Shown: one piece after another, positions 1 through 64,000 of the stretch
How positions within the stretch are numbered: position 1 is the stretch's first letter
How the letters are laid out: every line of letters begins with the position of its first letter
Source: Gammaproteobacteria bacterium
GTDB taxonomy: Bacteria; Pseudomonadota; Gammaproteobacteria; Chromatiales; Chromatiaceae
DNA length: 64,000 bases
Direction: 5' to 3'
Assembly (NCBI GenBank): GCA_020445415.1
Contig: JAGRGP010000045.1
Span: forward strand, 1-64,000
Program-made: the position numbers and the translations under genes
Notes under the pieces: model-generated
Told to the model about the DNA's origin: nothing
What the model saw: only the letters and a program-made list of their open reading frames with translations
The model's database searches: none

Positions 1-665
1 TTGTCCGGGTTTTGCCATAGATCTATTTTGGTTAACTTTCCGTCCCGACCCTGGGTATACCAGAAACGGCCCGGATTTTTGGCGTGGAGGGTTTTGTGGT
101 GCTCAGCAGCCTTGAGGACATGAACCGCATATCCGGTGGGTATATGAGCAACTACCTCTTTGGTATCGCCATCGATTACCGCTACCTTACCGACATCCCG
201 CTCGATGACCAGGAAGAAATTCTCCCAGTTACGCCCGTGTAGGGGTTTGTCTGGATAGTCCTTGGGGTCCACGAATACGTGATGACGCTCTTTCATCAGT
301 GCCAGGGACATCTCAGGCGGGACCGGGGGCTCCATCTGGACGTAGGTAGCCATAAGCTTGATTTCTTCCGGCGTCATGATGTCGTCGAAGTTATTCATGC
401 CACCTTCGGTACCGAAGGTGATGATTTTTTCAAGGCGTTCCTGGCCCAGCTTCTGAGTATTTACCGGCTCCAGGTTTTTACCCGTGGCACCTTTGCGCAG
501 TGTACCGTGGCAACCTGCGCAGCGTTGGAAATAAATGGTTTTTGCATTTTCAAAATCAGCTTCAGAGAGCGTGGGTCCAGCGGCTGAGACATTCAGGGCG
601 ATACCCGAAGCCGCAAACCCGATGGCCACTCCCAATGCCGATAGACCGAAATTCATTTTTTTCAT
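1..665 (-). CDS. nirS: Cytochrome cd1 nitrite reductase, N-terminal part (cut by window edge)
   Basis: This is the dissimilatory nitrite reductase that reduces nitrite to nitric oxide in the periplasm during denitrification. The reverse strand reads from ATG at 665 to the left edge with no stop, giving 221 codons of a protein normally near 560 residues. There is a signal peptide (residues 1-29, ending VSAA). A single c-type heme site CAGCH follows at residues 49-53, and then the family text GTLRKGATGKNL and VIDGDTKEVVAHIPTGYAVH, which opens the d1-heme propeller. An FNR-type site lies 112 bases upstream of the start (777-790). Neighbours are NO-stress genes, which fits. The C-terminus is outside the window, so completeness cannot be judged. 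Confidence 0.9.
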   Translation of the reverse strand, partial: MKKMNFGLSALGVAIGFAASGIALNVSAAGPTLSEADFENAKTIYFQRCAGCHGTLRKGATGKNLEPVNTQKLGQERLEKIITFGTEGGMNNFDDIMTPEEIKLMATYVQMEPPVPPEMSLALMKERHHVFVDPKDYPDKPLHGRNWENFFLVIERDVGKVAVIDGDTKEVVAHIPTGYAVHVLKAAEHHKTLHAKNPGRFWYTQGRDGKLTKIDLWQNPD

Positions 666-776
666 CAAGACAATCCCCAAATCAATGGCTGTTTCTAGGA
701 AGAAGCAAGGGTAAAAGTCCGTTGTGACGGTTATTTACCGGAGTTGTTACAATTATATAGGTGGCGAAAAAGATCT

Positions 777-790
777 TTGACCTACATCAA
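777..790. promoter_or_regulatory. FNR/Dnr-type site upstream of nirS
   Basis: TTGACCTACATCAA matches the FNR/Dnr consensus TTGAT-N4-ATCAA in 9 of 10 fixed positions. Its centre lies about 118 bases from the nirS start codon, so the promoter would sit between the site and the gene. nirS genes are commonly activated by Dnr/Nnr regulators under low oxygen with NO, and such a regulator is encoded at 6244. Confidence 0.6.
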
Positions 791-1011
791 AGTAGCCTCT
801 CTCTACCGCTACGGATTGATCTGTTTTTTGTAACTAAATAAAGTGGCGGAGATCGGGTTTAAAGGTAAGCATTACCCCCGGAGCGAAAACTATTCAAGAT
901 TATGCAATCTATCAAGTCGATTTTTCGGTTGAAGGTCTGTTTTCGCTCCTTGCTTCCCTGATTTGAACCTGGTCCAGGCATGCTATAGCGACGATAAAAA
1001 ACTATGTTTTA

Positions 1012-1025
1012 TTGATCTGGATCAA
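1012..1025. promoter_or_regulatory. FNR/Dnr-type site upstream of hemerythrin
   Basis: TTGATCTGGATCAA is a perfect FNR/Dnr palindrome, TTGAT-N4-ATCAA. It lies about 150 bases before the hemerythrin start at 1177 and about 350 from nirS, so it most likely serves the hemerythrin gene. Confidence 0.65.
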
Positions 1026-1176
1026 AGACCGATCGATGGGCTGGGTTGGTTGCGCAATAGGCCAAGGCACCGGTAACGCTTGAGTCCAATTGTTTAGGCA
1101 CGGCGAAAAAAATATGGGAAAATGATATAAAGACCGCATAACAACTCAATAAACTCATGGCAATCTGGAAACAGAC

Positions 1177-1728
1177 ATGAAGAGAAATTTCAGCGCCTTG
1201 ATATTGGCGTCTATCCTGGGCTTGCTCATTGTTGCTATTGGGCTAGGATTTCTATTCGGCCCAGCCAACCCTGTTCCATGGATTCTTATCGCAGTCTTGG
1301 TCATCATCATTTTGGTCTATCGCCATGTTTCCACCAAGCACCAAGTTAAATGGAAAGACTCGTACAGTGTCGGCGTAAGTTCTTTGGACGAGGATCACAA
1401 GAAACTTATCGAATTGCTTAATCAGTTTCAGATAGCTTACAAGTATCACACCGGTGAAGAATATGAGCGCCACGCGTTGAATGAACTGGTGAATTATACG
1501 AAGTATCACTTCGAGCGCGAGGAACGGATGATGGCAGAGCGTGAATATCCAGACCTTGAGGCCCATAAAAAATTGCACCGGGATATGGTGATGGAAGTGG
1601 AAAAATTTTTAAAGGAATACGAATCGCGGGGGCATGAAGCGTTGGAGGGCGTTGCCACATACCTAAGCGATTGGCTTATCAACCACATTAACGGAATCGA
1701 TAAAAAATATCAGTCGTATCTGGCCTAG
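1177..1728 (+). CDS. Membrane-anchored bacteriohemerythrin
   Basis: A 183-residue protein with two hydrophobic segments (about 6-27 and 33-50) and a hemerythrin domain in residues 57-183. All seven di-iron ligands of bacteriohemerythrins are present with the usual spacing: H74, H111, E115, H130, H134, H170 and D175. Such domains bind O2 or NO at a di-iron centre. Membrane anchoring suggests delivery of, or protection from, a gas at a membrane enzyme, which is an inference. The neighbours (nirS, HAO-like cytochrome, Dnr-like regulator) point to NO handling. The ATG at 1177 is the first possible start and leads straight into the first membrane segment. A perfect FNR-type box lies upstream. Confidence 0.88.
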   Translation: MKRNFSALILASILGLLIVAIGLGFLFGPANPVPWILIAVLVIIILVYRHVSTKHQVKWKDSYSVGVSSLDEDHKKLIELLNQFQIAYKYHTGEEYERHALNELVNYTKYHFEREERMMAEREYPDLEAHKKLHRDMVMEVEKFLKEYESRGHEALEGVATYLSDWLINHINGIDKKYQSYLA

Positions 1729-2148
1729 CTTTTATCGCGCGACATTGGGTAGCGCGGAGTCAGGCTGTTGGTGCTTTTGCGTTTTCCCTTGCACTCTCGC
1801 CCGTTAGTCCACTTTAATTTTTTTAACGGAATCCTATCCATCCTCGAGCCGGATTTTTCAGGCTAGCTCACCTCATGCTTTTTCTGGTTACCATGTTCCC
1901 GGCGTGCAGAGTGGGAGACGTCAGCTGGCAATTGGATCGGTATCGGAAAACTCCCTAGCGAGCACTCGTTGTTGTTTTGGTTATATACGTTTATCTGTGA
2001 GAACACAGACGCTTTGGGAGCTCGCCCAGTGAGCACGCGATAACGTCAGTTGTAACCTCGACTGGAACATAAAATAAGGGGTACGGCTTACGCCGTACCC
2101 CTGAATTTGTGCTGAATTTAAGGGACCTTGATGGATCGCTGAAGACTA
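1729..2148. other. Intergenic region between convergent genes
   Basis: This stretch of 420 bases separates the ends of the hemerythrin and the octaheme cytochrome genes. It contains the strong hairpin at 2077-2102. An imperfect CCGTTA...TAACGG pair with a T-run between the arms lies near 1800-1829 and may help end the hemerythrin transcript. No gene was recognised. Confidence 0.4.
2071..2102 (-). terminator. Rho-independent terminator of the octaheme cytochrome gene
   Basis: A perfect 11-bp stem (AGGGGTACGGC with GCCGTACCCCT, four-base loop) spans 2077-2102. Read on the minus strand it is followed by TTATTTTATG, a T-rich tail. It lies 47 bases past the stop codon of the gene that ends at 2149. 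Confidence 0.8.
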
Positions 2149-3582
2149 CTATTTTTTCGCTTGATGCTCGGCCCGTAATTTCTTTTCTTCTTCCAGAATC
2201 GTATTCACCGCGGTCTTCAAGGGTGCCCAACCATACCAATGCATGTAGTCGTTACTGGCATGGAAAGCGCCCTGGAAAGTACGCTGGCGATATTCCAACA
2301 TGATCAGATAGAGTTCCTGCTCAATCTTGGTTTTGGCATCATAGTATTGCAATAGGTCTGGGGCATATTTCCAGCCTTCTGGAACCCTCAGGATACCATC
2401 CCGGTACAGTCCCTGAACTGCTTGGATCGCTTTTGCGAACTCGTGGTCTGCTGCCTTGATGATTTCATCGGAAGCCTTGAAATGGGAATCGACAAATCCC
2501 TTTGAATGGCACTTGTTGCAGTTGGCTTTCATTTGCGTACGGATGGTGTTGAACTCTTCGGGACCACGCGCCGCCTGGGCTTGCACTACGATTTCCACAA
2601 ATCGCTCGGTTGGCTGAAGCGATGCATCGAGAACCCCGGCCGCCTGAAGGATTAGCGCTCGGTCAAAGGTCCACTGAGGATCATCATCGACGTCCATATA
2701 ATTGCCTGTTGGCAGGGCCGCGGCGAGCTTGGTTAATGGGTCCTTTAGGCTCGGAGCCACATCGATCAACGCCAATACATTCTCCTTAGTCGGGATCCGC
2801 AGTCCTAGGAATCCCCAGGGGGTCCTGACCTCATGATCGCCTTCCATCAGATGGCAAGACTGGCAAGTCGGCGCACGTGAATCTTCTTCGTGACCCTCGA
2901 TTCCCCAAACGACACCGTGTTTGGCGGAGGTATACATTTCCCACTGTGGGTGGTCGAAGCCCATGTGGCAGTTGGAGCAGGCACGGGGGTCCTTGGCTTC
3001 GGACTTTTTGAAGCTGTGACGGGTGTGGCAAGCATCACATTGAGCATTTCCGTATCGATAATAAGATGCCTCCTTGCCGCCGTCATGGGTTATCTCCCCC
3101 ATGTTTCCATCGGTGACACCCAGCAGGCCTTTTTCACCGATCTTGTGACAGCCGGAACACCCCCGATAACCTTGCTCCGTAATCGAGCCAGGCTGACCGT
3201 GCCAGGCGATCTGGGATTTCATTACCATCCAGCCCAGGTTGTGCTTACCGGACTTGTGCTGCTTCATCTGCTTCTTGTGGCATTCCCCGCAGGTCTCCGC
3301 CGTCGGCATGGCTGCCTTGGCGAAGTCTTCCATGGTCGTGTGTTCCTGGCCATGGCAGTCATGGCATCGGACCTCTTCTTCAGCCCGCTTGGTGTTGGCG
3401 TGGGGACTGTCTAAATGCTGTTTCACAATTCCGGGAGTGATATTGATGTGACAACCTAGGCAATCCTTGTGTGCCATTTGATCGTCACTCAGTTTTTTTG
3501 TCTGAGCTTCTGCCCCCACCAAAGTGCTGGCCGCTAACAATGTGCCACACACAAGAGTAGATAATATTCCGTAGATTCTCAC
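2149..3582 (-). CDS. Octaheme cytochrome c of the hydroxylamine oxidoreductase family
   Basis: A 477-residue exported cytochrome with a signal peptide (cut near residue 26, GAEA) and eight CXXCH heme sites: CLGCH, CHDCH, CGECH, CSGCH, CDACH, CSNCH, CQSCH and CNKCH. The heme count, the segment CSNCHMGFDHPQWEMY and the C-terminal GAFHASNDYMHWYGWAP place it in the HAO family, whose members oxidise hydroxylamine or, in relatives lacking the tyrosine cross-link, reduce nitrite or NO. The C-terminal 54 residues hold several tyrosines, but I cannot tell by eye whether one matches the cross-linking residue. Start is GTG at 3582 with a strong AAGGAG site 8 bases before it. No membrane anchor or cytochrome c554/cM552 partner follows. 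A perfect FNR-type site lies at 3801-3814. Confidence 0.87.
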   Translation of the reverse strand: MRIYGILSTLVCGTLLAASTLVGAEAQTKKLSDDQMAHKDCLGCHINITPGIVKQHLDSPHANTKRAEEEVRCHDCHGQEHTTMEDFAKAAMPTAETCGECHKKQMKQHKSGKHNLGWMVMKSQIAWHGQPGSITEQGYRGCSGCHKIGEKGLLGVTDGNMGEITHDGGKEASYYRYGNAQCDACHTRHSFKKSEAKDPRACSNCHMGFDHPQWEMYTSAKHGVVWGIEGHEEDSRAPTCQSCHLMEGDHEVRTPWGFLGLRIPTKENVLALIDVAPSLKDPLTKLAAALPTGNYMDVDDDPQWTFDRALILQAAGVLDASLQPTERFVEIVVQAQAARGPEEFNTIRTQMKANCNKCHSKGFVDSHFKASDEIIKAADHEFAKAIQAVQGLYRDGILRVPEGWKYAPDLLQYYDAKTKIEQELYLIMLEYRQRTFQGAFHASNDYMHWYGWAPLKTAVNTILEEEKKLRAEHQAKK

Positions 3583-3800
3583 ATCACCTCTCCTTAAATT
3601 TCTTGTTAGTACTTAAATAGTTGTTGCTTACCCTAAAATTGCCACGCCTTCCACGAGCCTACCGGCAGATATGTGGACCTGATTAGGGGGACCCCGTCAG
3701 TTCATCGAACAGCCGATTACTTGAAGGTCGGAATGGCAGACTTAATTTGTTTGTGTCTTTTTTTCAAAGACTAACGATAAGGATTTATTCATTCCGGGCA

Positions 3801-3814
3801 TTGATTCAGATCAA
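3801..3814. promoter_or_regulatory. FNR/Dnr-type site, perfect
   Basis: TTGATTCAGATCAA is a perfect TTGAT-N4-ATCAA palindrome in the divergent region. It could drive the octaheme cytochrome gene on the minus strand, the hemerythrin operon on the plus strand, or both. Confidence 0.65.
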
Positions 3815-3881
3815 CTGTTCCCAAGTTGGCCCCTATTAGTCCTGTTACCGGTGGGATTGCTAAGTTCCCGGCAGGGTGATA

Positions 3882-3895
3882 TTGATGAACGTCAA
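3882..3895. promoter_or_regulatory. FNR/Dnr-type site before the hemerythrin operon
   Basis: TTGATGAACGTCAA matches TTGAT-N4-ATCAA in 9 of 10 fixed positions. It lies 76 bases before the hemerythrin start at 3972, a typical distance for an activator site just upstream of a promoter with a short leader. Confidence 0.55.
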
Positions 3896-3971
3896 TTCAC
3901 TAAGACTTGACGAATGGTAGTTTCCCTATCCGTAGGGAATCGGAAAATGTTACTAGGGATCGAGAATAAGC

Positions 3972-4406
3972 ATGTCGACAATCTTAGAGATCATGTCACG
4001 CGACCACCGGCGATGTGATGAAGACTTCAGTCAGACCGAGCAACTCGTGGCTGATGGTGACTGGTCCGGGGGGCAACAGGCGTTTGCCGGGTTCAGAGAT
4101 AGCACGGAGCGCCATTTCGCGACAGAAGAGGAGTTGTTGTTTCCCCGCTTTGAGCAACAAACCGGGCACACAATGGGACCGACCCAGGTCATGCGAATGG
4201 AGCACATCCAGATGCGGCATCTGTTTGAGGATATGCAGCAGGCAATAGCCAATCGGGACAAAAAGCGCTATCTGGGGTTATCCGAGACACTGATGATGAT
4301 TATCCAACAGCACAACATGAAGGAAGAGCAGATGCTTTATCCGATGATGGATCAAGTAATTGGTGCTGATGCCAATCAGCTATTGGAAAGAGTTGCCAGT
4401 ACCTGA
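3972..4406 (+). CDS. Cytoplasmic hemerythrin/HHE-domain protein
   Basis: A 144-residue, all-helical protein without signal peptide. The HHE pattern is clear: DHRR near the N-terminus (residues 11-14), HFATEEE near 48-54, EHIQMRH near 77-83 and QHNMKEEQ near 114-121, which supply His and Glu ligands for a di-iron centre. Proteins of this type (YtfE/DUF542-like relatives) act in NO tolerance or iron-centre repair. It is the first gene of an operon with a DUF2249 protein (5-base gap) and a polytopic membrane protein (overlap). This grouping is common in denitrifiers. An FNR-type site lies just upstream. Confidence 0.82.
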   Translation: MSTILEIMSRDHRRCDEDFSQTEQLVADGDWSGGQQAFAGFRDSTERHFATEEELLFPRFEQQTGHTMGPTQVMRMEHIQMRHLFEDMQQAIANRDKKRYLGLSETLMMIIQQHNMKEEQMLYPMMDQVIGADANQLLERVAST

Positions 4407-4411
4407 CGGAG

Positions 4412-4678
4412 ATGGAACGGCTTCTTGATGTCAGTCAACTCGAGCCTTGCGAACCTTTACAGCAAACCTTGAGTGCGGTAGCGGACCTGGGGGAGGGGGA
4501 TTTTTTGAGAGTGCTGCATCGCAGGGATCCCCTTCCATTGTACCCACTCCTCGAGCAAGCTGGGTTTGGGTGGTTGACTAGGGCGGGTAGCCCCGGAAAC
4601 TATGAAATATACATATGGCGGCACACAGACCTGGCGGCTGAGGCAGAAGTCTCCAGTTTAACTGACGGCCTATGCTGA
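4412..4678 (+). CDS. DUF2249 domain protein
   Basis: An 88-residue soluble protein that is one DUF2249 domain: LDVSQLEPCEPLQQTL at the start, then LRVLHRRDPLPLYPLLEQAG, the family's hallmark 'HdreP.pLyplLe' stretch. The fold resembles TusA/SirA-like proteins. DUF2249 proteins recur beside hemerythrins and denitrification genes, but no biochemical role is established. It starts five bases after the hemerythrin stop and overlaps the next gene by seven bases, so the three are almost surely co-translated. Confidence 0.8.
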   Translation: MERLLDVSQLEPCEPLQQTLSAVADLGEGDFLRVLHRRDPLPLYPLLEQAGFGWLTRAGSPGNYEIYIWRHTDLAAEAEVSSLTDGLC

Positions 4679-6015
4679 ATACCGCGGGTCTCTCCCTTCA
4701 GCAGGCGCCGCCAATATCCATCCCCTTACGGTTTTTTCTCACTGCGCCACTATTCGGCTTGGCGGCGGGGGTTTTACTGCTGGCGTACGGAGATGTGAGT
4801 TTGGTTTCCCGCTGGCTTCCATCAACACTTGCCGCCACCCATCTGTTGACGGTTGGTTTTCTGGCCATGGTGATGTGTGGCGCGATGTTGCAGATGCTAC
4901 CGGTTATGGCTGGCTCACCGGTACCTAGGGTGAAATTGGTCGGCTCGGTTGTACATGCATTGCTTAGCCTGGGAACCGCGTTGCTGGCGGGAGGATTTCT
5001 CACTGGAAGTTCAGCAATTCTGCTGGGTGCCATCGGTTGTCTGGGGCTTGGTTTCGCGGTATTTGTGGTCGCAACGGGGGTTGCGCTTTACCGAGTGGCA
5101 CAGGCCCATGCCGCTACCGCGGGGATGAAGCTTGCGGTTGCCGCGTTAGTGATGACCGTGGCCCTGGGTAGCATGGCGGCAGCCTCCTATACCGGCATCG
5201 GAGGTACTGGGACGTTGCGGTTTCTTGCCGATGTCCACCTCGTATGGGGTCTGATGGGCTGGGTGGGGTTGCTCCTGATGAGCGTGTCATTCCAGCTGAT
5301 ACCCATGTTTCAGGTAACGGCGGAGTATCCTAGGTGGTTAACCTGGTGGTTGCCCCGGGGAGTCTTCCTCGCGATGATACTCTGGTTGGTCTACGGTTTA
5401 TCGGTTCCAAATACCCCGGAGCGCTTGGCTTCCACCCTGATAATCGGTGTTATCGCTGTCCTCTTGGTAACGTTTTCCCTGTTCACGTTGATGTTATTGC
5501 GGCGTCGTAAGCGCCGGATCGTTGATTCCACGCTAATGTTTTGGTGGGTAGGAATGGTAAGCATGCCCCTATTGGCGCTGTTTTGGGCCACCGGATATTT
5601 TGTACCGTTTCTTGCTGATTCCCCGGAGTTTTCAATGGTGCTGGGGGTCGGGCTGATCTTTGGTATCGGATACCCTCTGGTAAATGGCATGCTGTATAAA
5701 ATCGTCCCCTTCCTGTCGTGGTTTCATCTGCAGAATAGGCAGCTAGCGCTAATGTGCCTGACGGTTAATATTCCCCATATGAAGGAGTTTGTATCTGACC
5801 GGGCTAGCCGGGGGCAATTCTATAGCTATTTGGTTACTCTGCTGCTAGCGTTGCTGGCAGTGTGGAATCCTGGCTGGCTAGTAAGGCCTGCGGCTCTGAT
5901 GTTGATCTCGACCAATCTACTGCTGATAATCAACCTCGTGCGGGCGGTCTACCGCTTTCGTTCCGCCTACAGGCAGCTCTCCGAAATGTCTGCCGCGTCT
6001 GTCGGGATACGCTAA
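4672..6015 (+). CDS. Polytopic membrane protein, NnrS/heme-copper oxidase subunit I-like
   Basis: A 447-residue integral membrane protein with about 12 hydrophobic segments and no soluble domain. The text THLLTVGFLAMVMCGAMLQ resembles helices of the subunit-I-like/NnrS group, with potential heme-ligand histidines at H58 of that segment, in the DVHLVWG segment and near SWFHLQN. It lacks the N-terminal FRPFFL pattern of true NnrS, so I do not give it that name. It overlaps the DUF2249 gene by seven bases and is the third gene of a hemerythrin-DUF2249-membrane protein operon under an FNR-type site. A role in NO response or in assembly of a heme enzyme is inference. Confidence 0.65.
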   Translation: MLNTAGLSLQQAPPISIPLRFFLTAPLFGLAAGVLLLAYGDVSLVSRWLPSTLAATHLLTVGFLAMVMCGAMLQMLPVMAGSPVPRVKLVGSVVHALLSLGTALLAGGFLTGSSAILLGAIGCLGLGFAVFVVATGVALYRVAQAHAATAGMKLAVAALVMTVALGSMAAASYTGIGGTGTLRFLADVHLVWGLMGWVGLLLMSVSFQLIPMFQVTAEYPRWLTWWLPRGVFLAMILWLVYGLSVPNTPERLASTLIIGVIAVLLVTFSLFTLMLLRRRKRRIVDSTLMFWWVGMVSMPLLALFWATGYFVPFLADSPEFSMVLGVGLIFGIGYPLVNGMLYKIVPFLSWFHLQNRQLALMCLTVNIPHMKEFVSDRASRGQFYSYLVTLLLALLAVWNPGWLVRPAALMLISTNLLLIINLVRAVYRFRSAYRQLSEMSAASVGIR

Positions 6016-6077
6016 AACCTATTGACGCACTATGGTTTTCGTTCTCGGTTCCTCAGTATAAAATAGTAATTATCGAT

Positions 6078-6103
6078 GGCCTGCCTAAGCTAGGGGGCAG
6101 GCC
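6078..6103 (+). terminator. Possible terminator hairpin after the membrane protein gene
   Basis: GGCCTGCC (6078-6085) pairs perfectly with GGCAGGCC (6096-6103) over a 10-base loop, 63 bases after the stop codon. No T-run follows, so it may be a weak or Rho-assisted terminator. Confidence 0.4.
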
Positions 6104-6243
6104 CTTAGAATAGCGAATTGCCGAGACCTTCCCAAAGGCGGCGTTCTACCTGAGACTGGCGGGTATTGGCTATCGGGACAATAAAGCGTTGCTAGCGCTT
6201 CTCATGGCAGCGGGTAAAGAATTCCAGGCAGTCACGAGACTTA

Positions 6244-6957
6244 ATGATGATGACGACTCTTCGCGACACCTATCTTTTCTCTCAACTCGATGGCGAGCAA
6301 CTCGCCAGACTGAAGTCGTTCAGTCAAGCCATTCATCTCGAGGATGGCCGTACCCTGTTTGAAGCGGGAGATGAGGCGCGGCGCTTTTTTATGGTGAGAG
6401 ACGGTCAGATCAAGTTATCAAGGCTTTCCCTCGACGGCAACGAGAAGGTGATCGAGGTGGTATCTCAAGGCTATACGTTTGCCGAGGCACTGATGTTTCT
6501 CGATAGTCCACATTATCCAGTCAGGGCAGTGGCCATTGGCGATACCAATCTTTATTCGTTTGACAACAAATCTTTCCTGGGTTTGTTACGCGAATCAACG
6601 GATACCTGCTTTCGGGTAATGGGGGATATGAGTCAGCGGCTCCGGCAGTTGATCAAGGAGATTGATGATCTCACGCTGCAGAGTGCCACCGGGAGAGTTG
6701 CCGGGTATCTTTGCGGACGTTATGTGTACAGTGGGCAGGACAGAGTGGAGTTTGATCTGGATACGCCCAAAGGGGTTTTGGCTTCCCGTCTTTCGGTAAA
6801 ACCCGAGACCTTCTCCCGGATCCTCCACACCTTCACCAGCCAAGGGCTAGTGAAGGTGAGGGGGGGGCATATTGAAATATTGGATCCCGCCGGTTTGAGG
6901 GAACAGGCCCAGTCGGCTGGCGTTTGCGGGCAAAGCTTAGGGCCGGTCAAGGATTGA
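6244..6957 (+). CDS. dnr: Crp/Fnr-family regulator, Dnr-like
   Basis: A 237-residue regulator with an N-terminal cyclic-nucleotide-binding-type beta-roll (about 10-125), a long dimer helix (about 125-150) and a C-terminal winged helix (about 155-225). The recognition helix reads KPETFSRILHTF. The E-x-x-S-R pattern is the one that reads TTGAT half sites in FNR and Dnr. There is no N-terminal cysteine cluster for an FNR-type iron-sulfur centre, so it belongs with Dnr/NnrR proteins, which sense NO through heme. Four matching sites lie within the preceding 6 kb. Start could be any of three consecutive ATGs (6244, 6247, 6250). The gene symbol is given by family resemblance. Confidence 0.78.
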   Translation: MMMTTLRDTYLFSQLDGEQLARLKSFSQAIHLEDGRTLFEAGDEARRFFMVRDGQIKLSRLSLDGNEKVIEVVSQGYTFAEALMFLDSPHYPVRAVAIGDTNLYSFDNKSFLGLLRESTDTCFRVMGDMSQRLRQLIKEIDDLTLQSATGRVAGYLCGRYVYSGQDRVEFDLDTPKGVLASRLSVKPETFSRILHTFTSQGLVKVRGGHIEILDPAGLREQAQSAGVCGQSLGPVKD

Positions 6958-6958
6958 A

Positions 6959-8596
6959 TCAATGTATCCGGAATTGGCCGATTAGCTCCTGGAGGCGTCC
7001 CCCCAGATCCGACAAACGGTGGCTGGAGTTGGCTAACTCGCCGGTTCCCTCGGCTGCCTGCGCGGCCAAGCCGGAAATATGCACGATGCTGGTATCGATT
7101 TGCTTGGCAACAGCTGACTGTTCTTCCGCCGCACTGGCAATTTGCGTGGTCATTTCGGTCACGGTGCCGATGAATCCCACGATACTGTTCAAGGCATCCG
7201 CCGCCGCTTGAGCCTTGTTCACAGTGACCTGGGCGGTTGACTGGCCTCGCTCCATAACTTGAACAGCTTCCCGGGTACCCTGTTGCAAGCGTTCAATCAT
7301 CTGCTGAATTTCTTCCGTTGATTGCTGCGTCCGGCTGGCGAGAGTGCGTACTTCATCGGCAACCACCGCGAACCCCCGACCCTGCTCGCCGGCGCGGGCA
7401 GCTTCGATGGCAGCATTTAGCGCGAGTAAATTGGTTTGTTCGGCAATCCCGCGGATCACGTCCAAGACTGATCCGATGGCCTCGCTCTCGGTTTCCAGGC
7501 GATTGATCACCGATGACGCCTGTTGTACCTCGCCGGCGAGCGAATTGACCGCTCCAGAAGTTTCGCTCATTACCTGTTTCCCAGACTCAGCGCTGTGGTT
7601 TGCCTCGACGGTAGAAACGGCCGCAGATTCCGCGCTCCTGGCAATCTCTTGGACAGTGGCAGCCATCTCGGTAATTGCCGTGGCGACTTGGTGAGTTTCA
7701 CTACGCTGCTGGGCCATATCGGCATCGCTACGCGAGCTGGAAGCGGTTAAGGCCTTTGCCGCTTCGGTAAGCTCCACGCTTGCCTGTTCGATGCGCACCA
7801 TTATCTGCTGTATTTTGCTGACAAACTTGTTAAACGCTTGGGAGAGGCTGGCCACCTCATCCCTGCCATCCTCGTTTAGTCGGCGTGTCAGATCACCAGC
7901 ACCCTCGGCGATATCGTTGAGCGCGGTCGTCGTCTGTCCAAGCGGCTTGACGATACTGGCGGTGATGAAGAATGCCATTACCAACAGCAATGCCAATACT
8001 AAACCCACGATAGCGGCCAGGACTCCGGCACTTTGCCAAAACCCAGCTTCCACGTCATCGACATATATCCCGGTGCCGATCACCCAGCCCCAGGGCTTAA
8101 AGCTCTGCACGTACGACACTTTGGCGACTGGTTCCTCGCCTCCCGGTTTGGGCCAGAGGTAGTGGACGATTCCAGCCTCGAAGCGCTTGGCGGTCTCCAC
8201 GAACTCGGCAAACATGCGAGTGCCGTTGGCATCTTTCAGGTCGATCAGGTTCTTGCCGTTCAATGCAGGCTTGATGGGATGCATGATTATCACCCCCTGC
8301 ATATCATTGATCCAGAAGTAGTTGTCACCGTCGTAGCGCGTTTTCTCCAGCAGCGACAAGACCATAGTCTTGGCCTGCTCGGTACTCAGTTCGCCTGCGG
8401 TGACTCGGGCATGGTAGGCAGCGATTGTACTGTAGGCAACCTCAACCAACTTGCGCGTCTGCAGCGCCTTTTCGTTCATTAATGCTGATTTTTGGGTCAT
8501 CAGCGCGAAGGTTGCAATTGAAACGATCCCCATAACTGCAAGTAAGATCAATAGCCATAAACGATATCCGAACTTGTAGCCGCGGAGCATACGCAT
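6959..8596 (-). CDS. Methyl-accepting chemotaxis protein with single Cache sensor
   Basis: A transmembrane chemoreceptor. From the preferred start it has a first membrane segment ([19 protein letters not shown]), a periplasmic single-Cache domain with the typical [14 protein letters not shown] core, a second membrane segment, a HAMP region and a long signalling coiled coil with the hairpin tip [20 protein letters not shown]. The C-terminus (QFRIH) lacks the NWETF-like CheR/CheB tether. Many sCache_2 receptors bind small carboxylates, but the ligand here is unknown. The open frame extends upstream to 8710. I chose ATG at 8596 because an AGGA site lies 8 bases ahead and the extra residues look non-coding. 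No che genes are in the window. Confidence 0.88.
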
Positions 8597-8757
8597 TGTT
8601 TTTTTCCTCATCGACGAGACCGGCTGGGCGTAACCCGTATCCGGTGGGTAGCGGAAACCTGGTTTAATATAGAGCGGCAGCGAGAAGTGAATCTGAAATA
8701 CTTTCACCACATCTGGAGCTGATTGGAGCCCGCCGGCCGTGCAGCCGGAGTATCTGT

Positions 8758-9834
8758 TTAGGCGTTGCCTTGATCCTTCATGGCCAATTGGTGGGCTTTG
8801 GCGAAATCGAGCATGCGCTGTATCGGGAGTACCGCCTTTTCTCTGATCTCAGGGGCGATGACGATCTCATTGTCGCATCGCATCAAAACCTGCTCCAGAT
8901 TTTGTAGGGCATTCATGCCCATCCATGGGCAGTGCGCACAGCTTTGGCAGGTTGCACCTTCACCGGCGGTCGGCGCTTCAATCAAGATCTTACCGGGCGC
9001 GAGCTGTTTCATTTTGTGGAAAATGCCCCCATCGGTGGCAACGATAAACTCGGGGTTGTCCATTTCGTGAACCGCCTTGATGAGTGCGGTGGTTGAGCCA
9101 ACCACATCGGCCTGATCAATGACCTGTTCCGGTGATTCCGGGTGCACCAGAACCGCCGCCTTTGGATGCAGCTTGCGAATACGCGCCAGGGCGACTGATT
9201 TGAATTCTTCGTGGACTACGCAGGAGCCCTGCCACAACAGCATGTCTGCTCCGGTGACCTTCTGGACATAACGTCCCAGGTGTTTGTCGGGTGCCCAGAG
9301 AATCTTTTCTCCCTGAGCATGGAGATGCTTGACGATTGGCAAGGCGATCCCGGATGTGACCACCCAGTCCGATCGTGCTTTCACTTCGGCGCTGGTGTTG
9401 GCGTAAACGACCACCGTGTGATCCGGATGCTGGTCACAGAATTGGCCGAAGGCCGTCGCCGGACAACCTTCGTCCAGAGAGCATGTGGCCTTGAGGTCCG
9501 GCATGAGAATACGCTTCTCGGGATTTAGGATCTTGGCGGTTTCGCCCATAAAGCGAACCCCACAAACTACCAAAGTACTTGCGGTCTGGGCCGCACCGAA
9601 ACGAGCCATTTCCAACGAGTCGGCAACACAGCCACCACTCTCCTCGGCAAGCTCCTGGAGCCCCGAGTCGGTATAGTAGTGAGCAACCAGAACCGCATCT
9701 CGCTCGGCCAGCAATCGCTTTATCCGCACCTTTAGTTTCTCGCGTTCACCGGGAGTGAGTTCTGGCCAAACCGGATGTGGGGGCACCTCGACCTGAGTAC
9801 CTGAGGGGATTGAGTTTGGGTGAAAATCAGTCAT
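8758..9834 (-). CDS. nadA: Quinolinate synthase NadA
   Basis: A 358-residue enzyme of NAD biosynthesis that condenses iminoaspartate with dihydroxyacetone phosphate to quinolinate using a [4Fe-4S] cluster. Family hallmarks are [53 protein letters not shown] and HPESPEQV, plus the C-terminal [15 protein letters not shown]. The three cluster cysteines are expected to be those in CSLDEGC, GSCVVHE and CQSCAHC. Length is standard for the long proteobacterial form. It appears to stand alone: the chemoreceptor follows in the same direction after 160 bases, and the HDOD gene is divergent. No nadB or nadC is in view. Confidence 0.95.
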
Positions 9835-9887
9835 TTACGGCGGCCTCGGGGATTAAAGAACTAAAAGCACCAGACGCTACTAACTAG

Positions 9888-10850
9888 GTGCGCGGTCTGT
9901 GGGGGAAGTTGACACGGGACGCTACGGACCCGGATGAAGCAATTCATTACATTCTCAACGAACAGGGGTGCTTAGATTCGATGCTACAGGCGAGTACTGC
10001 CGGAGCCAGGGGAAAACTTACCCGATTAATGAGTTTTCCGCCACTCTCGCGAACAGCGAGCCGTATTCTTGACGTGGTCGGGAATCCCGATGTTGATGTT
10101 GATCAGATGGCGGAGATCATCAATCAGGATCCGGCATTGACTGCACGCATCCTCGGTCTTGCCAATTCAGCCTATTTTGGCCAGATCCGTGCCATTGCCA
10201 CGGTAAGAGAGGCAATTATCCGGGTACTCGGCCTGAATATGGTAAAAAGTCTGGCCATCAGTATCAGCATGGCGGGGGTGTTCAACCCTCGCCTTTGCAA
10301 GGCCTTTATCCTGGAAGATTACTGGTATCGGGCCCTGGGCGGTGCGATGCTCGCCCGGTTGATTGCCCAGCGGATTTCTCCGGAAGTACAGAGCGACACT
10401 GAAAGCGTCTATCTTTGCGGGTTGCTCCACAATCTAGGGGAACTACTGTTAGCCCATGTTTTTCCAGATGAATTTTCAAAAGCATTGGAGGCTGTCGAGG
10501 AGGCGCCGGCAAGCAACCCGTACGAGATGGAACGGGAATACGTGGGTATCGACCAAGTGCAGGCTGGAGAGCTACTGATGAGGCGTTGGCACCTTCCCGA
10601 TGGGGTGATCGAGGTAATTGGATCCCTCGAACTGATGGATTATCAGGGACGCTATCGGGTAGACCTCGAAGTGGTTCGATCGGCGAGAAGCTGGATCTCC
10701 GGGGATACCCACGAGGCTCCCCCGGCACTGATGGAGAATCGACGGTTGATTTCGATTCCCGGCCTCGATCGACGGGCGTTGTCCTTGATCCAAGAACAGT
10801 TTCTGGATCAGCGAGAAGCGTTGCGCGATTTGGCCAGGGTGCTGGCCTGA
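9888..10850 (+). CDS. HDOD-domain protein
   Basis: A 320-residue protein with an HDOD domain in about residues 40-240: FPPLSRTASRILDVVGNPDVD is followed by INQDPALTARILGLANSAYFG and VREAIIRVLGLNMVKSL, the standard HDOD pattern. HDOD domains resemble HD phosphohydrolases but lack catalytic metal ligands, and act in signalling and c-di-GMP networks. The C-terminal 80 residues are helical and unassigned. Start is GTG at 9888. ATG at 9984 is an alternative that would still keep the whole domain. The GAF-GGDEF gene follows after seven bases, so the two likely form an operon. Confidence 0.8.
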   Translation: MRGLWGKLTRDATDPDEAIHYILNEQGCLDSMLQASTAGARGKLTRLMSFPPLSRTASRILDVVGNPDVDVDQMAEIINQDPALTARILGLANSAYFGQIRAIATVREAIIRVLGLNMVKSLAISISMAGVFNPRLCKAFILEDYWYRALGGAMLARLIAQRISPEVQSDTESVYLCGLLHNLGELLLAHVFPDEFSKALEAVEEAPASNPYEMEREYVGIDQVQAGELLMRRWHLPDGVIEVIGSLELMDYQGRYRVDLEVVRSARSWISGDTHEAPPALMENRRLISIPGLDRRALSLIQEQFLDQREALRDLARVLA

Positions 10851-10857
10851 TCAGCGG

Positions 10858-12060
10858 GTGAATGCCATGGCCGATATGGAACTGGCGGATGGCTATCTGG
10901 CGCTGATAGACGCGCTCTCGGCTATCCGACAGCTATCGGAACTGGACCTGGGCAGCTCCTCGGAAACATTGCTTCTGGAAGCCGCGTTGAATGCGTTGGT
11001 GAGCCATCAGGACTTGGAGAACTGCTCGCTCTTCATGCTGCGCAACGATCGCTTGGTGTGTGCTGCGGGGAGCGGGATGGACCAGTATCTCCAGTATTCG
11101 CGGACAGTGGTGCAGATGCACCCCCCGGACAGCATGAGTTTCGCAATCGGCGAGGGGATTGTAGGCCGCGCCTTTGAGGCGGGGGAGATCCAGGCTAGTG
11201 AAGACTGCTTCCGGGATCCCTGTTTCAAACCCTTTCAATCCGCCGGTGGAGGGATGGAGATTGGCTCCTTGATTTGCGTTCCGGTCAAGTCCGGTGAATC
11301 GGTTCTGGGGGTCCTTAATGTCTCTCACCCCTTGCCGCACTTCTTCAGGTCCTGGCATCAACACTTTTTAATACTTTTCGCCAATTGCCTGGGGCGTTTC
11401 CTGCACGTACATCGCCGCTTGAAAAGTCTGGAACAGACCATCGACGAGCGGACATCGGAGCTTCAACATGCCCTTTCCGAATCAGAGGACTTGCGCCGGC
11501 AGTATCAGCGGTTATCGACTTTGGATGAACTCACGGGACTGCACAACCGCCGCTATTTCTTTACCGAAGGCGAAGTTATGCTGGCCAGGGCGCTGCGCGA
11601 GAAATCCATTACCAGTTTGTTAATGATTGATGTCGATCACTTTAAACGGATAAACGACAAGTGGGGTCATGCGACCGGCGACCGGGTATTGAAGCTTATA
11701 GCCGGGGTATTACGGAAGCAGTTAAGAATCGGCGATATGATCGCACGGCTGGGCGGCGAAGAGTTTGTCCTGATGCTGCCGAACACCGGGCCGGTGCCCG
11801 CCGACATGATTGCGGGTCGGATCCAGGATGAGGTCAGTAGGATCGATCTGGGCGGCACTATGCATGGCCTGAAACTGACCGCCAGTATCGGAATGACGTT
11901 TCTCCCCGGTGATTCCCAAGGGAGTCTTACCGGGCTGTTGAATAAGATCTATCGGGAAGCCGACATGGCGATGTACACCTGCAAGGATCAGGGCCGAAAC
12001 TGCCGGCTGTTTTTCACCCAAGATATGCAGGGAAATGGTTTGGACCGAACCGACAGTTAA
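10858..12060 (+). CDS. GAF-GGDEF diguanylate cyclase
   Basis: A 400-residue soluble protein: a GAF sensor domain (about 25-180), a short coiled linker (about 185-220) and a GGDEF domain (about 225-395). The active site reads RLGGEEFVLML. RIGD lies five residues ahead of GGEEF, matching the RxxD product-inhibition site. It should therefore be an active cyclase making c-di-GMP from GTP with feedback control. There is no EAL domain. Start is GTG at 10858, with ATG at 10867 also possible. It is paired with the HDOD gene just upstream, a common combination in c-di-GMP signalling. Confidence 0.87.
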   Translation: MNAMADMELADGYLALIDALSAIRQLSELDLGSSSETLLLEAALNALVSHQDLENCSLFMLRNDRLVCAAGSGMDQYLQYSRTVVQMHPPDSMSFAIGEGIVGRAFEAGEIQASEDCFRDPCFKPFQSAGGGMEIGSLICVPVKSGESVLGVLNVSHPLPHFFRSWHQHFLILFANCLGRFLHVHRRLKSLEQTIDERTSELQHALSESEDLRRQYQRLSTLDELTGLHNRRYFFTEGEVMLARALREKSITSLLMIDVDHFKRINDKWGHATGDRVLKLIAGVLRKQLRIGDMIARLGGEEFVLMLPNTGPVPADMIAGRIQDEVSRIDLGGTMHGLKLTASIGMTFLPGDSQGSLTGLLNKIYREADMAMYTCKDQGRNCRLFFTQDMQGNGLDRTDS

Positions 12061-12114
12061 CTGAGGCCGGCTGCCGATTGAAAAACCAAGCCGCCATGGT
12101 TTTGGCGAATGCAT

Positions 12115-12143
12115 GGCCGGGACAACGAGAAACTGTCCCGGCC
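12115..12143. terminator. Hairpin between convergent genes
   Basis: GGCCGGGACA (12115-12124) pairs perfectly with TGTCCCGGCC (12134-12143) over a nine-base loop, in the gap between the convergent cyclase and dynamin genes. It has no clear T-run on either strand, so it is a probable but not textbook bidirectional terminator. Confidence 0.5.
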
Positions 12144-12162
12144 GGCTTGATACCCCTTACCG

Positions 12163-13635
12163 TTAGTCTTCTTTGGTTCCCGGGGTTTCAGGATTCGGTT
12201 GCCCAGAGGGAGCGGTAAAGCTGTCATTCAGCCGTTGAACATAAGCATCGGCATCCTGAGTAACTTGGTGGAGGCGCTTGCGGGCACCCCGTCCCCATCC
12301 CGCAGGGTTCTTCATGAAGATGCTTCTCCAGGGTCGGGCGCTGCGAAGAAATGCCTTTGTGATATCCCCGCGTATTGCCAATTCCGCGGCATATTTTTTC
12401 AGATTTTTAGCAACCCACCCGGCAGTCACCGCACGTACCACGAAGTGCAGCGCCGCAATGACTACCAATAAAACAACCACGCCGGTGGCGGCAAGCCATG
12501 GACTGGATGCGAATAGCTCGGTAATTGACGAGAACCAACCCTCCCCGCTGGCCGTGCCGGTGTTAGCGCTGGAAAGGGTGGCGGCGACAATGATGGCACC
12601 CAGTACTAAGGCATCCCCCCAGATAACCCGCTTTTTCCAGCTTTGGATTGCCGAAGACAGGGCAGGGACCGCTTTGTCCTCGATATCGCGCGACGTCTTC
12701 TCCAGGGCACCGACAATCCGGTATGCACGCTCTACCTCGACCTGTTGCATGCGCTCATGGATCTCGGTGAGATCGGCATCCCGTTTTCGCTCGAATCTCT
12801 CCTTGAGGCTTTGATCTTCGATCGGCAAGTCAAAATCCGGATTATAGATGGTGTAAAAGCGGCCTGCCGTCAGTCCTCTGTCACCCATCGCCCGTTGCCA
12901 TGCCGCCACCACTTCCTCGGGGTTATCCTCCCGGGCCGTGGTGTCTATTTGGTTGAGTATGAATAGGAACTTACCGGTATCAGGCCGGTTGATCGTGCGG
13001 CTGACCAGGTGGTCAAGGGTATCCTGCATTGCTCCAGGCTCCGGGTGCCGGGCGTCGAAGAGCACGAGCACCAGATCGGAGAGGTCAATGATATGGTCGG
13101 TAATGCGTAGCGTGGAGGTGCGCTGGGCATCGGCATCAAAGCCCGGGGAGTCGATCAGAATCTTTCCCTTAAGCCTTTCACTTGGGCAGGTCTTTAACTG
13201 CAGATAAGCATCGATGCGTCGGCCTTCACCTTTGGCAACCAGTTCGATTTCATCGCTCATCTGGTAGAAAGGAAACCGGGGATCGGCATCCAACGCCACC
13301 CCGGGGAGGGTGTGTGCCTCTTTTTCGCCACTATAACAGATGACGCTAAAACGATCGTCAACCGCTTGGTTCCCGGTGCGCTGGAGTTTATAACCTAGAT
13401 AGTGGTTGATGAACGTTGATTTACCCGACGAGAAGGTCCCTAACACCGATATCAGGGGCCACCAAGGGATCTGCGTAGCGTAAGATTCGTCGGTCCCCAA
13501 CAACCCGATTTTCCGGGCAACGCGGTCCAGTGATCTAAAGCTTCTTACCGTGCTGAGGAGGATGGGGTTTTCCTGCTCCAGGTGAGTCTCCAAGTGTTGG
13601 AGTCGCGCTTCGATTGAGTTGCCTGCGGTAGTCAT
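12163..13635 (-). CDS. Dynamin-like GTPase with C-terminal membrane hairpin
   Basis: A 490-residue protein. The GTPase domain carries the P-loop GTFSSGKS at residues 66-73, the G3 motif DSPG in LIDSPGFDADAQRTS, and an N-Q-I-D in place of NKXD for base recognition (FILNQIDTT). Helical regions follow, and then two hydrophobic segments (near GDALVLGAIIVAATL and LAATGVVVLLVVIAALHFVV), which suggest membrane insertion. Bacterial dynamin-like proteins remodel or guard membranes. The role here is not known. The start ATG at 13635 is clear. It stands alone, with convergent and divergent neighbours. Confidence 0.8.
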   Translation of the reverse strand: MTTAGNSIEARLQHLETHLEQENPILLSTVRSFRSLDRVARKIGLLGTDESYATQIPWWPLISVLGTFSSGKSTFINHYLGYKLQRTGNQAVDDRFSVICYSGEKEAHTLPGVALDADPRFPFYQMSDEIELVAKGEGRRIDAYLQLKTCPSERLKGKILIDSPGFDADAQRTSTLRITDHIIDLSDLVLVLFDARHPEPGAMQDTLDHLVSRTINRPDTGKFLFILNQIDTTAREDNPEEVVAAWQRAMGDRGLTAGRFYTIYNPDFDLPIEDQSLKERFERKRDADLTEIHERMQQVEVERAYRIVGALEKTSRDIEDKAVPALSSAIQSWKKRVIWGDALVLGAIIVAATLSSANTGTASGEGWFSSITELFASSPWLAATGVVVLLVVIAALHFVVRAVTAGWVAKNLKKYAAELAIRGDITKAFLRSARPWRSIFMKNPAGWGRGARKRLHQVTQDADAYVQRLNDSFTAPSGQPNPETPGTKED

Positions 13636-14049
13636 CTGTGGTTGCCCCTGAGTCTGGTTTTAGTACCGGCTTTCGCCGCTGAATTATAGAGAATTTTTGT
13701 ATAACGGCCCGTTCTGGAACGGTGAATAGACTGGAATTCTAACCTGCCCGACGTTGTTGCGGACAGAGAAAAAGAAAATCTGAAAAAAAACAAAAAAAAA
13801 TTTTTCGCCTCTGCTGAGGGGGCGGCGCCTCTGGAGGCCAGTATTTATAAGGAAGTAGCTAATTTGGGCAAATATTAAATAACTAATATATAAGCGTAAA
13901 CGGACTGGGCCTTTGTTGCAATAGGGGGGGGGTTAAGGGATACTGCAGAGGCTTTATTAAGCACTTATCGCTTTGTGAAAAAACGCCGAAATCAGCCCTG
14001 GGACCTCGTCTCTGGCACTTGATAACAAACTAAATCTTGGAGGTTGAAT
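13636..14049. other. Intergenic region with A-tract and promoter of the 14-24 kb cluster
   Basis: A 414-base gap between divergent genes. Bases 13768-13805 are a striking A-tract that switches to a T-run, followed by GC-rich GCCTCTGCTGAGG-like hairpin sequence. Read on the minus strand this looks like a hairpin plus T-run with no gene upstream, so it may instead be a bent-DNA or UP-like element. A plausible sigma-70 promoter lies at 13864-13892. The first strong ribosome site, GGAGG at 14039-14043, precedes the SCP2 gene. Confidence 0.45.
13864..13892 (+). promoter_or_regulatory. Putative sigma-70 promoter
   Basis: TTGGGC at 13864-13869 and TATATA at 13887-13892 are spaced by 17 bases in AT-rich DNA, about 150 bases ahead of the SCP2 gene. 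It may start the long cluster that follows. Confidence 0.35.
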
Positions 14050-14445
14050 ATGGCCGAACTTTTTTCTGACGAATGGATGAAGGGGTATTTGGAGCAGTGG
14101 AATGCCGATCCGGAACTCAGTAGTTCCCTCGGTCAGATTGGATTCAGCAGCGCGATTGGCTATGGGTTTGATGGAGAGGATAAGCCCCGTGGCGTGATTA
14201 CCGTGCAAAATGGTCAGGCAATAAGTGCAGGAACTTATAATGGGGAGTCCTTGAATTGGGATATCCGCTGCTCCCCGGCGCAGTGGGAAAAGTGGATTGG
14301 CAAACCTCCTGGAATGATGGGGTTGGGCTTGGCCTTCACCTCCGGAAAGATGAAGTTCAAGATTGGTGACTACGGCGCAATGCTGAAAGATCCCCGTATG
14401 GCGGGACCCTTTATCAAGACCTTCTCGGTAATGGGAAGGGTTTGA
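14050..14445 (+). CDS. SCP2-like (sterol carrier) domain protein
   Basis: A 131-residue soluble protein resembling a single SCP2 domain: FSDEWMKGYLEQWNADPEL at the start, then strands around GVITVQNGQAISAGT, a helix around CSPAQWEKWI and the closing GKMKFKIGDYGAML motif. SCP2 folds bind lipids or other hydrophobic ligands in a tunnel. I chose ATG at 14050, six bases after a perfect GGAGG; the TTG at 14044 would directly abut that site. A strong hairpin follows (14457-14507), so this first gene may be expressed at a higher level than the RND genes behind it. Its link to them is inferred from position and direction. Confidence 0.7.
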   Translation: MAELFSDEWMKGYLEQWNADPELSSSLGQIGFSSAIGYGFDGEDKPRGVITVQNGQAISAGTYNGESLNWDIRCSPAQWEKWIGKPPGMMGLGLAFTSGKMKFKIGDYGAMLKDPRMAGPFIKTFSVMGRV

Positions 14446-14456
14446 TTACCGGGATT

Positions 14457-14507
14457 CTGAGCTTCGCGCTACGGGTGAACTGTAACCTTTGCGCGAAGCT
14501 CAGTTTT
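14457..14507 (+). terminator. Strong terminator-like hairpin between SCP2 and RND adaptor genes
   Basis: CTGAGCTTCGCGC (14457-14469) pairs perfectly with GCGCGAAGCTCAG (14491-14503) over a 21-base loop and is followed by TTTT. It starts 12 bases after the SCP2 stop codon. It could end most transcripts there or act as an attenuator for the downstream RND genes. Confidence 0.65.
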
Positions 14508-14546
14508 ACGACTGGCTTCAAGAGAAAATCGGTAGGTTTATTCGTG

Positions 14547-15707
14547 ATGGGCACAAAAATCCAGGCAGTCGTAGTGGCAGCGGGCCTAGCTATTGCCTCA
14601 TCCCTTTTCGCCCAGGACTGGTCGCAGTCGGGGGGGGCTGACTTCTTTACCGTGCAGCAAGCAAGGGGAGCTCCGACGGTCTCCCTGGGCGGAACGGTAA
14701 TCCCCTACAAAGAGGTTACCTTGGCCGCTCAACTACCGGGTCGAGTTAAGTTCCTTGCGGGTATCGAAGGTGATGCCTTTCAAGAGGGTACCCTGCTGGT
14801 GGCATTGGACGATTCCGAATTGCTCGCAAAGCGTAATTCCGCGCTGGCGCAGTTGGCGAACGCCGATGCTCAATTTCGGGCGGCGGGCATAAAATTTGAC
14901 CGGGAACTCTGGTCTCCACAATCGGAACAAGCCCCTGGGGGTATGGGGGTACCCAATCTGTTTGATCAGATGTTTACCCAACCCATGGAGAGCTTCTCCG
15001 GGACCCGCCACCGGGGAGTTGAACGCCGAGCCGATTTATACAGTTCGGAGATTCAGATCAATCAAGCACGCAATTCCATCATGGCGGCTCGTTCCCAGAT
15101 CGAGGCGATAGACGCCAAGCTACGGGACGCTAAGAGCCTTGCTCCGTTTGATGGGGTTATCATGAGAAAGTTTGTAGAAGAGGGCGATACCATGCAGCCG
15201 GGACAGCCTCTGCTGGTGTTTGCCGATGTGGAATATCTGCAAATCCTGGTGGATGTTCCCGCTCGCTTACGACCAGGCCTGAACGAAGGGATGATGCTGC
15301 AGGCCCAGCTAGATGTAGGAAATCAGGTGGTACCGGTCAGGGTGGCCCAGATCTTTCCCATGGCTGATGCTCAGCGGCACACGGTAAAGGTGAAGTTCGA
15401 CCTACCACAGGGTGTATCGGCGCCGGGTATGTACGCTAAGGTTTTGGTGCCAGATTTTACTGCACCTGCTCGGAATTTTCCGGTTATCCCCTCCACGGCA
15501 ATACGTTATAACGGCAGTCTGCCGGGGGTGTATGTACTGGATGCCGAGGGAAAACCATCGTTGCGGCTGATCCGGGTAGGCGAACATTTGGACGGAGGAT
15601 TTACTAGCGTGCTTTCTGGATTGAGTGAGGGGGAGCGCGTGCTGAGAAACCCTGGGGGCGGAGTTTCATCCGCGTGGGCCTCACCTTCGGCGGGAGGCGT
15701 ACGCTGA
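14547..15707 (+). CDS. RND efflux periplasmic adaptor (membrane fusion protein)
   Basis: A 386-residue exported protein of the HlyD/AcrA type that would link an RND pump to an outer-membrane channel. It has a signal peptide (VVVAAGLAIASSLFAQ), a split lipoyl half-motif (TLAAQLPGRVKFLAGIEGD ... LAPFDGVIMRKFVEEGD), an alpha-hairpin region and a beta-barrel domain. The hairpin is interrupted by an unusual Gly/Pro/Met-rich stretch (about residues 125-165). No lipoprotein cysteine is present. The open frame reaches back to 14442, but that part overlaps the terminator hairpin, so I prefer ATG at 14547. The permease follows. No TolC-like protein is in the window. Confidence 0.83.
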   Translation: MGTKIQAVVVAAGLAIASSLFAQDWSQSGGADFFTVQQARGAPTVSLGGTVIPYKEVTLAAQLPGRVKFLAGIEGDAFQEGTLLVALDDSELLAKRNSALAQLANADAQFRAAGIKFDRELWSPQSEQAPGGMGVPNLFDQMFTQPMESFSGTRHRGVERRADLYSSEIQINQARNSIMAARSQIEAIDAKLRDAKSLAPFDGVIMRKFVEEGDTMQPGQPLLVFADVEYLQILVDVPARLRPGLNEGMMLQAQLDVGNQVVPVRVAQIFPMADAQRHTVKVKFDLPQGVSAPGMYAKVLVPDFTAPARNFPVIPSTAIRYNGSLPGVYVLDAEGKPSLRLIRVGEHLDGGFTSVLSGLSEGERVLRNPGGGVSSAWASPSAGGVR

Positions 15708-15826
15708 TTTCTTTGGCACCACGCCACGTTTAGGAGCTCTGCTCAAGCACTGGCGTGGCAAGTCTAAGTCTGTGGCTCTGATAGCGCTGACCTGCATTCG
15801 ATAATAACTATACAGTCAACAGTGAG

Positions 15827-18800
15827 ATGAACCAGGAAGATCCCAAATCAGCCGATTCGCAAAACACCTCCCAGCTCACCGATGAACAGTTAGGATTGGC
15901 TGGGCGCACTGCACGCTTCTTCATCAGTTCTCCCCTGTCTCCGTTGTTGTTCATTGCCATGATGCTAATGGGGCTTCTGGGTTTGGTGTTAACGCCCAGA
16001 CAGGAAGATCCCCAGATCTCTGTGCCGATGGTCGACATCTTCGTGCAGTACAGTGGCGCTTCAGCCGACCAGGTGGCGAATCTCGCGATTGAGCCTCTGG
16101 AGCGGATCATGAGCGAGATACCCGGGGTTAAGCACGTTTATTCGGCGACCCAACGCGGTATGGGGATGGTGACTATCGAGTTCGATGTCGGTGAACAGAT
16201 GGGTCCCTCGTTGGTCAAGGTAAATGACAAAATTGCCACGAACATGGATCTGATGCCGCCGGGTGTCTCACCGCCGTTGGTAAAATCGAAAGGCATCGAT
16301 GATGTGCCGGTGGTCAATATCACGCTGTGGGCCAAGGACCTGAATAAGGATGGTATAGCAGATGTAGACGATGGCCAGCTGCGAATGCTCGCCCAAGATG
16401 TGTTGCAAAGCGTCAAGGAAATACCCGATACCGGAAACGGATTTGTCGTGGGGGGCAGATCCGAGCAAATGACTATAGAGGTGTTTCCCGAGCGTCTCTC
16501 CGGTTATGGCATCAGCCTCGATCAGGTCGCGAATACCATACGCACGGCAAATAGCGAGCAGCAGGCGGGTGGGGTGGAATCCGGCAATACGCACTTCAAC
16601 GTCATCACCGGATCTTTTCTCAAGACGTTGGACGATATCAATCGGCTGATCGTAGGGACCCACAACGATGTCCCGGTCTATGTCCACGATGTCGCCCGTG
16701 TTACCCAAGGACCGGGCGATGCTACTCAGCTTGTCGCATTTTACACCGGTCCAGCGGGTGATCCGGATCTCCAGGCGGTCAGTGCGCCGGCGGTCACGAT
16801 TGCCGTGGCCAAGAAAGAAGGGGTGAACGGCGTTACGGTCGCCAATAATGTTATCAATCGTGTGAACGATTTGCGTGGTACGCGAATCCCCGACAATGTC
16901 GAGGTCAGCATTACCCGTGACTACGGTGAAACGGCCAACGACAAAGTCAACGAGCTGATCTTCAAGTTATTTGTCGCCACCGGTTTCGTATTCTTGCTGG
17001 TGCTGCTGGCATTTCGTGCCTTGCGTCCCGCCATCGTGGTGGTGTTGGTTATTCCGGTAGTGTTGTTGATGACCATCTTTTTTGCCTTTGTAACCGGATA
17101 CACGATCGACCGAGTGAGTTTATTCGCCCTCATATTTTCAATCGGCATCCTCGTCGACGACGCTATCGTGGTGGTGGAGAACATCTACCGCCGCTGGCTG
17201 GAAGAGGGGAAGACGGATGTGGATACCGCGGTAGATGCGGTTGCCGAGGTGGGTAACCCAACGATCCTTGCCACATTCACGGTTATCGCGGCACTGCTTC
17301 CGATGGGATTCGTGAGCGGGATGATGGGACCCTACATGGAGCCGATACCCGCTCTGGGTTCGGCGGCCATGCTGATCTCCTTGTTTGCGGCATTCGTTTT
17401 TACCCCGTGGCTCTCTATATCAAAGTGGCTCAGACCCACCATGGCGTATCTGGAAAAGGCGGAAAAGCGGGAGCATCGGGAAGCCGAGTGGCTGGAGGGA
17501 CTTTACCGGAACATTCTTACCCCGCTGATCGAGCACCCACGAAAGCGGTACCTGTTTCGCATCCTCCTCTGGGGCTGTTTCATGTTCGCGTGCTCGATGT
17601 TTTATACCAAGTGGGTGGCGGTGAAGATGTTGCCCCTGGACAATAAGCCGGAATTCTCGGTGGTGTTGGATATGCCCGAGGGCACGGCGCTTCCGGTGAC
17701 GGCGAATACCGCGCACCGTATTGCCCAAACCGTGCGCAAGATGCCGGAGGTAACGGCGGTTCAGGTATACGCAGGTACGGCCCGACCATTCGATTTCAAC
17801 GGTATGGTAAGGCACTATTACCTGCGGCAAGATCCTTGGCAAGGCGAGGTGCAGGTGCAGTTGTTGCATAAGACGCAACGCGACCGTAGCAGTCATGACA
17901 TAGCGGTGCAGGCCCGCAAGGATCTTACCGAGTTGCTGAAAGGATCCGGTGCCCGGTTTTCAGTGGTTGAAATGCCACCGGGTCCGCCTGTATTACAGTC
18001 GGTTGTTGCAGAGGTCCATGGCCCCAACACGGATGTGCGGCATCAGTTCACGCGCGACCTGACCGAGATCTTTGAGCAGGCGGAAAGTCTTCGCGATGTA
18101 GATAACTACATGCGAGATTCGTATCTTTATTGGCGTTTTGTCGTCGATACGGAAAAGGCGGTACGCCGGGGTATCTCAGTCGATGCGGTCAATCGAAACC
18201 TTGCCATGGCCCTGGGTGGCATGGTGTTGGGTGACGTCAAGCAGCGGGCCGGCCATGAACCGGTCCATATCATTATCCAGGTACCGCTAGCGGAACGCTC
18301 TCAGATTAACCGGTTAGGTGATCTCCCGATTCAGTCCGATACCGGGGCGATTGTTCCGTTGCGAGAGCTTGGGCGATTCGAACAGGTTCCCGAAGAACCG
18401 ATTATTTACCACAAGGATTTGCGGTCCGTTGAGTATGTCGTCGCGGATGTGGGGGGAGAACTGGCGGCACCGGTTTACGGAATGTTTCAGGTTCAGGACT
18501 TGTTGGCGGAATACAAAGCACCCGATGGCGTGGAGGTTGATGCTTTCTGGTTTGGTCCTCCCTCAAACGACCTGGTTTCCAGTATCGAATGGACCGGAGA
18601 GTGGACGGTTACCTTTGAAACGTTTCGGGATATGGGTGGCGCCTTCATGGTGGCCTTGGTACTGATTTATATGCTGGTGGTATGGGAGTTCGGCAATTTC
18701 AAGATCCCCGCGTTGATCATGGCGCCCATTCCGTTGACATTGTTGGGCATCATTCCGATGCATGCGATCATGGATGCGGAATTTACCGCGACCTCCATGA

Positions 18801-19984
18801 TCGGTTGGATAGCACTGGCCGGCATCATCGTACGCAACTCCATCCTGTTAGTAGACTTCTCCGTGCACGAAGTGCAACGGGGGATACCCGTTGCCGAAGC
18901 GGTGATTAGGGCCTGCAAGACCAGAACTAGACCAATCATGATTACGGCACTGGCACTGGTTTGTGGCTCCAGCGTGATCTTTACCGATCCGATCTTTCAG
19001 GGCATGGCCATTTCACTGGCGTCCGGTGTAATGGTATCGACCATTCTGACCCTGATCGTTATTCCCTTGGGCTGCATCAAGTCGAGTAAGGCGCTATTGG
19101 AGGTTGCCGCAATTGGTGTGGGGGGGGCAGGGGCTGCAAGTATTCCGGAGTCCCCAGCTCATACAGAAGCCGTGAAGACCCCTCCTGTTCCCAAGACACC
19201 TCTGTTGCTGACCATTTGGGGTTGGGTAGCCAATGCGCTGTTGATGCTGTTTTACCTGGTGAGAGGCATCTTCCTGTTGCTGGGGCAATTGTTCAAACGA
19301 AAACCGGCTGCGCAACCACCTCCTCCGACTCCCGGAGGGGGAACTGTACCACCGGTATCCTCCCCCGCTACGACCGGGGGTGTAGGACCTGTTGCGGGGC
19401 CGGGCGGAAACGAGACGACCGCAGCGGCGTCTGCAACTGCTGAAACTCAGGGGCAGGTGACGGTTTCTGACGTGGAGTCTCCGGCCACCCCAGTGGTTGA
19501 GCAGGACGTCGAAAAAGTTATCACGACCAGAACCACCGATAGCGCCTCGGTTGTGGATCCGGCAGATACCAATGGGCCTGATAAGCCCACAATAGCGGCT
19601 AACCAGACACCCACTCCGGTGCCTTCCGTAGCGGAGCCGCCGATACCAAGCGCCCCAGTAACTAAGGCACAAGACAAAGCGCCAGAGACGGCGTCCATAA
19701 AAGCCAAAGCTAAAGCCGAAGGCACGGCGTCGGCGACAACCCGGAAGAAGTCTCTTGGCCCCAGAAAGGCACCTGTCCGAAAAAGGTCTGCCAAGAAGGT
19801 AGTCAAGAAGGTTTCGGGGAGAAAGGTGTCCGCCAGTAAGCAAGACGAAGTGAGGACTAGGGTATCTCCTGAGCCCACTAGCGTGACCCCTGTGGATTCA
19901 GGTTCGAGTGGTACCAATACGGCCAAGAGAAATGGGCGCCGTGGTATCAGGCTGAGAATCAGTGACAGTGACGGTATTGAATAA
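15827..19984 (+). CDS. RND efflux permease with extra membrane segment and long basic C-terminal tail
   Basis: A 1385-residue inner-membrane pump, about 300 residues longer than usual. Residues 1 to about 1085 are a complete RND permease with 12 membrane helices and two large periplasmic loops. The TM4 proton-relay pair is D444-D445 (GILVDDAIVVVENI). The TM10 lysine of AcrB is replaced by R1003 (IVRNSILLVDF), a variant of some subfamilies. After TM12 comes a further hydrophobic segment (about 1126-1157, TIWGWVANALLMLFYLVRG), then a disordered Pro/Thr/Val/Ala-rich region and a Lys/Arg-rich block (about 1291-1345, KKSLGPRKAPVRKRSAKKVV) like histone H1 tails. The substrate is unknown. It lies 119 bases after the adaptor gene and is followed within 57 bases by an exported protein gene. 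Confidence 0.88.
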   Translation: MNQEDPKSADSQNTSQLTDEQLGLAGRTARFFISSPLSPLLFIAMMLMGLLGLVLTPRQEDPQISVPMVDIFVQYSGASADQVANLAIEPLERIMSEIPGVKHVYSATQRGMGMVTIEFDVGEQMGPSLVKVNDKIATNMDLMPPGVSPPLVKSKGIDDVPVVNITLWAKDLNKDGIADVDDGQLRMLAQDVLQSVKEIPDTGNGFVVGGRSEQMTIEVFPERLSGYGISLDQVANTIRTANSEQQAGGVESGNTHFNVITGSFLKTLDDINRLIVGTHNDVPVYVHDVARVTQGPGDATQLVAFYTGPAGDPDLQAVSAPAVTIAVAKKEGVNGVTVANNVINRVNDLRGTRIPDNVEVSITRDYGETANDKVNELIFKLFVATGFVFLLVLLAFRALRPAIVVVLVIPVVLLMTIFFAFVTGYTIDRVSLFALIFSIGILVDDAIVVVENIYRRWLEEGKTDVDTAVDAVAEVGNPTILATFTVIAALLPMGFVSGMMGPYMEPIPALGSAAMLISLFAAFVFTPWLSISKWLRPTMAYLEKAEKREHREAEWLEGLYRNILTPLIEHPRKRYLFRILLWGCFMFACSMFYTKWVAVKMLPLDNKPEFSVVLDMPEGTALPVTANTAHRIAQTVRKMPEVTAVQVYAGTARPFDFNGMVRHYYLRQDPWQGEVQVQLLHKTQRDRSSHDIAVQARKDLTELLKGSGARFSVVEMPPGPPVLQSVVAEVHGPNTDVRHQFTRDLTEIFEQAESLRDVDNYMRDSYLYWRFVVDTEKAVRRGISVDAVNRNLAMALGGMVLGDVKQRAGHEPVHIIIQVPLAERSQINRLGDLPIQSDTGAIVPLRELGRFEQVPEEPIIYHKDLRSVEYVVADVGGELAAPVYGMFQVQDLLAEYKAPDGVEVDAFWFGPPSNDLVSSIEWTGEWTVTFETFRDMGGAFMVALVLIYMLVVWEFGNFKIPALIMAPIPLTLLGIIPMHAIMDAEFTATSMIGWIALAGIIVRNSILLVDFSVHEVQRGIPVAEAVIRACKTRTRPIMITALALVCGSSVIFTDPIFQGMAISLASGVMVSTILTLIVIPLGCIKSSKALLEVAAIGVGGAGAASIPESPAHTEAVKTPPVPKTPLLLTIWGWVANALLMLFYLVRGIFLLLGQLFKRKPAAQPPPPTPGGGTVPPVSSPATTGGVGPVAGPGGNETTAAASATAETQGQVTVSDVESPATPVVEQDVEKVITTRTTDSASVVDPADTNGPDKPTIAANQTPTPVPSVAEPPIPSAPVTKAQDKAPETASIKAKAKAEGTASATTRKKSLGPRKAPVRKRSAKKVVKKVSGRKVSASKQDEVRTRVSPEPTSVTPVDSGSSGTNTAKRNGRRGIRLRISDSDGIE

Positions 19985-20041
19985 TTGTCGGGAAATACCG
20001 TTTTGGCTGGAACCAGATCGATTCCCGAGACAGGCGGTTTG

Positions 20042-20641
20042 ATGCGGCGCTTAAAATTATCGAGAGCAATAATTGTTACCCTCCTTGGATTGACCGCTGT
20101 TGTTTATCGATGTTTCGGATGGGATCCAAACACTGGTTCCGGGTATCCGGGATATTCCACACCTGATTCGGGAGGCTACGGCTACGGGTACCCGCGGGGG
20201 GCGGCTGGATTAACGCCCGGGCGCTTCAGGATGAGCGGTGGCTCGGTTCCTGATTCCGCGTTTTCAGCGTTGGAAGACAAGGGACACTTCGGATCCCCAT
20301 ATGATCATCATCCCCAGCAAGGCCAGTTTTCTCAAGGATACCGTTTTCGAGAAATCTCTAAGCATCCATCCGCTGGGGATGAATTTCCAAAGTTTCGCCC
20401 GGAGACCATGAAAGGCCGCTCCCCATATAGCTGGGGGGCTGGCGAGGGGGCAATGTCACCCGCACCGGTGTTTCGCGAAACAGGCGAATATCCGAAGCGA
20501 GAAGGCGGATTCAGCAATGGAGCGAACCTAGGTAAGCCATCCGGTACGACTCCCAAGCGGTCCTCCTACGGGACAGGCAATTGGGGCGAGCAGGGCGTAT
20601 ACGGTTATCTACCGGCACCGATTTTTCGGCCGTTGCCCTAA
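20042..20641 (+). CDS. Exported Gly/Pro/Tyr-rich protein of unknown function
   Basis: I do not recognise this 199-residue protein. After an N-terminal hydrophobic segment (AIIVTLLGLTAVVY) it is low-complexity, rich in Gly, Pro, Ser, Tyr and Phe. An early GYPGYSTPDSGGYGYGYPRG stretch recalls Gly/Tyr-rich bacterial surface or granule proteins. Short aromatic-Arg motifs recur: GRFRMSGG, GYRFREIS, FPKFRPET, APVFRETG and the C-terminal APIFRPLP. The last resembles the RFRP motifs of the next protein. I chose ATG at 20042, where the hydrophobic segment starts, instead of the first in-frame start at 19985. It follows the RND permease closely and probably shares its transcript. Confidence 0.6.
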   Translation: MRRLKLSRAIIVTLLGLTAVVYRCFGWDPNTGSGYPGYSTPDSGGYGYGYPRGAAGLTPGRFRMSGGSVPDSAFSALEDKGHFGSPYDHHPQQGQFSQGYRFREISKHPSAGDEFPKFRPETMKGRSPYSWGAGEGAMSPAPVFRETGEYPKREGGFSNGANLGKPSGTTPKRSSYGTGNWGEQGVYGYLPAPIFRPLP

Positions 20642-20692
20642 ACAATGCCTCTCCCAGGGGACGTCATCGTAAACAAACAGGATGGGCACAAT

Positions 20693-21973
20693 ATGTACTC
20701 AGCGATCAGCCGCCTCGCCGTTACGTTGATCCTTCTTATAACGGCGAGTGTGGGGTGGGGTAGCGTAATAACCGAATCACCTTTCCAAAGATCTGGTTAC
20801 TGGATGCCGCGGTTACCCGCCGCAGCGGTTCAGCAGAGTACCGCCGGTAGTTCGCAGGCCCGCTTTCGTTTCAGACCTATCCCACCGCGGTTGGCGTGGT
20901 CCCGGTTTTCTCACCGGCCCATGTTTTTTCCCCGTTTTGGCTATGGGCTTGGGGGTTATCGAATGGGTCAATTTGGCCAGCCCCAGGGGGGCTGGGGGGG
21001 CCGTTTGCCGGTGATGCGATACCCTGTTCCCACCCCACCATTCGTTGCGATGGTGCCGATGCACTATCGCCCTCCTACTTGGGTTAAGGTGAATGCCATG
21101 CCGGAGTCGTATCGGAAAGGGATGGTTACTTATTACCCTCCGGCGCAACCTGCCGCTACCCGGGGCCATTATTTTCCACACCGCTCTGTTGCGGGTTACT
21201 TGCCACATTTTTTCCAACGGGGTGATCGGAGATGGCGTTTTCGACCCCTTGGGCTCGAGCGGTGGCCATCCCAAACAGCCGGTGTGTTGGTGCCTAATGG
21301 CGCTGGATACCACGCGCGCCAATATCCAGTCGGGAGAACCCGGCCAGCGGCTCAATTGTTCCGGTCAGACCGTGAAGGCACCGACCTGTCGCAGGCTGGA
21401 TTTCGATACCGCGGGCGGCCGAGCGGGGGTGATCCACGTTTAAGCGGAGCGGCGTTCAGCGCTGTTTTGAACCCAGCCTTAACAGATTTGAACTCCCGTC
21501 CCATGAAGCGCCACTCCTCCGGTGCCGGACAACTACTAAGGGGCCAAGTGTCCGCTTTGTCGAGTCCAACGCCTGTCCCGAGGATCAACGGCAAGCCTGG
21601 ATTTAGAAAATGGCGCGCCAGTCAATGGGACGATGTATTAGCGTCGCGGCGGGACGTGTCGCGCTATCGGGTCCACAGTTTTTTTCCAAACTCCCGTCGC
21701 AACGGATACGGGTTTCCGATGGGTCAATACTTTTCCTTGAGACCGCCATGGGTCCAATTATCATGGAAAAAACTTGACGCGCTATCCTCTCGGTCGCTAC
21801 AGAAGCCGGGCGAGAGTCGGCGCGGGTGCACCACCTTTGGATCCATGGGTGGGGACCTGATTGGAGAGGATGGGAAGGCCGCGTTGTTTCTCGGCCAGGG
21901 GCTATATATCTTGGCTGGGATAGATTTTCGACGGGGTCATTATATTTCGGAGCAAGATCAGCCGGTAGGGTGA
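20693..21973 (+). CDS. Exported Arg/Pro/Gly/aromatic-rich protein of unknown function
   Basis: I do not recognise this 426-residue protein. It has a good signal peptide (VTLILLITASVGWGS), then a strongly basic, aromatic-rich body of low complexity with many Arg-Phe, Arg-Tyr and Trp pairs. Motifs RFRFRPIP, RWRFRPLG and GFRYRGRPSGGD echo those of the preceding gene. The last resembles its PSAGD segment, so the two may be diverged relatives. The C-terminal 60 residues are more ordinary (GDLIGEDGKAALFLGQGLYI). Start is ATG at 20693, ahead of the signal peptide. The ParA-like gene begins four bases after the stop, which argues for translational coupling. Confidence 0.62.
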   Translation: MYSAISRLAVTLILLITASVGWGSVITESPFQRSGYWMPRLPAAAVQQSTAGSSQARFRFRPIPPRLAWSRFSHRPMFFPRFGYGLGGYRMGQFGQPQGGWGGRLPVMRYPVPTPPFVAMVPMHYRPPTWVKVNAMPESYRKGMVTYYPPAQPAATRGHYFPHRSVAGYLPHFFQRGDRRWRFRPLGLERWPSQTAGVLVPNGAGYHARQYPVGRTRPAAQLFRSDREGTDLSQAGFRYRGRPSGGDPRLSGAAFSAVLNPALTDLNSRPMKRHSSGAGQLLRGQVSALSSPTPVPRINGKPGFRKWRASQWDDVLASRRDVSRYRVHSFFPNSRRNGYGFPMGQYFSLRPPWVQLSWKKLDALSSRSLQKPGESRRGCTTFGSMGGDLIGEDGKAALFLGQGLYILAGIDFRRGHYISEQDQPVG

Positions 21974-21977
21974 TGAC

Positions 21978-22610
21978 ATGATTACGGTGATTGGCAGTTT
22001 GAAGGGGGGGTCAGGGAAAAGCACGGTCACATTCAATTTGGCAGTGTGGCTGACTATGGCGGAAAAAGATCTGAGGGTTATCGATCTTGATCCCCAGGCA
22101 ACGTTGCGGGATGTCGCTGAGGTGAGGCAGGAGGAGGGGTATCGACCTTTCATCTCGGTCAAGGGCAAGAAGTTTCTCGACAAGGCGAAACTGGAGGGAG
22201 CCGACGAAGTACTGATCGATGTTGGAACCGCCGATCTTGAAATGATGAAACAGGCAATCGGCATCGCCCATCGGATCATTGTTCCCGTGCCTCCGTCCCA
22301 GGCTGATATTTGGTCTACCCAGCGTTTTATCCAGTTTGTCAGCTCGTTGGAGACGGAAAACCGAGTCGAGATACTGGGGTTCATCAACCGGGGCGATACC
22401 CACCATGCGGTGCGGGAGACTGACGAAGCTGCCGCCGCGCTAGTGTCCCTTCAAGGTATCCGGTTCTTAAAGCCGCGCCTCTCCCAGCGTACCATCTTTA
22501 GGCGGTCATTCAGCGAAGGCTTGGCGGTATTTGAACTCAGCGCGAAGTCAAAGGGCACAGTCGAGTTTAACGCACTTTGCGCCAAGCTCTATCCAGAACT
22601 GGTAGGCTGA
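21978..22610 (+). CDS. ParA/MinD-family ATPase
   Basis: A 210-residue ATPase with the deviant Walker A KGGSGKST at residues 9-16, Walker A' region VIDLDPQATLRD and Walker B VLIDVGTA. ParA-like proteins position plasmids, chromosomes or protein clusters by ATP-driven cycling on DNA or membrane. This one lacks an N-terminal DNA-binding domain, and no ParB lies next to it, so an orphan role in placing a protein complex is likelier than DNA segregation. It starts four bases after the gene for an exported Arg/Pro-rich protein and is followed by a DUF302 gene after 38 bases. Its cargo may be the RND complex or the Met-rich coiled-coil protein, which is inference. Confidence 0.85.
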   Translation: MITVIGSLKGGSGKSTVTFNLAVWLTMAEKDLRVIDLDPQATLRDVAEVRQEEGYRPFISVKGKKFLDKAKLEGADEVLIDVGTADLEMMKQAIGIAHRIIVPVPPSQADIWSTQRFIQFVSSLETENRVEILGFINRGDTHHAVRETDEAAAALVSLQGIRFLKPRLSQRTIFRRSFSEGLAVFELSAKSKGTVEFNALCAKLYPELVG

Positions 22611-22648
22611 GAATAACAACACATGGATTATTTGAGAGGACTTAGGTA

Positions 22649-23227
22649 ATGGCTCTAGTTAGAAACTTATTGGCGTTGGTGGGTTTGCTCTGTCTTGTTG
22701 CTGTAGGGATGTTTCTAGGCGCTAACAGGGAGGTATTATCCCAGTTTGATCCCGGGGCGGGTAAGGCTTATTGGGAGATGGCCAGTCAGGTGATCGATAC
22801 GGGGAGTGGGGCTGATGCCACTGTTTGGAAGCGGCAGGTGCAGGAAGGATTGTCCCCGGAAGAGGTCGAAGAGACCATGAAGTTTGTCGCCAACGAGCAT
22901 AACATTGCCAATGTCGGTGAACTCCCGCTTTACAAGGATGTCGAGGCCAAGACAGGTGTTCCGTACCGGTTTGTAAAGATCTACATGTTTTGCAATTCAC
23001 TGACGGCGCAACAGATGCTGGACTACAATGATGCCTTTTCCGCCTATCTTCCTTGCCGTATAACCATGGTCGAGGACAAAGAGGGGCGCTTGTGGCTTTA
23101 TACCCTCAACATGGACCTGATGATCTATGGTGGCAAACCGCTGCCTACGGAGCTCAAGGAGGAGGCAATCAAGGTGAAGGAAATAATCCTGGACATCATG
23201 GAGCGCGGTGCAGCAGGCGATTTCTGA
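22649..23227 (+). CDS. DUF302-like protein with N-terminal membrane anchor
   Basis: A 192-residue protein. An N-terminal hydrophobic segment (about 5-25) would anchor it to the membrane. The C-terminal half matches the DUF302 pattern: YRFVKIYMFCNSLTAQQMLDY is followed by FSAYLPCRITMVEDKEGRLW, with a conserved-looking Cys before the strand, then LYTLNMDLMIYGG. DUF302 domains bind unknown ligands and occur in sulfur-metabolising and denitrifying bacteria. It is in the same direction as the ParA-like gene and probably the last gene of that transcript, since a hairpin follows at 23241-23276. Confidence 0.65.
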   Translation: MALVRNLLALVGLLCLVAVGMFLGANREVLSQFDPGAGKAYWEMASQVIDTGSGADATVWKRQVQEGLSPEEVEETMKFVANEHNIANVGELPLYKDVEAKTGVPYRFVKIYMFCNSLTAQQMLDYNDAFSAYLPCRITMVEDKEGRLWLYTLNMDLMIYGGKPLPTELKEEAIKVKEIILDIMERGAAGDF

Positions 23228-23240
23228 TCTTTATTCAGAA

Positions 23241-23276
23241 GGGGTCGCGACGGCAGGTTTATACTGCCTGCTCCCC
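23241..23276 (+). terminator. Possible terminator after DUF302 gene
   Basis: GGGG (23241-23244) and CCCC (23273-23276) enclose an inner perfect GGCAG/CTGCC stem (23252-23256 with 23264-23268). The following sequence GATTGTTCTACGTTTTAT is moderately T-rich. Confidence 0.4.
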
Positions 23277-23430
23277 GATTGTTCTACGTTTTATCTGCGG
23301 GGTTACGCAATGTCCGCCACCCCACTTTTGGGTTTATTACTTCAAAATCGTTAATTGAGAGAGCCGAAGTTATCCAGATAATTAAATAAAAAACAATTAG
23401 ATATATGACTATTGTAGAATTATTATTGAG

Positions 23431-23458
23431 TTGTTGAGATCATGAACTATGGTATGCT
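23431..23458 (+). promoter_or_regulatory. Putative sigma-70 promoter
   Basis: TTGTTG (23431-23436) and TATGCT (23453-23458) with a 16-base spacer lie in strongly AT-rich DNA 43 bases ahead of the coiled-coil protein gene. This suggests the gene has its own promoter. Confidence 0.4.
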
Positions 23459-23500
23459 TGGTTTCAATTCACCAGGATAAAGACTTTAGGTTATCCAATT

Positions 23501-24019
23501 ATGATCGATAAAACTCCTATGGATCATCAGGGTGCCTCGGCAGATCAACAGAAAGAGACGATGGATAATTCCTTCGAACGTCTTTCAGAGGCCTTTGAGA
23601 CCAGCGCAAGGCGTTGGGAATTGATCGTCTACCCGTCCTTGTTCGGTTTCATATTACTGGCTGGATACGGGTTCTTTCTGATTTACAGTCTGACCCGGGA
23701 CATTCACTATCTCGCGATAAGCGTGGATACCAATATGACGGTGATGGCCAGCAATTTCCAATCAGTTGCGGACAATATGAGCCACATGACCGCCACTGTG
23801 CGAACCATGGCAACCGATATGGATGAGATGAACAGCAAGATCGGTACATTGGAACCTATGCTGACCACCATTGATTCGATGGACCAATCCATGGACTCCA
23901 TGGATCGAGCCATCAAGGCAATGACCTATTCCACTTATAATATGCAGAATGACATGTCCAGCATTAACCATAATGTTTCGCGGCCCATGTCCTTTATCAA
24001 CACCTTTATGCCGTGGTGA
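23501..24019 (+). CDS. Membrane protein with Met-rich periplasmic coiled coil
   Basis: I do not recognise this 172-residue protein. An acidic N-terminal cytoplasmic part (1-40) is followed by one membrane segment (YPSLFGFILLAGYGFFLIYSL, about 44-64) and a long helical region (70-172). Met, Asp and Ser recur there every three or four residues (TMATDMDEMNSKI, SMDQSMDSMDRAI), typical of a coiled coil. The methionine richness on one face could bind copper or simply pack the coil. It ends in PMSFINTFMPW. It lies downstream of the RND/ParA/DUF302 run in the same direction, but with its own likely promoter. Confidence 0.65.
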   Translation: MIDKTPMDHQGASADQQKETMDNSFERLSEAFETSARRWELIVYPSLFGFILLAGYGFFLIYSLTRDIHYLAISVDTNMTVMASNFQSVADNMSHMTATVRTMATDMDEMNSKIGTLEPMLTTIDSMDQSMDSMDRAIKAMTYSTYNMQNDMSSINHNVSRPMSFINTFMPW

Positions 24020-24137
24020 TCCATATAACTTCTATCCGTCAACCTGACAGATTAACGGGTCGCGTCTTACGTTCTGCGGTTAGGAATTGATCTGATCAGA
24101 AGGTAAGCTAGCCTTGCTTAATACTTGCGTCCGGCTC

Positions 24138-27100
24138 TCAAGCTAGCCCGAAGCCGCCGCCGCCGGGAGTCTTCATCAGAAAAACATCACCCGGACTCAT
24201 TTCGCGGGAGTCGTTGCCGCGCAAGTTCTCGACCGTTCCATTAGTCCTGATAACGCGGTTGATCCCGGCTTTACCAGGTGCGCCACTCCCTACACCGAAA
24301 GGCCGGGTGCAGCGGTGGGATGACAATACCGTCATCGTTGCCGGTTCCAGAAAACGTAACCGGCGGACCACCCCGTCGCCACCGTGGAAGGTTCCAGCAC
24401 CGCCGGAATCGTGGCGAATAGCGAAGGCATCGACACGCACCGGAAAGCGGGATTCCAATACTTCAGGGTCGGTCATGCGGGTATTGGTCATATGGGTATG
24501 AACGGCGCTGGCGCCATGGAACGAACTCCCAGCGCCGGCACCGCCGCAGATGGTTTCGTAATTCTGGTAGCGATCGTTGCCGTAAACCAGATTGTTCATC
24601 GTCCCCTGGGAGCCGGCAAGCACTCCGAGTGCACCGTAAAGCGCATCGGTAATCGCTTGGCTGACTTCGGTATTGCCGGCAATAACGGCCGCCGGGTAGC
24701 TGGGATTAATCAGCGTGCCCTCTGGTATGATCAACCGTATCGGCTTTAAGCATCCTTCATTCATTGGAATATCGTTACCAACCAGGGTGCGAAAGACATA
24801 AAGCACGGCGGCGCGGCAGACGGCAAGGGGGGCATTGTAGTTCCCCGGGTCCTGAGGTGAGGTGCCCGAAAAGTCGATCTCGGCTTCGCGCCCTGGGTGG
24901 TCGATACGGATTGTGACCTCTATTTTTGCGCCATTGTCCAACGAGTAACTAAAATGGCCGTCTTGAAGCACACCGATGACACGACGCACCGAGGCTTCGG
25001 CATTATCCTGAACGTGACCCATATAGGCCGCTACCACCGGGCGTCCAAAATGGCGGATCATCTTTCTTAACTCGCGGGCTCCGGTTTCGTTAGCGGCAAT
25101 CTGGGCGGTGAGATCGGCCATGTTCTGATCGATATTTCGGCAGGGATAGCGCCCCGACCCGAGCAGTCTGCGGGCAGAGTCTTCCTGCAATACACCGGCC
25201 GCGACCAGCTTGAAGTTGTCGATGACGATCCCTTCCTCTTCGATGTGGCAGCTGTCCGGGGGTGATGAGCCCGGTGTCTTGCCGCCGATATCCGCATGAT
25301 GCCCCCGCGATGCCACTACAAAGTCGATTCGTAAGCCAGATTCATCGAATACCGGTGTGATTACCGTAACATCCGGCAGATGGGTGCCGCCATTAAAAGG
25401 GTTGTTCATCATGAACACATCCCCGGGGCAAATGGCGCCCTCATTCAGTTTCAGGATAGTGCGTACGCTCTCTCCCATCGAACCCAGGTGCACCGGGACA
25501 TGGGGTGCATTGGCGACGAGTCCCCCTTGGGGATCGAATAAGGCGCAAGAGAAATCCAGCCGCTCTTTGATATTTACAGAATAAGCGGTATTGGCGAGGG
25601 TTGCCCCCATCTGCTCGGCAACCGACATGAAAAGGTTGTTGAAGACCTCAAGCATGACGGGATCGACATCGGTGCCGATAGCTTCCCGTTTATCCCGGGG
25701 GACCACGCGGCTCATGATCAGATTGCCGGTGGCATCGGATTCGGCTCGCCAACCGGGCTCTACGACATTAGTGCCGGTCCGCTCAGTGATGATAGCCGGA
25801 CCGTCGATTTGCTCAAAAGGAACCAGTACTTCGCGATCGACCAACAGCACGTCAAGCCATTGTCCGCCGCTGTACATGCGTTGGCGTTGCTGGTTGGAGC
25901 GGGCACTTCCACGCCTTACAACGGGCGTTTGGCCGCTTTGGCGTTCTGTGGTGGTGCCGATCGCCTCGCTCGAAAGAAGCTCGATGATCAGCTGGCCGTA
26001 CTTGGGGACGAAACCATAACGCGCCTTGTGTGCCAACTCGAAGGCTTGATGCATTTCACTGGGTGTTCCAAACAAGACCGGCAATGACCGATGAGACCCC
26101 GCGTAACGTAGATGCGCGCGCCGTTCGATAGATATATCGCCAGGTTCAATTCCTTGGCTCAGGACCTCCGCAAAGACTTCACCATCAAGTGCATTCAATA
26201 CCGCCTCCGCAGCGTCGACATGTTTGAGCGGCTTCTCGAATTGACGCTCACGCAAAGCGCGGATATCGGCTAGCCCCATGCCAAACGCCGAGAGAACACC
26301 GGCAAAGGGATGGATAAATATTTTTTCCATACCAAGCGCATCGGCGACCAGACAGGCGTGTTGACCACCTGCACCACCGAAACAGTTGAGTGTATAAGCA
26401 GTGACGTCATAGCCTCTCTGAACAGATATCTTTTTGATAGCATTTGCCATGTTCTCTACCGCGATACGTAAAAAGCCCTCGGCGATGTCCTCGATGGCTA
26501 AGGGTGCTTCTCGTGTATCGCGGGAAATCTCTTGAGAGAGTTCGGTGAATTTTTTCCGGACAGTTTCAATATCGAGGGGCTCGTTTCCGCTAGTGCCAAA
26601 GACATTGGGAAAGTGCTCTGGTTGAATCTTGCCGAGCAGTACATTGCAGTCGGTTACGGTTAATGGGCCGCCACGGCGATAAGCAGCGGGCCCCGGATTG
26701 GCACCGGCGCTTTCGGGACCAACTTGGAAACGCCGGTCTTGATAAACAACGATTGAACCGCCACCGGCGGCGACAGTATGAATGCTCATCATGGGAGCAC
26801 GCATGCGCACGCCCGCGATCTCGGTTTCAAAGGTTCGCTCATACTCTCCAGCATAGTGGCACACATCGGTTGATGTGCCTCCCATATCGAACCCGATAAG
26901 CCGATGAAACCCGGCGGCTTCCGCCGTTCGGGTCATACCCACCACGCCCCCCGCGGGGCCAGACAGAATGGCATCCTTCCCCTGAAAAAGACCGGCGTCG
27001 GTCAAGCCGCCGTTTGACTGCATAAACTGGAGTGAACGGCAGCCTCCCTGTCCGGCGTCAAGCGCGCGACTGAGTCGCTTTACATAACGTGACAGAATAG

Positions 27101-27767
27101 GGGACAGATAGGCGTCAACAACGGTTGTGTCCCCACGGGAGACCAGCTTTATCAACGGACTTACCTGGTGGCTAACGGAGATCTGCGTAAATCCCGCTTC
27201 CCGCGCCAGCTCCGCCACCCGTTTTTCATGCCCGGGGAATTTGTACCCGTGCATCAAGGCGATTGCCACCGAGCGTATCCCCTGGGCGCTAGCCGCGGCC
27301 AAGCCGGCACGCGCGGCCGCCTCGTCAAGGGGAAGAGCGATAGTTCCGTCGGCCGCCATCCGCTCAGGCACTTCGACCACCATCTCATAGAGTTGTGTTG
27401 GCAGGCGGATATCGAGATCGAAGATTCGTGGCCGGTTTTGGTACCCGATTCGTAGTAGATCTCCAAACCCGGCGGTGATCATCAACAACGTGGGATCACC
27501 TTTTCGTTCCAAAAGGGCGTTGGTTGCAACCGTGGTGCCCATTTTTATCGCACCGATCATTCCGGAGGCGATGTTATCTTGAGCGCCGAGACCGAGCAGC
27601 TCTCGAATCCCGTAAACGGCCGCATCCTCATAGCACTCAGGATTCTCGGACAGTAGTTTGTGGATAAGGAGCTTGCCATTTGGCGTGCGCGCCACGATGT
27701 CAGTAAACGTGCCTCCGCGGTCGACCCAAAACTGCCAACTCGTTTCGTGATTAGTGGTGGGTGTCAT
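24138..27767 (-). CDS. oplaH: 5-Oxoprolinase, fused HyuA-HyuB type
   Basis: A 1209-residue enzyme joining a hydantoinase A-like ATP-binding half (about 1-690) to a hydantoinase B-like half (about 700-1209). The start reads WVDRGGTFTDIVARTPNG, the classic N-terminus of 5-oxoprolinases. SGPAGGVVGMTRTA, GFDMGGTSTDV and GTHLPDVTVITPV are further hallmarks. The fused form performs ATP-dependent hydrolysis of 5-oxo-L-proline to L-glutamate. It is transcribed away from a TRAP transporter, which suggests uptake of 5-oxoproline or a related cyclic amide. That pairing is inference. Length is typical of bacterial fused OplaH. Confidence 0.9.
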   Translation of the reverse strand: MTPTTNHETSWQFWVDRGGTFTDIVARTPNGKLLIHKLLSENPECYEDAAVYGIRELLGLGAQDNIASGMIGAIKMGTTVATNALLERKGDPTLLMITAGFGDLLRIGYQNRPRIFDLDIRLPTQLYEMVVEVPERMAADGTIALPLDEAAARAGLAAASAQGIRSVAIALMHGYKFPGHEKRVAELAREAGFTQISVSHQVSPLIKLVSRGDTTVVDAYLSPILSRYVKRLSRALDAGQGGCRSLQFMQSNGGLTDAGLFQGKDAILSGPAGGVVGMTRTAEAAGFHRLIGFDMGGTSTDVCHYAGEYERTFETEIAGVRMRAPMMSIHTVAAGGGSIVVYQDRRFQVGPESAGANPGPAAYRRGGPLTVTDCNVLLGKIQPEHFPNVFGTSGNEPLDIETVRKKFTELSQEISRDTREAPLAIEDIAEGFLRIAVENMANAIKKISVQRGYDVTAYTLNCFGGAGGQHACLVADALGMEKIFIHPFAGVLSAFGMGLADIRALRERQFEKPLKHVDAAEAVLNALDGEVFAEVLSQGIEPGDISIERRAHLRYAGSHRSLPVLFGTPSEMHQAFELAHKARYGFVPKYGQLIIELLSSEAIGTTTERQSGQTPVVRRGSARSNQQRQRMYSGGQWLDVLLVDREVLVPFEQIDGPAIITERTGTNVVEPGWRAESDATGNLIMSRVVPRDKREAIGTDVDPVMLEVFNNLFMSVAEQMGATLANTAYSVNIKERLDFSCALFDPQGGLVANAPHVPVHLGSMGESVRTILKLNEGAICPGDVFMMNNPFNGGTHLPDVTVITPVFDESGLRIDFVVASRGHHADIGGKTPGSSPPDSCHIEEEGIVIDNFKLVAAGVLQEDSARRLLGSGRYPCRNIDQNMADLTAQIAANETGARELRKMIRHFGRPVVAAYMGHVQDNAEASVRRVIGVLQDGHFSYSLDNGAKIEVTIRIDHPGREAEIDFSGTSPQDPGNYNAPLAVCRAAVLYVFRTLVGNDIPMNEGCLKPIRLIIPEGTLINPSYPAAVIAGNTEVSQAITDALYGALGVLAGSQGTMNNLVYGNDRYQNYETICGGAGAGSSFHGASAVHTHMTNTRMTDPEVLESRFPVRVDAFAIRHDSGGAGTFHGGDGVVRRLRFLEPATMTVLSSHRCTRPFGVGSGAPGKAGINRVIRTNGTVENLRGNDSREMSPGDVFLMKTPGGGGFGLA

Positions 27768-27915
27768 CTAGCGTTTCAATCTGTATTGGAATAATGCCTA
27801 CTGCGAAAAGTGCGTCGCTCCGGTGGTTTTCGGCTCTTCAAACAACAATATACGGCTTGATCGGATTGCGAATGCCCGCCACCGGTGAGATAGCAATCTT
27901 GGGCCAATGCTGACA

Positions 27916-27951
27916 TAACGTTTACAAATTGTCAATGATATGGTAACGTTT
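27916..27951. promoter_or_regulatory. Repeated TAACGTTT elements in divergent promoter
   Basis: TAACGTTT occurs at 27916-27923 and again at 27944-27951, 28 bases apart, each centred on the palindrome AACGTT. They lie between the divergent 5-oxoprolinase and TRAP genes, 44 bases before the latter. The MarR-type protein encoded at 31034 could bind them, which is inference. Confidence 0.35.
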
Positions 27952-27994
27952 TAAACACAGTCCTTGCTAAACTGCTTCACTTTGGGAGATATCC

Positions 27995-28966
27995 ATGAAG
28001 ACCCTGAAAGTTGTGAGTGCCTTGAGTGCCCTAACACTTGGTTTTAGCCTGCAGATTCAGGCGGCATCCTGGGATATGCCTACACCCTATCCAGATGCGA
28101 CCTTTCACACTGTCAATATCACGGAATTCGCCAAGGAGGTAAGCGCGGCGACCGGCGGTAAGCTAGAAATCAAGATCCACTCCGCGGGCTCGTTGTTCAA
28201 GCACCCGGAAATCAGCAAGGCGGTGCGTAGCGGTCAGGTGCCAATCGGTGAATTCTTTCTGTCGTTGTTGAATAACGAAAACCCAGTCTTTGGCGCAGAT
28301 TCACTCCCATTTTTGGCAACTGACTTCGACGCTGCTAAACGTTTGTGGGATGCGCAAAAACCGATTGTCGATAGGCTGCTCGACAAGCAAGGAATGAAGG
28401 TGCTGTTCTCGGTGCCTTGGCCGCCGCAGGGACTCTACACCAACAAGGCGATCAATACGGTCGATGACTTAAAGGGCCTCAAATTCCGTACTTACAACGC
28501 CACCTTAGAGAAATTCGCTAACCTGGCGGGTGCAGCTCCGACACAGGTCGAGGTGCCGGACATACCTCAGGCTTTTTCGACGGGCCGCGTCGAAGCCATG
28601 ATTACCTCCCCGTCCACCGGTGCCAACTCCAAGGCCTGGGATTTCTTGACTCACTATACGGATATCCAAGCCTGGATCCCGAAGAATATCGTAGTTGTCA
28701 ACAAGCGGGCATTCCGTCGGCTTGGCGAGGCGGAGCAGTCAAAGGTTCTCGAGGCGGCGAAATTGGCGGAACAACGGGGCTGGCAGATGAGTCGTGACGA
28801 AACCGAAGCCAAGGTCCAGGTTCTTAAGGACAACGGTATTGTGGTTGTGCAGCCTTCGGATGAACTGATGACAGGGTTACGGGAGATTGGCGCCAAGATA
28901 TTAGAAGACTGGCAAGTGTCCGCCGGTGACGATGGCGCGGCTTTACTACGAGCATACAATAAATAA
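27995..28966 (+). CDS. TRAP transporter substrate-binding protein (DctP family)
   Basis: A 323-residue periplasmic solute receptor with a signal peptide (ALTLGFSLQIQAAS). The DctP pattern is clear: FAKEVSAATGGKLEIKIHSAGSL-type opening, GLYTNKAINTVDDLKGLKFRT in the middle, and VEVPDIPQAFSTGRVEAMITSP with the arginine (in KFRTYN) that usually clamps a carboxylate. It delivers substrate to the two membrane subunits that follow. Given the divergent 5-oxoprolinase, the ligand may be 5-oxoproline, as inference. First gene of a three-gene TRAP operon. Confidence 0.9.
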   Translation: MKTLKVVSALSALTLGFSLQIQAASWDMPTPYPDATFHTVNITEFAKEVSAATGGKLEIKIHSAGSLFKHPEISKAVRSGQVPIGEFFLSLLNNENPVFGADSLPFLATDFDAAKRLWDAQKPIVDRLLDKQGMKVLFSVPWPPQGLYTNKAINTVDDLKGLKFRTYNATLEKFANLAGAAPTQVEVPDIPQAFSTGRVEAMITSPSTGANSKAWDFLTHYTDIQAWIPKNIVVVNKRAFRRLGEAEQSKVLEAAKLAEQRGWQMSRDETEAKVQVLKDNGIVVVQPSDELMTGLREIGAKILEDWQVSAGDDGAALLRAYNK

Positions 28967-29038
28967 ACGGAAACCCGGGCCGGGGCTAGGGTGCCGATGC
29001 CCCGAGCCCACCGGCTGGTCTACAGGGGGGAGATATCC

Positions 29039-29599
29039 ATGCGCTGCTTGCTGGACGGGCTCTATCGGGTAAGCGGTGCGCTTGCCGCTCTTTTCATACT
29101 TTCCATCTGTCTAGTTGTTATAATTCAAGTCACTTTCAACCTTGTTGACCGTCTTGCCGGGATGGTATCGGGTCAAGCCATCGGCCTTACCATTCCCTCC
29201 TATGCCGATTTTACCGGTTTCTTTCTTGCCGCCGCGACCTTCCTTGGGCTGGCCTATACACTGCGCAGCGGAGGCCATATTCGGGTAACGATCATTACCG
29301 GCGTGCTTTCTTGCCGTGTCCGCCGGCTGTTCGAGCTATGGAGCATTGGCCTGGCCATGGCCTTGACTGCCTATGCTACCTGGTATGCTTTGGCCCTTAC
29401 TCGCGAGTCGTACCGCTACAACGACCTCTCTTCGGGAATGATCGCAGTCCCGCTGTGGATACCGCAGTTGGCGGTAGCGTTTGGACTGGCCGTATTGACC
29501 ATTGCGCTGCTCGACGAGTTTGTCTCTGTTACTCGGGGCAGGGCACCATCCTATGAAGGCCAGCAGGAGAATTTGCTTGGTTCGCCGGGAGACAAGTGA
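29039..29599 (+). CDS. TRAP transporter small permease (DctQ)
   Basis: A 186-residue protein with four hydrophobic segments, the small membrane subunit of a TRAP transporter. The segment FFLAAATFLGLAYTLRSGGHIRVTII is the family signature (read here as two parts). I chose ATG at 29039, preceded by a GGGGGGAGA ribosome site; the open frame begins at 28991 with residues unlike a permease start. Its stop overlaps the ATG of the large permease (TGATG), so the two are translationally coupled. Confidence 0.87.
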   Translation: MRCLLDGLYRVSGALAALFILSICLVVIIQVTFNLVDRLAGMVSGQAIGLTIPSYADFTGFFLAAATFLGLAYTLRSGGHIRVTIITGVLSCRVRRLFELWSIGLAMALTAYATWYALALTRESYRYNDLSSGMIAVPLWIPQLAVAFGLAVLTIALLDEFVSVTRGRAPSYEGQQENLLGSPGDK

Positions 29600-30894
29600 T
29601 GTCCGAGGTTCTGTTAGCCTCCTTTCTACTCTTGGTCCTATTCGCCCTGCTGGGAACCGGAGTCTGGGTTGCGTTTTCCCTGATAGCGGTAGGTATGGTT
29701 GGGATGCACCTGTTCTCCGGCGCGCCAATCGGGCAAGTTTTAGCCACAACTTTTTGGGGACATAGTAATTCCTGGGCGCTGGCCGCGCTGCCACTGTTTA
29801 TCTGGATGGGAGAAATACTGTTTCGCTCGAAGTTATCCGAGGATATGTTTGTCGGCTTGTCGCCCTGGATGAATCGGCTACCGGGGCGCCTGTTGCATGT
29901 CAACATTTTTGGCTGCGGGATATTCGCTGCCGTTTCGGGATCTTCGGCAGCCACCGCGGCGACGATCGGTAAGCTTTCCATACCCGAACTCGCCAAGCGC
30001 CGTTATCCGGAGCGGATGATGATCGGTACCTTGGCGGGCTCGGCGACGCTCGGATTGCTCATTCCGCCGTCGATCATCCTGATTGTCTACGGTGTTGCTA
30101 CCGAGCAGTCGATCGCCCGATTGTTTGTCGCCGGAGTCTTTCCGGGCATTCTGCTGATCTTCCTCTTTGTCGGTTTTGTCGTTATCTGGTCGGTAGTAAA
30201 CAAGAGTGAGTTGCCGGATGAACACGAGCAGGTTGGCTGGAGGGAAAAACTTTACCGTTCACGCCGCCTCATTCCGGTTGTATTGCTGATCGCCGGTGTT
30301 GTTGGGTCCATCTACACGGGCATTGCCTCGCCAACGGATGCCGCGGCTGTTGGCGTGATGTTCGCATTGGTTTTATCTTGGCAGTCGGGCTCGCTTAATC
30401 GGGAGAGCTTTGTCGCCGGGTTGATGGGTGCGACCAAAACATCCTGCATGATTGCCTTCATTCTCGCGGGTGCCGCTTTTCTCACCGTGGCCATGGGCTT
30501 TACCGGCATTCCCAGGCTATTGGCCCAGTGGATTGGTTCGCTAGGCTTGTCGAGCTACGCGCTATTGGCCGCCCTGACACTGTTCTTTGTGGTACTCGGG
30601 TGTTTTCTGGATGGGATTTCCGTCGTCGTGCTCACAACCTCGGTGATCATGCCGATGGTGCAACAGGCGGGAATCGACCCATTGTGGTTCGGGATTTACG
30701 TTGTCATCGTGGTCGAGATGTCCCAAATCACGCCACCTGTTGGATTTAATCTGTTTGTTTTACAAGCACTGACCGGTCGTAACATTCTGGTAGTCGCTAA
30801 AGCAGCGTTACCATTCTTTTTGTTAATGCTGGCCGCGTTGGTGGCCATTGTAGCCATACCCGAGATAGTCACCTATCTGCCCAATCGCATGTAG
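29599..30894 (+). CDS. TRAP transporter large permease (DctM)
   Basis: A 431-residue, 12-helix sodium-coupled transport subunit. Family text includes FAAVSGSSAATAATIGKLSIPEL, IGTLAGSATLGLLIPPSI and GIASPTDAAAVGV. It translocates the substrate handed over by the DctP protein. Its ATG overlaps the stop of the small permease. A gap of about 140 bases separates it from the MarR-type regulator. Confidence 0.92.
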   Translation: MSEVLLASFLLLVLFALLGTGVWVAFSLIAVGMVGMHLFSGAPIGQVLATTFWGHSNSWALAALPLFIWMGEILFRSKLSEDMFVGLSPWMNRLPGRLLHVNIFGCGIFAAVSGSSAATAATIGKLSIPELAKRRYPERMMIGTLAGSATLGLLIPPSIILIVYGVATEQSIARLFVAGVFPGILLIFLFVGFVVIWSVVNKSELPDEHEQVGWREKLYRSRRLIPVVLLIAGVVGSIYTGIASPTDAAAVGVMFALVLSWQSGSLNRESFVAGLMGATKTSCMIAFILAGAAFLTVAMGFTGIPRLLAQWIGSLGLSSYALLAALTLFFVVLGCFLDGISVVVLTTSVIMPMVQQAGIDPLWFGIYVVIVVEMSQITPPVGFNLFVLQALTGRNILVVAKAALPFFLLMLAALVAIVAIPEIVTYLPNRM

Positions 30895-31033
30895 CGAGGC
30901 GGTGTTGATGGGAACGGCGAGGTCATAGGCTGGCCGCCGTCAGTTTGCTTGCTAATCCGGTGGGATCTGTTTAGCGGGTATACTGGCAACGTGTTGGCAT
31001 TGCTGCTGTACCAAAGCTTTGGAGGGTTGGACC

Positions 31034-31579
31034 ATGCCGGAACAAAATGGAAAGCTAAACGTGAAACCGGGAAAGAATACACCGCCGATTGTTTCGTCTG
31101 CCCACCTTGCATCGGATAATGGGTGGCAACTCAGCGAACTAGAATATGCGATGACAATGGCCTATAACGCATTCAGCCGCTGGATGGTCCATTGTATGGC
31201 CTCAATTGGCTACAAAGATTTTAATCCGCTCGATATTCTTGTTCTGCATAACGTCAATCATCGTACCCGGGAGAAACGGTTGGTCGACATTGGTTTCATG
31301 CTCAATATTGATGACACTCACACCGTGAATTATTCTTTGAAGAAACTTGTTAAAGCGGGACTTGTGCAAGGCAGGAAGGTTGGAAAGGAGGTATTCTACT
31401 CGACGACCAAAAAGGGAGTGGAGGTATGCCGGGCATATGGAGAAGTTCGAGAATCTTGCCTGATCGAAGCAGCTCGTGCGACCGATAGAAACTTCGAGGA
31501 GGTTCATCGGCTCTCTCTCGTGTTGCGGAGTATTTCCGGGTTGTACGATCAAGCCTCCCGGGCCGCGTCGTCTCTCTAG
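31034..31579 (+). CDS. MarR-type winged-helix regulator
   Basis: A 181-residue DNA-binding protein with a winged helix-turn-helix in about residues 45-150 (FNPLDILVLHNV, then KRLVDIGFMLNIDDTHTVNY and SLKKLVKAGLV with a wing at GKEVFYSTTKKGVEV). The layout resembles the MarR-like family often placed beside TRAP operons. ATG at 31034 follows a GGAGGG site by seven bases. It is the likely local regulator of the TRAP/5-oxoprolinase divergon. The effector is unknown. Confidence 0.78.
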   Translation: MPEQNGKLNVKPGKNTPPIVSSAHLASDNGWQLSELEYAMTMAYNAFSRWMVHCMASIGYKDFNPLDILVLHNVNHRTREKRLVDIGFMLNIDDTHTVNYSLKKLVKAGLVQGRKVGKEVFYSTTKKGVEVCRAYGEVRESCLIEAARATDRNFEEVHRLSLVLRSISGLYDQASRAASSL

Positions 31580-31678
31580 GCGCGCGGCCCCCTTAAGCAG
31601 CAAACTTAATTACGCTGATAGTGGCAGGCTCCTGACACCCATGGGACCGAATCCGCATGTCGGCAGATAGCCATTTAT

Positions 31679-33046
31679 ATGCGCAACCTAATCCTTTGGT
31701 TTCGCCGAGATCTACGGTTAGCGGATAATCCGGCGTTTGCTTGGGCGGTAAAACAACGGGCCGGTATCATTCCCGTATACCTCTATGCGCCCAAAGAAGA
31801 GGAGCCGTGGGTTCCAGGGGCGGCATCCCGCTGGTGGCTGCACCATAGCTTGGCAGCTCTGAGTAAGGGGCTCAGAGCGCGGGGTTTGCGGCTCAGCTGT
31901 TATCGGGGAGATTCGATCCAGATTCTAAAAACACTGGCCGAAGATGCCAAGGCCTGTACCCTGGTGGCTAACCGTTTGCACGATCCACATTTGGAACAAC
32001 GGGATCGGGCATTGGAAAAAGCACTCTCCGGTCAGGGGATCGATATCCGGTTTTTTGATTCGGAACTCTTGTTCACGCCCGGGACACTGAACAACCAACA
32101 GGATAAGCCCTATCGGGTATTCACCGCGTTTTGGCGCAAGGCTCGGGCGCTGTTGGAAGTTGAACCACCCGTTGCGGTGTCGACCTTGCCTAAAGGGCGG
32201 CTACTGTCTGCTTCGGCAGGAGACACGGACACAGATTCCAGTGTCGAATCGCTAGGGCTTCTTGACATCAATCCATGGCATAACAAGTTACATGATCACT
32301 GGTGTCCGGGGGAGGAAAACGCCCACCGGCAACTACAAAGGTTTTTGGAAAACGGGCTGAGTGACTATCAGAAACGGCGGGATTATCCCGCCATAACCGG
32401 CAGCTCTAGGCTCTCACCACATTTCCATTTTGGGGAAATTACGACTCGGCAGGTCGTCCGTATATTGCTGTCCCGAGTAACCTCTGCGAATGCAGAGACA
32501 AGGAAGTCGATTGAATGTTTCCTTTCCGAGCTGGGTTGGCGGGAATTTTCTCACCATTTGCTTTGGCATTTTCCCGACTCCAGCCGTCAATCCATGAACC
32601 CTAAGTTCGCGGACGCTTTCTGGCGCCGGAACAACGCGGAGTTGCGTGCATGGCAGTTGGGCAACACCGGTGTTGCCTTGGTTGACGCCGGCATGAAGGA
32701 GCTCTGGGAAACGGGTTGGATGCATAATCGAGTACGGATGATTGTCGGGTCGTTCCTTACCAAAAATCTGGGGCTGCACTGGCGAGCTGGTGCCGAATGG
32801 TTTTGGGACACGCTGGTAGATGCGGATTTGGCAAACAATAGCCTAGGATGGCAATGGATCGCGGGCTGCGGTGTGGATGCCGCTCCGTATTACCGAATCT
32901 TTAATCCAGACACCCAAGCCAAGCGTTTCGATCCCGAGCGAGCCTATATCCGTAAGTGGTTGGGTGGCATATCTCAACGCCCGCCCATCGTGGATCTTTC
33001 AGAAAGCCGGAAGCAGGCTTTGGCGAGATACCGGCAGCACTCGTAG
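31679..33046 (+). CDS. phrB: Deoxyribodipyrimidine photolyase, class I
   Basis: A 455-residue flavoprotein that uses blue light to split cyclobutane pyrimidine dimers in DNA. The N-terminal antenna-binding domain starts NLILWFRRDLRLADNPA. The C-terminal FAD domain carries LSPHFHFGEIT, FLSELGWREFSHHLLWHFP, GMKELWETGWMHNRVRM and DADLANNSLGWQWIAG, the strongest photolyase signatures. Tryptophans of the electron chain appear in those stretches. Length is normal. It is followed by a radical SAM gene and then MrfA/B-like repair genes in the same direction. Confidence 0.95.
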   Translation: MRNLILWFRRDLRLADNPAFAWAVKQRAGIIPVYLYAPKEEEPWVPGAASRWWLHHSLAALSKGLRARGLRLSCYRGDSIQILKTLAEDAKACTLVANRLHDPHLEQRDRALEKALSGQGIDIRFFDSELLFTPGTLNNQQDKPYRVFTAFWRKARALLEVEPPVAVSTLPKGRLLSASAGDTDTDSSVESLGLLDINPWHNKLHDHWCPGEENAHRQLQRFLENGLSDYQKRRDYPAITGSSRLSPHFHFGEITTRQVVRILLSRVTSANAETRKSIECFLSELGWREFSHHLLWHFPDSSRQSMNPKFADAFWRRNNAELRAWQLGNTGVALVDAGMKELWETGWMHNRVRMIVGSFLTKNLGLHWRAGAEWFWDTLVDADLANNSLGWQWIAGCGVDAAPYYRIFNPDTQAKRFDPERAYIRKWLGGISQRPPIVDLSESRKQALARYRQHS

Positions 33047-33197
33047 CACATGTTCGAGCGATTTGCATACCCGCCATGCTGGGGATGAAGCCACTGGCGG
33101 GTACGACCAATCGCTCATCTCCTGTGGTTGTCAGCACTATCCACCGGGGCTGAAACTGCTACTATGGGCTTGTTCCCCGCAAACTGGATAGCTTGCC

Positions 33198-34271
33198 TTG
33201 AATCGAAACCATAGAGAGATGTCCCGCGGGCGTGGCGCGCTCACCAACCCTGACAACCGCTTCTCATCACATAGTCACGAGGCGTTCGATGACGGGTGGA
33301 GCACAGGGGAAAACGTCCCGGCACCACTGACGACGGTGCTGCGGCCGGATTCCAATCGTTCGATGATCAGCCGTAACGATTCACCAGACGTCCCGTTCGA
33401 CCAATCAATCAATCCTTATCGTGGGTGCGAGCACGGATGTATCTATTGTTACGCCCGGCCTACCCATGCCTGGCTTGGCCACAGTCCGGGATTGGATTTC
33501 GAGAGCCTGCTCTACTACAAGACAGACGCTGCGGAGAGTTTGCGGAGGGAGTTGGGTAAACAGGGATACCGTTGTAAACCGCTGGCGATCGGAGGCGTGA
33601 CGGATGCGTACCAGCCGGTGGAGAAGCGGCTGAAGTTGATGCGGGGTATCTTGCAGTTACTGGTTGATTGTGGGCAGCCGACTACGCTGTTGACAAAATC
33701 CGCGCTAGTGGAGCGGGACATCGATTTACTGACCAAGCTGGCGTCGCGTCGACAGGCGCAAGTGATGATTTCGATCACTACGTTGGAACGCGACTTGGCC
33801 CGCCGTCTAGAACCTCGGGCGGCGGCGCCACAACGCCGCCTGCAAACAATCGCTCGGCTCAGCCGGGCAGGCATTCCTGTAGGTGTGTTGGTGGCTCCGG
33901 TGATCCCGGTCCTAACCGATCCAGAGCTCGAGCGGATAATGACTGCGGCACGGAATGCGGGCGCCGTCAACGCTCGCTACATTTTATTGCGGCTCCCCCG
34001 TGAAGTTGCTGGTTTATTCTCCGAGTGGCTGGAAACCCATGTCCCACAGCAGGCGGCGCGCATACTGAAACGGATTAGGGACACTCAGGGTGGGGCACTT
34101 TACCGATCTCAGTTTGGGCAGCGGATGAGCGGAGAGGGTCCCTATGCCGAAATGATCGCCCAACGGTTTCAATTGGCGAGGAAGCGTTTGGGGTTCAGGG
34201 AGATGGAAGTGCTGGATTGCAGTGCGTTTTCCAGGCCATGCGCCTCGGGCGGCCAACTGAGTTTGCTCTGA
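33198..34271 (+). CDS. Radical SAM protein, PA0069/Rv2578c type
   Basis: A 357-residue enzyme. The cluster-binding motif CEHGCIYCYARPTH (CxxxCxxC) is in the first third, after the family stretch FDQSINPYRGCEHGC. A TIM-barrel-like part follows (GVTDAYQPVEKRLKLMRGIL, ITTLERDLARRLEPRAAAPQRRL). This family (annotated as PA0069 or SPL-like radical SAM) resembles spore photoproduct lyase at the cluster but has no proven reaction. Its place just after the photolyase suggests, but does not prove, a DNA-repair link. Start is TTG at 33198 or ATG at 33219; both keep the whole domain. Confidence 0.85.
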   Translation: MNRNHREMSRGRGALTNPDNRFSSHSHEAFDDGWSTGENVPAPLTTVLRPDSNRSMISRNDSPDVPFDQSINPYRGCEHGCIYCYARPTHAWLGHSPGLDFESLLYYKTDAAESLRRELGKQGYRCKPLAIGGVTDAYQPVEKRLKLMRGILQLLVDCGQPTTLLTKSALVERDIDLLTKLASRRQAQVMISITTLERDLARRLEPRAAAPQRRLQTIARLSRAGIPVGVLVAPVIPVLTDPELERIMTAARNAGAVNARYILLRLPREVAGLFSEWLETHVPQQAARILKRIRDTQGGALYRSQFGQRMSGEGPYAEMIAQRFQLARKRLGFREMEVLDCSAFSRPCASGGQLSLL

Positions 34272-34349
34272 GCTAGATTGTTTGGCATTCCCACCCGAAC
34301 ACTCGGTGGGTAACTGTCCGAAAATCTCCAATAGCGCATCGTGCGCTAC

Positions 34350-34685
34350 TCAGAGGTCATAGCATTTCCAGATGTCGGAACCTTTGCGGCGTTCCACCGT
34401 GCGCTTATCGGCTTTGTGTGGAGACCACCGGGATACACGCCGCTCCAATCCATTCCGGCGATCCGTTATGCCTCGGTACTGGCAGGTGCAATGCTCAGCC
34501 TCACAGCCCGGGGCCGGTAGGCGTGGTGCCTTCTTGAATGAGTAAAAGATACCGACTAGCCGGGAACCGCTCCGGCATCCGCAGTTAGCCACCTGTACGC
34601 CGAGAAATTTTTTTGATCGTTGCAGACTATCCAGCTGTTCCTGGGGTGTCAGGGGGTGCTTCGGTTTCGAGAGTAACCATCCCAT
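34350..34685 (-). CDS. Small Cys- and Arg-rich conserved-looking protein
   Basis: A 111-residue protein without signal peptide. The middle holds clustered cysteines (ANCGCRSG, then PGCEAEHCTCQYRGITDRRN), and the tail is basic (GLERRVSRW, TVERRKGSDIW). I have a memory of short gammaproteobacterial hypothetical proteins with an EHCTC-x-YR-x-x-DRR pattern but no function for them. The cysteines could bind zinc. It is convergent with the radical SAM gene and divergent from the DUF3179 gene. Since it is opposite to its neighbours and has no shadowing gene, I regard it as real. Confidence 0.55.
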   Translation of the reverse strand: MGWLLSKPKHPLTPQEQLDSLQRSKKFLGVQVANCGCRSGSRLVGIFYSFKKAPRLPAPGCEAEHCTCQYRGITDRRNGLERRVSRWSPHKADKRTVERRKGSDIWKCYDL

Positions 34686-34830
34686 GTCCTAAGATTCGGC
34701 TGCTGTGGAGATAACTTGAACGTGGCGTGGGAGACCGGCGAAATATTCCTATGCCTGGCCGGGTCACTATTGACGACCCGTGTAGAAGGGCAGGGCTTGA
34801 TTGCCCTAACGGCAGGACCGGTGGTGCCTT

Positions 34831-35766
34831 ATGCGCAGCAAGTTAATGAAGATTCAGATGCTGTTGTGGCTCGCTGCTTTCGGTGCGTATCCATGGGCAG
34901 CGGAAATGAACGGGTTCGAAATCGATGGCGATACGCTGGTACCTATCGACGCAATCCACTCCGGTGGACCTCCCAGAGACGGTATCCCCGCCATCGACGC
35001 CCCGGTATTTCTGGGGCCCCTCGACACCCAGGATTTGAAACCCACCGACCGGGTATTGGGGCTATTCCACCGTGGCATCGCCAAGGCCTATCCCGTGGCA
35101 ATCATGAACTGGCACGAGATCGTCAACGATCGTTTCTCCGGATCACCGGTTGTGATCACCTACTGTCCCCTATGTGGTAGCGGGATGGCCTTTGCCGCCC
35201 AGATTGGGGAGACGGAACTGACCCTGGGGGTTTCCGGGCTTCTCTACAACAGTGATGTTCTACTCTATGACCGGCAAAGCGGCTCGCTCTGGTCGCAAAT
35301 GCTATCCCTTGCGATTTCCGGTCCCATGCGGGGCAAGCGGCTGAACCTACTGCCACTGGTGCATACCACTTGGGGAGAGTGGCGAAACGAGCATCCAGAC
35401 ACCCAGGTGTTGTCGAGAAGCACGGGATACCAGCGGGACTACGACCGGGATCCCTACAGTGGCTATATCGACTCCACGGGAATCTGGTTTCCGGTGGCTA
35501 ACCGAGATTCCCGATACCACCCGAAAGAGCGGGTGCTCGGTGTGGAGATCGGCGGCAGATATAAGGCGTACCCGTTTTCTGAGTTGAGCCGAAAGCCGGG
35601 CAGCCATTTCGATAATTTTGCTGGAAAGCGCTTGGAAGTGGTTTATAGCCAAGAAGGAGAAACGGCCCGTGTGTTCGACGGGCAACAGGAGGTTGCCGCT
35701 ATCATATCATTCTGGTTTGCCTGGGTGGCCTTTCATCCGGATACTGAAGTTTACCTGTCCGAATAG
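34831..35766 (+). CDS. DUF3179 domain protein, exported
   Basis: A 311-residue protein with an N-terminal signal peptide (IQMLLWLAAFGAYPWAA) and a DUF3179 domain filling the rest: GLFHRGIAKAYPVAIMNWHE, VVITYCPLCGSGMAF with two cysteines, and SLWSQMLSLAISGPM. DUF3179 proteins are common in marine bacteria, and their role is unknown. The Cys pair in YCPLCGSG and nearby His could bind a metal. ATG at 34846 is another possible start. The repair helicase gene starts about 100 bases later in the same direction. Confidence 0.75.
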   Translation: MRSKLMKIQMLLWLAAFGAYPWAAEMNGFEIDGDTLVPIDAIHSGGPPRDGIPAIDAPVFLGPLDTQDLKPTDRVLGLFHRGIAKAYPVAIMNWHEIVNDRFSGSPVVITYCPLCGSGMAFAAQIGETELTLGVSGLLYNSDVLLYDRQSGSLWSQMLSLAISGPMRGKRLNLLPLVHTTWGEWRNEHPDTQVLSRSTGYQRDYDRDPYSGYIDSTGIWFPVANRDSRYHPKERVLGVEIGGRYKAYPFSELSRKPGSHFDNFAGKRLEVVYSQEGETARVFDGQQEVAAIISFWFAWVAFHPDTEVYLSE

Positions 35767-35864
35767 CCGCTTGATTGGAATGGCGGACTCATCGTTTGAG
35801 CCTGCCATCCTGCTAGTCTCTCGCTATCTTGGTAAGGATGGCAGGTTCGGGGTGGATGGAGAGC

Positions 35865-38258
35865 ATGAGCGTACAGCGGCCGATTCCGGTTGAACCCGGC
35901 ATCGATGAGTGGGTCGGTAGGCTCAAGAACCGGTATGGCGAACGGATTACCGGTGAACTTCATATCCCGGCGCGCGCAGGCTGCTTTGATGATCTACCCT
36001 CAGGGCTGGATTCACGATTGCGTCAGGCGCTGACGGCCCGGGGCATCAGCCGGCTGTATCGACACCAATCCCTTGTCTGGCAGGCGCTGGAGCGAGGTGA
36101 GCATACGGTGGTGGTGACCCCTACGGCTTCTGGTAAAACCCTATGCTACAACCTGCCGGTGCTAAATCAAATCATCACCCATCAAGCCAAGGCGCTTTAT
36201 CTTTTTCCCACCAAAGCCCTTTCCCAGGATCAACTGGCGGAACTTGCGGCGATCAATCGCGCGGGTGGACTGGGGGTAAGGGCCTTCACGTTCGATGGCG
36301 ATACACCGGGCGATGCTCGTAAGGCGGTTAGACTCCGGGGTGATATCGTGGTCTCGAATCCGGATATGTTGCATCAGGGGATCCTGCCCCATCACACCAA
36401 GTGGGCCCAATTTTTCGAGTCGTTGCGCTATGTCGTCATCGATGAGCTGCACAGTTACCGGGGAGTGTTCGGTTCCCACATGGCAAATGTATTGCGGCGC
36501 CTAGCACGGATCTGCCGATTTTACGGCTCCCAGCCCCGCTTCGTAATGGCAAGCGCCACCATTGCCAACCCCCGCGAGCTGGCTGAGCAGTTGGTCGACG
36601 CACCGGTAACGGCGGTTACTCAGAGCGGGGCGCCACAGGGTGAGAAGCGTTTACTGCTTTGGAATCCCCCGGTCGTTGACAAGGATTTGGGCATTCGCGC
36701 ATCAGCTCGCTCCCAGACCCTGTCCATCGCCCGGCTGGCAATAGAAAAGGGATTTAAGAGTATTATCTTTGCCCGCAGTCGGCTGATGGTGGAGGTGTTG
36801 ACCAAATACCTCAAAGACAGATTTGACCAGGACCCACGCAGACCGCCCCGTATCCTTGCTTACCGGGGCGGTTATCTGCCCACCGAACGGCGTGCCGCGG
36901 AGGTCCGTCTGCGGGAGGGCAGCGTCGATTGTGTTATCAGTACTTCTGCCCTGGAGTTGGGCGTGGACATCGGTTCGCTGGATATCTCGATCTTGAACGG
37001 CTATCCCGGTTCCATTGCAGGAACGTGGCAGCGACTGGGGCGTGCGGGCAGGCGGAACCGATCCACCCTCGGGGTGTTGGTAGCCAGCAGTCAGCCGCTG
37101 GATCAGTATCTGGTTCGCAACCCTGATTTTTTCTTAGGAGCCTCTCCTGAAGCTGCGCACATCGCGCCTGACCAACTTCTTATCCTTCTCGATCATGTTC
37201 GTTGCGCCGCATTTGAACTGCCCTTCGACCGGAGTGAGTCGTTTGGCGCCGAACCCCTCGCCGAGATCCTTGGGTATCTGGAACAGCAAGGAGTGTTACA
37301 CCAGGAAGGTGACAGGTGGCATTGGATGGCCGACAGCTATCCTGCCGGGGCCGTCTCACTGCGCTCGGTGGCGGAGGGTAATTTTGTGGTGATTGATATT
37401 GGCGGGGGCGGCCAGAAGATCATTGCCGAAGTCGATTTCAGCGGGGCACCGCTGACCCTCTATCCGGGAGCGATTTACATGATCCAGTCCGATCCCTACC
37501 AGGTGGAACGGCTGGATTGGGAGGGGCGAAAAGCCTTCGTGCGCCGTACCCGAGCGGACTATTACACGGATGCCATTGACTACAGTCGGCTCAAGATCCT
37601 GGAGTGTTTCGAGCACACGACGGTTGGTCAAGGCGCCGTCCTGCACGGCGAGGTGCATCTGGTAAGGCGGGTGGCGGGTTACAAAAAAATACGTTACTAC
37701 ACTCATGAAAACGTGGGCTTTGGAAAGATTGGTCTACCGGATCAGGAGATGCATACTACTGCCGTCTGGTGGCAAATTCCGCCCCGGCTCCTGGATGAGT
37801 CGTTTCCCAATCGCCAGCAGGCCCTCGATGGCTTTCTCGGAGCGGCTTATGGCATGCACCATGTGGCGGCTTTGCGCATGATGGCCGAAGTTTCGGATCT
37901 CGGACGGGCGGTGGGGGACAGCGAGGAGGGCTGGGTTGCCACTGTCGGAAACGAGGGGCGGGGTTCCCTGCGCGGCTCGGAGTGGGAAGAGATACCGCTG
38001 GAGTCATCTCGCTGTTTTCGTCCAACGTTGTTCCTTTACGACAACTACCCAGGGGGCGTGGGGTTGTCGGCACCGTTGTACGATCAGCGGAACTCGGTGA
38101 TCGAGCAGACCTTGCGTCTGGTCAGTCAGTGTGACTGCCGCTTTGGTTGCCCCGCTTGCGTCGGTCCGATACTCGTGTCGGACGAAGTTCGCGGGTACTC
38201 GGCTAAGGACGCGGCCCTCCAGATCTTGCAGATGTTCCGGGAAGCGCCTGGTGACTAG
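35865..38258 (+). CDS. mrfA: MrfA-like DEAD/DEAH helicase with DUF1998 zinc motif
   Basis: A helicase of about 797 residues. Motif I is TPTASGKTLCY, motif II VIDELHSYRG, motif V SALELGVDIG and motif VI QRLGRAGRR. The C-terminus carries the four-cysteine motif CDCRFGCPACVGP of DUF1998/MZB helicases. In Bacillus subtilis this family member (YprA, MrfA) works with the exonuclease MrfB in repair of mitomycin C damage, and here an MrfB-like gene overlaps its end. ATG at 35865 follows a GGAGA site; 35856 and TTG at 35829 are alternatives. The 3' to 5' helicase activity is known from the family, not shown here. The overlap of the two genes supports joint action. Confidence 0.88.
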   Translation: MSVQRPIPVEPGIDEWVGRLKNRYGERITGELHIPARAGCFDDLPSGLDSRLRQALTARGISRLYRHQSLVWQALERGEHTVVVTPTASGKTLCYNLPVLNQIITHQAKALYLFPTKALSQDQLAELAAINRAGGLGVRAFTFDGDTPGDARKAVRLRGDIVVSNPDMLHQGILPHHTKWAQFFESLRYVVIDELHSYRGVFGSHMANVLRRLARICRFYGSQPRFVMASATIANPRELAEQLVDAPVTAVTQSGAPQGEKRLLLWNPPVVDKDLGIRASARSQTLSIARLAIEKGFKSIIFARSRLMVEVLTKYLKDRFDQDPRRPPRILAYRGGYLPTERRAAEVRLREGSVDCVISTSALELGVDIGSLDISILNGYPGSIAGTWQRLGRAGRRNRSTLGVLVASSQPLDQYLVRNPDFFLGASPEAAHIAPDQLLILLDHVRCAAFELPFDRSESFGAEPLAEILGYLEQQGVLHQEGDRWHWMADSYPAGAVSLRSVAEGNFVVIDIGGGGQKIIAEVDFSGAPLTLYPGAIYMIQSDPYQVERLDWEGRKAFVRRTRADYYTDAIDYSRLKILECFEHTTVGQGAVLHGEVHLVRRVAGYKKIRYYTHENVGFGKIGLPDQEMHTTAVWWQIPPRLLDESFPNRQQALDGFLGAAYGMHHVAALRMMAEVSDLGRAVGDSEEGWVATVGNEGRGSLRGSEWEEIPLESSRCFRPTLFLYDNYPGGVGLSAPLYDQRNSVIEQTLRLVSQCDCRFGCPACVGPILVSDEVRGYSAKDAALQILQMFREAPGD

Positions 38259-39306
38259 CGTCGGAGAACGCCTTCGTTTGTTGCGGGATCAATGCCCCCA
38301 GGTACGGCCAGAAGCAACTGGATTTACGGCTCGCGTCGAGCGCCTGAGGCGTTCCCGGTTAATGGAGGGGAAGGATCGAGACACTTGTCTCGCTGCCGCG
38401 CTGGGAGGGCAGGTTATCGCACCGGGCCTGTTATTGATCGAGAGGCGGTTTGACCTATCCGCCAACCATGGTTCCCATCCGCTTTCCCTGCTCAATCAAT
38501 TACCGGAAGACCTGCCAACGGACCATGAACTGCTTCCCCACCAGATAGTTTTTTTGGATACCGAGACAACGGGTTTGTCCGGCGGGAGTGGGACTCTTGC
38601 ATTCCTGTTGGGCATGGCGCGCATCGGGCCACTGGAACTGAAGGTGCGCCAGTTGTTATTAAGCCGCTACTGCGGCGAGAGGCCAATGTTGGAGCAGGCC
38701 CGGTTCTGGTTGACGGAAGGAATTACCGCGGTTACCTACAACGGCAGTGGTTTTGATCTGCCTCTGCTGACGGGCCGTTGCCGAATCAACGGGCTGCCGG
38801 CGCTGTTTCCGGCCATCCTACATGTCGATCTGCTGCATTTTACCCGGCGCGCGTTTTCAAAGTGCTGGGACGACTGTCGCCTGGCAACGGTGGAACGGCA
38901 ATTGTTGGGTTATCGGCGCTATCGGGATCTGCCGGGTTCACAGGCTCCACAAGCCTGGATAGACTGGATTCAAAGGCAGAAATGGAAGGCACTGGAGGGG
39001 GTGTGTCAGCACAACCGGAGGGATCTGCTATCGCTGGCAATGTTATTGCCGCTGCTCTCGGCAGTCTACCGGGACCCACTCCTTAAGGGAGCTGATCTGC
39101 TGTCTGTTGTCAGAGGACATTTGAAGGTTGGACGGGAACCCTGGGCACTGGGTTTACTGCAAAACCATCGGGCGGAAATTGGAGAAGTCGGGCAGCGGGA
39201 ACTAATGCGACTTCTCAACCGCCAGGAACGCGACCGCCAGCTCCACTTAGCCTGTGGCTTTGATTCTTACTGCGCCCATCCCGGCTCCGGGCCGGCGATA
39301 GGTTAG
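38251..39306 (+). CDS. mrfB: MrfB-like DEDD-type exonuclease
   Basis: A 351-residue protein with an RNase H-like exonuclease domain (YprB/MrfB type). Catalytic acids are seen in FLDTETTGLSGGSG (D and E), in YNGSGFDLPLL and at CQHNRRDLLSLAM, matching a DEDD active site. The remainder is helical. Start is GTG at 38251, which overlaps the mrfA-like stop codon by eight bases; the open frame reaches back to 38131 only as an overlap artefact. In B. subtilis MrfB acts with MrfA in mitomycin-lesion repair. An equivalent pair here is inference from family and gene order. Confidence 0.83.
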   Translation: MTSVGERLRLLRDQCPQVRPEATGFTARVERLRRSRLMEGKDRDTCLAAALGGQVIAPGLLLIERRFDLSANHGSHPLSLLNQLPEDLPTDHELLPHQIVFLDTETTGLSGGSGTLAFLLGMARIGPLELKVRQLLLSRYCGERPMLEQARFWLTEGITAVTYNGSGFDLPLLTGRCRINGLPALFPAILHVDLLHFTRRAFSKCWDDCRLATVERQLLGYRRYRDLPGSQAPQAWIDWIQRQKWKALEGVCQHNRRDLLSLAMLLPLLSAVYRDPLLKGADLLSVVRGHLKVGREPWALGLLQNHRAEIGEVGQRELMRLLNRQERDRQLHLACGFDSYCAHPGSGPAIG

Positions 39307-39332
39307 TGGGCGGCGATCATCCGTATCCTGGG

Positions 39333-39371
39333 AGGCAGGAAACCCGCTTCCGGGGAATCCTATGCCTGCCT
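39333..39371. terminator. Hairpin between convergent genes
   Basis: AGGCAGG (39333-39339) pairs with CCTGCCT (39365-39371), with an inner CCCG/CGGG stem. It lies between the stops of the mrfB-like and protease-hydrolase genes and may serve both. No T-run follows. Confidence 0.35.
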
Positions 39372-39387
39372 GCGGGGGGGCGGTATC

Positions 39388-41223
39388 TCAGTATCCTAAA
39401 TCGGCATCGATGAACGGGTGCTCAGGGGGGGTGCCGAGTATGCCGCGCAAGATGTCGTTCATGGTCGCCGTGTCGTTATCAAATCCACCGTGGCTGGTGG
39501 CGTGGCTGCGGCCTTTGATACCGGCTCCAGGCCCCTGGCTGTACACGAATTCAAGCCGCTCTCCGGCGAGTGCTTTCAAGCCCTTGTTGTAGATTTCCAT
39601 GCCGAGAATGGCCTCGGGCACCTGCTCCTCAAAGGCGTTGGATACCAGATACAACAGCGACTTCCGGTAAATCTTCGCTACATTGTCATCTTTTTCCAGC
39701 CGACCGTTCAAATTGTAGATCGTCATCTTGTCGATAGCGAACCCCCGGTCAGTTTGCAGCAGCGGTAGATAGTGGCTCTTGAAGAGGTCTATGGAAGCCG
39801 CGGGAGCCATCAGGCTGCAACTTCTCACCCTTAAGTCAGGTGCAAGCGATTTCAATGCCGCCGTTAAATAAGCGAGGAGAATGGCTCCGGTACTGTGGCC
39901 AACCAGATGAATATTGAGTAGGCGTCCGCGCCGCTTGAATGCCTTGACGAAAGACTCGATAACCGAGATCCCCGCTCTGCCGTCACTGAAAGGACACCGA
40001 GCTCCGCTCTTCATTTCCCGCCATAACGCGCGGCCGGGTATTCGAGTACTCTGTTCAAGAATCTTGTCTGTCCAGTCTGTGAGTCCCCCGGCTCGCTGCT
40101 CGGCCTCTTCTTCTCTGCCGAGGACCACATCCTTAAGCTCTTCGAGTAGCCCGGTATCGTACATAATATGATAGGGATAGATGCGATTGAGCTTGAAGGT
40201 ATCCCGCATGGCGCTGATGCGGGTGGCGGAATCCCGGGGAGAATTGAGGCCGCCATGAGCGTAGAGTAACAAGTGGTCATATTTGTCGCTCTTGGCGATC
40301 AACCTGGCAGTTTGGCGGGTATCGTAGGCGGTACTCCAGTAGCGGCCCCGCTGATGGAACTCACCGTCATCGATATGCACGAAATGGCCGGCAATTTCCG
40401 CGCGGGTGGGGGAGCGCCCAGACTGCTTTCTGCCGTCGTGTATTACGGAATATTGATTCGGGGCGTTATGCCAGATCTGCGGTGTTGGCAACGCCAATTG
40501 AAACACCCAGGCATCGCGAATATTTTGTTGCCAGTCTTCATAGGTCCATAGAGCCACTCCATCATCGCCCCACTGTTCTCCCCAAGAGTTTTGCACCAGA
40601 AAACCTTTGTCGTTGTATCCCACAATGGCAAAGGCGTGTCCCCCGATGGCTGTCGGTTGCATCAGGATCTTGCCGTTCTTGACACGGTGTTTGTCCCAGC
40701 CTTCGTGGACCATGGCCGACACGTAGATAGCGCCAACCTCGTTGAGTGCGGTATGAAAGTCAGAGATGCGGTTTGGTAAACGGAAGTAGGCTCCCAAGGT
40801 GTTCTCCCGCGCCCTCTTGGCACGCAGGATGGTCAATTCTCCGGGATTCGGAAGATACCGCCAGTGCTCATCACGGCATACGCCCATTGCGTACCAGCCC
40901 TTGATTGCGCCCCGGCAACTGGATCCGGCATACCTCTCTCCAGGCCACTCGTCATGACGCTTTGCCATTTCATAGAGCATGCGTGAACTGACGGTGTACC
41001 CACGACCACGCCGCTGATTGAGCATGTTGATGACCGCCGCTAGGCCAAATCCCGTGCAAGCCCCTTCGCTGCCCTGATCGAGAATCGTAAGATCCTTGGG
41101 GCGATCGAGGCTTGGTTGTAATTGGATGAGCGCTGGTTGGTAGATGAAATCCCGAAAGTCTGGAACATCTGGTGTGGCATTCAGTGGATAATCCCCCAAA
41201 CATGTAATCTCCGAGTCGCTCAT
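39388..41223 (-). CDS. Papain-like cysteine protease fused to a GxSxG serine hydrolase
   Basis: A 611-residue protein of two parts. Residues 1 to about 245 are a C1-family (papain) peptidase: catalytic Cys56 in DQGSEGACTGFG, His196 in IGGHAFAIVGYN and Asn212 in VQNSWGEQWGDDG. Residues about 300-611 look like an alpha/beta hydrolase: HLLLYAHGGLNS near the oxyanion region and nucleophile Ser444 in LVGHSTGAILLAYL. A late SHATSHGG could supply the histidine. There is no signal peptide or prodomain of normal length. The open frame extends upstream to 41484 through a repeat element; ATG at 41223 with GGGGGAAA ahead is the natural start. Function is unknown. Confidence 0.8.
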   Translation of the reverse strand: MSDSEITCLGDYPLNATPDVPDFRDFIYQPALIQLQPSLDRPKDLTILDQGSEGACTGFGLAAVINMLNQRRGRGYTVSSRMLYEMAKRHDEWPGERYAGSSCRGAIKGWYAMGVCRDEHWRYLPNPGELTILRAKRARENTLGAYFRLPNRISDFHTALNEVGAIYVSAMVHEGWDKHRVKNGKILMQPTAIGGHAFAIVGYNDKGFLVQNSWGEQWGDDGVALWTYEDWQQNIRDAWVFQLALPTPQIWHNAPNQYSVIHDGRKQSGRSPTRAEIAGHFVHIDDGEFHQRGRYWSTAYDTRQTARLIAKSDKYDHLLLYAHGGLNSPRDSATRISAMRDTFKLNRIYPYHIMYDTGLLEELKDVVLGREEEAEQRAGGLTDWTDKILEQSTRIPGRALWREMKSGARCPFSDGRAGISVIESFVKAFKRRGRLLNIHLVGHSTGAILLAYLTAALKSLAPDLRVRSCSLMAPAASIDLFKSHYLPLLQTDRGFAIDKMTIYNLNGRLEKDDNVAKIYRKSLLYLVSNAFEEQVPEAILGMEIYNKGLKALAGERLEFVYSQGPGAGIKGRSHATSHGGFDNDTATMNDILRGILGTPPEHPFIDADLGY

Positions 41224-41774
41224 GAAGTTTCCCCCACTCCCGTGAATATTTAAAAGAATATACTTCCTGATTCGAGTATAGTCTGTTGAATTAAAAGGGT
41301 ATAACATCAGCTTTCTTCGGAAGTTTTTAGAATCTATCTCAAAATTACCGAACGACTTCGAGACCCGGCAAAACCGGCCGAAAACGCGCAGTTTACACGG
41401 AGTAAATGAGCAGTTGATGCAGGTCTCAACGCCGTATCGGTGGCGTGCGGCAATTTTGAGATAGGTTCTAGTACATACGCACAATACTCACTGGGCAGAA
41501 GGTAAATAGCCGTATCACGATTAAGTTATTTCAGTGCAATCAACGCTGATTTCCGCTGACGAAGCTGCTGCCGACTACTAAACGAGGTGCAGGCTTTGAA
41601 AGGATATCAGTGGCACCGAAACACTCAGGATGGGGTAAGATGTCGCGGGTCGCCAGTTTACGTGGGCCGCTGTGGGGCATGAATCCAGCGAATCGGGTGC
41701 TCGGGTACTGTTACTAGCGCGCCGAAATCACTCGTCGACCGGCATCGATAGATACCAAATATATTTAATTATCA
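41224..41774. other. Intergenic region with MITE-like element
   Basis: This 551-base gap is more AT-rich than its surroundings. It contains the inverted-repeat element at 41328-41470. The remaining parts (41224-41327 and 41471-41774) show no gene, RNA or further repeat that I can support. Short open frames here are spurious. Confidence 0.5.
41328..41470. repeat. 143-bp MITE-like element with 23-bp terminal inverted repeats
   Basis: The ends are inverted repeats of 23 bases that match at 21 positions: the left end begins TAGAATCTATCTCAAAATT and the right end finishes AATTTTGAGATAGGTTCTA. The 97-base interior encodes no protein. This is the structure of a non-autonomous transposable element or a solo pair of IS ends. 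A clear target-site duplication was not found. Only one copy is in the window. Confidence 0.65.
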
Positions 41775-42113
41775 ATGAGATATATCGTATCAATTTTGGT
41801 GGTGTATTGGGGGTTGGCAGCGGTGTACGCTCCGCTAGCTGTCGCGATTACCACCGAGCAGTATGACCGTATCAATGCGCTTGGCCGGCTAAATGGTGTC
41901 GCCCTGCACTGCGGTTACCTGGAAGAGATGAGGCGCATGAAGCAAGCACTTATCGATAATCTTCCGAAGCGCCGGGAGTTGGGATTGGCCTTTGATCGGT
42001 TAACTAACGAATCCTACCTCGATTTTATTAAGCGTGCCGAGGACTGTCCCCGAGAAAGTACGTTTGCTAGTGAGGTCAAAAAAGCAATCCAATTACTTAA
42101 AGATAGCTTTTAA
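41775..42113 (+). CDS. Small exported protein of unknown function
   Basis: A 112-residue protein with a convincing signal peptide (VSILVVYWGLAAVYAPLAVA) and a helical mature part holding two cysteines (HCGYLEEM and AEDCPRES) that could form a disulfide. The spacing of charged residues is typical of a folded small periplasmic protein. I do not recognise a family. It has no close partner: the ZnuA-SCO gene begins 70 bases later in the same direction. Confidence 0.6.
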   Translation: MRYIVSILVVYWGLAAVYAPLAVAITTEQYDRINALGRLNGVALHCGYLEEMRRMKQALIDNLPKRRELGLAFDRLTNESYLDFIKRAEDCPRESTFASEVKKAIQLLKDSF

Positions 42114-42182
42114 CTATATATATTATAAAAGATAATTAAAAAGAAACATGCTGTACATGTTAGGTTAGGCTTGATTGGACCG

Positions 42183-43643
42183 ATGAAAAGAGAGGGTAGC
42201 AAGACACCCGTGAAACTGATGATGAAGGCTTATTGGAATCACCTGTTCGGTTGGGTGTTGATCCTGGTGCTGTTGATGCAAAGTGGGTCAGCGCTATCTG
42301 CGGATGGATTGCGAGTGATGGTGAGCATCAAGCCCATCCATTCCTTGGTATCGGCTCTCATGCAGGGGGGAGACCCACCCGAACTGGTTGTCGCGGAAGG
42401 AGAGCTGCCTTTTGGGTATCAGCTATCGGAGGCACAGCGAAGCAACCTTTCAAAAGCGGATCTGCTGATCTGGACCGGGCCCGAATTGGAACCCTTCCTC
42501 GTCGGTCCCGCGGCGGAGTTGGAGGATTCTGACAAAAGTTTGGAACTGCTTGATCATCCGGCCCTGAAGATACTTCCAAGCCGCTGGAACAACGACCGCC
42601 GTGATCCGTTTTTCTGGATGGATACCCGTAATGCGTTGATCTTGATTGATGAACTGGCGCGGGTGTTGATTGACCTCGATCCGGTGAGGACACACCTTTA
42701 TCTACGGAATCGGGCGGAATTGCAGAGTCAGATTGCTGAATTGGATCGCCGTTTCGAATACGGCTATCGCGGGCTCACAGGAAGTGCCCTCATCTATCAC
42801 GATAGCCTGCAGTATTTCGAACAGGCTTATGCCTTGCGTTTTCAGGAAGTCCTTTCCCCCCCTGATGTCCGGCCGATGAGCGCGGAGACGCTTCTGTCCG
42901 CCCGCAGCCACATCACCGGAGGGGAAGTCCGTTGCATTCTTGTTGAACGAGGGATACCCGCTCCCCAACTTGCGCTGTTAACGGCGGGGTTGGAGACCGC
43001 TGTCGGAGAACTCGATAGTTTGGGTAGCGGCTTGAAGGCTGGGGCGGCGCTTTATCCCCAACTCATGGAACATACCGCTCAAGTCATCAAAGATTGTGTC
43101 GGACAGGGTATTGAGAAGCAGCCGATACTCCCCCCGGAGGAGGAGAGGCCGGTGGTCTCATCCTACGGGATCGGTGGCAGCTTTTTGCTTTCCGACCATT
43201 TGGGCGGAGTAGTCAGTGAGGCGAAATTTCTGGGCCGATATAATCTGCTTTATTTCGGGTACACTTTTTGCCCTGACGTTTGTCCGACTTCGCTTCAGGT
43301 GATGTCAGCGGCGCTAGAATTGCTTGGCAGCGAGTCGGAGAAGATACAACCTTGGTTTATTACTGTCGATCCTGAGAGAGATAGTGTATCTAAAATAAAT
43401 AGATATGTTCGCTATTTCAATAAAAATTTAATTGGATTAACCGGTAGTCCCGAGATGATATCGCGTATCGCGGCCCGCTATCGGGTCAGGTATGAGAAGG
43501 TGCAAGGAGAGGATCCGGCGATGTATCTGATGGACCATACCGCCAGCCTGTTCCTAATCGGTCCGGATGGGCGCTTCATTACCAAGTTCGCCCATGGTAT
43601 CACCCCCCGGGCACTTGCCGAGCGGCTCAAAAGCTATCTATAA
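42183..43643 (+). CDS. ZnuA-like solute-binding protein fused to a SCO copper chaperone
   Basis: A 486-residue exported or membrane-anchored fusion. After a hydrophobic segment (about 20-40), residues 44-310 resemble metal-binding receptors of ABC transporters (ZnuA/MntC type): MVSIKPIHSLVSALMQGG, then LIWTGPELEPFL and IYHDSLQYFEQAYAL. Two of the usual metal ligands are lost: F77 and F143 stand where PHDY and DPHFW have His. H206 and D278 remain. Residues 325-486 are a SCO1/SenC thioredoxin-like domain with C363 and C367 (TFCPDVCPTS) and H452 (MDHTASLFLIG), the full copper-binding set. SCO proteins load copper into cytochrome oxidase CuA. ATG at 42183 is preferred over TTG at 42171. No ABC permease or oxidase genes are near. 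Confidence 0.85.
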   Translation: MKREGSKTPVKLMMKAYWNHLFGWVLILVLLMQSGSALSADGLRVMVSIKPIHSLVSALMQGGDPPELVVAEGELPFGYQLSEAQRSNLSKADLLIWTGPELEPFLVGPAAELEDSDKSLELLDHPALKILPSRWNNDRRDPFFWMDTRNALILIDELARVLIDLDPVRTHLYLRNRAELQSQIAELDRRFEYGYRGLTGSALIYHDSLQYFEQAYALRFQEVLSPPDVRPMSAETLLSARSHITGGEVRCILVERGIPAPQLALLTAGLETAVGELDSLGSGLKAGAALYPQLMEHTAQVIKDCVGQGIEKQPILPPEEERPVVSSYGIGGSFLLSDHLGGVVSEAKFLGRYNLLYFGYTFCPDVCPTSLQVMSAALELLGSESEKIQPWFITVDPERDSVSKINRYVRYFNKNLIGLTGSPEMISRIAARYRVRYEKVQGEDPAMYLMDHTASLFLIGPDGRFITKFAHGITPRALAERLKSYL

Positions 43644-43688
43644 ACCCGCCAGATGGGCTACGAGAACAATACCTAGTTGCTCGATATC

Positions 43689-45005
43689 TTAGAGTGCGGA
43701 TACCAACAAGGTGGTTTTTTCAAGTCGTTCCGCGAGCGTGCGGAGAAGTTCCTGATTGAACCGTGCCTGTAAATGATCCGGGGCGTCATGCAGGGCGCTC
43801 GCCAGGATCTTGATCACCAGAACCTTTGAATGGCTGACGACACTGGCGCTTCGGGGTCGTTCGGTGCCGTGAATGTAGGCCATTTCACCAAAGCATTGCC
43901 CGTCGGTCAGTTCTCCCACCACCGATCCACCCTTGTTTATCCGGGCTTGTCCGGAGGCCAGAATAAAGAACGAGCCGCCGATCTTACCTTCTTGCAATAA
44001 GGTCGTTCCTTCGTCAAACCGGTGCCATTTGCTGATACCTAGCACCTCCCATAGCTCGACATCAGTGAAATTCCTAAAGAAGTGGAGCCGCTTCAGGATA
44101 CTGAATTTCATCGTATCGGATACGCTCTGCCCCGGAACCTCTAGACGTTCGTGGACCAGGCCCAGCTCCTTGGTTAACGCGGACCAACTGGGAAAGCGGT
44201 CTTCGGGACGTTTTTCCAGACAACGATGCACAATCTTTCGAAGTGCAACGGGAATATTCGATCGGAGTCGTTCCAGAGGTGGTACGGGATGCTGATTGAT
44301 CATTTGGCAGAGTTCGAATTGATTGCTCCCCGTGAAGGGCAACCGGCCGGTAAGCAGTTGGTAGATCACGACCCCCAGTGAATAGATATCGGTTTGGTGA
44401 TTCAGCTTGCGGCCGGAAATCTGCTCCGGCGACATATAGCTCGGGGTCCCCACGGCGTCCATGACTTGGGACAATTCAGAGTCGGTCATCAATGCCGCGC
44501 CGAAGTCGCTGATCTTGATGTCGGTGCCTGCACCCAGCAGCAGGTTGGCGGGCTTTACGTCCCGATGCACCAGCCCCTGGCGGAAGGCGTAACCAAATGC
44601 ATCGCTGCACTTGAAGAAAATCTCCACTACATCGTCGATGGGCAACAAATGGCTGGGATCGCAGAATTGCTTCAAGGTTTGCCCGGAAACGTACTCCATG
44701 ACGATATAGTGCATATCCCCCTCGCTTCCAGCATCGAAAACCTTGACGATATGGGGATGGCGAAGCTTGCCCGCCAGACTGGCCTCGGTGATGAACATGC
44801 GCCGGAAGCGTGCGCCCGTTTCCGGATTGTTGAACAGGTTATGGTGGGCAACTTTGACTGCGACTTCCTGGCCTGTAAAGGGGTCTTCAGCCAGATAGAC
44901 CGAGCTGGTCGCACCACGTCCTAGGAGCTTCCGGATGTGGCACTTGCCGATAGTTGTTCTGGTGAGTATGTCGATTTCTGTCTCTCCCGTTTGTAGGCCT
45001 CGCAT
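43689..45005 (-). CDS. Ser/Thr protein kinase with cyclic-nucleotide-binding domain
   Basis: A 438-residue cytoplasmic kinase. The glycine loop is LLGRGATSSV (27-36), with catalytic Lys51 in VAVKV, the HRDVKPANLL loop, DFG in KISDFGAAL and SPEQISG before the C-lobe. These make an active Hanks-type kinase likely. Residues about 305-435 form a cNMP-binding-type domain (FFRNFTDVELWEVLG, then LQEGKIGGSFFILASGQARI and GQCFGEMAYIHGTERP with the phosphate-binding-cassette-like pattern). There is no membrane segment. Its start overlaps the upstream unknown gene by 85 bases, so the two must be translated together. Kinase activity controlled by a nucleotide is inference. Confidence 0.87.
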   Translation of the reverse strand: MRGLQTGETEIDILTRTTIGKCHIRKLLGRGATSSVYLAEDPFTGQEVAVKVAHHNLFNNPETGARFRRMFITEASLAGKLRHPHIVKVFDAGSEGDMHYIVMEYVSGQTLKQFCDPSHLLPIDDVVEIFFKCSDAFGYAFRQGLVHRDVKPANLLLGAGTDIKISDFGAALMTDSELSQVMDAVGTPSYMSPEQISGRKLNHQTDIYSLGVVIYQLLTGRLPFTGSNQFELCQMINQHPVPPLERLRSNIPVALRKIVHRCLEKRPEDRFPSWSALTKELGLVHERLEVPGQSVSDTMKFSILKRLHFFRNFTDVELWEVLGISKWHRFDEGTTLLQEGKIGGSFFILASGQARINKGGSVVGELTDGQCFGEMAYIHGTERPRSASVVSHSKVLVIKILASALHDAPDHLQARFNQELLRTLAERLEKTTLLVSAL

Positions 45006-45871
45006 TTAGCCAGAAACAGTTTCGTGCTCCGTGGCATGGGAACCCTAACCTCCGACAAATAGGTGATCAGCTCGGTGCCGGTGTTGATCAGTTTCAGCCC
45101 TTCCGCGACTCTCGGTTGTTGTTTGTAACCGTAGCCACTGGATTCGGGCAAGAATTCCTCCACCACCTCACGATTGGCGACAAATTGGGGCCAGACTTTA
45201 AAAAAAACGATGTCGCTTTTCATCGTTTCTAGTTGCAGCTTGGCCGATTCGACGAGCCGAGCGAATGGCGCCAGTACGGGCTGAAACAACCGGTCATCCT
45301 CAAACACCCGGACAATATTCTGTTCAATGTTGTCGATATCCCGCATGGTCAGCGCAATCTTCCGGTAGCGGGATTCGAAGATCTGGGTAATCGGTTGGGT
45401 AAACGCCTTGAAAGGTTCACCCCACAGCTCGTCGATTCCCTCCTCGCCACTATAGTGTTTGACGTTCCGGCCTAACTCAAGAGCCTCTTTGAAGCAGTCG
45501 GCGCACTGCTTCATGAGCTCATTATCTCTATTGATCTTAATGCCCTTGGATTCCAGTTCCACCACGGCAGTAAAGATGTCGGTTGCCCGATTGAACAGAG
45601 CCCCAGCCAACATGGCGGCGTTGACCCGTTTGCGCATCGGGTCCTGTTCCGTTTGGTAGGCCTGCCTGGCGTCTTCCAGTCGCTCTCCGGGGGTATTGAT
45701 TCCTCCTTCGGTATGATGGAAGGTACGTTTGGAGAGATGGTCGATAAGCAGCTTACGGGTAGCCAGAGTATCGTCTGGAATCGGGTAGAAGCGGATCCAA
45801 TAACCGTCGAAGTAGATGCATTCTTTGCCGTTCAGCACCCGGCGTGTACCGTTTTTGGGTTCTTCTGTCAT
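44921..45871 (-). CDS. Unknown helical protein overlapping the kinase gene
   Basis: I do not recognise this 316-residue soluble protein. After a short N-terminal beta part (NGKECIYFDGYWIRFYPIPDD) it is largely helical and charged, without membrane segments or known motifs. It may be the substrate or the signalling partner of the kinase encoded downstream, since the last 85 bases of this gene overlap the kinase start in another frame. Such a long overlap in bacteria usually means tight translational coupling, though a later kinase start with weak signals cannot be excluded. Confidence 0.68.
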   Translation of the reverse strand: MTEEPKNGTRRVLNGKECIYFDGYWIRFYPIPDDTLATRKLLIDHLSKRTFHHTEGGINTPGERLEDARQAYQTEQDPMRKRVNAAMLAGALFNRATDIFTAVVELESKGIKINRDNELMKQCADCFKEALELGRNVKHYSGEEGIDELWGEPFKAFTQPITQIFESRYRKIALTMRDIDNIEQNIVRVFEDDRLFQPVLAPFARLVESAKLQLETMKSDIVFFKVWPQFVANREVVEEFLPESSGYGYKQQPRVAEGLKLINTGTELITYLSEVRVPMPRSTKLFLAKCEAYKRERQKSTYSPEQLSASATSGSS

Positions 45872-46031
45872 GGTGATCGGAGTGTCTTAGATCATTGATA
45901 GTGCCGATCTGGCGAATGAAATAGTAGTTCATACCCTAGAGCCCCGTCCAACAATGTTCTGGATCATTGACCCGTTCGGTATTCTTATTGATACTGAACA
46001 ATTATGCTGAATAATTTATAGAATAATCCTG

Positions 46032-46328
46032 ATGTGCATGGGGATTCCGATGCAGGTCATCGCGCAACGGGAGTTTTCTGCCCTTTGCCGGGGACGTAAT
46101 GGCGAAAAGGCTGTTGAAACCCTGCTAATAGGTCCGCAGGCGGAGGGAACTTGGGTCCTGGAGTTCTTGGGCGTGGCCAGAGAGGTGCTTTCCGCCGAGG
46201 ATGCTGAACGGCTGAATAACGCCCTGGACGCATTGGAAACGTTGATGGCCGGTGCCGGACCAACCAACCTTGAAGACTTTTTTTCAGATTTGTCTGCGCC
46301 GGACAGGCCTCCTGGCGGAAGAGGCTGA
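46032..46328 (+). CDS. hupF: HupF/HypC-family hydrogenase chaperone
   Basis: A 98-residue protein that opens MCMGIPMQVI, the HypC/HupF pattern in which Cys2 binds iron with HypD during assembly of the Fe(CN)2CO group of NiFe hydrogenases. The middle GTWVLEFLGVAREVLSAEDA and C-terminal helix match HupF better than HypC. It is directly followed by a HupK-like gene in the same reading frame after one TGA stop. No hydrogenase structural genes or other hyp genes are in the window. The symbol is by family resemblance. Confidence 0.78.
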   Translation: MCMGIPMQVIAQREFSALCRGRNGEKAVETLLIGPQAEGTWVLEFLGVAREVLSAEDAERLNNALDALETLMAGAGPTNLEDFFSDLSAPDRPPGGRG

Positions 46329-46358
46329 CCCGTTGCTCTGGCACGTGCGTTCGGTACT

Positions 46359-47615
46359 TTGTTTACTCCGTACCAGCAGCCGGATTTCCGGTCCATCACC
46401 GGATTCTCAGTGATAGAGGCCAATCCTGGGGCAGGAGCTGAAGGCAGCCTAGCAATCTTCATCGGCACGCATCGCCGCCTTGTGGCCTCGGTTACCGTCA
46501 AATCCAGCCGGCCGCTGATGATGCCCCAGATATTCGTGGGAAAACGTCCGGACGAACTGATCTCCTTGTTGCCACTGCTCTACAGTGTTTGTGGGGTCGC
46601 TCAAGGGTGCGCCGCCGCTCTGGCGCTGGAACAGGCACTGGGCATTCCCGGGTCGCGGCGGGTAAATAGCGCGCGGCGTTTATTGGTTTGTTTCGAGTCC
46701 CTGCGTGAGCATCTGTGGCGTGTTGAGCTGGATTGGGCAGGGTATCTGGGAACAGCTCCGCGTCCTGACCTGATCGCGCTGGTCTCCAAGGCGGCTCAGA
46801 ACGTTCGTCAGATGCTGTTTGGGGAGGTGAATCCCTTCCTACCCAAGGTACCGGAGCCTCAACCGGTCAGTTGCGAGTTCGAGGCGTTGCTGGAGGGCAT
46901 CGCGCAGGCTTTGGCGGAGCGGATATATCATTGTGCTCCCGAGAGATGGCTTCAGCTGTCCACTTGGCAGGAGCTCGATGATTGGACGAAACGAGGCGAT
47001 TCAGTTGCGGCCCGCATGCTGTGCTCGATCCATGCGGCGGGACTTTCCGCAATCGGGAGCAATCCGGTAGCGGGCCTTCCGGCACTGGAACCCGAGGTGC
47101 TCGAGCGGCGGTTACAGGCCTCAGGGGAGGAATTCGTAGCCTATCCGTCATGGTGTGGCAAAGCTTGGGAGACCGGCGCGCTTCCCCGGCAAGCCGGACA
47201 TCCGCTGATGTCCTCCCTGATCGGTTGGTTTGGCAACGGTCTGCTACCTCACCTGGCGGCCCGGCTATTGGAGTTGGCTACATTGATGGAGGGGCTCAGG
47301 CGGGGAGGGGAGGCATTGGAGCATCCCCAGGTTTCGGGCCTTGGTGGCGGGAAGCCGTCCGAAGGGATAGGGTTATCCCAGGTCGAGACGTCCCGTGGGC
47401 GGCTGATTCACCGGGTTGAGGTTGCTCATGGGCGAGTGTCGCAGTACCAGATAGTGGCGCCTACCGAATGGAATTTTCATCCGCGGGGCGTCGTTGTTGA
47501 AGGACTAAAACGCTTACCAGCGGAGGATAACGACAAGCTGCAGCAGCTGGCTGAGCTCTGGGTTGGCGCCATCGACCCTTGCGTTGCGTTCCGAGTGGAA
47601 GTGGTCCCTGTTTGA
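46359..47615 (+). CDS. hupK: HupK-like hydrogenase maturation protein
   Basis: A protein of about 418 residues resembling a NiFe-hydrogenase large subunit without its active-site cysteines. The N-terminal YSVCGVAQGCAA echoes the CGxC region, and the C-terminal APTEWNFHPRGVVVEGL and AIDPCVAFRVEV echo the large-subunit end, where DPCxxC has lost its second Cys. This is the HupK pattern; HupK is thought to act as scaffold in hydrogenase assembly. The start is unclear: TTG at 46359 is the only reasonable one near the HupF stop, and the same frame runs unbroken from that stop. A GTG about 18 codons later is another option. Confidence 0.78.
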   Translation: MFTPYQQPDFRSITGFSVIEANPGAGAEGSLAIFIGTHRRLVASVTVKSSRPLMMPQIFVGKRPDELISLLPLLYSVCGVAQGCAAALALEQALGIPGSRRVNSARRLLVCFESLREHLWRVELDWAGYLGTAPRPDLIALVSKAAQNVRQMLFGEVNPFLPKVPEPQPVSCEFEALLEGIAQALAERIYHCAPERWLQLSTWQELDDWTKRGDSVAARMLCSIHAAGLSAIGSNPVAGLPALEPEVLERRLQASGEEFVAYPSWCGKAWETGALPRQAGHPLMSSLIGWFGNGLLPHLAARLLELATLMEGLRRGGEALEHPQVSGLGGGKPSEGIGLSQVETSRGRLIHRVEVAHGRVSQYQIVAPTEWNFHPRGVVVEGLKRLPAEDNDKLQQLAELWVGAIDPCVAFRVEVVPV

Positions 47616-47694
47616 TCGGCGAGAGTTGATGCTTGAGCAGGCCGACCCAAGCCCTTGGGCGATCACTGTGCGCCCATTAATAGTTGATGGCAGC

Positions 47695-48081
47695 CTAGCT
47701 TTCGAAGCAATGACGGTCTGCTTTGAGACGCTGCAACTGCTGGATGCGGTCTTGTGCGGGTATTACGCGGCTGGCCTCACGGTAATCCAGGTAGTAGTCG
47801 TACACCGGGTAGGCAAAAGCCAGCGGCGAAACCGTGGTTCCAAGCAGGATTGCGCCTCCTTGGTACGGATTATCGTAAAATGACGGTTTGTAGCTGTACG
47901 TCAGCGGGATGAGGGCGGCAATTTCTTGCTCCAATCGAAAACAATCCCAGGCGAGTTCCTGGGGCAGCGGCGTGGCCGCTACCGGTGTCCGGAAGAGCTG
48001 TGCCGCCTGGAGCGATGGCATACTGACCAGCCAGGAAACTACTACCATGTACCACCAGATACGGCTGGCTTTGAGGAGCAT
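47695..48081 (-). CDS. Small exported protein of unknown function
   Basis: A 128-residue protein with a signal peptide (YMVVVSWLVSMPSLQA) and a mature part carrying two cysteines (WDCFRLEQEI near the start, DRHCFES at the end) that could pair. The middle holds a Tyr/Pro-rich stretch (YSYKPSFYDNPYQG) and a hydrophobic segment (GTTVSPLAFAYPVYDYY). I recall similar hypothetical proteins in gammaproteobacteria but no function. ATG at 48081 is preferred to the frame start at 48126 because the signal peptide begins there. It is convergent with hupK and divergent from the acetyltransferase gene. Confidence 0.55.
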   Translation of the reverse strand: MLLKASRIWWYMVVVSWLVSMPSLQAAQLFRTPVAATPLPQELAWDCFRLEQEIAALIPLTYSYKPSFYDNPYQGGAILLGTTVSPLAFAYPVYDYYLDYREASRVIPAQDRIQQLQRLKADRHCFES

Positions 48082-48253
48082 CGGGTTTTTCTCCACTATG
48101 GGAACGACTATCCTTAGTATCGGCACCAGGCGTTAAACAATTTAGCCGTGATCTGTGCCAGGCAATGGCTGGGCACCTGCTTCCCGCCGGGGAGGGTCAT
48201 TTGGCCGAATCCGGTGAGGGTGCGGGGTAAATACCGGCAACGGGTGGCCGGTG

Positions 48254-48931
48254 ATGGATAGCCATTACTTCGGGTGGATCGACGCGCAGTGCCTCACCGG
48301 AGAGCCGGTGATAGTTTTTGGGAATGGGTGGGCTCATCTTTCGGTTGTTCTCGGATCGCTAATGAATAAGTCGGGTTCTCGTCCGTTGTTCATGAGAAAT
48401 GGCTTGGCTTATGAGATTCATTCCTGCCTGGACCCGGATCTCTCGTTCACTCCCGAACGCTGGAAGCAGGAGATCCGCAAGGGCTTGGCGAGATTGTCCG
48501 CCAAATCGCGCTGGCAACGGTTTGCCTCTGGGGTGAATCAGCTTTCGGAAGATCAGCTTGACTACCTTACCGATGTGGATGGCAAGGATCGAGTGGCTTG
48601 GTGCGCGCTAATCCGTAGCGGAGACAGTTATCAGGGAATTGGCGTCTCGCGTTACGTTAGGCTCCCGGGGGAGGGGGCATGCGCGGAGTTTGCGGTGACC
48701 GTAATCGATGAGTATCAAAAACAGGGAATTGGACGGGCATTGCTAGAACGTTTGCTCGAATCGGCCCGCTGCAACGGTATTAGCACATTACGGGGGTTTG
48801 TGTTTCCGAGTAATCTGCTGATGCTGGAGTTGTGTCGACAACTCCACGCCCATGCCATCCCGGTCGAATCCTTCATCCAGGTAGATATTCCGGTACCGTC
48901 CACTGACGGATTTAATGGGCAGATAGACTGA
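48254..48931 (+). CDS. GNAT-family N-acetyltransferase
   Basis: A 225-residue protein whose C-terminal two thirds form a GNAT domain. The acetyl-CoA-binding motif A is VIDEYQKQGIGRALLERLLESA. The preceding GLARLSAKSRWQRFASGVNQLSEDQLDYLTDVDG matches the PAT-like subgroup, whose members can acetylate proteins. The N-terminal 50 residues are not typical and may be an added segment or a mis-set start. The substrate is unknown. It is convergent with the sensor kinase gene. Confidence 0.78.
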   Translation: MDSHYFGWIDAQCLTGEPVIVFGNGWAHLSVVLGSLMNKSGSRPLFMRNGLAYEIHSCLDPDLSFTPERWKQEIRKGLARLSAKSRWQRFASGVNQLSEDQLDYLTDVDGKDRVAWCALIRSGDSYQGIGVSRYVRLPGEGACAEFAVTVIDEYQKQGIGRALLERLLESARCNGISTLRGFVFPSNLLMLELCRQLHAHAIPVESFIQVDIPVPSTDGFNGQID

Positions 48932-48936
48932 ATGGA

Positions 48937-50331
48937 CTAGGGGGAGCGGGGCAGGGTGACCACGGCCTCCAGGCCCCCCCCAATACCGTTTCTCAGGGTC
49001 ACATCACCCCCGTGCCCCCGGGCAATGTTGCGGGCGATTCCCAAACCGAGCCCGGTTCCTCCGGTTGCTTTGCTGCGGGATCCTTCGCGGCGCTGAAACG
49101 GACGAAACAACGTTTCCAACTCCCCTTCCGGTATACCCGGTCCCTCATCGGCGATGGTGACGGTCACTATTCCGGTTGACTCGGTTAACCGCACGCGGAC
49201 GCGTCTTCCATAACGAACTCCATTTTCCACCAGGTTGCCGATGCATCGCTTTAGTGCCAACGGCTTACCCGGAAAAGGGGCGATTTCGGATGTCGGCTCG
49301 ATCTCCATGTCATTCCCCAGCTCTTGCACGTCATCTTGCAACGATTCCAGTAGCGCTCGCATATCCACGGGCACTGTTTGTTCGCTGCTCTCAGTTCCGC
49401 GCATAAAATCCAGGGAGGCTTGCACCATTTGTTCCATCTCGCGTAAGTCATTCTCCAGCCGCTCCTTGAGTTCACCCTCGTCCAGTAGTGCGGTTCTAAG
49501 GCGCATGCGGGTGATAGGAGTCTTTAGATCATGGGAGACCGCGGCCAAGATTTCACCTCGGTCTTCGATGAAACGGCGCAATCGTGTTTGCATTCGGTTG
49601 AAGGCGGCGGCAGCCTGGCGGACTTCAGTAGGTCCAGTTTCCGGAAGTGGTGGACTCTTGATATCGGTGCCCAGGCGTTCCGCCGCTTTGGCGAGCCGGT
49701 CCAGAGGACGGGTCACCACACGTACCGTAAACAGCGAGATCAGGAGGATGGATATCAACAGCACACCGAGGTACGCCAGAACCCGGATTGGCCAGGCACG
49801 TATGTCTTCGGGTAGGGTGTTTTGAAAGATGATCCAACTTCCGTCGAACAGCTGGATGTTTGCTTGAAACCCAACGAGTGGTCCCATACCCTGGATACCG
49901 CGCCATGACCGGAAGGGCATGGGAGCATCAAGGTTGGCTGAGGGGCCATGTCGGTGCAGGGGACGCTGAAACGCCGGGGTTACGGTAATCTGGTACTGGC
50001 GGTGTTCGGGAAGCTGCTGGTGCAACAGCATCGCCAGATAGTCCACGGGTACCGAGCCCTCCGTTGGGGACGCCGGTTCGGGGGCGATGTAGACCCGGAA
50101 GGCGGGGCTGTTGAAGGCATCTAGAATGCGTTGGCGCCGGTCAGGCGTGGACTCTTCCACGAGTACGACGATGGCAGTAATCTTCTGCACCAGATTGAGC
50201 CCGAATCCTCGCCGAAGATGGTCGTCTCTGTCTTTCATGAAAATCAGCGCACCGATGATCTGGGCCAGGATGAGGCCCGAGATCAGGATCAGCACCAGGC
50301 GCCCGAATAGTGATCCCGGTAACAGTCTCAT
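48937..50331 (-). CDS. EnvZ-like sensor histidine kinase
   Basis: A 464-residue membrane kinase: first membrane helix (about 8-28), a periplasmic sensor domain (about 30-175), a second helix (about 178-200), HAMP, a phospho-accepting HisKA domain (AAVSHDLKTPITRMRL, with the histidine at SHD) and an ATP-binding domain (NLVENGVRYG, DEGPGIPEG, GGTGLGLGIA). It partners the response regulator whose stop overlaps its start (ATGA). The pair sits divergent from a Spy-like periplasmic protein, so envelope or metal stress is a plausible signal, as inference. Confidence 0.92.
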   Translation of the reverse strand: MRLLPGSLFGRLVLILISGLILAQIIGALIFMKDRDDHLRRGFGLNLVQKITAIVVLVEESTPDRRQRILDAFNSPAFRVYIAPEPASPTEGSVPVDYLAMLLHQQLPEHRQYQITVTPAFQRPLHRHGPSANLDAPMPFRSWRGIQGMGPLVGFQANIQLFDGSWIIFQNTLPEDIRAWPIRVLAYLGVLLISILLISLFTVRVVTRPLDRLAKAAERLGTDIKSPPLPETGPTEVRQAAAAFNRMQTRLRRFIEDRGEILAAVSHDLKTPITRMRLRTALLDEGELKERLENDLREMEQMVQASLDFMRGTESSEQTVPVDMRALLESLQDDVQELGNDMEIEPTSEIAPFPGKPLALKRCIGNLVENGVRYGRRVRVRLTESTGIVTVTIADEGPGIPEGELETLFRPFQRREGSRSKATGGTGLGLGIARNIARGHGGDVTLRNGIGGGLEAVVTLPRSP

Positions 50332-51059
50332 GGAGGGGAAGTGTAGGCGTCGACCGGCACCGAGAGCACGTACCCTTCGCCGCGGACCGTTTTGATGATC
50401 TCAGGCGACCTGGGGTCTTCCCGGAGCCGCCGCCGTAATCGGCTGACCAACACGTCGATGCTGCGGTCGAATGGATCCGATTCTCGCCCCTGGGTGAGGT
50501 CCAAGAGCTGATCCCGGTTCAAGATTCGATTTGGGTGCTCGAGAAATGTGCACAACAACCGATATTCAGCACCGCTCAACGGCACCACCCCACCTTGGGC
50601 ATCGGTTAGATGGCGAGACAACAGGTCCAGGCGCCAACCGGAGAAATGCAAGGCGGTGGCTGTCGTTGTCGCTTTTGAATAGGGTGGAGCCTGGCTGCGG
50701 CGCAAGACCACCTTGATTCGGGCCAACAACTCCCTTGGGTTGAAAGGTTTTGGAAGGTAATCATCGGCACCCATTTCCAGACCTAGGATGCGGTCCATTT
50801 CATCACCCCTGGCGGTTAACATAATAACCGGTATCCTCGATTTCGCCCGCAGATTGCGGCAGAGTTCCAGTCCATCGTCTCCGGGCAGCATTAGGTCGAG
50901 TACGATCAAGTCCGGGTTGGATACTTCAAGAAACCTCCACATCTCCCTTCCATCCGCCACCGCAGAGGCCCGGTAACCGTTCTTCTCCAGATAGGCCAGC
51001 AATAGCCGCCTGATCTCCGGATCATCATCCACCACCAATATCCGGGGCATCGTTTCCAT
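50328..51059 (-). CDS. OmpR-family response regulator
   Basis: A protein of about 243 residues with a receiver domain (LVVDDDPEIRRLL, phospho-acceptor Asp in DLIVLDLMLPGDDG, conserved Lys in LPKPFNPRELL) and an OmpR/PhoB winged helix (SGAEYRLLCTFLEHPNRILNRDQLL, then DVLVSRLRRRLREDP and IKTVRGEGYVL). It overlaps the sensor kinase gene by four bases. Start may be at 51089, 51059 or 51050; all keep the receiver. A symmetrical operator with GTTAC direct repeats lies just upstream (51101-51148). Confidence 0.92.
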   Translation of the reverse strand: METMPRILVVDDDPEIRRLLLAYLEKNGYRASAVADGREMWRFLEVSNPDLIVLDLMLPGDDGLELCRNLRAKSRIPVIMLTARGDEMDRILGLEMGADDYLPKPFNPRELLARIKVVLRRSQAPPYSKATTTATALHFSGWRLDLLSRHLTDAQGGVVPLSGAEYRLLCTFLEHPNRILNRDQLLDLTQGRESDPFDRSIDVLVSRLRRRLREDPRSPEIIKTVRGEGYVLSVPVDAYTSPP

Positions 51060-51100
51060 GGTCCTTTTATAACCCACAACCACTTCCATAGGTTTCTTTT

Positions 51101-51148
51101 TTTGTAACTCAATGTTGCTGCACGGCTGCTGTTACGTTGAGTTACAAA
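51101..51148. promoter_or_regulatory. Symmetrical OmpR-type operator between regulator and Spy-like gene
   Basis: TTTGTAACTCAA (51101-51112) and TTGAGTTACAAA (51137-51148) are perfect inverted copies 24 bases apart. Each belongs to a direct-repeat site: GTTACGTTGAGTTAC on the plus strand (GTTAC every 10 bases) and GCAACATTGAGTTAC on the minus strand. Direct repeats with a 10-base period are how OmpR-family regulators bind, so both divergent genes probably respond to the regulator next door. Confidence 0.6.
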
Positions 51149-51241
51149 TTAGCGGATTCAAGACACATGGGGCTTACATTGTCGTGTTTACCTATTGTCG
51201 AGAGGCAGATTGTCTGCCGGGCAACCAATGAGGAAAGACAG

Positions 51242-51733
51242 ATGAAACGCTCAAGCAAAATATTGATTACTACCCTGGCCGTGGTCGGCATCACCGCCGT
51301 TGGGTTCTCCTGGGTTTCGGCGGGTGGCTGGGGAAGAAACTGCCAAGCCGACTGGAGTCAGTTCGGGCAGGCGGGACCGGGAACTTACCCAGGGCACGGA
51401 GGGTGGCACGGTAAAGGCATGATGGGTGGGGTACCCGGCTCAATGATGGAGCAGCGTATGGATTATCTGAAACAGCGATTACAGATTACGTCGGATCAGG
51501 AACCGGCTTGGGAGGCATTTCGGCAGACGATGAATGCAAAGACGGAACTGATGGCGGAACGGTTCCAGCAGCGGGGAATGCAGCTACCGGTCACCGAAAG
51601 GACGAACCGCATGCGGCAGCATGCGGAGCAGATGAGTGCCATGGCAGATGCCGTCGACACCTTTTACGCGGCCTTGACGCCCGAGCAGCAAAAGCTGGCT
51701 GACTCGATGATGCCCATGGGTCGGCGTTTTTAG
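51242..51733 (+). CDS. Spy/CpxP-like periplasmic protein (LTXXQ family)
   Basis: A 163-residue exported protein: signal peptide (ILITTLAVVGITAVGFSWVSAG), a Gly/His/Met-rich segment (GTYPGHGGWHGKGMMGGVPG) and a helical region with ITSDQEPAWEAF and LTPEQQKLADSM, the LTXXQ pattern of Spy/CpxP proteins. These are periplasmic chaperones or stress sensors. The His/Met-rich segment suggests metal binding. ATG at 51242 is chosen since residues before it in the open frame do not look like protein. It is divergent from an OmpR/EnvZ-type pair across a shared operator, as for cpxP and cpxRA in enterobacteria. Confidence 0.83.
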   Translation: MKRSSKILITTLAVVGITAVGFSWVSAGGWGRNCQADWSQFGQAGPGTYPGHGGWHGKGMMGGVPGSMMEQRMDYLKQRLQITSDQEPAWEAFRQTMNAKTELMAERFQQRGMQLPVTERTNRMRQHAEQMSAMADAVDTFYAALTPEQQKLADSMMPMGRRF

Positions 51734-51768
51734 CGCGGAGTAACCAGGCTCCACCCGAATCGCGCAGG

Positions 51769-52179
51769 TCATCCGGCGGCCGGGTGGAGCGAAATCTCGA
51801 ACTCTGGTGCATTATGGATATGTTTTTTTACGGTGCATTGCTCCATGGCCCGGATCATCCCATCCCGATACTTATCGGGAAACTCCCGAGGCAGGGTGAG
51901 TTGCAAAGAGATGTGGGTGATCATCTTACTTCTATCATCGCTCTCACAAACCATCTTCAGATCCAGTCCCTCCGTGGCGAGTTTGCGTGCCTGACAGAAG
52001 CTCAGGGCATAGATGCCGGCGCAACTTGCCAGGGAGGCGAGAAACAGATCGAAGGGTGCGGGTGCGGATGCCTCGCCTCCATACTTTTCCGGTTGGTCGG
52101 TAGTCACGAGGAATGGACCTACCTGGGCGTTCACTCGTTTTCCACCGGGGAAATCTATCTCCACAATTTCCGTTGGCAT
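51769..52179 (-). CDS. OsmC-like protein
   Basis: A 136-residue protein of the OsmC/Ohr fold, which reduces organic peroxides with two cysteines. The first is in LASLASCAGIYALSFC and the second in MEQCTVKKHIHN. The N-terminus has the usual VNAQVGPFLVTTDQPEKYGGE strand region followed by PFDLFLAS. Length is standard. It is convergent with the Spy-like gene and co-directional with the glutathione S-transferase gene, 30 bases apart, so the two may form an operon. Confidence 0.86.
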   Translation of the reverse strand: MPTEIVEIDFPGGKRVNAQVGPFLVTTDQPEKYGGEASAPAPFDLFLASLASCAGIYALSFCQARKLATEGLDLKMVCESDDRSKMITHISLQLTLPREFPDKYRDGMIRAMEQCTVKKHIHNAPEFEISLHPAAG

Positions 52180-52209
52180 GCAGTCTCCTGGATACGGTTG
52201 CGATGGTGT

Positions 52210-52863
52210 TCAAGGATCCGTGGCATCGGCTTGGGCCTGGGGCCCGGCTTGGACGAACGCCTCTAGGGAAAGACAGTGCGCCTCGATGCTGGTGATCAAC
52301 GGCATCCGCGACAGGTCGGCATCAAAGCGGCGAGCATTGTACAGTTGCGGAATCAGGAAGACATCCGCCAGCGTTGGCGTGTTGCCATGGCAGCAGGGAC
52401 CTTGCCAGTCCTGCTCCGCCAGCATCCTTTCGAATATCTCCAAGCCTGATTCTACCCAATGCCGATACCAATCGAGCTTCTGTTGTTCCGAACATCCCAA
52501 CTCGGATACCAGGTATTTGAGTACCCGGGTATTGTTCAGAGGGTGTATCTCACAGGCCACGGTTTGCGCCAGCCCTCTTACCCAGGCACGTGCCAGGGGC
52601 TCACGAGGCAACAACGGAGGATTGGGGTGAATCTCTTCCAGATACTCGCAAATGGCCATGGATTGCACAATAAGCCGATCATCGTGGTTTAACGCTGGAA
52701 CCAGCCCCTGGGGATTCACGGCTAGGTATTCGGCGCTTGCCTCTTCTTCCTGAAGCAGGTTAACGCTCCGGTAACGGTAGTCCAGCCCCTTGAGATGCAA
52801 GGCGATGCGTACCCGGTAGGCCGCGGAGGATCGAAAGTAGCTGTAGAGCTCCATACCGCTCAT
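52210..52863 (-). CDS. maiA: Maleylacetoacetate isomerase / zeta-class glutathione S-transferase
   Basis: A 217-residue GST. The N-terminal thioredoxin-like domain has the zeta-class motif SSAAYRVRIALHLKG (SSCxxRVRIAL, here Ala for Cys), NPQGLVPAL and QSMAICEYLEE. The C-terminal domain has TVACEIHPLNNTRVLKYL and PTLADVFLIPQLYNARRF. The family isomerises maleylacetoacetate in tyrosine degradation, or maleylpyruvate. The rest of that pathway is not in the window, so the substrate is uncertain. The Ser-Ser pair is kept; the Cys after it is replaced. Start may be the Met at 52854. Confidence 0.84.
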   Translation of the reverse strand: MSGMELYSYFRSSAAYRVRIALHLKGLDYRYRSVNLLQEEEASAEYLAVNPQGLVPALNHDDRLIVQSMAICEYLEEIHPNPPLLPREPLARAWVRGLAQTVACEIHPLNNTRVLKYLVSELGCSEQQKLDWYRHWVESGLEIFERMLAEQDWQGPCCHGNTPTLADVFLIPQLYNARRFDADLSRMPLITSIEAHCLSLEAFVQAGPQAQADATDP

Positions 52864-53011
52864 TGATTGTTCCTGAAGGGGTAAAGCCTAAGCTTAGCAA
52901 ATTCGGGTCTCCGTGGGGTGCCGGTTGCGGCGGGTTTTTCAATCATTAGCCGCCGAATGCTAGGATCTGACCACGGATATGACGATTCTAAGACCGGGGA
53001 GGCTTGACAGA

Positions 53012-53365
53012 ATGGTGGATAGCAGGGGCGAGGGAATGGCGGAGTTGGTGGATGGGCTGGAACAAGCTTTGCGAAATCTTGGGTGTTGGGGTCAAACTTC
53101 GCCCTCCGACACCGCTCTCGCGAGTCCGATGCCATTCTGCTACGACAGCCTCCAGTTTGATGAGTGGCTGCAGTGGGTGTTTATTGTCCGGATCAGAGGG
53201 ATGCTGGTAAGGCGTCAGACATTGCCCACGGGCTCGGATATTTTGCCACTTGCGGAGGTATGGTTCGCAGAGCGGGGCATGACGGAGGAGGCCGCCACGG
53301 TGCTGGGGTTTATTCGTCAAATCGACACCTGCCTTAATGGCGGTTGGGAAGACCGCAGTCACTGA
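53012..53365 (+). CDS. yqcC: YqcC-family protein (DUF446)
   Basis: A protein of about 117 residues matching YqcC: a helix (LVDGLEQALRNLGCW), then PMPFCYDSLQFDEWLQWVFIVRIRGML and LPTGSDILPLAEVWF, which is the family pattern. YqcC proteins are small helical proteins often near tRNA-modification genes, with no assigned activity. ATG at 53012 follows a GGGGAGG site by nine bases; ATG at 53036 is also possible. It stands alone between divergent and convergent neighbours. Confidence 0.78.
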   Translation: MVDSRGEGMAELVDGLEQALRNLGCWGQTSPSDTALASPMPFCYDSLQFDEWLQWVFIVRIRGMLVRRQTLPTGSDILPLAEVWFAERGMTEEAATVLGFIRQIDTCLNGGWEDRSH

Positions 53366-53448
53366 AGATGGCTGCGGAGGGACAGGGTTCCGGAGAGCTT
53401 CTAACTCCCCGGTGAGATGCGGGCCCCAACAGCCCAGCGGCCAATAGC

Positions 53449-55200
53449 TTAGCTTGGGTAGAGTGGGGCCATCGGGCTTGTGGGTCCCGCCTTGGGTCTA
53501 TCACCGCTTTCGATGACCTGGGAAAAGGATTGCCAAAGGCCGGAACCCCGCCAGTCCGGAGCGCCATCCCCATACAAGAACTGCTCAAGGATCGCGATCT
53601 CAGTGGTAAATCCGTGGTCATTTAGCCGCCCGGACAACGCGCCAAGGGAACGAGGTGGGACATCGGGCCAACGTGAGCTGGCCCAATCCAGCAGTGCCTG
53701 GGCGGTGGCTTGAGCGTTATTGCGCTCACAGGCAGCCTGTATACGCGGTATTTTACGGCTTGCAAGGGTTGTTGCTGATACCGGGCGGGTAACGGCGGGG
53801 GAGCGCGCATCCCGGTGCTTGCTCCACCACCAGGCGCCCAGGGTAGCCAGCCAGCCAATTCCCAATAACATGCTGAGCCAAGGGGTGTCGCCGGAATGGA
53901 GCGGAGGGCTGTCCTCCCGATGGGTTGGAGAGGCCGCCGCACTCGGGGCTTTCTCGGCCGATACAAGGGGTTCTCCCCGGGTATCGGTAGGGTTCGCGGC
54001 CACGGTGCCCTGCACTTGCAACGTTCGCTCCGGGATGCGGCTGACTTCGATGTGGTTTTTAACGGTGTTCCACCAGGGAATCTCGATTGCCGGCAGTGTG
54101 AACCGGCCGGGCCGACCCGGTACGATGGCAACCTTTAACTGGCGGATGCCAACGATGCCATCCCGCTCTTGTTTGTCCTCTAGCGCCGGTTTATCGGGGT
54201 ACTGCTTAATTCCGTCCTGACCGGTATCGGTGAATTCTGGGAGTTGGTTGGCACTGAGCCCATCGGCTAGCATCAGCAGGGTACGGGTTACCGGCTCACC
54301 CACCCGAAGTTCGGGCACGGCACCTTCCCAGCTGTCCTGAAGCTGCAGATCCTTGGTCGGCAACCAGGGTACAGGGGCTCCGGCCGGCGGTGCCGAGACC
54401 TCGACCCCCAGGGATTCAGACTGTACGCGGCGTATCTGTCCCGGCTGGCGAAATGCGCCAAATGGTGACCCAAAAAATCGGTTGCTACCAGATCCGGCCG
54501 GCGTTGTCTCGGCCTGAAACACGATCGGTGCTAGGGTTAATGGGCCATCCCGCTGGGGGAACAGGGCGTAACGCCGTTCTACGACCGTGTAGTAGCGGCC
54601 CTCGAGGCGTTTCTCGTACTGTTCGTCTTCCCCCAGCTTCACGACGATCAGATCCGGGTCGTCGGCTTGGGGATCGGAGAGACTGGCATTATCGGTATTC
54701 ACGCCACGGTAGAGCTTCACCGTTAGTATGATCTGTTGGCCTCGGTACACTTTGTCGTGGTCGGTTTCGACCTGCACTATGATGTCTCTATCGGAAACCC
54801 TCGCCGCCGGGGCGGGTTGCACCACCTCGATCGCCAGTTCCCGACTGCGGTCCCGGCCGAATGGAATAGGGGGAATAGTCAGCGTGCCGCGGCGTTTTGC
54901 CATCAGTGCCAGGTTCCACGAATGGGCCCTGGTGAGTTCTCCGTTGACCATCTGCAAACGCTGACTCTGGCTGCGGCTGAGGATTTCAAAGTCCTGCTCG
55001 AGCGGACTAAGGTCGGGCTCACCGTCCGGGGCTTGAGGCGCCTCGAACGTCAACTGAAACGACTCACCGAGGGTGACGGGGTTGCGAGACAGTCGGGCCG
55101 TTATCTCCGCAGCGTGGACAGTTGTGGGAAGGAGCGGTAAGAAGACCAGAACCGTCAGTCCAAAAAGCCGGTACGCGGTCCATTGCAAGCTGGAATTCAT
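53449..55200 (-). CDS. batD: BatD-like protein
   Basis: A 583-residue exported protein with a signal peptide (LTVLVFLPLLPTTVHAAEI), a large beta-sandwich periplasmic part (AEITARLSRNPVTLGESFQLTFE at the start, then EIVQPAPAARV and IIVQVETDHDKVYRGQQI) and one C-terminal membrane segment (SMLLGIGWLATLGAWWW). This is the BatD layout. Bat proteins act with a MoxR ATPase; their role in aerotolerance was proposed in Bacteroides. GTG at 55230 overlaps the batB/C stop, but ATG at 55200 has a good GGAG site and starts the signal peptide. It is the last gene of the six-gene Bat operon. Confidence 0.87.
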   Translation of the reverse strand: MNSSLQWTAYRLFGLTVLVFLPLLPTTVHAAEITARLSRNPVTLGESFQLTFEAPQAPDGEPDLSPLEQDFEILSRSQSQRLQMVNGELTRAHSWNLALMAKRRGTLTIPPIPFGRDRSRELAIEVVQPAPAARVSDRDIIVQVETDHDKVYRGQQIILTVKLYRGVNTDNASLSDPQADDPDLIVVKLGEDEQYEKRLEGRYYTVVERRYALFPQRDGPLTLAPIVFQAETTPAGSGSNRFFGSPFGAFRQPGQIRRVQSESLGVEVSAPPAGAPVPWLPTKDLQLQDSWEGAVPELRVGEPVTRTLLMLADGLSANQLPEFTDTGQDGIKQYPDKPALEDKQERDGIVGIRQLKVAIVPGRPGRFTLPAIEIPWWNTVKNHIEVSRIPERTLQVQGTVAANPTDTRGEPLVSAEKAPSAAASPTHREDSPPLHSGDTPWLSMLLGIGWLATLGAWWWSKHRDARSPAVTRPVSATTLASRKIPRIQAACERNNAQATAQALLDWASSRWPDVPPRSLGALSGRLNDHGFTTEIAILEQFLYGDGAPDWRGSGLWQSFSQVIESGDRPKAGPTSPMAPLYPS

Positions 55201-55226
55201 GATCAATCTCCGGGCCTTGATTGGGA

Positions 55227-57068
55227 TCACCAGGGATATGGCTCCGAGTGGCCTTGATACTGTTGTTGATACTGATAGCGGAACTTGCGCCGAAGCAGTC
55301 CACCGGGATCGTCGGGGATACGCTGCAGCCAGTACCGGGCCTCTGGCTCCAGTGGATTGTCCGGCGTGGGCAGGGTATCCGAGGGCAGCGGTTCGGTACC
55401 GTTTTGTTGTCCGTTGGGGTCAGCTTGTCCTGCGGCCGACTTATTTTGCGTCTCTTCCGCTGGCTGATTTTCGGAAGGGCCGGACGGCGCGTGTGCCTCA
55501 AGCTGTTGCTCGCCATTCTCATCTATTGGGGACGGCTGGGGTTTCTCGGGCCCGTCCGATGGCAAATCCTGGTCCCCTTGCATCCCCTCTTGGGCAGGGT
55601 TTTCTTGGGACGGTTGTCCCGCTTCCCGCGGAGTCGGTTCCTGGCGCGGCTGATTGTTGGCCAATCCCGATTCTTGGTGTGGCTTAGAGTCCTGGCCGGC
55701 GGTGTGTTCCTGTTCTTGGAGTAGTTTCTCAACCAACTGCCGATTGAACAATGCGTCGGAGTCACCCGGGATTTTTTCCAAGGCTCGGTCATAGGCTCGC
55801 AACGCTTCATTTAGTCTGCCCAGCCGAGCCAGCGCGTTACCCCGATTGTAGTCGGCCCGGGGAGTATTCACCCCCGCCAGGGCGTCCAGGCTTTGCTGAT
55901 ACTCTCCAGCACGGTAATGGGCGGCTGAGCGCCACTCAGGGTCCTCGAAGTACGTTGCCGCGCCAGCCGGATCGCCGTCCGTGAGCTGTGCAAATCCTAA
56001 CTGATCGGGTCGTTGCCAAAGTTGATCCCACTGCGAAGCCGAGACCGGTTCTGCAATTGGCAAGACCAGGCACAGGGCAAGCAGCAGATACCCCCTGCGA
56101 AATGCGAACGCCGCCAACGGCAAGAGTGGTAGGATCAACCAAGGACCTTCCTCATGCCAGCGATCACTGTGTAGCCCCGCTGACTTCTCGGCACCTGTCA
56201 GCGGAGCAGTGGCAAAAACCGGGAAGAGGAGGTCCAAATCCCGGTCATTTGCGGCCAGTTCGGTGTAGACGCCCCGGCCGTTGGCGGCAATACGGCGCAG
56301 TTCTTCGGATCCCAGTGAGGAGATAACAATCTCGCCGGCATCGCTCTTGAGGAATCCTCCCCCGGGCAGTGGGATCGGAGCACCTTCCGGGGTTCCTACC
56401 GCCAGGATACTGACTGAGAAATTGGCGGGGCGGTTTGCCAGTACCCTATCCGTTAGGCCGGGCGCGATGCCATCGGTGATGATGAGTAGGTGACCATCCA
56501 CCGCATTGGCCGCGGAGAGCAACCGAAAGCCTTGTTCCAGAGCCAGATCCGCTCGGCTCCCCTGGCTGGGTACGATGTCACTGGTCAGGCTTTGGACCAG
56601 TGCGGCGATCGTGCCGGTATCTTCGGTGAGGGGGGAGACCACGAATGGTTGCGCCGCATAGACAATCAGTCCGGTTTCCCCTTCCCGGCGTCGTTGCAGG
56701 ATATCGAGCAGTTTATACCTCGCCCGGGTGAGTCGACTCGGTGCGAGGTCGTTTGCATCCATGGAGCGGGATAGGTCAAGCAGGATTACCAGCGATGAAC
56801 GCGGCTGAAATACGGGTTGTTCGAGTTGTCGCCAGGTGGGCCCGGCGAGTGCGAGAACGGCCAGTATTCCACCAATGCCCAGCAGCGAGAGCGCTAATTT
56901 ACGGCCGGTTCGATGCCCGGCTGTCAGTACAAACGGAAGCAATGCGGAGTCGCACACGGCGCTCCAGTCGCCTGCCCGGGGTCTTTGACGGTATTTCCAC
57001 CACAACAGTAGCGCCAGCGGTAGCAAGGCGACCAGCCACTCAGGTCTCAAGAGATGGAAGTGACTCAA
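55227..57068 (-). CDS. batB: BatB/BatC fusion: VWA domain plus TPR
   Basis: A 613-residue membrane protein. The N-terminal part has two membrane segments and a von Willebrand A domain with the metal site DLSRSMDAND and TDGIAPG. A further membrane segment (near WLILPLLPLAAFAFRRGYLLLAL) is followed by TPR-like helices (YRAGEYQQSLDALAGV, RLNEALRAYDRALEKIPGDS) and a disordered Gln/Pro/Glu-rich tail. In many bacteria the VWA and TPR parts are separate genes, batB and batC. Start is TTG at 57068, overlapping the batA stop (TTGA) with GGGAGG ahead. Confidence 0.88.
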   Translation of the reverse strand: MSHFHLLRPEWLVALLPLALLLWWKYRQRPRAGDWSAVCDSALLPFVLTAGHRTGRKLALSLLGIGGILAVLALAGPTWRQLEQPVFQPRSSLVILLDLSRSMDANDLAPSRLTRARYKLLDILQRRREGETGLIVYAAQPFVVSPLTEDTGTIAALVQSLTSDIVPSQGSRADLALEQGFRLLSAANAVDGHLLIITDGIAPGLTDRVLANRPANFSVSILAVGTPEGAPIPLPGGGFLKSDAGEIVISSLGSEELRRIAANGRGVYTELAANDRDLDLLFPVFATAPLTGAEKSAGLHSDRWHEEGPWLILPLLPLAAFAFRRGYLLLALCLVLPIAEPVSASQWDQLWQRPDQLGFAQLTDGDPAGAATYFEDPEWRSAAHYRAGEYQQSLDALAGVNTPRADYNRGNALARLGRLNEALRAYDRALEKIPGDSDALFNRQLVEKLLQEQEHTAGQDSKPHQESGLANNQPRQEPTPREAGQPSQENPAQEGMQGDQDLPSDGPEKPQPSPIDENGEQQLEAHAPSGPSENQPAEETQNKSAAGQADPNGQQNGTEPLPSDTLPTPDNPLEPEARYWLQRIPDDPGGLLRRKFRYQYQQQYQGHSEPYPW

Positions 57069-58057
57069 GTTCCGTCCTCCCGGAGGCTGGCAGCCAATAG
57101 CAGGCCGGCAAGCAGCAAGGCTAATCCCAACGGCCAGGGATACAACGCAACTACCGGCCTGAAGCGTCGGGGGTCTTGTTCCACAGGCTCCATTTCGTCG
57201 AGGAGGCGATAGATCCGTGTAAGTTCACCGGTTTCCTTAGCCCGGAAGTAACGGCCACCGGTGGCTTCCGCGATAGCTCGCAAGGCAGCCTCGTTAAGAT
57301 CCCGGGATGGGTTGATTTCCTGGGGACCGAATAACGAGTTAACCGTCATCCGATCGGCTCCGACCCCAATGGTGTAGATCTTCAAACCACTTTGGGCGGC
57401 GAGTTGTGCTGCTTTTTCAGGGCGAATTTCTCCCGCTGTGTTGGCCCCATCGGTCAACAGAATCAGTATCCGGTTACCAGCTGGGCGTTCCCGCAGGCGT
57501 TTGATAGCCAAGCCAATGGCGTCGCCGATGGCAGTTTGCTTTCCGGCCAATCCGATTACCGCCTCGTCAAGCAATGTGCGTACGGTTTCCAGATCAAACG
57601 TCAGGGGTGCCTGGAGATAGGCCCGGTCACCGAAGAGAATTAATCCAACCCGGTCGCCGCGGCGCCGTTCGATAAAATCTCCCACCACCCGCTTGGTTGC
57701 GGCAAGTCGGTTGACGGTTCGGCCTTCAACGACGAAGTCTCGCTCCTGCATGCTCCCGGACAAATCTACCGCCAGCATTAGATCCCGCCCCGACATGGGG
57801 AGGTCCACCGCTTCGCCGAGCCATTGGGGTCGTGCGCCGGAGGTCACCAGGAGTATCCAGGCGGAGAGAGCGGCCCAGCGGAACCAGCGGTGTTTGGACG
57901 CCCCATCGAGCAAACCCTGGGAGCCGCCCCGTAGGTCCTCCAGAAAAGGCATATGCAATGCCGCTTCCACCGGACGTTCAGCCGGAGGTAGAACAACCCT
58001 GACCAGTACTGGCAGCGGAAGCAGTAAAAATATCCATGGCCACGCGAAGTCGATCAC
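57065..58057 (-). CDS. batA: BatA-like VWA-domain membrane protein
   Basis: A 330-residue protein: N-terminal membrane segment (WPWIFLLLPLPVLVRVVLPP), a second one near residue 60, a VWA domain with intact metal site DLSGSMQE and LLTDGANTAG, and a C-terminal membrane segment (PLGLALLLAGLLLAAS). Start is GTG at 58057, which overlaps the DUF4381 stop (GTGA). It interacts with MoxR-family ATPases in the model for Bat systems. Fourth gene of the operon. Confidence 0.88.
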   Translation of the reverse strand: MIDFAWPWIFLLLPLPVLVRVVLPPAERPVEAALHMPFLEDLRGGSQGLLDGASKHRWFRWAALSAWILLVTSGARPQWLGEAVDLPMSGRDLMLAVDLSGSMQERDFVVEGRTVNRLAATKRVVGDFIERRRGDRVGLILFGDRAYLQAPLTFDLETVRTLLDEAVIGLAGKQTAIGDAIGLAIKRLRERPAGNRILILLTDGANTAGEIRPEKAAQLAAQSGLKIYTIGVGADRMTVNSLFGPQEINPSRDLNEAALRAIAEATGGRYFRAKETGELTRIYRLLDEMEPVEQDPRRFRPVVALYPWPLGLALLLAGLLLAASLREDGT

Positions 58058-58545
58058 AAGGCTGCTCTCTGCTGAGTATTGGCGGTAATCCAGCGCCGGC
58101 AAATCTCCAGGAGTCGATGGGCATCCACCTCCGCACCGGGGTTGTAAGGTGCTTCGGCGAGGACCCGGCCGGGGCCCCTAATAAACGATTGCGCTGGATC
58201 ATCGGGAAGGTTCCCTTGCAGAAATTCCAGCCATTCCTGACCCGTCAGTGAGGCGACCTGAGAACGGGGGTACAGGCTTAGGCTGACCCGCCGGAGCAGC
58301 GTGGAGAGGGACTGGCAGAGTTCGTGGCCATCGCCGCTGCCGGTATGTCTTTGGCTGATCTCGGCCAGGGCGCTTAGGGCTTCGCGTCTCAACCGGCCAC
58401 GGTTTCGAAGCATTACGGTTAACCAAGCAGCCAACAGCAGAAGGAGCGTGAGCCCGCCCAGCCACCACCAACCCGGTGCCGGTGGCCACCAGCTCACCGG
58501 GTCGGGAAGATGGATGTCCCTGAGCGGCAACTGCTCGGCGTTCAT
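58054..58545 (-). CDS. DUF4381 membrane protein
   Basis: A 163-residue protein with one membrane segment (GWWWLGGLTLLLLLAAWLTVML, about 25-48) after the family opening LRDIHLPDPVSWWPPAPGWW, and a cytoplasmic helical part (SALAEISQRHTG, then LCQSLSTLLRRVSLSLYPRSQVASLTGQEWLEFL). DUF4381 genes nearly always lie between DUF58 and batA genes, as here. Both ends overlap neighbours by four bases. Confidence 0.87.
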   Translation of the reverse strand: MNAEQLPLRDIHLPDPVSWWPPAPGWWWLGGLTLLLLLAAWLTVMLRNRGRLRREALSALAEISQRHTGSGDGHELCQSLSTLLRRVSLSLYPRSQVASLTGQEWLEFLQGNLPDDPAQSFIRGPGRVLAEAPYNPGAEVDAHRLLEICRRWITANTQQRAAL

Positions 58546-59504
58546 CTCACCCGCCTACCCAAGCCTTGAGCCAGTGTCTCACCCAGATCACAGTCGGTAC
58601 TGCAATGGAGTAGATGCATACGATACCGTTGACAGAGTTGTCCGAGATAATCCTGACGGTCGAGGTTCTGCTGTGAGTATCGCTGGTGTAGCTTCCGGTC
58701 CGCACCCTGGAGTGAGAGTCGTTGGTATCCGTCACTGACGGGATACTGACCGGAGGTTGGAAGTTCGGCCTCCAGACGATCGTGGATACGTAACAGTACC
58801 AACTCATTGTGGCGAGCCAGGGCGGATAGGTGGATCTCAGCCGATTTGTCCAGATCCCGGAAATCGCTTAATAAGAACAGGAGAGCCCCCGGCCGGGTGA
58901 CCCGGCGTACTCGCGCCAGTGCATGGAGTAGGGCCTCCCGGCGCTTCTCCGGCGCGCTGGCGCGCGGTGGCAGGGAAGACGATTCGGCCAGCCGCCCAAT
59001 CAGATTCAGTACCGCACGGTCACCATTAGCGGGCCGAAGTTCCTGGTGTTTTTGTTCGGAAAAAATGAGCGCTCCCAGTCGGTCACCCTGGTTGCAGGCC
59101 CCCCAGGCAATCATGGCAGCGGCTTGACTGGCCAGTACGGACTTGAAACTTCCCCGCGTGGCAAAGAACATCGGCGCCCGGTAATCCACCCAGAGAATTA
59201 CCGCTCGTTCCCGTTCCTCACGAAATAGCTTGGTATGGGCACGCCCGGTCCGGGCGGTGACTCGCCAGTCGAGATGGCGTATCTCATCTCCGGGTTGGTA
59301 GGGGCGTGCCTCGTCGAACTCCATGCCCCGCCCGCGAAATCGGGAAAGATAACTCCCCCCTTGTTGGCTACGGATTTTTGCCGCCTTCAATGGTAGCCTG
59401 TTGCCGCTGTTTTTCAGCGCGATCAGCGTTGCGCGACTCACCCATGCCAGGCCGTCTCCATCAAGCCCTACAGCGGAATCTACCTGTCGCTTGCCGGGAA
59501 ACAC
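58542..59504 (-). CDS. DUF58 domain protein
   Basis: A 320-residue soluble protein of the DUF58 family, which has a VWA-like fold: IRSQQGGSYLSRFRGRGMEFDEARPYQPGDEIRHLDWRVTART is the family core (read as one region, residues about 45-87), followed by LFREERERAVILWVDY. Start is GTG at 59504. It is the second gene of the Bat operon, between the MoxR ATPase and DUF4381. Confidence 0.87.
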   Translation of the reverse strand: MFPGKRQVDSAVGLDGDGLAWVSRATLIALKNSGNRLPLKAAKIRSQQGGSYLSRFRGRGMEFDEARPYQPGDEIRHLDWRVTARTGRAHTKLFREERERAVILWVDYRAPMFFATRGSFKSVLASQAAAMIAWGACNQGDRLGALIFSEQKHQELRPANGDRAVLNLIGRLAESSSLPPRASAPEKRREALLHALARVRRVTRPGALLFLLSDFRDLDKSAEIHLSALARHNELVLLRIHDRLEAELPTSGQYPVSDGYQRLSLQGADRKLHQRYSQQNLDRQDYLGQLCQRYRMHLLHCSTDCDLGETLAQGLGRRVR

Positions 59505-59512
59505 CTTGGCAC

Positions 59513-60478
59513 TCAGGGCACGGGGACCCGTGTGATGATTTCCTGAATGAAGCGGTCGGGTGTGACTCCCTCGGCCTCGGCTTCGTAACTTAGCAGAACT
59601 CGGTGACGCAGCACGTCGTGGGCCAACGACTGAATGTCCGTGGGGGTTACGAAGTCACGACCGTCCAGCCAGGCATGGGCCCGGGCACACCGATCCAGAG
59701 CGATACTGGCCCGGGGGCTGGCTCCGTATTCCACCCAGGCGTCGAGCTCATCACCGTATGGACCTGGGCTGCGGGTAGCTTGCACTAAGTGCAGCAGGTA
59801 GTCCTCCAGGCCCTCCGCCATATGGATATCCAAAACTTGGTCCCTGGCTTCGAATAGCACTTCCTGCTTCAGCCTTACCTCGGGGACCGGTGCTCCCGCC
59901 CCGTGACGACCCTCCCGTCGGGCCAAGACGAGTATCTCTTTCTCTTCACTCAACGCGGGGTAGCTAACCCGCACATGCATCAGGAAGCGGTCTAGCTGCG
60001 CCTCGGGGAGGGGATAGGTACCCTCCTGCTCGATAGGGTTTTGCGTGGCCATCACTAAAAATAGCGGGGGTAGCGGATACGAAGTAGAACCAATGGTAAT
60101 TTGGCGCTCCGCCATGGCTTCAAGCAACGCGGATTGAACCTTGGCCGGCGCCCGGTTGACCTCGTCGGCCAGGATCAGGTTATGAAACAGGGGCCCGTGC
60201 TGGAAATGGAAGCTACCCTCTTGGGGATGGAAGACTTCGGTACCGGTGAGATCCGCGGGTAACAGGTCGGGGGTGAATTGTATGCGGTGAAAATCGCCCG
60301 CGACGCCATCCCCCAACACCTTTATCGCCCGGGTCTTGGCCAAACCGGGGGGACCCTCGACCAACAGATGCCCATCTGCCAGCAATGCCACCAATAACCG
60401 GTTGATCAGTCTTTTTTGACCGACTATCTGCCGGCCGATGTGTTGTTCTAATTGCTTAAGTTGCTGCTGTGCTGACAT
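59513..60478 (-). CDS. MoxR-family AAA ATPase
   Basis: A 321-residue ATPase. Walker A is EGPPGLAKT, Walker B is LILADEVNRAP, sensor 1 lies in MATQNPIEQEGTYPLPEAQ, and the C-terminal lid reads YGASPRASIALDRCARAHAWL. MoxR ATPases act as chaperones for VWA-domain partners, here probably BatA, BatB and the DUF58 protein. It is the first gene of the six-gene run, with eight bases to the next. The lexA gene lies upstream in the same direction, 116 bases away. Confidence 0.92.
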   Translation of the reverse strand: MSAQQQLKQLEQHIGRQIVGQKRLINRLLVALLADGHLLVEGPPGLAKTRAIKVLGDGVAGDFHRIQFTPDLLPADLTGTEVFHPQEGSFHFQHGPLFHNLILADEVNRAPAKVQSALLEAMAERQITIGSTSYPLPPLFLVMATQNPIEQEGTYPLPEAQLDRFLMHVRVSYPALSEEKEILVLARREGRHGAGAPVPEVRLKQEVLFEARDQVLDIHMAEGLEDYLLHLVQATRSPGPYGDELDAWVEYGASPRASIALDRCARAHAWLDGRDFVTPTDIQSLAHDVLRHRVLLSYEAEAEGVTPDRFIQEIITRVPVP

Positions 60479-60594
60479 CTTCCAGGATCGTGTCCGATTT
60501 ACATCCAGTTACTTCGGTCTGACAGGTGTGACGATGCGTGAATTATCTTCCTCGTGTGACCGGGATTCCAGCGGAGAGTTCCAAGGGCGGGCAA

Positions 60595-61197
60595 TCAGTG
60601 GTAGCGGCGCATCTGTCCAACAAGAACCCCTTGAATGGCGATACGTTCGGGTGCGAATTTCATGGGTCGCAGGGAGGCATTGGCGGGATGCAGAACCACC
60701 ATCCCCGGACGCTGTTCAATACGCTTGAGCGTGGCCTCGCTACCGTCTACCAGCGCCACCACGATATCGCCATTTCTAGCCTGCGTCCGTTCCTCAACGA
60801 CAATATGGTCACCATCATGGATACCGTCATCGATCATCGAATCGCCCTTTACTTGGAGCACGAAACAGGGGCGGGGGGTGCGCAAGAAGGCGGGAACCTC
60901 GATGTTTTCGTCCCGGTCTACGGCCTCGATGGGTTTTCCCGCGGCGATGTAGCCTAGTAGGGGTAGTCGGTTTTCGTCCTGCCGCTGGACCAGCCTTATG
61001 CCACGGCGATGATTGTTCATCGGTTCGATCAATCCAGCCTTGATGAGGGCCTGGATCTGTTTGTGCAATGAGCCTTTCGAGCTCAGTCCCAACGCCGCGC
61101 ATAACTCGTCGAGGGTGGGGGGATGGGTAAATACCTCACCGTGATCCCGTAAATAATCGTATATTTCCTGCTGCCTGCGGGTGAGAGTTGAATCCAT
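60595..61197 (-). CDS. lexA: LexA SOS repressor, variant DNA-binding domain
   Basis: A 200-residue repressor. The N-terminal winged helix (1-70) has the recognition-helix region LSSKGSLHKQIQALIKAGLIE, which resembles alphaproteobacterial LexA (S-K-x-x-[IL]-H) more than E. coli LexA. The C-terminal peptidase is complete: cleavage site Ala86-Gly87 (YIAAGKP), Ser120 (KGDSMIDDG) and Lys158 (ATLKRIE). It would cleave itself when RecA is active. A GTTC-N7-GTTC box at 61214-61228 just ahead of the gene agrees with the recognition helix and suggests autoregulation. No sulA, recA or imuB is in the window. Confidence 0.92.
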   Translation of the reverse strand: MDSTLTRRQQEIYDYLRDHGEVFTHPPTLDELCAALGLSSKGSLHKQIQALIKAGLIEPMNNHRRGIRLVQRQDENRLPLLGYIAAGKPIEAVDRDENIEVPAFLRTPRPCFVLQVKGDSMIDDGIHDGDHIVVEERTQARNGDIVVALVDGSEATLKRIEQRPGMVVLHPANASLRPMKFAPERIAIQGVLVGQMRRYH

Positions 61198-61213
61198 CGA
61201 GCGAGTTACCTTT

Positions 61214-61233
61214 GTTCTATTCAGGTTCTATTC
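61214..61233. promoter_or_regulatory. LexA box of GTTC-N7-GTTC type upstream of lexA
   Basis: GTTCTATTC occurs twice (61214-61222 and 61225-61233), giving GTTC-N7-GTTC, the SOS box known from alphaproteobacteria. It lies 17 bases from the lexA start codon, where a repressor would block the gene. Confidence 0.6.
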
Positions 61234-61261
61234 TAGACGGAAAACCGATCGGAGTGAAGGG

Positions 61262-63007
61262 TCAGTCGGTCCAGGAAAACACGGCTTTGACCTGGTTACC
61301 CGGAGCCAGATAACTGACCGATTCACAGAGCTCACGGACCAGATGAATGCCTCTTCCCGACAGAATATTCTTATCGAGTTTATGGGATACATGATCCCAT
61401 TCCTGGAAATTAAAGCCATCACCGCTGTCTTCCACAGATACCTCCACGCTTCCCCCTCCAGGGCGCGGACGGGTGAATATGCGCAGTTTGATGAATCCGT
61501 CCTTGAGCGCCAGCAGCCGCTTTTCCCGCTCCTTGAGGTAGCCTGCGAAACCTCCAGCGTCCTGTTTCTTTTCTGAACTCAGGCCGAGCACCCCATGGTC
61601 AAGGGCATTTACATAGAGCTCGGTTAAGACGGTGTAGAGGACCCGGCGTTGGCGCCCGAGGCCGGCGATTTCCTGTAAATGGCTAATGATCAGTGGGATT
61701 GGATCGCTCTCTCGCAGTCTACTGCCCGACAGCGTCAACGAAAACTCGGTGGTATCTTGCACCGCCAGGTGCTCAGTCAAAGTTGGGTCCGGGTCAGAGT
61801 CCAGTGATCTATCCCGTTCAGGGTGCCGGTTGAATACTGAGGGGATACAGGGGATGAGGGCCAGGCTGATATCATCGTCTTGGGGGGCATCCTGACGAAA
61901 CCGGGCTAGGGACTCGCTGATTCCATCCAATAATCGGGTGGGATCTGCGGTTTCGCGCAGGGCGCGGTCCAACCGGGATTGGCCGAAATAGTCTTGATCA
62001 GGGTTGCGGGCTTCCAATACGCCGTCGCTCATCAGCAGGATTTGATCACCCGGCTTGATGACAAAATGCTCCGTGGCCTCTTGGAAGTCGATATCGGGCA
62101 GAATGCTAAGCGGCAGGCAGCGGGAAAGGAAACGGTGTTTGATAGCGTTGCGTTTTCCATCTACCAAGAGAACATCCGGCATCCCGCAATTGCAGACCGT
62201 TACATGTTTGAGGGAGTTGCTGACGGACACGAACTGCACCGCAAAGAACATGCTGGTAGGTAGGAGCCGGTGGAGTTTACGATTGATACCCGCAAGGATC
62301 TGTTGGGGTGAAAATCCTTTGTTGGTCATTGCTCGGAATACCTCCGAGGCGGGTAGTGCGCCAATAGCCGCGGCTAACCCGTGGCCGGTAAAGTCTCCCA
62401 AAATGACGTTGAGATCACCCGCAGGGGTATAGGCGCTAAGCAGCACGTCGCCACTGAATACATCAGCCGAATTCAGCAGGGTTCTGATCTGGTGCATGGC
62501 AACATTGGGAGCCAGCACCGCGCCGCTGAATACGCTCTCGGCGGTTTCCTCATCCTTCTTCATTCGCCGGTAGAGGCTACTAAAGCGCGCTTGCAGCGAT
62601 CTGATCCGATCGATTGCGATCAGGGTTGCCCTCAGGGACAGCATGTCGATGGGACGATGCAGAAAACCATCGATACCGGCATCCATGCATGAACTGAGGC
62701 AAGAATCGAGAGCATCCTCGTTATGCATGGACGTGAGAAAAACAACGGGCACAAACTGACCGGGGTCGATTTCCCTGATTTGGTGGGCAAGTTGGCAGTC
62801 GTCGGTGATAACCGTGTCCGGTCGAGCGCGCCGAAACTCGGTCAGTGCCCGGTCAACATTCGTAAATTGCCGGGCCCGATATCCCAGTTGCTGTAAGCCA
62901 GAGTTCAGGGCTGTTCGGCTGGCCGGGTTGCTATCGAGGATGAGCACCTCCTTGTATGCCGGGTTATTTATCCCGGCCCGGTTATCCGGACAGCTGGCGG
63001 TGCCCAT
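61262..63007 (-). CDS. RsbU-like regulator: receiver, PP2C phosphatase and ATPase domains
   Basis: A 581-residue signalling protein of three parts. Residues about 20-135 form a receiver-like domain, with LILDSNPASRTAL and a probable phospho-acceptor in PDTVITDDC. Residues about 165-395 form a PP2C/SpoIIE-type phosphatase (FSGDVLLSAYTPAGD, VILGDFTGHG, QILLMSDGVLEARN, DDDISLAL). Residues about 440-581 form an anti-sigma-factor-like ATPase (ELYVNALDHGVLG, EDSGDGFNF, GRGIHLVRELC). Such fusions control partner switching of sigma factors. No STAS-domain antagonist or sigma factor is in the window. It lies 64 bases upstream of lexA, same strand. Confidence 0.88.
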   Translation of the reverse strand: MGTASCPDNRAGINNPAYKEVLILDSNPASRTALNSGLQQLGYRARQFTNVDRALTEFRRARPDTVITDDCQLAHQIREIDPGQFVPVVFLTSMHNEDALDSCLSSCMDAGIDGFLHRPIDMLSLRATLIAIDRIRSLQARFSSLYRRMKKDEETAESVFSGAVLAPNVAMHQIRTLLNSADVFSGDVLLSAYTPAGDLNVILGDFTGHGLAAAIGALPASEVFRAMTNKGFSPQQILAGINRKLHRLLPTSMFFAVQFVSVSNSLKHVTVCNCGMPDVLLVDGKRNAIKHRFLSRCLPLSILPDIDFQEATEHFVIKPGDQILLMSDGVLEARNPDQDYFGQSRLDRALRETADPTRLLDGISESLARFRQDAPQDDDISLALIPCIPSVFNRHPERDRSLDSDPDPTLTEHLAVQDTTEFSLTLSGSRLRESDPIPLIISHLQEIAGLGRQRRVLYTVLTELYVNALDHGVLGLSSEKKQDAGGFAGYLKEREKRLLALKDGFIKLRIFTRPRPGGGSVEVSVEDSGDGFNFQEWDHVSHKLDKNILSGRGIHLVRELCESVSYLAPGNQVKAVFSWTD

Positions 63008-63271
63008 CTGATTCTGTTCTCCACCTATTCTACTTGCCGTTGTTCAACGGCGGTATCGGCTGATCGAAGGGAGTTCTTGAAATTGGCGCCAGTGGATAGT
63101 GTGGGAGCACCCGCTGTCCTAGGAGCCTTCAGGTAATCGGTGTGTGGAATGCTGGATCAACCCGGTGTCGACGGGGGTATCGCCGAGAGGTGCTACTTTT
63201 CGGAAATGGCAGATACCGTCCGCTCCACGTTCGGTACGGACTCATCCACAGGTAGACCGCGGTAAAGGGAA

Positions 63272-63796
63272 TTAGACTCGCAGAGTATTCCGGGATGCCG
63301 GTTGGTCCGGTTTGGACGCCGGGCCCTGGTTTAGAAAATTCGCACGGGTTGCTCCAGCATGTAACTCTTCGATCACGAGATGCCCGCGTCGACGGTTTTC
63401 TCTACGCCGATCCCGGTAACTGGTGGATGGTTGTGCTGTCCGGGATCCGCGGCGCCGGTCGCCTGCGGAGGAGCGGTGGATAAAACGCCTAACTTCCATG
63501 AATTTACCCTTTAGAAAAGCTCCGTCAAGGCGCTCAATGGCGTCCACGGCATCCCTCTCTGACTTCAGACGGGCGATACCATGAAACTCCACGACTCCCG
63601 TGTCTTCGTTGGTAAATTTATAGATCTCGCAGTTGACCGCTGACAGGCCAGCTCCCGACCGGAAGATTTTCCAACGCGGTCTAATGGCGTTTGACACGAA
63701 ATGAATTAAATCAAGCCGCGTTACCGACTCGGGCAATCTACGTATGAATACTTCCACCCCAACACACTCCAACCGACCCCTTGAGGGTAAACTCAC
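63272..63796 (-). CDS. RRM-domain RNA-binding protein
   Basis: A 174-residue protein with one RNA-recognition motif in about residues 13-105: VEVFIRRLPESVTRLDLIHF is the RNP2 strand and first helix, and GVVEFHGIARLKSERDAVDA covers the RNP1 region (aromatics partly replaced). A basic Arg-rich stretch follows (GDRRRGSRTAQ, RDRRRENRRRGHL), which would help bind RNA. Such small RRM proteins are cold-shock or post-transcriptional regulators in proteobacteria. Start is GTG at 63796, though GTGs nearer the domain (about residues 12-14) are possible. Confidence 0.75.
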   Translation of the reverse strand: MSLPSRGRLECVGVEVFIRRLPESVTRLDLIHFVSNAIRPRWKIFRSGAGLSAVNCEIYKFTNEDTGVVEFHGIARLKSERDAVDAIERLDGAFLKGKFMEVRRFIHRSSAGDRRRGSRTAQPSTSYRDRRRENRRRGHLVIEELHAGATRANFLNQGPASKPDQPASRNTLRV

Positions 63797-63854
63797 ATTG
63801 CTATTTTATTATAGACTCAACTACTTGCTGTTGTCCGGAAAAGTTTGAACCGAG

Positions 63855-64000
63855 TCACATTATCACTGATGGAGCGGGAACCTTAATGGCCAGGGAAGCG
63901 CCCAGGACGAAGTGGGAGAAGGCCGCGTTTCGGGGCAGTTCCGGGTTCAACAACTGGGTGCGGTGGCGGACAGCACGTTGCGCATGGCCGTAGTCTCGAT
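63855..64000 (-). CDS. Possible C-terminal end of a gene entering from the right edge
   Basis: The minus strand is open from the right edge to TGA at 63855-63857, giving 47 codons that read like protein (RTQLLNPELPRNAAFSHFVL, ASLAIKVPAPSVIM). No family was recognised. The fragment is short, so it may be chance. The plus-strand frame over the same bases looks less protein-like. Confidence 0.35.
   Translation of the reverse strand, partial: RDYGHAQRAVRHRTQLLNPELPRNAAFSHFVLGASLAIKVPAPSVIM

Follow-up and report, generated by a model that had tools for sequence, protein, structure and literature searches.

A conserved RND pump and ParA gene neighbourhood linked to sulfur globule proteins, and a candidate route to globule positioning

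Eight genes lying on one strand in a Chromatiaceae genome, within the 64,000-nucleotide stretch of DNA analysed here (the window), form part of a neighbourhood that is conserved as a unit in two classes of bacteria. The occurrence of this unit tracks that of the sulfur globule proteins (Pfam SGP), genes for which sit inside the locus in many relatives, and a short motif at the end of the RND permease follows the presence of a ParA-type ATPase. A sulfur-globule context for the locus is strongly supported by these patterns. The reading that we prefer, and regard as probable, is that the locus encodes a sulfur-globule biogenesis system with a ParF-type ATPase that docks on the cytoplasmic tail of the pump and places or partitions the extracytoplasmic globules.

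The gene cluster and its conservation

The features of the cluster are as follows.

12163..13635, -: dynamin-like GTPase (PF00350 2.3e-13), a divergent neighbour conserved in the locus
14050..14445, +: SCP2-fold protein of lipid-binding type (AlphaFold model pLDDT 94; top Foldseek matches are sterol carrier protein 2)
14547..15707, +: RND periplasmic adaptor (TIGR01730 148 bits, cut-off 94.9)
15827..19984, +: RND permease with C-terminal extension, 1385 aa (PF00873 493 bits; AcrB-type fold)
19073..19981, +: permease tail, a hydrophobic helix (residues ~1126-1156) and then a low-complexity Lys/Ala/Pro stretch
19937..19957, +: terminal RRGIRLR (consensus RRGIRLK), proposed ParA-docking peptide (56/56 ParA-positive against 0/9 contiguous ParA-negative clusters)
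20042..20641, +: exported FRF/FRP-motif protein 1, exp1 (N-terminus resembling a signal peptide; motifs more frequent than in composition shuffles)
20693..21973, +: exported FRF/FRP-motif protein 2, exp2 (same evidence as exp1)
21978..22610, +: ParA-type ATPase, ParF-like, 210 aa, no ParB (CbiA 8.2e-14; NF041546 123 bits)
22649..23227, +: membrane-anchored DUF302 protein (PF03625 4.8e-12)
23501..24019, +: Met-rich coiled-coil membrane protein with FMPW end (RWELIVYP-TM block and C-terminus conserved in 118 sequences)

An earlier, sequence-only reading of this DNA had described eight genes in one direction between 14050 and 24019, and all eight open reading frames were indeed found there, on one strand. 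The adaptor is likelier to start near 14547 than at 14442, where its reading frame opens, and the likely starts of exp1 and exp2 lie near 20042 and 20693 (frames opening at 19985 and 20645). The dynamin-like gene at 12163-13635, on the opposite strand, belongs to the same conserved neighbourhood as the eight. Promoter and terminator scans gave no sites above shuffles, and neither Rfam nor a tRNA scan found anything in the window.

Most of the labels that the sequence-only reading had given to the products stood up. The adaptor scores above the cut-off for RND_mfp and the permease reaches 493 bits against ACR_tran, has an AcrB-like fold and finds its closest PDB sequence in 6vej, which together uphold the pairing of an RND adaptor with a permease; a complete ACR_tran permease with a periplasmic adaptor places the pair among HAE-type tripartite pumps. 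The SCP2-fold protein has no Pfam sequence match; its model, built with 32 relatives (pLDDT 94), matches 2cx7 (TM 0.75) and 1wfr in Foldseek, so that the SCP2 label is right at the level of the fold, as predicted. The DUF302 assignment agrees with PF03625 (4.8e-12), the protein being conserved across 54 sequences, and the coiled-coil membrane protein is Met-rich as described (19 Met in 172 residues). Both of the proteins proposed to be exported, exp1 and exp2, have N-termini that look like signal peptides when read by eye; they match no family, the SGP model PF17228 included, and their repeated YRFR/FRP-type motifs exceed composition shuffles. Exported FRF/FRP proteins were considered as a general feature of the locus and rejected as such, being confined to the Chromatiaceae/Sedimenticola branch.

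The ATPase has ParF of TP228 as its best solved relative by sequence, followed by McdA, and its deviant Walker A motif with the signature lysine (KGGxGKST) is conserved in 147 ParA orthologs. No ParB-like gene adjoins parA, the neighbours matching other families, which sets the locus apart from ParABS and agrees with the description of a ParA-like ATPase lacking ParB.

A single scan with the ParA protein yielded 80 loci from Sedimenticola, Thiodiazotropha, Thiosymbion, Chromatiaceae and other Gammaproteobacteria, and most of them, judged where the contig was long enough, have the order dynamin, SCP2, adaptor, RND permease, exported ORFs, ParA, (DUF302) and coiled-coil protein; the purple bacteria among the 80 have no recognisable SCP2 or DUF302 genes. 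Among 369 evenly sampled genomes of Gammaproteobacteria, ParA was found in 65 genomes from 32 families. The loci of distant families hold the same gene set, the dynamin-like gene there usually following the coiled-coil gene on the same strand. A phylum-wide sample added 39 further genomes from another class, probably Magnetococcia, and the 12 loci read from it mostly have the same gene order. Sulfur globules occur in many magnetotactic cocci (PMC6783814). With its order recurring across loci, distant families and a second class, the neighbourhood is conserved far beyond chance. The search that the sequence-only reading had proposed, for conserved neighbourhoods with ParA beside a long-tailed RND permease, thus found them in two classes, and the scattering of the genes in relatives that would have spoken against its idea was not seen in most of the 80 loci.

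Many relatives also carry a LolA/DUF4412-like gene (a DUF4412/MucB-like carrier) upstream of parA; no LolA-like protein was found in the genome of the window. One locus (L137, 4203-4998 from the pump end) holds an extra ORF whose product has a membrane helix at its N-terminus and a long, low-complexity region of Pro, Ala and acidic residues. Similar ORFs, absent from the window, are found in L172, L114 and L121, placed after parA or the LolA-like gene and before the coiled-coil gene.

Sulfur globule proteins and the nature of the substrate

In distant families, SGP genes (PF17228) sit between the pump and parA, in the slot that exp2 occupies in the window. Pfam accepts SGP genes in the orthologous loci L114 (3.7e-15), L137 (4.1e-8), L129 (7.4e-10) and L174 (2.3e-10), and in L217 (1.3e-17) and L221 (8.7e-11) of the second class. 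SGP was found in 56 of the 369 genomes, 54 of them among the 75 that bear the cluster and two among the other 294; these are raw genome counts, made without correction for phylogeny, and kinship is covered in part by the count of families, in which all 27 SGP-bearing families also bear the cluster. The SGP model is rich in composition, and it matched none of 14 control genomes. An SGP gene lies in or beside the cluster in 19 genomes, often 350-780 bases from parA. Some observations weigh against the globule reading. Among cluster-bearing genomes, 21 of 75 have no SGP match, some of these having been missed by the search (in G164, for example, Pfam accepts the gene of L129). In the genome of the window itself, the SGP genes are on contigs other than that of the cluster; in Allochromatium vinosum, too, the locus numbers of sgpA, sgpB and sgpC are far apart (PMC10386293). 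The globules of that organism are extracytoplasmic and coated by exported envelope proteins (PMC10386293).

The cluster might instead be an envelope-lipid transport locus, built of SCP2 protein, LolA-like carrier and RND pump, that serves sulfur oxidisers generally and has globule proteins merely co-regulated with it. The SCP2 fold and the DUF4412/MucB-like carrier of many relatives fit this, as does the distribution of dsrA, which is present in 54 of the 65 ParA-positive genomes (64 of the 304 others) and the presence of soxB in 8 of the remaining 11. However, even within dsrA-positive genomes the cluster tracks SGP, which is found in 48 of 63 genomes with the cluster and 2 of 55 without it, so that sulfur oxidation alone does not account for the link, which is to globule proteins, and the SGP genes are located inside the locus. 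We regard this alternative as improbable.

More improbable still is a metal or drug efflux operon accompanied by unrelated passenger genes. The permease and adaptor are members of the multidrug/metal RND superfamily, but the permease scores far under the multidrug and metal subfamily cut-offs, the synteny with non-efflux genes is strict and the distribution follows that of the sulfur globule proteins. The model for heavy-metal RND permeases (CusA/CzcA, TIGR00914) gives 241 bits where its cut-off is 701; metal efflux was rejected on these subfamily scores, and the metal substrate that had been offered for the pump is not supported.

SgpD was considered as one of the locus genes and set aside, since it is described as a separate transcription unit with different features, largely restricted to Chromatiaceae (PMC10386293). 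In Allochromatium humboldtianum, an SGP-like gene (L050:19778-20227) lies ~10 kb downstream of parA on the opposite strand.

The permease tail and its association with ParA

The permeases of the cluster extend ~130-400 residues beyond the last RND helix, in a variable, low-complexity tail with a near-invariant end, RRGI(R/Q/K)LK, usually no more than 16 residues from the C-terminus and reading RRGIRLR in the window. Non-cluster permease paralogs lack the end motif and mostly the tail as well, and the long tail pointed out in the sequence-only reading is thereby confirmed as a conserved trait of the cluster permeases. The motif is present in all 56 cluster permeases with a complete end from ParA-positive genomes, whether ParA is linked or unlinked; this count includes one RKGIRLK and leaves out L117 for its frameshift. 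ParA is distant or on another contig, with the motif present, in G048, G065, G100, G117, G209, G216, G264, G316 and G362. None of nine contiguous ParA-negative clusters has the motif (L141, L155, L166, L167, L170, L171, L172, L174 and L178; the genome of L155, G210, is 72% complete), and all nine retain the coiled-coil gene and mostly also adaptor, carrier or dynamin genes.

Several apparent exceptions to this rule dissolved: in G019 and G121 the contig edge is reached before parA, in L117 the tail is frameshifted and the motif sits in another frame, and L129 has the RKGIRLK form that the regular expression had missed. A renewed search of the ParA-positive genomes that lacked a full cluster pump found no cluster-type pump core in five (G075, G149, G218, G219 and G265), the motif being located on the parA contig in G219, and in G186 and G215 the cluster pump is present, split over pieces. 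On a tree of 80 permeases, ParA and the motif change six times each, with about five independent pairs agreeing and none disagreeing. A phylogenetic sign test on these roughly five informative pairs gives p 0.0625, a pattern that is strong in direction and small in number. From this sequence pattern, the permease tail is likely to be the partner of ParA.

The side of the membrane on which the tail lies bears directly on such a partnership. A model of 1165 residues of the permease has the AcrB-like fold plus one extra helix (1126-1156), which, if it crosses the membrane, would put the tail and motif in the periplasm. However, 18 of 117 motif-bearing tails (e.g. L104) have no strongly hydrophobic 19-mer, which together with the Lys-rich nature of the tails favours a cytoplasmic location, and since ParA is cytoplasmic its co-occurrence with the motif points the same way. 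On these sequence features, we favour a cytoplasmic tail.

The link between motif and ParA by itself shows a connection of ParA to the pump only, and the locus could thus be a globule locus in which ParA acts on the pump, by spreading or polarising its complex or by controlling its activity through the ATPase cycle, and places no globule. Three clusters (L166, L172 and L174) keep the pump, SGP and other genes without ParA, which makes ParA an add-on. Against this, ParA adjoins an SGP gene in G065 and G265, where the pump is unlinked or was not found, and we consider such a purely pump-directed role unlikely, if the least so of the alternatives. The existence of ParA-negative clusters means that pump and globule genes may work without ParA, and under our preferred reading too ParA and the tail look like a detachable spatial module.

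Other permeases show further variety. The genome of the window has a tail-less paralog, 60% identical, elsewhere (G000:C87:15824-19003, L163). The permeases of L154, L159, L160, L177 and L184 reach the contig edge in long repeats of the AAAEK, ESRA or EP type, which may represent a further kind of tail. Three small dsrA-positive genomes (G142, G258 and G357; L175, L196 and L180) have a related permease and adaptor without the cluster, the terminal Lys-rich stretch of these permeases being short and different.

A candidate mechanism and its relation to known systems

In the mechanism that we propose, the SCP2-fold protein, the adaptor, the RND pump and, in relatives, the LolA/DUF4412-like carrier would move a hydrophobic substrate outward from the inner membrane. 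That the substrate is hydrophobic is suggested by the SCP2 fold and the LolA-like carrier, and it may be sulfane-sulfur or a lipid used in the boundary of the globule. Coating or nucleating the globule would fall to the exported proteins, which are SGP in relatives and the FRF/FRP proteins here, and the coiled-coil and dynamin-like proteins may shape the membrane site. The globule being extracytoplasmic, ParA is unable to touch it and a membrane-spanning adaptor is needed, which the pump can provide. Nucleoid-bound ParA-ATP would then dock on the cytoplasmic C-terminal peptide of the pump, which would act as a trans-membrane adaptor in the role of ParB or McdB. Pump and globule sites would in this way be distributed over the length of the cell, and each daughter would receive a share of them. 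We infer this docking and positioning from the patterns described above, and the full claim, that nucleoid ParA grips the RND C-terminal peptide to distribute and partition sulfur globules across the envelope in both classes, seems to us about evenly poised between true and false. The earlier suggestion that a pump, exported proteins binding a deposit and a placing ParA work together fits the evidence well in all but its metal substrate, the deposit very probably being the sulfur globule and the tail the likely ParA partner.

The docking element of ParA/MinD partners is commonly a short, basic peptide close to one terminus, in which key hydrophobic residues matter too (PMC12204374). RRGIRLK resembles these peptides in being basic and hydrophobic and in a flexible tail, but is C-terminal where the known ones are N-terminal (PMC12204374). 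As in McdA-McdB carboxysome positioning and other ParA/MinD systems (PMC10241942, PMC12204374), the ATPase is encoded with genes for its putative cargo, and a disordered region of the proposed partner ends in a short basic peptide; here, in contrast, there is no ParB or McdB gene, the proposed partner is an RND C-terminus and the cargo would lie outside the cytoplasm. ParF of the type Ib partition system of plasmid TP228, the closest solved relative, is likewise a small ParA (~210 residues), whereas the conserved setting of the present ParA is a pump locus of sulfur oxidisers, and no ParG-like gene was found adjoining it. Among HAE-type RND pumps (TriC-like 6vej, AcrB and MdtB), the full permease domain and adaptor are shared, but the cluster permease has low identity to them and forms a distinct subfamily, with its long tail and conserved end. 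Like SgpA, SgpB and SgpC (Pfam SGP) and SgpD of A. vinosum (PMC10386293), the cluster encodes exported low-complexity proteins, and the loci of relatives hold SGP genes, although exp1 and exp2 of the window match no SGP model. SgpD is itself reported to adjoin a hydrophobic/amphiphilic exporter (PMC10386293).

Searches of a collection of open-access papers found no description of the locus. The cargos that two of these papers name for ParA/MinD ATPases comprise chromosomes, the divisome, carboxysomes, flagella, chemotaxis arrays and others, with no RND pumps or sulfur globules among them (PMC10241942, PMC12204374). The list of ParA proteins of H. neapolitanus was considered as a source of a match and discarded, there being no pump or globule among its named cargos. 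According to a 2023 paper, sulfur globules seem to be positioned at random in many species, and in some they are polar (PMC10386293). For globule building, placement and inheritance, the locus supplies a conserved candidate gene set and a specific seven-residue motif, and could serve as a genomic marker of globule-forming bacteria; if the proposed mechanism is true, RND pumps and extracytoplasmic organelles would be added to the cargos of ParA ATPases.

Elsewhere in the window, one ORF (42171-43643) joins a ZnuA-type metal-binding domain to a SCO1/SenC domain in an unusual fusion, and the 698-residue product of another (39388-41484) has a papain-family peptidase domain.

What the first reader, a model, noticed from the sequence alone, without database searches (positions are those of the whole stretch)
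42183..43643. Fusion of a degenerate ZnuA-like receptor with a complete SCO copper chaperone
One polypeptide joins an ABC-transporter metal receptor fold to a SCO/SenC domain. The SCO part keeps both Cys and the His for copper. The receptor part has lost two of its usual His ligands (Phe at 77 and 143) while H206 and D278 remain. No permease genes are near. The receptor may now bind a protein or a different metal and present the SCO domain to its client, possibly a CuA site in cytochrome oxidase or nitrous-oxide reductase.
Basis: partly seen in the sequence, partly recalled or inferred. Interest (0 to 1): 0.66.

Follow-up and report, generated by a model that had tools for sequence, protein, structure and literature searches.

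The report
Copper chaperone fused to disused zinc receptor
A periplasmic protein joins a copper-delivery (SCO) domain to a zinc-receptor fold that has lost its zinc site, and its gene travels with the genes of nitrous oxide reductase, so it probably helps load copper into the enzyme that destroys the greenhouse gas N2O.

Summary
In detail: window 42183-43643(+) is one open frame with a ZnuA fold (aa 45-305) and an intact SCO domain (aa 331-465). Phe replaces two of three zinc-binding His. It is no assembly error: of 64 distinct full-length fusions, all keep the SCO Cys/Cys/His and none keeps His-His-His-Asp in the receptor, where Tyr/Phe dominate; yet receptor dN/dS is 0.04-0.20. The genome's real zinc importer lies elsewhere.

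A ~112-aa secreted helical protein (41775-42113) is encoded directly upstream in 77 of 85 copies found. And the pair tracks Sec-dependent (clade II) nitrous oxide reductase: 66 of 76 order genomes with a match have NosZ, 31 within 1 kb; 29 of the 66 lack CoxB. All ten class-wide carriers have NosZ (base rate 17 of 284). Elsewhere the small protein is fused to SCO, or the small-SCO pair ends a nos operon.

Best reading: an assembly factor for NosZ, probably its CuA site, with the receptor retired from zinc and used for docking. In the window genome the nos cluster is on another contig. The mechanism is inferred; there is no experiment.

The parts
42183..43643 (+). Fusion gene, 486 aa: signal peptide + ZnuA-like receptor + linker + SCO domain. 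The true start may be 42171 (TTG), 42183 (ATG), 42210 (GTG) or 42219 (ATG).
   Evidence: homologues
42183..42302 (+). N-terminal hydrophobic stretch read as a Sec signal peptide (about aa 1-40)
   Evidence: sequence; inference, no signal-peptide program was run
42315..43097 (+). ZnuA-like receptor domain, aa 45-305
   Evidence: Pfam ZnuA 1.6e-32; predicted fold aligns to ZnuA 7rcj_B, Z 31.4, rmsd 1.9, 261 residues
42411..42413 (+). F77, at the first zinc-ligand His position
42609..42611 (+). F143, at the second zinc-ligand His position
42798..42800 (+). H206, third ligand position, kept here; H in 19 of 64 family members
43014..43016 (+). D278, fourth position; D in 50, N in 14 of 64
43113..43175 (+). 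Flexible linker, aa 311-331 (model residues 271-291, pLDDT under 50)
43173..43577 (+). SCO1/SenC domain, aa 331-465
   Evidence: Pfam 2e-46; PDB 4wbj_A E 2.1e-36
43269..43283 (+). CPDVC motif, C363 and C367; both Cys in 64 of 64
43536..43538 (+). H452, the distal copper His; 64 of 64
41775..42113 (+). Small secreted all-helical partner protein, 112 aa, with two invariant Cys (C46, C91); directly upstream of the fusion
   Evidence: 33-row alignment A2; directly upstream of a fusion match in 77 of 85 copies; model pLDDT 92.5; no Pfam match for the window member and no consistent one for the family

Best explanation
The gene pair makes a periplasmic assembly factor for Sec-dependent (clade II) nitrous oxide reductase. 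Shown by computation: one chain with a ZnuA fold and an intact SCO domain; a conserved small partner upstream; co-occurrence and, in relatives, adjacency with NosZ; purifying selection on the receptor although its metal-ligand positions drift among Tyr, Phe and His. Inferred: (1) the SCO Cys/Cys/His site takes copper, perhaps from the PCuAC chaperone encoded at the end of the nos cluster, and passes it to the CuA site of NosZ, or reduces the CuA cysteines so that they can take copper (CuA client: likely; copper transfer versus reduction: open). (2) The receptor no longer imports metal. Its cleft, lined by ring residues where the His were, serves as a docking module that holds NosZ, PCuAC or the small protein beside the SCO domain, and it stands where other SCO proteins have a membrane anchor, making the chaperone soluble. 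(3) The small helical protein works with SCO, since the two are fused in one chain in some genomes. My estimates: client is NosZ 0.85; SCO acts on the CuA site 0.7; receptor is a docking module without metal 0.6.
For: Linkage: in 210 genomes of the order, 76 have a match and 97 have Sec-type NosZ, 66 both, Fisher p 5e-20. Of the 66, 36 have both on one contig: 31 within 1 kb (30 same strand with NosZ downstream, 1 divergent), 2 at 9-10 kb, 3 over 1.8 Mb apart. 29 have no CoxB. Other draws: all 10 carriers in the class draw have NosZ, as do three carriers of the small protein from a phylum draw; the NosZ base rate in a class draw is 17 of 284. Exceptions: 10 of 76 lack NosZ; eight are at most 84% complete; G164's fusion contig is short (3,949 bp if it is L026); G008 keeps NosY next to the pair with an integrase-core transposase just upstream, as if the rest of the operon was lost. 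Fusion logic: small protein + SCO in one ORF in G222 and G526; nos operon ending NosL-NosY-small-SCO in G919; nos genes then small-fusion in G458 and G362. Module SCOs form one starred clade apart from other SCOs. Receptor dN/dS 0.036-0.197 in 16 pairs. Upstream FNR-type boxes with at least 9 of 10 matching bases: 18 of 82 loci against 6.35% of 1654 random stretches. The window genome has a complete nos cluster with a PCuAC gene. Precedent: P. denitrificans mutants in pcuC, senC2 and Pden_4445 reduce less N2O at low copper (review PMC7558416, passage).
Against: In the window genome the pair is on another contig than nosZ and has no good FNR-type box (best 8 of 10). 31 genomes with NosZ have no match to the fusion (one of these, G002, has a fragment cut by a contig end), so it is not required for NosZ in general. 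Genomes are related, so the p value overstates independence; NosZ and CoxB are themselves correlated. Ordinary SCO and PCuAC genes also lie by nos in G002. No data on copper binding, expression or phenotype.
Confidence: 0.66

Rival explanations
1. The fusion serves cytochrome oxidases (aa3 CuA or cbb3 CuB), and nos linkage only reflects a shared anaerobic lifestyle.
For: SCO proteins are best known for oxidases; fusion and CoxB also correlate (odds ratio 4.3); G008 and G164 have CoxB but no NosZ.
Against: 29 fusion genomes have NosZ and no CoxB; no fusion lies near CoxB; the window genome has four other SCO genes, one about 6 kb from its CoxB on C132. cbb3 oxidase was not tested.
Confidence: 0.15
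2. The receptor still handles metal: copper instead of zinc, through H206, D278 and other residues, and acts as a relay or store for the SCO domain.
For: A nested clade of five Ca. Thiodiazotropha-related members carries His-His-His-Asn; D278 or N278 in 64 of 64; H53 in 63 of 64.
Against: No aligned member has His-His-His-Asp; H206 is Tyr or Phe in 42 of 64; H or not-H at 206 changes at least 11 times on the tree. H53 is also present in the canonical ZnuA of this genome and is not one of the usual ligands (ligand role recalled).
Confidence: 0.2
3. The module is a thiol-disulfide system: SCO reduces the CuA cysteines of NosZ and the receptor and small protein set specificity, with no copper carried.
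For: In G047 the separate receptor gene follows a DsbA-like and a DsbD_TM gene; the small protein has two invariant Cys.
Against: The SCO copper His is kept in 64 of 64; G047 is one case.
Confidence: 0.25
4. It is a working zinc or manganese receptor with an SCO domain attached.
For: ZnuA fold.
Against: Ligands lost family-wide; no ABC-3 permease nearby; a canonical ZnuA (His-His-His-Asp) with permease lies on C170.
Confidence: 0.03

Closest known systems
SCO1/SenC copper chaperones (PF02630), such as SenC2 of Paracoccus denitrificans and Blr1131 of Bradyrhizobium
   Same: Complete SCO domain with Cys-x3-Cys and distal His; a SenC protein is already implicated in N2O reduction at low copper
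   Different: Carries a ZnuA-like receptor and, apparently, a cleavable signal instead of a membrane anchor; its SCO falls in one clade with the SCO genes next to the small protein
ZnuA / cluster A-I metal-binding receptors (PF01297)
   Same: Same fold, Z 31.4 to 7rcj_B; an invariant Cys pair (C211 and C265 of the mature protein; that it is the ZnuA disulfide is recalled)
   Different: Metal ligands lost, no permease, separated from canonical ZnuA by a branch of support 100
SCO1-MauG fusions beside mtoX (methanethiol oxidase)
   Same: A precedent for an SCO domain fused to a client-specific partner in a copper-enzyme operon (PMC5739008, passages)
   Different: Other partner domain, other client
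PCuAC + SCO route for CuA assembly
   Same: The window genome has a PCuAC gene at the end of its nos cluster
   Different: Here the SCO part is fused and has a small helical partner not matched by Pfam

Membership tests
SCO1/SenC | Profile match over the curated cut-off | tested here: met
   PF02630 157.7 bits, cut-off 22.8
SCO1/SenC | Cys-x3-Cys plus distal His for copper | tested here: met
   C363, C367, H452; 64 of 64
SCO1/SenC | Binds copper and supports a CuA site | not testable with these tools
   needs protein and strains
ZnuA-type metal receptor | Fold | tested here: met
   Z 31.4, rmsd 1.9, 261 aligned to 7rcj_B; Pfam 113.4 bits, cut-off 29
ZnuA-type metal receptor | Three His ligands (plus Asp/Glu) in the cleft | tested here: not met
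   F77, F143; His-His-His only in 5 of 64, with Asn at 278; His-His-His-Asp in none
ZnuA-type metal receptor | Encoded with ABC permease and ATPase | tested here: not met
   PF00950 only on C170 and C133 in this genome
nos (N2O reductase) accessory gene | Lies in the nos cluster | tested here: inconclusive
   Not in the window genome (C1 versus C3); within 1 kb of NosZ in 31 order genomes; in or by nos clusters in G362, G458, G017
nos (N2O reductase) accessory gene | Restricted to genomes with NosZ | tested here: met
   66 of 76 in the order, misses mostly incomplete genomes; 10 of 10 in the class draw
nos (N2O reductase) accessory gene | Needed for NosZ maturation | not testable with these tools
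   needs a deletion strain

The most novel reading that the evidence does not exclude
A dedicated three-part assembly machine for the CuA site of clade II N2O reductase (small helical protein, SCO chaperone, retired zinc receptor), whose core, small protein plus SCO, belongs to the nos operon, and in which an ABC-importer receptor has been turned into a protein-docking clamp with an aromatic pocket.
Probability: 0.45. Interest if true: 0.75.

Novelty: new variant of a known kind. Interest (0 to 1): 0.6.

Why it matters
N2O reductase is the main known biological sink for N2O, and copper supply decides whether it works. The CuZ site has a known chaperone (NosL); how CuA is filled is far less clear, and clade II enzymes have been studied less. 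A conserved gene pair tied to clade II nosZ in sulfur-oxidising, often animal-symbiotic gammaproteobacteria gives a concrete candidate that can be knocked out. It also shows a transport receptor recruited away from metal binding.

Tried and rejected
Assembly or sequencing error: rejected (64 distinct full-length fusions). Misaligned ligands: rejected for the window protein and for the family. Decay of a useless domain: rejected, receptor dN/dS 0.036-0.197. A zinc-uptake role: rejected. Small protein as a known family: Pfam gave no match for the window member and only scattered weak ones for 33 members (DUF3218 in 2, best E 0.00028); Foldseek against PDB gave no match at E 0.001 or better, which does not show a new fold. 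Small protein on plasmids: no match. Whether Pden_4445 is a relative of the small protein could not be settled: the original paper is not held and no sequence was available. An FNR-type box in front of the window's own pair: none. Literature: the listings of searches (open-access library only) showed no paper on a ZnuA-SCO fusion; passages were read in PMC6530538, PMC7558416, PMC11409646 and PMC5739008, none read whole.

Rows dropped or merged before counts: identical proteins were merged (70 to 64); nine genomes with NosZ-model matches read as TAT-type cross-hits were left out of the 106 to give 97 (none of the nine carries the fusion); seven genomes with only NosZ fragments below the cut-off were kept. 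The 76 'fusion' genomes include G222 (small-SCO, no receptor), G021 (split in two frames) and several cut by contig ends. For the SCO tree only every third fused row was used. Both trees are quick searches with no bootstrap; the receptor tree has warnings of long branches.

Full report
What is there. Window 42183-43643 on the + strand is one open frame. Its product matches Pfam ZnuA over the whole model (aa 45-305, E 1.6e-32) and SCO1-SenC over the whole model (aa 331-465, E 2e-46). NCBIfam zinc-receptor equivalogs match only far below their cut-offs. The SCO part is closest among solved structures to Blr1131 (4wbj, E 2.1e-36) and the receptor to ZnuA. AlphaFold2 gives a confident two-domain model (mean pLDDT 88.6) with a disordered linker at model residues 271-291; the receptor aligns with ZnuA at Z 31.4, rmsd 1.9 over 261 residues.

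The fusion is real and conserved. A scan of named genomes gave 62 loci that encode relatives, many named Sedimenticola or Ca. Thiodiazotropha, with others such as a Thiohalomonas, a Thioglobus and a Methylophaga MAG. From the loci held by then, 70 full-length fusion ORFs were extracted, 64 distinct. The two SCO cysteines and the distal histidine are present in 64 of 64.

The metal site. In the alignment to solved ZnuA, F77 and F143 stand where ZnuA has His, and H206 aligns with the third His. Family-wide (64 rows): position 77 is Y 31, F 14, H 9, W 3, others 7; position 143 is F 34, Y 20, H 8, L 2; position 206 is Y 22, F 20, H 19, others 3; position 278 is D 50, N 14. Five rows have His-His-His, all with Asn at 278; none has His-His-His-Asp. 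On a larger set of 71 fused rows the picture is the same. Three canonical ZnuAs, of this genome and two relatives, have His-His-His-Asp. On a quick tree the module receptors separate from these three with support 100, and the His-His-His-Asn rows are one nested clade. The receptor is under purifying selection: in 16 independent pairs dN/dS is 0.036-0.197, against 0.024-0.208 for SCO in the 15 pairs where it could be computed. So the domain is kept, the metal site is not, and ring-bearing residues are favoured in its place.

Not an importer. The genome has a canonical ZnuA on contig C170 with an ABC-3 permease beside it; the only other ABC-3 match is a weak one on C133.

A partner gene. Clustering of neighbours (62 loci plus the window) showed a roughly 112-aa protein just upstream, same strand, in 45 of the 63, including the window, 41775-42113. 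It has a signal-like N-terminus, an LNGxALxC motif and two invariant cysteines in 33 aligned rows, folds as an all-helical protein (pLDDT 92.5), and has no convincing Pfam or PDB relative. In 210 genomes of the order it was found in 83 (85 copies); 77 copies lie directly upstream of a fusion match, and 75 of 76 fusion genomes have it. Of the eight genomes that have it without a fusion match, three of one genus were looked at (G024, G139, G142) and there it lies next to an SCO gene with no receptor; in G015 the contig ends in it; the other four were not looked at.

Link with nitrous oxide reductase. The same clustering showed NosZ about 250 bp downstream in 20 loci, then NosD, ferredoxin-type and other nos genes. 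Across the order (210 genomes): 76 with a fusion match, 97 with Sec-type NosZ, 66 both; odds ratio 21.9, p 5e-20; for CoxB 43 of 76, odds ratio 4.3, p 1.3e-6; 29 genomes have fusion and NosZ without CoxB. These p values treat related genomes as independent and so are too small. Of the 66, 36 have both genes on one contig, 31 of them within 1 kb; in the rest they are on different contigs or far apart. Against CoxB, 3 of 43 share a contig, none nearer than 185 kb. In a class-wide draw 10 of 369 genomes had a match, from 7 families, and all ten have NosZ, against 17 of 284 in a NosZ class draw. Three further carriers of the small protein from a phylum draw (G654, G672, G919) also have it.

Misses. 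Ten of 76 fusion genomes lack NosZ. Eight are 70-84% complete. G164 is rated complete but its fusion lies on a short contig (it matches L026 of 3,949 bp by coordinates). G008 (99% complete) has NosY directly upstream of the pair and an integrase-core transposase right beyond, with a second copy 4 kb on; I read it as a broken nos operon. In the other direction, 31 NosZ genomes have no fusion match.

Fusion logic. G222 and G526 have the small protein and SCO in one ORF; G526 and G047 have the receptor as a separate gene; G919 has a nos operon ending NosL-NosY-small-SCO without a receptor; G458 and G362 have nos genes followed by small-fusion. In G047 the separate receptor follows DsbA-like and DsbD_TM genes. 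SCO domains from all these contexts form one clade with support 98 in a quick tree, apart from other SCOs of the same genomes; two ordinary SCO genes that happen to lie near the small gene, in loci L055 and L098, fall outside. FNR-type boxes with 9 or 10 of 10 bases occur upstream of the small gene in 18 of 82 loci, against 6.35% of 1654 random stretches of the same loci; the loci are related, and the window itself has none.

In this genome. A complete nos cluster lies on contig C3: NosZ, cytochromes, a NosB-like protein, NosD, NapG- and NapH-like, NosF, NosL, NosY and then a PCuAC gene (names other than NosZ, NosL and PCuAC rest on resemblance to the proteins and on recall). The fusion is on C1. 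Four other SCO genes are present, one near CoxB on C132.

How it most likely works, and what is inferred, is set out under Best explanation. The precedent is that in P. [quoted passage not shown] SCO domains fused to client-specific partners are known (SCO1-MauG beside mtoX, PMC5739008, passages), but the listings of my searches showed no ZnuA-SCO fusion and no nos-linked small partner.

Verdict. Observation confirmed; interpretation partly supported and made more specific; a new variant of a known kind (client-dedicated SCO chaperone), with a plausible case for a previously unnamed nos accessory module.

Noticed in passing
window 1012-1025 and 3801-3814: Perfect FNR/DNR-type boxes TTGATnnnnATCAA; the first is about 150 bp upstream of a hemerythrin-domain gene (1177-1728). 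The window has 55 near matches against 23.5 expected.
   Followed up: partly
window 43689-45871 (-): Protein kinase with a C-terminal cyclic-nucleotide-binding domain, overlapping a 316-aa gene upstream; convergent with the fusion.
   Followed up: no
window 39388-41484 (-): 698-aa protein with a papain-like C1 peptidase domain and a long C-terminal part without a Pfam match at 1e-5.
   Followed up: no
L144 10345-12054 and 15223-16029 (genome G008): Remnant of a nos operon: NosY, small protein and fusion remain, with an integrase-core transposase where the upstream nos genes would be and a near-identical copy about 4 kb on.
   Followed up: partly
L142 6964-9442 (genome G047): Separate receptor gene directly after DsbA-like and DsbD_TM genes, hinting at a thiol-redox link.
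   Followed up: partly
L042, L043, L045, L046, L047/L122: A nested clade with His-His-His-Asn at the old ligand positions, mostly Ca. Thiodiazotropha: a possible regained metal site.
   Followed up: partly
L161 (genome G002, same genus as the window): nos cluster with PCuAC and an ordinary SCO beside it, plus a fusion fragment cut by the end of contig C297.
   Followed up: partly
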